Shown here one piece after another: positions 1 to 11,832 of a stretch of DNA of 11,832 nt. The stretch's first letter is position 1, and every line of letters starts with the position of its first letter. The stretch covers positions 1 to 11,832 of the forward strand of contig PCAV01000124.1 in NCBI GenBank assembly GCA_002730675.1. The letters run 5' to 3'. The notes under the pieces were generated by a model, which saw nothing but the letters and a program-made list of their open reading frames with translations, was not told the origin of the DNA and did not search any database. A program made the translations under genes and the position numbers. This DNA is from Rhodospirillaceae bacterium. GTDB taxonomy: Bacteria > Pseudomonadota > Alphaproteobacteria > Thalassobaculales > Thalassobaculaceae.

Positions 1-689
1 CTGTAGCCATTGAAAAGATGACCAAACAATCCGCGATTTAAGTCTGAAGTGCCAAATAACCAATCTGCTATAGGGAAGGTAAGGTTCATATTCACTTCCA
101 TCATAAGGGATCGGTTATGATGGGATGTATGGTGACGGCGCAAGGTATTTATAAACGGCATGTGCCGCACAAAACGATTTTCATCTACATGGCAGCAAAA
201 GTGCATGAATTCGTATGTGAGATACATTCCTGTCGTCGAGCAGATGAACAGCCAGCCCACGTTGCTTCCAAATAGGTAACCAAATACCGCTACTCCAGGG
301 AGCGACATCATTATGAATATTACTAAGGCGTACGGTGGAAAAACAGTAACGCGCCAATCTTCTTGACCTCTAAAGCGAATCTCTTCATCAGTAAAAAATT
401 TGTGATGGTTTAGCGTATGACGTTCGTAGATGGCCCTTAGTCCAAAAAAATTAATACGCCGGTGCATGACGTATTTATGCAAAAACCATTCAAAGACGTT
501 AGCCAATACTATTGTTACAGGTATTGTAAACCATTCATACCAGACTACTGCGTTTATGTGCTGGATATATACCCACATCGCAGTTATCCCAATCGCATAG
601 ACTACTGCTATATGCAGATATCCGTTATACCAACCATCGATCTTTTCTCTATATTGATTTCTAAAAAGAACCTGCTGTTTTCCCATCAT
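1..689 (-). CDS. Fatty acid hydroxylase / sterol desaturase family protein, 3' end cut by window
   Basis: A membrane di-iron hydroxylase-type protein; 229 residues are visible and the frame is still open at base 1. The His clusters of the family are all visible: H71...H76 (HKYVMH), H91/H95/H96 (HTLNHH), H163/H167 (HFCCH) and H186/H187/H190/H191 (HHTSHH), followed by a D-W-L-F-G-T segment typical of the family's C-terminal part. Hydrophobic stretches lie around residues 25-65 and 115-162, consistent with an integral membrane enzyme. Family members hydroxylate or desaturate lipids, sterols or carotenoids with O2; the substrate cannot be read here. The start at 689 is chosen because GGAG lies 7 bases upstream and an in-frame stop lies at 708-710; a second ATG follows directly at 686. 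The gene runs in the same direction as the TRAP genes but is 225 bases from them, so it is probably a separate unit. Confidence 0.85.
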   Translation of the reverse strand, partial: MMGKQQVLFRNQYREKIDGWYNGYLHIAVVYAIGITAMWVYIQHINAVVWYEWFTIPVTIVLANVFEWFLHKYVMHRRINFFGLRAIYERHTLNHHKFFTDEEIRFRGQEDWRVTVFPPYALVIFIMMSLPGVAVFGYLFGSNVGWLFICSTTGMYLTYEFMHFCCHVDENRFVRHMPFINTLRRHHTSHHNRSLMMEVNMNLTFPIADWLFGTSDLNRGLFGHLFNGY

Positions 690-914
690 GGCTTTGCTCC
701 ATGCTTGTCATCAGTGAATATTTTGCTGTTGTGATTTATAAAGATACACATTTATAGAATTTTTTCCAGTTTTACAAATTTTCTATCATGTCTATTTTTG
801 TAGTTTCGTTATCAAACTATCTAGCCAATTTTACTGCTTCACGCTTAAAGAAAAAGTAGCCTGCGCCAGTTTTTGAAGATATATGTCGGCGCCGGCCAAA
901 TGGGTCAGATGTCC
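690..914. other. Intergenic region between TRAP large permease and membrane hydroxylase gene
   Basis: A very AT-rich 225-base gap. It should hold the promoter of the minus-strand hydroxylase gene and the 3' end of the TRAP transcript. A GC-rich inverted repeat near 859-896 is listed separately. No convincing gene or clear sigma-70 pair was found. Confidence 0.5.
847..896 (-). terminator. Possible rho-independent terminator after the TRAP operon
   Basis: Bases 888-896 and 859-867 form a GC-rich 9-base inverted repeat with one mismatch and a 20-base loop. On the minus strand the stem is followed by a T-rich run (about 858-847). It lies just beyond the stop of the large permease gene, where a terminator would be expected. 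The long loop and the mismatch make it weaker than a classic terminator. Confidence 0.4.
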
Positions 915-2264
915 TTAATAAGGAGTTCCCTTTGCTACTCTTTCAAAGAGCAACTCAGGAAGTTTCAACGCTAAATCAGGCCAAATCATTATCGCTCCGA
1001 GACAGATGAATTCTAGGGCAATGAAAGGTAAGACGCCTCTGTACATATCCCCTAACCGTATTTCTGGTGGGCTAATTCCACGCAAATAGAATATAGCAGG
1101 TGCCATCGGCGGTGTTAAATAGCTCGTCTGAATAACAACTAGGAACATAATACAGAACCAAACATCATCCACTCCCATAGACCTCAATACCGCTACTGAA
1201 ACAGGGATTATAATTAGGATGATGGATATTAGATCTAAAACAAAGCCTGCAATGAATGCTATTACCATTAGGATGATCATTGTCGCCCATGGTCCCAATT
1301 GGGCCGTTTCTAATAAATTTTGAACAGCACTTATTCCGCCAAGGGCGACAAAAACGCCAGCAAACATCACGCCGCCTAGTAAAATGGTAAGGATCATTGC
1401 GGTTATTTGTAATGTTTTCAAAAATGCTTGTTGCATGATATCAAAATTGAAAGTTCCGTATATTAAAGTCATGACAACAGTTCCAATCGCTCCCATGGCG
1501 GCAGCTTCAGTCGGAGTTGCCAATCCCAGCATGATTGTGCCGAGCACAGCGAAAATAAGTATCAATGGCGGAACAAGTGCCGTAGCGGTAATCCACACTT
1601 TTCTAACAAATGGAGGATCATCTTCGGCCGGAGGAAGGGATGGACCGTCCTGCGGCCTGATAATACATCGGCCGAGAATATAAAGAATATATAAACCGGC
1701 TAGCATCAAACCAGGTATAAGCATGCCAACGAAAAGGTCACCCACTGACACATCGGCAACAGGGCCAAGTATCACAACGACTACTGAAGGTGGAATTATG
1801 GTGCCGAGTGAACCACCTGCACAAATTGTCCCTGAGATTAGACCTTTGTCATATGCATATCGAAGCATTACTGGTATCGCTAATAGACCCACAACCGATT
1901 CTGTTGCGCCAACAACGCCACTGGCTGCTGCAAACACAACGCAAAGTAAAACAGTTCCAACGGCTAGTCCGCCAGGAAGGCGCCGCGTCCAAAGATGAAT
2001 TGCTTCAAAGAGTTTTTCAGCGATCCCTGATCGTTCAAGCATGGTCCCCATAAATATAAATAGTGGAACAGCTGCAAGAACATAATAGGATGCTACATCG
2101 TCAACTTTTGCTACCAACTGATAAACTAGTGCGTCTCCAAAACGATAATATCCAAAAAAGAGTGCAACACCCATTAAAGAGAATGCTACAGGGAACCCAA
2201 TAAAGATGCATATCATCAATGCTGGAAACATTAACAGGCCAATGCCTAGTGCTTCAAAAGTCAT
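915..2264 (-). CDS. dctM: TRAP transporter large permease (DctM family)
   Basis: The ion-coupled transport subunit of a TRAP (tripartite ATP-independent periplasmic) transporter, working in the inner membrane with a small permease and a periplasmic binding protein. It has 449 residues, near the usual family length, and is almost entirely hydrophobic with about a dozen segments. Family landmarks: A-V-P-L-F-I-F-M-G (65-73), F-A-A-A-S-G (111-116), the signature G-G-S-L-G-T-I-I-P-P-S (150-160), G-L-A-T-P-T-E-A-A-A-M-G (247-258) and L-T-P-P-M-A-P (383-389) in the second half. The V-V-G-A-T variant after residue 116 and the style of the partner point to the 'mannitol/chloroaromatic compound' TRAP subgroup (the FcbT3-like group), which would fit an aromatic or cyclic acid; that substrate is inference. 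Its ATG overlaps the small permease stop (ATGA at 2261-2264), indicating translational coupling. The symbol is a family name only. Confidence 0.93.
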   Translation of the reverse strand: MTFEALGIGLLMFPALMICIFIGFPVAFSLMGVALFFGYYRFGDALVYQLVAKVDDVASYYVLAAVPLFIFMGTMLERSGIAEKLFEAIHLWTRRLPGGLAVGTVLLCVVFAAASGVVGATESVVGLLAIPVMLRYAYDKGLISGTICAGGSLGTIIPPSVVVVILGPVADVSVGDLFVGMLIPGLMLAGLYILYILGRCIIRPQDGPSLPPAEDDPPFVRKVWITATALVPPLILIFAVLGTIMLGLATPTEAAAMGAIGTVVMTLIYGTFNFDIMQQAFLKTLQITAMILTILLGGVMFAGVFVALGGISAVQNLLETAQLGPWATMIILMVIAFIAGFVLDLISIILIIIPVSVAVLRSMGVDDVWFCIMFLVVIQTSYLTPPMAPAIFYLRGISPPEIRLGDMYRGVLPFIALEFICLGAIMIWPDLALKLPELLFERVAKGTPY

Positions 2265-2845
2265 GATCTGTTCTCCACACTAGCATCTTCATTGGTGACA
2301 TAATCCATTGTGGCCTCTTCAAGCGCACCAAAACCGTACTGCTCGATATCTTTACCCTGCAATATCATGAAGTTTTTGAGCACTTCAGATATAGCTTGTA
2401 ATGACAATGAAATGAAACCGATCAACCAAACAACGCGGAATGGCCAAATAATTGGATTCCAAGCCGATTCACCGGAAACTTCGTTTGTCACATAAGCTTC
2501 GATTGCATATTCATAAAGTCCATAGGTTGTCCAAATGCACCCGGGAAGCATGAGAATGAGATAACCTAGAAAGTTAACCAAAGCTTTCCGCTTTAGGCTC
2601 ATTTGCTCATACAAAAAGTCTACGCGAATGTGTGCTCCCTGTTTCAAGCAGTAACCCATCCCAAACATATAAGTTGTCCCTGCCAGCATATAGCCAACTT
2701 CATATGCCCAAAATGTTGGCGCATTGAAGAAATGTCGTGCAAGTACTTCATATACCATGGACAATATAAGTGGGAGCATAACCCATGCACCTACAAGTCC
2801 GATTAGTCCCGAAAAGCGTTCGATTAGTCGAACAATAGCTACCAT
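2261..2845 (-). CDS. dctQ: TRAP transporter small permease (DctQ family)
   Basis: The four-helix small membrane subunit of a TRAP transporter; 194 residues. Hydrophobic segments lie at about 12-34, 48-66, 88-106 and 136-156. The family hallmark H-I-R-V-D (72-76) is present, with F-N-A-P-T-F-W-A-Y-E upstream (40-49) and G-E-S-A-W-N-P after helix 3 (125-131). These are features I associate with the mannitol/chloroaromatic (FcbT2-like) small permeases. The C-terminus (from about 160) is a polar, acidic tail. AAAGGA lies about 7 bases before the ATG. It is the first gene of a two-gene unit with the large permease; no binding-protein gene lies upstream or downstream within the window, so the third component must be encoded elsewhere or be lost. 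Confidence 0.9.
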   Translation of the reverse strand: MVAIVRLIERFSGLIGLVGAWVMLPLILSMVYEVLARHFFNAPTFWAYEVGYMLAGTTYMFGMGYCLKQGAHIRVDFLYEQMSLKRKALVNFLGYLILMLPGCIWTTYGLYEYAIEAYVTNEVSGESAWNPIIWPFRVVWLIGFISLSLQAISEVLKNFMILQGKDIEQYGFGALEEATMDYVTNEDASVENRS

Positions 2846-3217
2846 TAGTAAATCCTTTTCTGAGATTAAATTTGCGACCGGTTTTTCATTTTTTGCGGTT
2901 ACTCGATTGCTGACACTTTCCTTCTCAATACAGATTGGGAACAGAATTTCTCTTCATTTCTAAAAAAAGGGCATCTGTCGTTTGTAAAAACCAATATGTA
3001 GAAAACTGTTATTCAAAAGCATTAATGATAGTGACTTGGGTTTTTTGGAGCGTCAACCTTGGACATGTAACTGATATAAGCCATCAGTAGGCCGATATCA
3101 TCAATGATTCCGATCAAATATTCTTGCATTGGCGATGTGGCAATATTTCTTTTAATTGAAGATATTTGAGATCGATAAAAATGTGGCACAGAAGAATTAC
3201 TTTTTTAGGATATGAAA
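2846..3217. other. Divergent intergenic region between TRAP permeases and the first SDR
   Basis: A 372-base AT-rich region separating minus-strand TRAP genes from plus-strand SDR genes, so it should carry two outward promoters. No clear -35/-10 pair or operator palindrome could be picked by eye. The only coding-like content is a short minus-strand frame at 3022-3129, described separately. There is no recognisable trace of a TRAP binding-protein gene. Confidence 0.5.
3022..3129 (-). CDS. Short unexplained reading frame, possible gene remnant
   Basis: A 35-codon minus-strand frame running ATG to TAA. Its translation begins M-Q-E-Y-L-I-G-I-I-D-D-I-G-L-L-M and ends K-N-P-S-H-Y-H; it looks protein-like rather than random, like the tail of a larger protein. 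The frame stays open upstream to 3204 with a possible GTG at 3189, but no Shine-Dalgarno sequence was seen before either start. It lies in the divergent region upstream of the TRAP genes. I do not recognise the family. It could be the C-terminal stub of a deleted gene, a small membrane-associated peptide, or chance. Confidence 0.25.
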   Translation of the reverse strand: MQEYLIGIIDDIGLLMAYISYMSKVDAPKNPSHYH

Positions 3218-3979
3218 ATGCTTGGTTTAAAAAATAAGTTGGCAATTGTAACAGGAGGAGCTTCTGGGATTGGTCGTGCAATTGTTATGCGGTTAGCCAG
3301 CTCTGGAGCATCTGTTTTTTCTGGTGATGTGGATGAAAAGGGTAATATGGAGACGGTAGACCTTGCTGCCGACTTAACGGGTGAGGTAAAGGCCGCATAT
3401 TTAGATATTGCAGACTTGAAAAGTATCGAAAGTTTTAGAAGAATCGTTTTCCAGCATCGGAAAAACGACCCAGAAAAAGCTGACATTATCGTTAATGCAG
3501 CTGGTTGGGATAAAATTCAACCTTTTTTGGATTCAACACCAGAATTTACAGACAAGGTTCTCAATACCAATCTAAAAGGCCCCATCAACGTAGTTCGAAC
3601 ATTTCTGCCCTCGATGATTGAAGCGAATGACGGGAAAATTATAAATATTTCGAGTGATGCGGGACGTGTCGGGTCTATGGGGGAGACGATTTATTCAGGA
3701 GCTAAGGGTGGTATCATTGCGTTTACGAAATCCTTAGCAAGGGAAACTGCAAGACACCGGATTAACGTCAATTGCGTATGTCCTGGTCCGACAAATACGC
3801 CTTTACTCGCGGTTCAACCTGAAGAGATGCAAGAAAAATTAACCAGAGCAATACCCTTTAGAAGAATAGCGGAGCCGGAAGAGATTGCCGATGCGGTTCT
3901 ATTTTTTGCCTCTAATATGTCTAACTATATCACGGGGCAGGTGCTCAGTGTGAGCGGGGGGCTTACAATGGCAGACTGA
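3218..3979 (+). CDS. SDR family oxidoreductase, BadH-like (2-hydroxycyclohexanecarboxyl-CoA dehydrogenase-like)
   Basis: A classical short-chain dehydrogenase of 253 residues. Visible: Rossmann motif T-G-G-A-S-G-I-G (12-19), D37 after strand 2 (favouring NAD(H)), N-A-A-G (93-96, usually NNAG), N118, S146, Y159 and K163 as the catalytic set. Long stretches match what I recall of Rhodopseudomonas BadH: the A-G-W-D block after strand 4, S-D-A-G-R-V-G-S-x-G-E around S146, C-P-G-P-T (188-192) and the terminal T-G-Q-V-L-S-V-S-G-G-L-T-M. BadH oxidises 2-hydroxycyclohexanecarboxyl-CoA to the 2-keto thioester in cyclohexanecarboxylate/benzoate degradation; a related hydroxyacyl-CoA substrate is the likely role. 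The start at 3218 is preferred over the ATG at 3212 because AGGA (3207-3210) is 7 bases away rather than 1, and the N-terminus then aligns with BadH. It is followed after 44 bases by another SDR, probably in one operon. Confidence 0.88.
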   Translation: MLGLKNKLAIVTGGASGIGRAIVMRLASSGASVFSGDVDEKGNMETVDLAADLTGEVKAAYLDIADLKSIESFRRIVFQHRKNDPEKADIIVNAAGWDKIQPFLDSTPEFTDKVLNTNLKGPINVVRTFLPSMIEANDGKIINISSDAGRVGSMGETIYSGAKGGIIAFTKSLARETARHRINVNCVCPGPTNTPLLAVQPEEMQEKLTRAIPFRRIAEPEEIADAVLFFASNMSNYITGQVLSVSGGLTMAD

Positions 3980-3987
3980 ATGAAGTC

Positions 3988-4003
3988 AATATATGAATAT
4001 ATT
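3988..4003. repeat. Small AT-only inverted repeat between the two SDR genes
   Basis: A perfect 7-base inverted repeat (3988-3994 and 3997-4003) with two central bases, directly upstream of the ribosome binding site of the second SDR. It is all A/T and thus weak as a hairpin. It could be a small operator or chance in AT-rich spacer. Confidence 0.25.
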
Positions 4004-4023
4004 AAAAAATAAGGAGTCGTAAG

Positions 4024-4785
4024 ATGAGATTTGAGAACAAAGGTGTTTTGGTAACAGGCGCAACAGGGGGAATTGGCCGGGAGACCTGTCTTCAATTTGC
4101 AGCAGAGGGGGCGGCAGTCGCTGTAACGGACTTAGATTTGGCACTTGCCGAGAGATTGGCTCACGAAATCCAAGAAAAAGGCGGCAAAGCAGTTGGTTAT
4201 GAACTTGACGTAACAAACCAAGAACAGACTGATGCTGTTGTCGATCAGTCTGCAACAGATCTAGGATCAATTGATATCATTTTTTGTAATGCGGGAATCC
4301 GAGAGATTCAGCCGGCGCACCAGTTACCGTTAGACGAGTGGAGAAACGTCATTGAAGTAAACGTCACTGGTGTTTTTGTGTCAGCGCAAAGCTTTGCAAA
4401 ACACTGCATCTCAAAAAGTAAGCCGGGCGTAATCATAAATACTGCATCTACGTTAGGCGTGATGGGTTCAACATCAAGGTGTGCTTATTCAACTTCTAAA
4501 CATGCAGTTGTTGGGATGACAAAATCGTTAGCAATGGATCTTGCTCCTCACAATATTCGCGTAAACGCCGTGGGGCCAGGTGTTATACGCACACCACTGA
4601 CTGAACCTTATTTCCAAGATGCGGAGATGGCGAAAAAAATAAACGACATTCACGCTATGAAGCGCACGGGTGTTCCATCTGAGATAGCAAGTGCAGTTCT
4701 TTTTCTCGCCAGTGATGACGCAAGCTTCTGCACAGGTCACAATTTGGTTGTTGACGGCGGTTGGACAGCAGGAAAAAGTTTTTAA
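4024..4785 (+). CDS. SDR family oxidoreductase (classical, NAD-type)
   Basis: A 253-residue classical short-chain dehydrogenase, cytoplasmic. Motifs: T-G-A-T-G-G-I-G (11-18), acidic D36 at the end of strand 2 (suggesting NAD(H)), C-N-A-G (88-91, usual NNAG), N113, S142, Y155 and K159, then the G-P-G-V-I-R-T-P loop (184-191) and a C-terminal V-V-D-G-G-W (242-247). A strong AAGGAG at 4011-4016 sits 7 bases before the ATG. It differs too much from the preceding SDR to be a recent duplicate. Together they may oxidise two different hydroxyl groups, or successive intermediates, of one pathway. The family is too broad to name a substrate. Confidence 0.88.
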   Translation: MRFENKGVLVTGATGGIGRETCLQFAAEGAAVAVTDLDLALAERLAHEIQEKGGKAVGYELDVTNQEQTDAVVDQSATDLGSIDIIFCNAGIREIQPAHQLPLDEWRNVIEVNVTGVFVSAQSFAKHCISKSKPGVIINTASTLGVMGSTSRCAYSTSKHAVVGMTKSLAMDLAPHNIRVNAVGPGVIRTPLTEPYFQDAEMAKKINDIHAMKRTGVPSEIASAVLFLASDDASFCTGHNLVVDGGWTAGKSF

Positions 4786-5095
4786 ATCTCTCTATGATCT
4801 GTATTTGACCGGATTATGTCGCTGCCTGCTTTTAAGCTTTAATTGCTGCCGTCGTGCCTGGTGGTGCGTCCATATCTGGTAACAATGGCATCCTCTAGCG
4901 ATATATCCCGATGTGCTACCATGCCACCGATTTTGACTGCATACTTTCTATTGCATTAAAGAAATCGTGTTTGTGTAAAGTTATCTTAAAGAATTTCAAA
5001 CTAATGGATCTGTCTATACTGTTTTTCCAATTTTTACATTCTAATTTGTGGCGAACTGATTATTATTACGACCAAAATAAGGAAAAGGGGCCAGC
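4786..5095. other. 310-base intergenic region before the CmcJ-like gene
   Basis: No convincing gene on either strand. A TTGACT at 4933-4938 resembles a -35 box, but the -10 at the right distance (around 4956-4961) matches poorly. A 19-codon minus-strand frame at 4832-4891 has a protein-like sequence (P-D-M-D-A-P-P-G-T-T-A-A-I-K-A) and could be the tail of a deleted gene. No hairpin with a T-run was found after the SDR at 4785. Confidence 0.45.
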
Positions 5096-5953
5096 ATGCT
5101 TCATAGTGGAAACAGTTCAGAAATAGAAAATAACGGCACTATCTCGGCTGAATTGACATATATTGTCAGGCAAAAAGAAAAGCCATACTTTGAGAGTTCT
5201 CACAGCACGGGGGGTGAGCCCAAAGTGTTTTTTGAAACTGAAAAGCGACGTGCCAACATTAGTGACATGCGTCCTCACGTTTCTCGATTTTCAATTGATA
5301 CCAATGGATTTGAATTGATTAATCACGAAACGAGCGTTGATGATCTATATAATGATGCCTTAATAGAGGCACGATACAACCAAGAGTTAGAGGATCTATT
5401 AAAGCAACACACAGGGGCAGACAAAGTTGTCATTTTTGATCACACACGACGGTCAAATAATGATGACGGTGCCAAAAACGCAGATGGTAGGCGAGGGCCA
5501 GCTGTTAGAATACATGCCGATTATACCGTCAAGTCTGGACCGCAGAGAGCAAAAGATACTTTGGGTGAACATGACTTTAACGAAATTATGGCTAACGGTG
5601 GCAGAGTAGTTCAGGTAAATGTATGGCGACCTATTACAGGGCCAGTAGAAAGTTCCCCTCTCGCTCTTGCAAGTGCCACCAGTATTCCCGCGAATGATCT
5701 TGTTGCGACAGATCAGCGCTTTCCGGATAGGGTTGGTGAGATATACCAATTAGCTTTTGGAAAAGGCCATGAGTGGTTCTATGCTCCAGGTATGATGCCT
5801 AATGAGGTCATACTAATAAAAGGTTGGGATAGCTTAAATGATGGCCGAGCCCAATTTACACCGCACGGAGCTTTTGAGCATCCATCCGAGACGCCAAAAT
5901 CAAAGCCTAGAGAAAGTATTGAGACGCGCACTTACCTCGTCTTCAAAGGATAG
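5096..5953 (+). CDS. CmcJ/NvfI-type (AsaB-like) putative Fe(II)/2-oxoglutarate hydroxylase/desaturase
   Basis: A 285-residue protein that I assign to the CmcJ/NvfI family (related names: AsaB hydroxylase/desaturase, gibberellin GA4 desaturase-like). Landmarks: V-V-I-F-D-H-T-R-R (111-119), H140-A-D142 in the order R-I-H-A-D-Y-T as the likely His-x-Asp iron ligands, the block Q-V-N-V-W-R-P-I (173-180), then F-Y-A-P-G-M-M (228-234), G-W-D-S (243-246), and T-P-H-G-A-F (255-260), whose H257 is the likely distal iron ligand. Arg residues near the end (R272, R278) could bind 2-oxoglutarate. The length is normal and there is no signal peptide. Known members act in fungal and bacterial secondary metabolism, so the substrate here is open. 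AGGGG lies 5 bases upstream of the ATG. The gene stands alone, 310 bases after the SDR pair, and converges with the DUF35/thiolase relics. Confidence 0.82.
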   Translation: MLHSGNSSEIENNGTISAELTYIVRQKEKPYFESSHSTGGEPKVFFETEKRRANISDMRPHVSRFSIDTNGFELINHETSVDDLYNDALIEARYNQELEDLLKQHTGADKVVIFDHTRRSNNDDGAKNADGRRGPAVRIHADYTVKSGPQRAKDTLGEHDFNEIMANGGRVVQVNVWRPITGPVESSPLALASATSIPANDLVATDQRFPDRVGEIYQLAFGKGHEWFYAPGMMPNEVILIKGWDSLNDGRAQFTPHGAFEHPSETPKSKPRESIETRTYLVFKG

Positions 5954-6026
5954 CACCGGTCAAAACGCTTGTATTCTTGCGTATAACTTCAAGGCGGATC
6001 CGGTTGATCTGCTTCTTCATCTATCG

Positions 6027-6472
6027 TTAATAGTGAAGAGCAAACTCGTCACAGATATCCTTGAAAATCATTTTTACTCTCGTTCCAATTCAAACTCTTT
6101 TCATCATCTCGGGGGGAGAAAATTCGTCATCGGCAGTCATTAAGTTTCCGGCAACGCGCAAAGCGTCGCGGTCCGATGGCTCGCTTTTCCGTGAGTCAAG
6201 ATCAGCTAAAACTATCATATAAGGAACCTTATCCTGGAAGGCTGGTTGTATAGGGTGATAAACTTCTACATACGAGTGCACAACGCCCTTTCCTTCTACG
6301 GAAAAACCCATTTTGCATCTCTGTCAGTTGTCCAAGGACAAGCGGTGGTGGGCGTATATCCTAGTAGCCCGTTGGATTTACCTTTCTGCAGCCTGAAATC
6401 TCTTTTCGAGCAATATTGAAAAAAATCAAGGTTTTCCCGATCTAGATCTTCAACTGTAAGCATCATGCCCAT
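6027..6472 (-). pseudogene. Broken DUF35 OB-fold (acyl-CoA-associated, Zn-ribbon-type) gene
   Basis: A gene ruin for a DUF35/OB-fold protein of about 147 residues, the partner usually encoded beside thiolase-like enzymes. Reading from ATG 6472 (AAGGTGA upstream), the N-terminal half runs in one frame: L-T-V-E-D-L-D-R-E-N-L, then F-R-L-Q, then A-C-P-W-T-T-D-R-D-A-K-W-V-F. At the T-run (A-run 6302-6306 on the plus strand) the frame slips by one base, and the second half follows: S-V-E-G-K-G-V-V-H-S-Y, H-P-I-Q-P-A-F, V-P-Y-M-I-V-L-A-D-L, R-V-A-G-N-L. An in-frame TGA at 6090-6092 interrupts it; the same frame then continues with I-G-T-R-V-K-M-I-F-K-D and ends at TAA 6027-6029, as the family's C-terminus does. 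Three of the four Zn-ribbon cysteines appear lost. One frameshift plus one nonsense codon make a functional product unlikely. Confidence 0.82.
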
Positions 6473-6508
6473 GCAATCACCTTAAATTGGCATTATTATC
6501 TCCCCGGT

Positions 6509-6910
6509 TTATCCGTGGTCCTTAGCTATTACGATGGCGGATCCAATTCCGGGCATTGTCCATCCTAAGTTCGCTGTGACTTCCACATTTTTAACCTGCC
6601 TGCAACCACCTTCACCTTTCTTGCAGAACCCATAATCTCTAAATTGAAGAATGGTTGTGAATTTGAATGCATCATACGACCCTGTTACGTCTACGTCGTC
6701 TGGTCCCAGCCCTGCATTCGGTCAAAGTATTCCTTTTGCATAATATCCTGCATCTGTCATAGCATTTGATATGGCCCAAGTAGCGAGTGAGTGAGTTAAT
6801 TCCTCAGATCCGCGTCTATAAGTTGTTTCTGCAACACCGCAAATCGAGTATTTACCGCGAAGATAATTCTCAGAGCTAACGTCATGGTCAGAGATGCTGC
6901 TTAGTGTCAT
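6509..6910 (-). pseudogene. Degraded thiolase-like (lipid-transfer/SCP2-thiolase type) gene with internal deletions
   Basis: Remnant of a thiolase-like enzyme. Three conserved blocks lie in one reading frame from ATG 6910 (GGGGGA 9 bases upstream). An N-terminal block has L-R-G-K-Y-S-I-C-G-V-A-E-T-T-Y-R-R-G-S. After a TGA at 6722-6724 comes a central-to-late block, G-P-D-D-V-D-V then Y-D-A-F, G-F-C-K-K-G-E-G-G. The last is a C-terminal block, C-R-Q-V-K-N-V-E-V, N-L-G-W, G-S-A-I-V-I-A-K-D, ending at TAA 6509. Intact family members have about 380-400 residues; only 133 codons remain. Roughly 200 residues are missing between the first and second blocks, including the usual active-site cysteine region, and perhaps 50-60 between the second and third. 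Because the frame is kept across these junctions, the losses look like true deletions, not sequencing slips. It lies 36 bases upstream of the DUF35 relic, the normal arrangement of a thiolase-DUF35 operon. Confidence 0.8.
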
Positions 6911-6942
6911 CGGAAATAATCCCCCTTTGTCTTAAACCTTTA

Positions 6943-7017
6943 ATGTAAACTAACATGACGTTTTTTTAGGAGGCTCTATTCAACTAAATTTGTTTTATCG
7001 TGGGTGTAAACTGGCAT
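6943..7017. promoter_or_regulatory. Repeated TGTAAACTnnCAT motif, possible operator pair
   Basis: TGTAAACT followed by two bases and CAT occurs at 6944-6956 and 7005-7017, same orientation, starts 61 bases apart (near six helical turns). The first copy sits inside an inverted ATGT-N6-ACAT (6943-6956). It lies between the minus-strand thiolase relic and the plus-strand SDR at 7095, where a regulator would bind. Spacing and placement support an operator; the short length leaves chance open. Confidence 0.3.
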
Positions 7018-7081
7018 CTGATTAGCGTTTGCTAGTTCATGTTGGTGGGCAATATGCTATTTGGCTTGTTAAAAAATATTT

Positions 7082-7087
7082 AGGAGG
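7082..7087 (+). promoter_or_regulatory. Strong ribosome binding site deciding the SDR start at 7095
   Basis: A perfect AGGAGG sits 7 bases before ATG 7095. This fixes the start there and excludes the upstream in-frame TTG at 7029, which has no such site and would add 22 residues in front of the Rossmann strand. Confidence 0.85.
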
Positions 7088-7094
7088 TAGGTAC

Positions 7095-7898
7095 ATGAGG
7101 GTAATTGTAACTGGAGCTAGCCCAGGTATTGGTGGTTCAACAATTCGAAAATTAGCACAAATAGCAAATCAAAAGGGTGAACAATTACAAATAGCGGCTT
7201 GTGAGATTACATTAACAGATGATTTAAAGTTCCTTACTAAGGAAGTAGAAAGATTGGGAGCTAATGTAAAGATCTTCACAGGAGACCTTTCTGAGCCAGA
7301 GTGTCCAGCGAAAATAGTTGGTGATTCACTCAAGGCTTTTGGTGGATTGGACGCAGTTGTAAGTAATGCAGGTATCACAAGTCCTGCTCCTCTAATAGAT
7401 CTTCCAGTGTCAAAATGGGACAAATTATTAAATGTGAATACGCGCGCAACACTTTTATTAGCACAGGCTGCATACCCTGCGTTGAAAGAATCAAAGGGCG
7501 CCTTAGTTGCTGTCGCATCCATGTCGGGGATGGGAGCGCACCCGGGGATGGGGGCATACAGTCCCAGTAAAGCCGCATTGATATCTCTTTGTCAGGTGCT
7601 CGCACAGGAATGGGCATGCGATGGAATAAATGTAAATACGGTTTCACCGGGAATGGTACGTACCCCTTTAACACAGAAAGTTTATGAAAATAATCAGATA
7701 GCAAAAGAAAGAGCTGCTTTAGTGCCGTGGGGCAGGGTAGGGAATCCGGAAGACATCTCCAACACGATCAGTTTTCTCTTGTCGCCCGAGGCCAGTTATA
7801 TAACGGGCCAGAATATCCTAGTAGACGGGGGCTTCGTTGACTCTTTATATCGTCATATCCCAGGTCTACCCGATAGTAGTAAGATTGATAAGAATTAG
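7095..7898 (+). CDS. SDR family oxidoreductase with extended first loop and C-terminal tail
   Basis: A short-chain dehydrogenase of 267 residues. The N-terminus enters strand 1 at once: V-I-V-T-G-A-S-P-G-I-G-G (3-14). Catalytic and structural residues: S-N-A-G (90-93, usual NNAG), N115, S142, Y155, K159; then S-P-G-M-V-R-T-P (184-191) and T-G-Q-N-I-L-V-D-G-G (237-246). Between helix 1 and strand 2 there are several more residues than usual (about 23-31), and strand 2 ends in A-A-C-E rather than a clear Asp or Arg, so coenzyme preference is not obvious. After the GG motif there is a 20-residue tail (247-267), longer than in the two SDRs upstream. An MFS transporter gene follows 15 bases later, so the two are probably co-transcribed. 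Substrate unknown; the pairing suggests it acts on the transported compound. Confidence 0.87.
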   Translation: MRVIVTGASPGIGGSTIRKLAQIANQKGEQLQIAACEITLTDDLKFLTKEVERLGANVKIFTGDLSEPECPAKIVGDSLKAFGGLDAVVSNAGITSPAPLIDLPVSKWDKLLNVNTRATLLLAQAAYPALKESKGALVAVASMSGMGAHPGMGAYSPSKAALISLCQVLAQEWACDGINVNTVSPGMVRTPLTQKVYENNQIAKERAALVPWGRVGNPEDISNTISFLLSPEASYITGQNILVDGGFVDSLYRHIPGLPDSSKIDKN

Positions 7899-7913
7899 GG
7901 GCTAGGACTTGAA

Positions 7914-9113
7914 ATGTTCGCACTTTTAAGGGGAGCTAACCCGAAGTCTCGCATTATTTGTGTTTGCTTTTTAATGGCGGCAATTGCTTGGGGTTCTGTA
8001 TTTTACGGGCATAGCGTCTATTTAAAAGCTCTAACGGGAGACGGCAGATGGTCAATCGGTCAAATTTCAACCGGAATTACGATCTTTTGGATTTCAAGTT
8101 TGCCAGGAACACTTTTTGTTGGATATTTGATAGATAAAAAGGGTGCAAGTTGGGTTGTTTTCATAGGCGCATGTTGCATCGGTTTTTCGCTAGTAGGAAT
8201 AAGCTGGGCGCGCGATCTTTGGCTAATATTTGTTTGTTACGGAATAATGGGTTTTGCCTATCCGGCAGTTGGCGCTGCAGCTATTAGCGCCACACTTTCT
8301 CCATGGTTTTTTAAAGATTTTGGATGGGCATTGGGACTTTCCCTCACTGGAGCAAGTGTTGGAGGCGCTATAATCCCACCTATTATGGCGTATACTATAC
8401 AAGAGCTCAGTTTCCCCCTGACAATGATTTTCGTAGGGGGAATAGTATTCTGTATATTGTGCATGTTAACGTTCATACTTGCATATACCAAACCTGTAAC
8501 GGTGAAGTCCGTTACTCCAATTCATTCTAAGAATCCCATTGCGGTAGGCTTATTTAAACAGGGGGTTTTTTGGAGAATTTCGATTGCGGCAGGCATGGCG
8601 CTTGCTGGTCAGGTTGGTTTTCTGGCTCATCAAATACCTATCGCCCTTCAGCAAACAAGCGAATTTGCATCTGTAATTTCCGTTACTATAGTTGCAATAT
8701 CAGCAGCTATAGGTCGTCTAATGACAGCGTTCGCTAGTCGTTTAGTTGGCGTGACCAAAATAGCGGCTCTTTGCTACGCTTTCCAAGGGGTAGGGATTCT
8801 TATAGTTAGCCTTGCCAAAACGACAGCTCTACTTTGGTTTGGTTGCTCGGTGGCTGGCCTTGTCGTTGGGGCAATTGTAATGCTCTCTCCAATGCTTGTA
8901 AGAGAAGCGTTTGGATCTATGGACTATGGTAAAAATTACGCCGCGGTTAACGTCATTTTATATCTCTTCGCGGCTGTAAGTCCTTGGTTTCTGGGACATA
9001 TGTTCGATCATCATCAATCGTATGCAGTAGGATTGATGACTTTGTTTATTATTCAAGTAGTTGCTGCTGTTCTTATATTGCCAATTGTTAACTCAGCAAG
9101 AGTTAGCCCTTGA
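7914..9113 (+). CDS. MFS transporter, monocarboxylate-transporter-like
   Basis: A 399-residue secondary transporter of the inner membrane with about twelve hydrophobic segments and a polar central loop around residues 190-210. After the second helix lies an MFS motif A variant, G-Y-L-I-D-K-K-G-A-S (70-79). The stretch S-P-W-F-F-K-D-F-G-W-A-L-G-L-S-L-T-G-A-S (129-148) followed by G-G-A-I-I-P-P (150-156) resembles bacterial MCT/OFA-type carriers for small organic acids. AGGA lies 6 bases before the ATG. It is the second gene of a likely two-gene operon with the SDR. Its last 11 coding bases overlap the 3' end of the convergent small gene. Import or export, and the substrate, cannot be decided. 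Confidence 0.88.
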   Translation: MFALLRGANPKSRIICVCFLMAAIAWGSVFYGHSVYLKALTGDGRWSIGQISTGITIFWISSLPGTLFVGYLIDKKGASWVVFIGACCIGFSLVGISWARDLWLIFVCYGIMGFAYPAVGAAAISATLSPWFFKDFGWALGLSLTGASVGGAIIPPIMAYTIQELSFPLTMIFVGGIVFCILCMLTFILAYTKPVTVKSVTPIHSKNPIAVGLFKQGVFWRISIAAGMALAGQVGFLAHQIPIALQQTSEFASVISVTIVAISAAIGRLMTAFASRLVGVTKIAALCYAFQGVGILIVSLAKTTALLWFGCSVAGLVVGAIVMLSPMLVREAFGSMDYGKNYAAVNVILYLFAAVSPWFLGHMFDHHQSYAVGLMTLFIIQVVAAVLILPIVNSARVSP

Positions 9114-9453
9114 GTGCTTGTTCCATCTCCTCCTTAAGAGCATCAAGTTCATCTTTTGCATCGAGAGCTGGCTTAACGGGCTCTGGTTCTTTGTTAGCAG
9201 ACCCTTTTCTTCTCTCATTCGTTAATCTAATGGTTTCTGCTTTTGTCTCCGCAGTAACTTTTATTGTTTGTCTTTTATCAACCGGTAGAGAATCAAAAAT
9301 AGTTTCTGCTTGATCGTAGTCAGATTGCGATCCACTCTCCGCCGCTTTATTAAGCTTACGCGCTACGCCTTCTGTACCTTTTAATTTAGTACTATCAGCT
9401 AGAATGCGTAAGCCTTGTCTTGTATCCGCGTCTACCTCTTTGACGTCATCCAT
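9103..9453 (-). CDS. Small highly charged protein of unknown function
   Basis: A 116-residue soluble protein with no signal peptide, no membrane segment and no cysteine. It is rich in Lys, Glu, Asp and Ala with few aromatics; the C-terminal third (about 80-116) has a Pro/Lys/Glu linker followed by a run with helix and coiled-coil character (D-E-L-D-A-L-K-E-E-M-E-Q-A-L). A strong GGAGG lies 5 bases before ATG 9453, which supports a real gene. Its 3' end overlaps the convergent MFS gene by 11 bases. A GC-rich hairpin abuts the ribosome binding site. I do not recognise a family; a protein-binding or nucleic-acid-associated role is possible but unsupported. Confidence 0.68.
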   Translation of the reverse strand: MDDVKEVDADTRQGLRILADSTKLKGTEGVARKLNKAAESGSQSDYDQAETIFDSLPVDKRQTIKVTAETKAETIRLTNERRKGSANKEPEPVKPALDAKDELDALKEEMEQALKG

Positions 9454-9463
9454 GATAACCTCC

Positions 9464-9479
9464 GGCTCTTCAGTGAGCC
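9464..9479 (-). promoter_or_regulatory. Hairpin abutting the ribosome binding site of the small charged gene
   Basis: A perfect 5-base GC-rich stem (9475-9479 with 9464-9468) and a 6-base loop, ending at the base before GGAGG (9459-9463). In mRNA it would stack directly against the Shine-Dalgarno sequence and could tune translation. It has no T-run, so it is not a terminator. Confidence 0.35.
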
Positions 9480-9497
9480 CCTGTGGATATTATTTGT

Positions 9498-9514
9498 GGA
9501 AAATTAACTTTTCC
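9498..9514. repeat. Inverted repeat in the divergent region before the GST gene
   Basis: GGAAAA (9498-9503) and TTTTCC (9509-9514) form a perfect 6-base inverted repeat with a 5-base centre. It lies between two divergently transcribed genes, where an operator would be expected. Evidence is position and symmetry only. Confidence 0.25.
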
Positions 9515-9573
9515 CTTAATAGTTTACAACAATTTTGTGACAAAAACCACTCATGCGTGAAATATTATGTCGC

Positions 9574-9624
9574 ATTTAAGTGTGATTGGGAAATTTAAGT
9601 AGAATTCTGCTTTTCAATTTAAGT
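9574..9624 (+). repeat. Three direct copies of ATTTAAGT upstream of the GST gene
   Basis: The 8-mer ATTTAAGT occurs at 9574-9581, 9593-9600 and 9617-9624, the last ending 13 bases before the ATG. Starts are 19 and 24 bases apart. Three identical copies in 51 bases suggest a binding-site array or promoter-associated repeat, although the AT-rich context raises the chance background. Confidence 0.35.
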
Positions 9625-9637
9625 TAGGAAAAAAATA

Positions 9638-10258
9638 ATGATTTTAATTGGGCGTAATGTGTCTCCATTTGTTAGACGGGTAGCTGCTTTAATGCGGCTG
9701 CTAGAAATCGACTTTGAACAACGTTTTTTGGCGACTGCGGATTCTATTGATGATATCGCTAAGTATAATCCATTAGGACGTGTTCCTTCGTTAGTACTAG
9801 ATGATGATGAGATTTTAATCGATAGCTCAGCAATAATTGACTATTTACTGGAAGCTAAAGATCAAGATGGAAAATTTCTATCCAAAACAGGTTTTGGGCG
9901 TCGGCTTGTGTTGCGATCTGTCGCTATCGCGCATGGTGTTATGGAGAAGGGTGTGGCGTCATCTTATGAAAAGACAAGGCGTTCGCCAGAAAAAGTTAGT
10001 GAAGAGTGGTTAAGTAATCTGCAAAGACAGATCGTCTGGGGATTAGAAGAGTTAGAACGAACGGCGGAGCAATCTAAGGAATGGTTACACGGCAATACTC
10101 TTACTCTTGCTGACATCACAACAATTTGCGCATTTGATTATATAAATATTAGACATCAGGGATTATTTGATCCTAATATTTTTCCAGCCTTGCAAGACAT
10201 TTCTGATCGAGGAAACGAATTGTCCGCCTTTTCTGAGACAAAGCCATCACACTTATAG
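9638..10258 (+). CDS. Glutathione S-transferase family protein
   Basis: A 206-residue cytosolic GST-fold protein. The N-terminal thioredoxin-like domain has S9-P10-F-V-R-R-V, where Ser or Cys at position 9 is the usual place for glutathione activation; then G-R-V-P-S-L (47-52) with the cis-proline P50, and I-D-S-S-A-I (61-66), whose D62-S63 would bind the gamma-glutamyl part of glutathione. The all-helical C-terminal domain carries L-T-L-A-D-I (155-160), the N-capping box found throughout the family. Substrate unknown; roles range from detoxification to isomerisation of catabolic intermediates, and the neighbouring catabolic genes do not settle this. AGGA lies about 8 bases before the ATG. 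It has its own upstream region with repeats, so it is probably transcribed alone. It converges with leuA across a 29-base gap with no clear terminator. Confidence 0.87.
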   Translation: MILIGRNVSPFVRRVAALMRLLEIDFEQRFLATADSIDDIAKYNPLGRVPSLVLDDDEILIDSSAIIDYLLEAKDQDGKFLSKTGFGRRLVLRSVAIAHGVMEKGVASSYEKTRRSPEKVSEEWLSNLQRQIVWGLEELERTAEQSKEWLHGNTLTLADITTICAFDYINIRHQGLFDPNIFPALQDISDRGNELSAFSETKPSHL

Positions 10259-10287
10259 ATAAAAGCAATTTTAATAGTTTTCTGGGT

Positions 10288-11832
10288 CTACATCCTGTTT
10301 AATGCGCTGATAACTGCTTTAATCGGGGCGAGTGTAATCGATGTGTCAATTCCAACGCCGAATACGCTCGCGCCATTTTCATCTGGAACTTTAAGTTCTA
10401 TATAGGCCGCTGCTTCAGACGCTGAACCTGCTGTTCGTGTATGTTCAATATAGTCTTTTAGACGAAACTTAAGATCAAATGTATCTCGCATGCCTTGAAT
10501 AAAAGCCGCGATAGGTCCGTTTCCAGTTCCTTTTATCTCGTATCGAGCACCGTCAAAAGCAACCGTTGCTATCATGCGTTCAAGGTCATTGGAACGTGAT
10601 GCCGCTTCGGAGGAGAAGGAAATTAGCTGAAACGGGCCATTTTGTTCAATGAATGTTGATTGGAATGCTTTCCAAATTTCTTCTGGCGTTATTTCTTGGC
10701 TGGTGGCATCAGTAATTTTTTGAATAACCTGGCTAAACTGAGCCTGAGCGGCCTTGGGCAATCGAATGGAGTAGTCGTTTTCTAAGATATATGACACACC
10801 TCCCTTACCGGACTGGCTATTTACACGAATAATAGCCTCGTAGTCTCGTCCTATATCTTTCGGATCTATGGGGAGGTAGGGCACTTCAAATAAGGGACTA
10901 TTAGCAGTTTCCATTGCTTTCATCCCTTTATTGATAGCGTCTTGATGTGAACCCGAAAACGCCGTATGCACAAGTTCACCCGCGTAAGGGTGCCGTGCAT
11001 GGATTGGAAGTTGATTGCAGTGGATAGCCGTATCCATAAGTGAATTGATATTTGAAAAATCAAGTTGTGGGTCGACGCCTTGGGTAAATAAATTTAGTCC
11101 CAATGTAACAATATCCACATTGCCGGTTCTTTCACCATTACCGAATAATGTTCCCTCTACCCTATCTGCACCAGCCATTTGTGCAAGTTCGGCGGCCGCT
11201 ACACCTGTGCCGCGGTCGTTATGTGGATGGACGGACAAGATAACTTTTTCACGGCTTCTAAAGTTTGTGTGCATCCATTCGATTTGATCTGCAAATATAT
11301 TAGGCGTGGCCATTTCAACTGTTGAGGGCAAATTGATTATTGTGGGGTTTTCACTACTAGGTTGCCAAATATCCATGACCGCTTCACAAACTTCTAAAGC
11401 ATAGTCAAGTTCGGTGCCGGTAAAGCTTTCCGGACTGTATTCTAATCTGACATGACTGCCAGAATTTTCTAGCATGGATATTCGATCGCGAACCATCTTG
11501 GCACCATCAACAGCTATTTCTTTAACTCCATCTCGGTCGCTTTCAAATACGACACGCCTTTGAAGAGTGCTGGTCGAATTGTATAGATGAACAATACAGT
11601 TTTCTGACCCCAATAAGCTTTCACAAGTACGTTGTATTAATTCCTCTCTAGCTTGCGTCAGAACTTGTATAGTAACGTTGGAAGGAATGAGATTTTGTTC
11701 AATGATTTCTCTTACAAAATTAAAATCAGTATCTGAGGCAGCAGGAAAGCCAACTTCAATTTCTTTAAAGCCCATTTCCACCAATGTTTTAAACATCCGA
11801 TGTTTTCTAGGTCCATCCATGGGATCTACAAG
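10288..11832 (-). CDS. leuA: 2-isopropylmalate synthase, long form, 5' end cut by window
   Basis: Catalyses the first committed step of leucine biosynthesis: condensation of acetyl-CoA with 2-oxoisovalerate to 2-isopropylmalate. The frame is open at 11832, and the four codons before the first visible Met read L-V-D-P, continuing the conserved N-terminal D-P-M-D-G-P-R-K block; so ATG 11820 is internal and roughly 40-50 residues lie outside the window. Visible are G-F-K-E-I-E-V-G-F-P-A-A-S (near 11730-11770), the metal-binding S-V-H-P-H-N-D-R-G-T-G (near 11205-11235) and G-T-L-F-G-N-G-E-R-T-G-N (near 11117-11155). The C-terminal part (from about 10750 down) contains G-T-G-N-G-P-I-A-A-F, typical of the regulatory domain that binds leucine, so feedback inhibition by leucine is likely. 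The frame shows no damage. It is a housekeeping gene and probably marks the edge of the accessory region. Confidence 0.95.
   Translation of the reverse strand, partial: LVDPMDGPRKHRMFKTLVEMGFKEIEVGFPAASDTDFNFVREIIEQNLIPSNVTIQVLTQAREELIQRTCESLLGSENCIVHLYNSTSTLQRRVVFESDRDGVKEIAVDGAKMVRDRISMLENSGSHVRLEYSPESFTGTELDYALEVCEAVMDIWQPSSENPTIINLPSTVEMATPNIFADQIEWMHTNFRSREKVILSVHPHNDRGTGVAAAELAQMAGADRVEGTLFGNGERTGNVDIVTLGLNLFTQGVDPQLDFSNINSLMDTAIHCNQLPIHARHPYAGELVHTAFSGSHQDAINKGMKAMETANSPLFEVPYLPIDPKDIGRDYEAIIRVNSQSGKGGVSYILENDYSIRLPKAAQAQFSQVIQKITDATSQEITPEEIWKAFQSTFIEQNGPFQLISFSSEAASRSNDLERMIATVAFDGARYEIKGTGNGPIAAFIQGMRDTFDLKFRLKDYIEHTRTAGSASEAAAYIELKVPDENGASVFGVGIDTSITLAPIKAVISALNRM

Follow-up and report, generated by a model that had tools for sequence, protein, structure and literature searches.

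The window analyzed here is the whole of contig C124, 11,832 nucleotides, of the draft genome of a Rhodospirillaceae bacterium, perhaps a marine one to judge by its relatives (designated G000; 2.11 Mb in 148 contigs, 68% complete). It carries a catabolic gene cluster in which three SDR genes, a CmcJ/NvfI family oxidoreductase (the CmcJ-like gene), an MFS transporter and TRAP transporter genes are open. Between the CmcJ-like gene and SDR3, the minus strand holds the broken remains of a thiolase-like gene and a DUF35 gene, and the gap between SDR2 and the CmcJ-like gene contains what appears to be the remnant of a Rieske oxygenase gene (Table 1). A conserved gene of 116 amino acids (9103-9453, minus strand; 91% in G001) has 11 bases in common with the end of the MFS gene.

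For comparison, four other genomes of the same genus were used (five genus genomes in all), among them G001, together with a family set of 36 genomes. The identical 36 genomes represent the order. Genomes G031, G033, G034 and G035 all belong to one other genus. Presence in family genomes was scored at E values up to 1e-140 for the thiolase and up to 1e-15 for DUF35 in an open frame. Lesions were read mainly from a gap-tolerant global nucleotide alignment of the relic with G001. Note that the G001 sequence contains Ns beside the T-run, where it is nonetheless consistent with the intact frames of G031, G033, G034 and G035.

Table 1. Genes, gene remnants and lesions in the window (positions counted from its first nucleotide).
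Feature	Position	Strand	Details and evidence
TRAP transporter genes DctM and DctQ, open	915-2845	-	profile scan
SDR1, open	3212-3979	+	profile scan
SDR2, open	4024-4785	+	profile scan; intact public relatives at 97, 92 and 91%
Rieske oxygenase remnant	4833-4943	-	about 37 C-terminal codons; tblastn, shuffles
CmcJ/NvfI family oxidoreductase, open	5096-5953	+	NF041278, E 2.3e-85; orthologues in relatives
DUF35 relic, nearly full length	5974-6493	-	PF01796; tblastn pieces 6305-6493, 6036-6299 and 5974-6027
Nonsense change near DUF35 C terminus	5989-5991	-	Trp codon to TGA; alignment
One-base loss, then stop, DUF35 relic	6027-6035	-	TAA at 6027-6029; alignment
Nonsense change, DUF35 relic	6090-6092	-	Gly codon to TGA; profile match, alignment, codon blocks
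T-run, DUF35 relic	6302-6306	-	frame shifted 2 bases vs G001; alignment
Stop in codon 4 of DUF35 relic	6482-6484	-	harmless if a later ATG served as start
Thiolase relic, C-terminal block	6509-6604	-	codons 392-422; tblastn with G001 protein, alignment
Joint of thiolase deletion 2	6604-6615	-	201 bp (67 codons) vs G001, in frame; short imperfect direct repeat in G001
Thiolase relic, block with YDAF motif	6605-6757	-	residues 274-324; tblastn with G031 protein; PF22691
Nonsense change, thiolase relic	6722-6724	-	TGG to TGA; alignment with G001
Joint of thiolase deletion 1	6743-6757	-	666 bp (222 codons) vs G001, in frame; short imperfect direct repeat in G001
Thiolase relic, N-terminal block	6758-6910	-	codons 1-51 of intact gene, start codon retained; tblastn with G001 protein, nucleotide alignment, codon blocks
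SDR3, open, divergent from relic	7095-7898	+	profile scan; G001 orthologue 82%
MFS transporter, open	7914-9113	+	PF07690, E 2.4e-21

Gene remnants in the window

A profile search of the whole G000 genome placed PF22691 (Thiolase_C_1) at 6602-6721 (E 3.6e-10, above the curated cut-off) and PF01796 (OB_ChsH2_C) at 6063-6299 (E 2e-8, above cut-off, with one internal TGA), both on the minus strand. When the relic was scanned as four pieces, two matched Pfam (8.6e-11 and 6.3e-9). The N-terminal piece of each relic gene matched no Pfam profile; both of these pieces match the intact G001 proteins in tblastn searches. Alignment with G001 also shows that the stop at 6509-6511 is the thiolase gene's own and has been retained.

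Both thiolase deletions are in frame, for which the chance is 1 in 9. The segment removed by the second one carried the second catalytic tyrosine, so this deletion alone should end catalysis of the Ltp2 type. In G001, the sequences at both joints agree at 7 positions with no more than one mismatch, a level reached by 0.4% of random pairs, although this percentage is flattering because it was taken from the best of 12 positions. In G031 the second joint has 8 matches (0.1%) and the first stands at 17%; G033 has no excess at either joint (5.6 and 17%). Since the excess is found at both joints in G001, at the second only in G031 and at neither in G033, deletion by slippage between repeats is only suggested. 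Relative to G001, the DUF35 relic has accumulated two frameshifts and three nonsense changes.

The original prediction had read two adjacent minus-strand frames, spanning 6027-6910, as a dead thiolase-like gene followed by a dead DUF35 gene. The significant profile matches to both families and the alignment with G001 agree with this reading, and the alignment also bears out its large in-frame thiolase deletions and the three lesions that it named: the T-run frameshift and the stops at 6090-6092 and 6722-6724. The DUF35 end of its interval fell short, since lesions continue down to 5989-5991 and the relic thus extends to 5974; the stops at 6482-6484, 6027-6029 and 5989-5991 are further ones.

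Judged from translated alignment, the Rieske oxygenase remnant is a third dead gene beyond this prediction and outside 6027-6910. A tblastn search over the whole window returned it with the Rieske proteins of G033 (E 1.6e-5) and G031 (E 9e-5). Its score was 85 (80 with the G031 protein), against a maximum of 58 (53) among shuffled sequences, and none of 1000 dinucleotide shuffles reached it. G031 and G033 have a whole Rieske gene (PF00355 and PF19301) flanked by SDR2 and the CmcJ-like gene; the corresponding gap in the window measures 310 bp, and the remnant occupies the place and the strand of the intact gene. Within the genus (five genomes), the best Rieske matches are those of G001 and G002, at only 36-37% identity. 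The CmcJ-like gene of G001 is cut by the contig end, and that assembly lacks SDR2 as well. A Rieske-like match on C68 of G000 (36% over 82 residues) falls in a small frame of 137 amino acids, which was read as a ferredoxin-like gene and set aside.

At E up to 1e-100, six of the 36 genomes in the family set contain a Rieske relative, in three cases at only 48-50% identity. Neither G005 nor G006, in which the thiolase/DUF35 pair is retained together with SDR1, SDR2 and the CmcJ-like gene, has one at this threshold. The cluster therefore does not always include the oxygenase, and the two losses in the window need not share a step or an event.

Intact relatives and the course of decay

The intact pair is found where the relic lies. 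In G001, a thiolase-like gene of 422 codons (L039:10410-11678) and a DUF35 gene of 173 codons (11696-12217) stand between the orthologous SDR and the CmcJ-like gene, and G031, G033, G034 and G035 have the pair at the equivalent place, as the original prediction had expected of related genomes. In G005 and G006 some 1.2 kb separate the pair from the CmcJ-like gene, with the SDR unmatched within the stretch fetched. From all the evidence we conclude, with a probability of about 0.88, that 5974-6910 on the minus strand holds pseudogenes of a thiolase-like/DUF35 operon whose counterparts in relatives are intact at the corresponding position.

At the thresholds given above, the thiolase is present in 9 of 36 family genomes with one match each. 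The same nine have a single DUF35 match in an open frame; the DUF35 gene is broken in G000 and gave no match in the remaining 26. The other three genomes of the genus, which are 59-68% complete, returned neither gene at these thresholds. The DUF35 gene adjoins the thiolase in all nine family genomes and in all 14 class genomes that have the thiolase (14 of 385, E up to 1e-200), one DUF35 gene being clipped by a contig end. The clade of this pair (L039:10410-12217; P0003-P0122) is very conserved, with 81-90% identity to G001 among the best 120 of 4751 homologues.

In two other explanations the function would survive. First, the pair could have moved or been duplicated, with an intact copy in the third of the genome that the assembly lacks and the relic as a left-over. 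The 68% completeness of G000, whose assembly yielded no intact orthologue of either relic gene, leaves room for such a copy, and relocation of modules is seen in this genus, as with the Liv genes of G031 and G001 (see below). We consider it unlikely nonetheless, since a single match per family genome for the thiolase (9/9) and for the intact DUF35 gene (9/9) means that a second copy is not usual. Second, another thiolase/DUF35 pair of G000 could have taken over the step and kept the pathway whole. Candidate pairs do exist on C105 and C108, but the thiolases there share only 36 and 34% identity with the intact orthologue, and from our reading of the frames both pairs sit among other genes; the odds of such a takeover appear to us to be similarly low.

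To return to decay of the operon, its course was followed by counting, at amino-acid sites invariant in the outgroups, changes unique to G000 and changes unique to G001. The thiolase blocks (108 sites) have 12 G000-only changes plus one stop versus 3 G001-only changes, and DUF35 (131 sites) has 15 plus one stop versus 3. Taken together, G000-only changes are found at 27 of 239 relic sites (plus two stops) versus 37 of 1232 sites in five flanking genes (Fisher p 4e-7), while for G001-only changes the relic does not exceed the flanks (6/239 versus 25/1232, p 0.62). By gene, the G000 and G001 counts in the flanks are 3 and 5 of 470 sites for LeuA, 10 and 4 of 143 for GST, 9 and 8 of 263 for MFS, 11 and 7 of 213 for SDR3, and 4 and 1 of 143 for the part of the CmcJ-like gene that is present in G001. 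Note that the flanking genes by themselves lean slightly toward change in G000 (37 versus 25, p 0.16), the CmcJ-like gene with its small excess included, and a stricter test that compares the branch ratios of relic and flanks gives p 0.04, or 0.07 with the CmcJ-like gene, SDR3 and MFS only.

Non-synonymous divergence follows the same pattern. Measured to G031, the excess of G000 over G001 is 0.053 and 0.062 for the relics, and none of the five flanking genes exceeds 0.017. Against G033 the corresponding values are 0.052 and 0.076 for the relics and at most 0.030 (CmcJ-like gene) for the flanks. Constraint on both relic genes is relaxed on the G000 branch. The dN/dS of the relic to G001 is still about 0.08, and the loss therefore looks recent relative to the split from G001.

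A search with the broken 73-residue DUF35 frame of the window returned 10 proteins from public assemblies. Candidates were limited to about 40-128 residues, a range that excludes intact DUF35 proteins and may include genes cut by contig ends. P0123 (99% identity, 11 members) and P0124 (95%) have the length and end of the window's frame, and P0123 may be the window's own cluster. P0125 (82%) and P0130 (73%) are variants that start at the window's T-run. These four of the ten begin with M[GD]FSVEG, a start that, as we read it, would come from an ATG put in frame only by the T-run frameshift. P0125 and P0127 end at the position of the stop at 5989-5991, P0126 and P0129 end at that of the stop at 6027-6029, and P0128, P0131 and P0132 have neither the M[GD]FSVEG start nor either of these ends. 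The lengths of six further proteins are 68, 84, 96, 103, 107 and 107 residues. The variants, which are known from their protein sequences alone, fit one older loss common to several lineages in which lesions are still accruing. If environmental variants have lesions in common, the loss could be dated from them.

With these data, an assembly collapse or a sequencing error that hides an intact pair, which the original prediction had kept as an alternative, becomes very improbable. G000 is a draft in 148 contigs and the lesions include a homopolymer run, but an error would not raise replacements solely in the relic and solely on the G000 branch, and frames broken in related ways are found on other public contigs (P0124, P0125 and P0130). 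We give equally little credence to the idea that the remaining short frames encode small proteins with a function or form a regulatory region: frames of 62 and 73 residues are open and the 73-residue length recurs in P0123 and P0124, but replacements are raised in these pieces and the lengths of related frames vary from 68 to 107 residues, as in decay and unlike a conserved small protein. In annotation, the short frames in 6027-6910 should not be taken as genes.

State of the remaining cluster

The gene decay at this locus is genuine and of an ordinary type, and the catabolic cluster in which it occurs is losing parts. We propose that the step served by the thiolase/DUF35 pair would have ceased to be needed, after which its genes would have decayed by ordinary mutation: slippage in the T-run, point mutations to stops and probably also deletion between short direct repeats.

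Some function probably persists in the rest of the cluster, since SDR3, MFS, LeuA, GST and the part of the CmcJ-like gene available for comparison have no comparable relaxation. SDR1, SDR2 and the TRAP genes have open frames. SDR1 and SDR2 are absent from the G001 assembly, and their pN/pS values against G031 and G033 (0.15-0.26) are uninformative on recent times. In public data (8000 best candidates scored), the SDR2 relatives at 97, 92 and 91% are clusters of 318, 38 and 36 sequences.

Other modules of the cluster differ among relatives. In G031, SDR1 and the TRAP genes are separated by Liv-type ABC transporter genes; those of G001 are on another contig with other neighbors (L151:12276-16807, C94), and a genus-wide loss of Liv genes is thereby ruled out. 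At E up to 1e-20, the 68% complete G000 assembly contains no Liv match. A molybdenum hydroxylase pair (2Fe-2S and molybdopterin subunits) is placed between MFS and SDR3 in G033 and G034 (L073:6944-9551, L071:10340-12947) and is absent from that position in G031, G001 and the window. The window's intergenic stretches were searched for remnants of the Liv and the molybdenum hydroxylase genes, and the best E values (0.28 and 0.35) are no better than chance.

One possible reading, which we hold to be rather doubtful, is that the pathway has been shortened. The pair and the oxygenase would have been dropped, and the transporters, the three dehydrogenases and the CmcJ-like enzyme would have been kept under selection for partial conversion of the substrate, the product of which might be handed to other cells. 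A literature search on CmcJ/NvfI found nothing related. Whatever its present role, the living cluster should not be assumed capable of C-C cleavage.

Comparison with known systems

Bacterial pseudogenes commonly arise by frameshift, nonsense change and deletion between short repeats, and the lesions in the window are all of these usual kinds. The sole oddity relative to ordinary pseudogenes is the presence, in one cluster, of differently decayed dead genes beside genes that look constrained. The locus is a clean case of one cluster part decaying beside constrained-looking genes, with an intact version in the same genus for comparison. Among the matches listed in a literature search on DUF35/thiolase pseudogenes, nothing related was found.

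The nature of the lost enzyme was assessed from the intact pair. We know of no characterized member of this thiolase/DUF35 clade, which has YDAF and, in this branch, has mostly lost the zinc ribbon. The neighbors of the pair in other families provide differing contexts with noisy frame lists, and these pointed to no substrate. The nearest solved structures are TcLtp2 for the intact thiolase (6ok1_A, E 2.4e-60) and ChsH2(DUF35) for the intact DUF35 protein (6ok1_B, E 6.6e-9). According to PMC12329534, the base in TcLtp2 is Tyr294 of a YDHF motif, the acid is Tyr344, and the histidine of that motif forms an oxyanion hole. Both tyrosines align with tyrosine in the intact thiolase (residue numbers counted from the alignment). 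Among the best 120 homologues, YDAF replaces YDHF in 119, with the pattern not found in one. In the same set, SGGHLCE[GA]YTHG, the pattern for the second catalytic tyrosine, is found in 116 (not found in 4), and D[VI]HGGGS, without cysteine, in 112 (not found in 8). From our reading of the alignment, D[VI]HGGGS would be the site of the thiolase nucleophile.

The same paper gives the zinc ribbon of ChsH2 as Cys-x2-Cys-x10-Cys-x2-Cys (PMC12329534). By eye, one of these four cysteines is retained in seven of nine DUF35 proteins (G001, G031, G033, G005, G006, G011 and G398); the more distant proteins of G239 and G101 have three and all four. The G031 DUF35 protein, with 173 residues, matches PF01796 only in the profile scan.

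The likeness to Ltp2 and its DUF35 partner drawn in the original prediction thus holds for the nearest structures and for both catalytic tyrosines; it does not extend to the YDHF motif, which is YDAF here, or to the zinc ribbon, which is mostly gone. Its suggestion of a steroid-type substrate found no support, given these two differences (YDAF being in 119 of the best 120 homologues) and no MaoC hydratase among the cluster genes scanned, which were part of the cluster. Based on sequence comparison, the intact pair may work like Ltp2, by retro-aldol C-C cleavage, with a modified active site. The conserved YDAF clade is a good target for enzymology.

Two characterized aldolases can be set beside the intact relatives. 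The steroid side-chain aldolase Ltp2-ChsH2(DUF35) of Thermomonospora curvata (6ok1) likewise has no nucleophile cysteine and has both catalytic tyrosines. It differs in having YDHF rather than YDAF, and a C4 zinc ribbon where the intact relatives keep one cysteine in a stand-alone DUF35 protein. The bile acid side-chain aldolase Sal-Shy of Comamonas testosteroni (9myr) also joins a thiolase fold to a DUF35 partner (E 3.3e-38 and 1.6e-6 to the intact pair). In Sal, as in the intact relatives, glycine replaces the nucleophile cysteine (PMC12329534). The same source describes a YDCY motif with an essential cysteine and a glutamine at the position of TcLtp2 Tyr344 in Sal, whereas the intact relatives have YDAF and retain the tyrosine.
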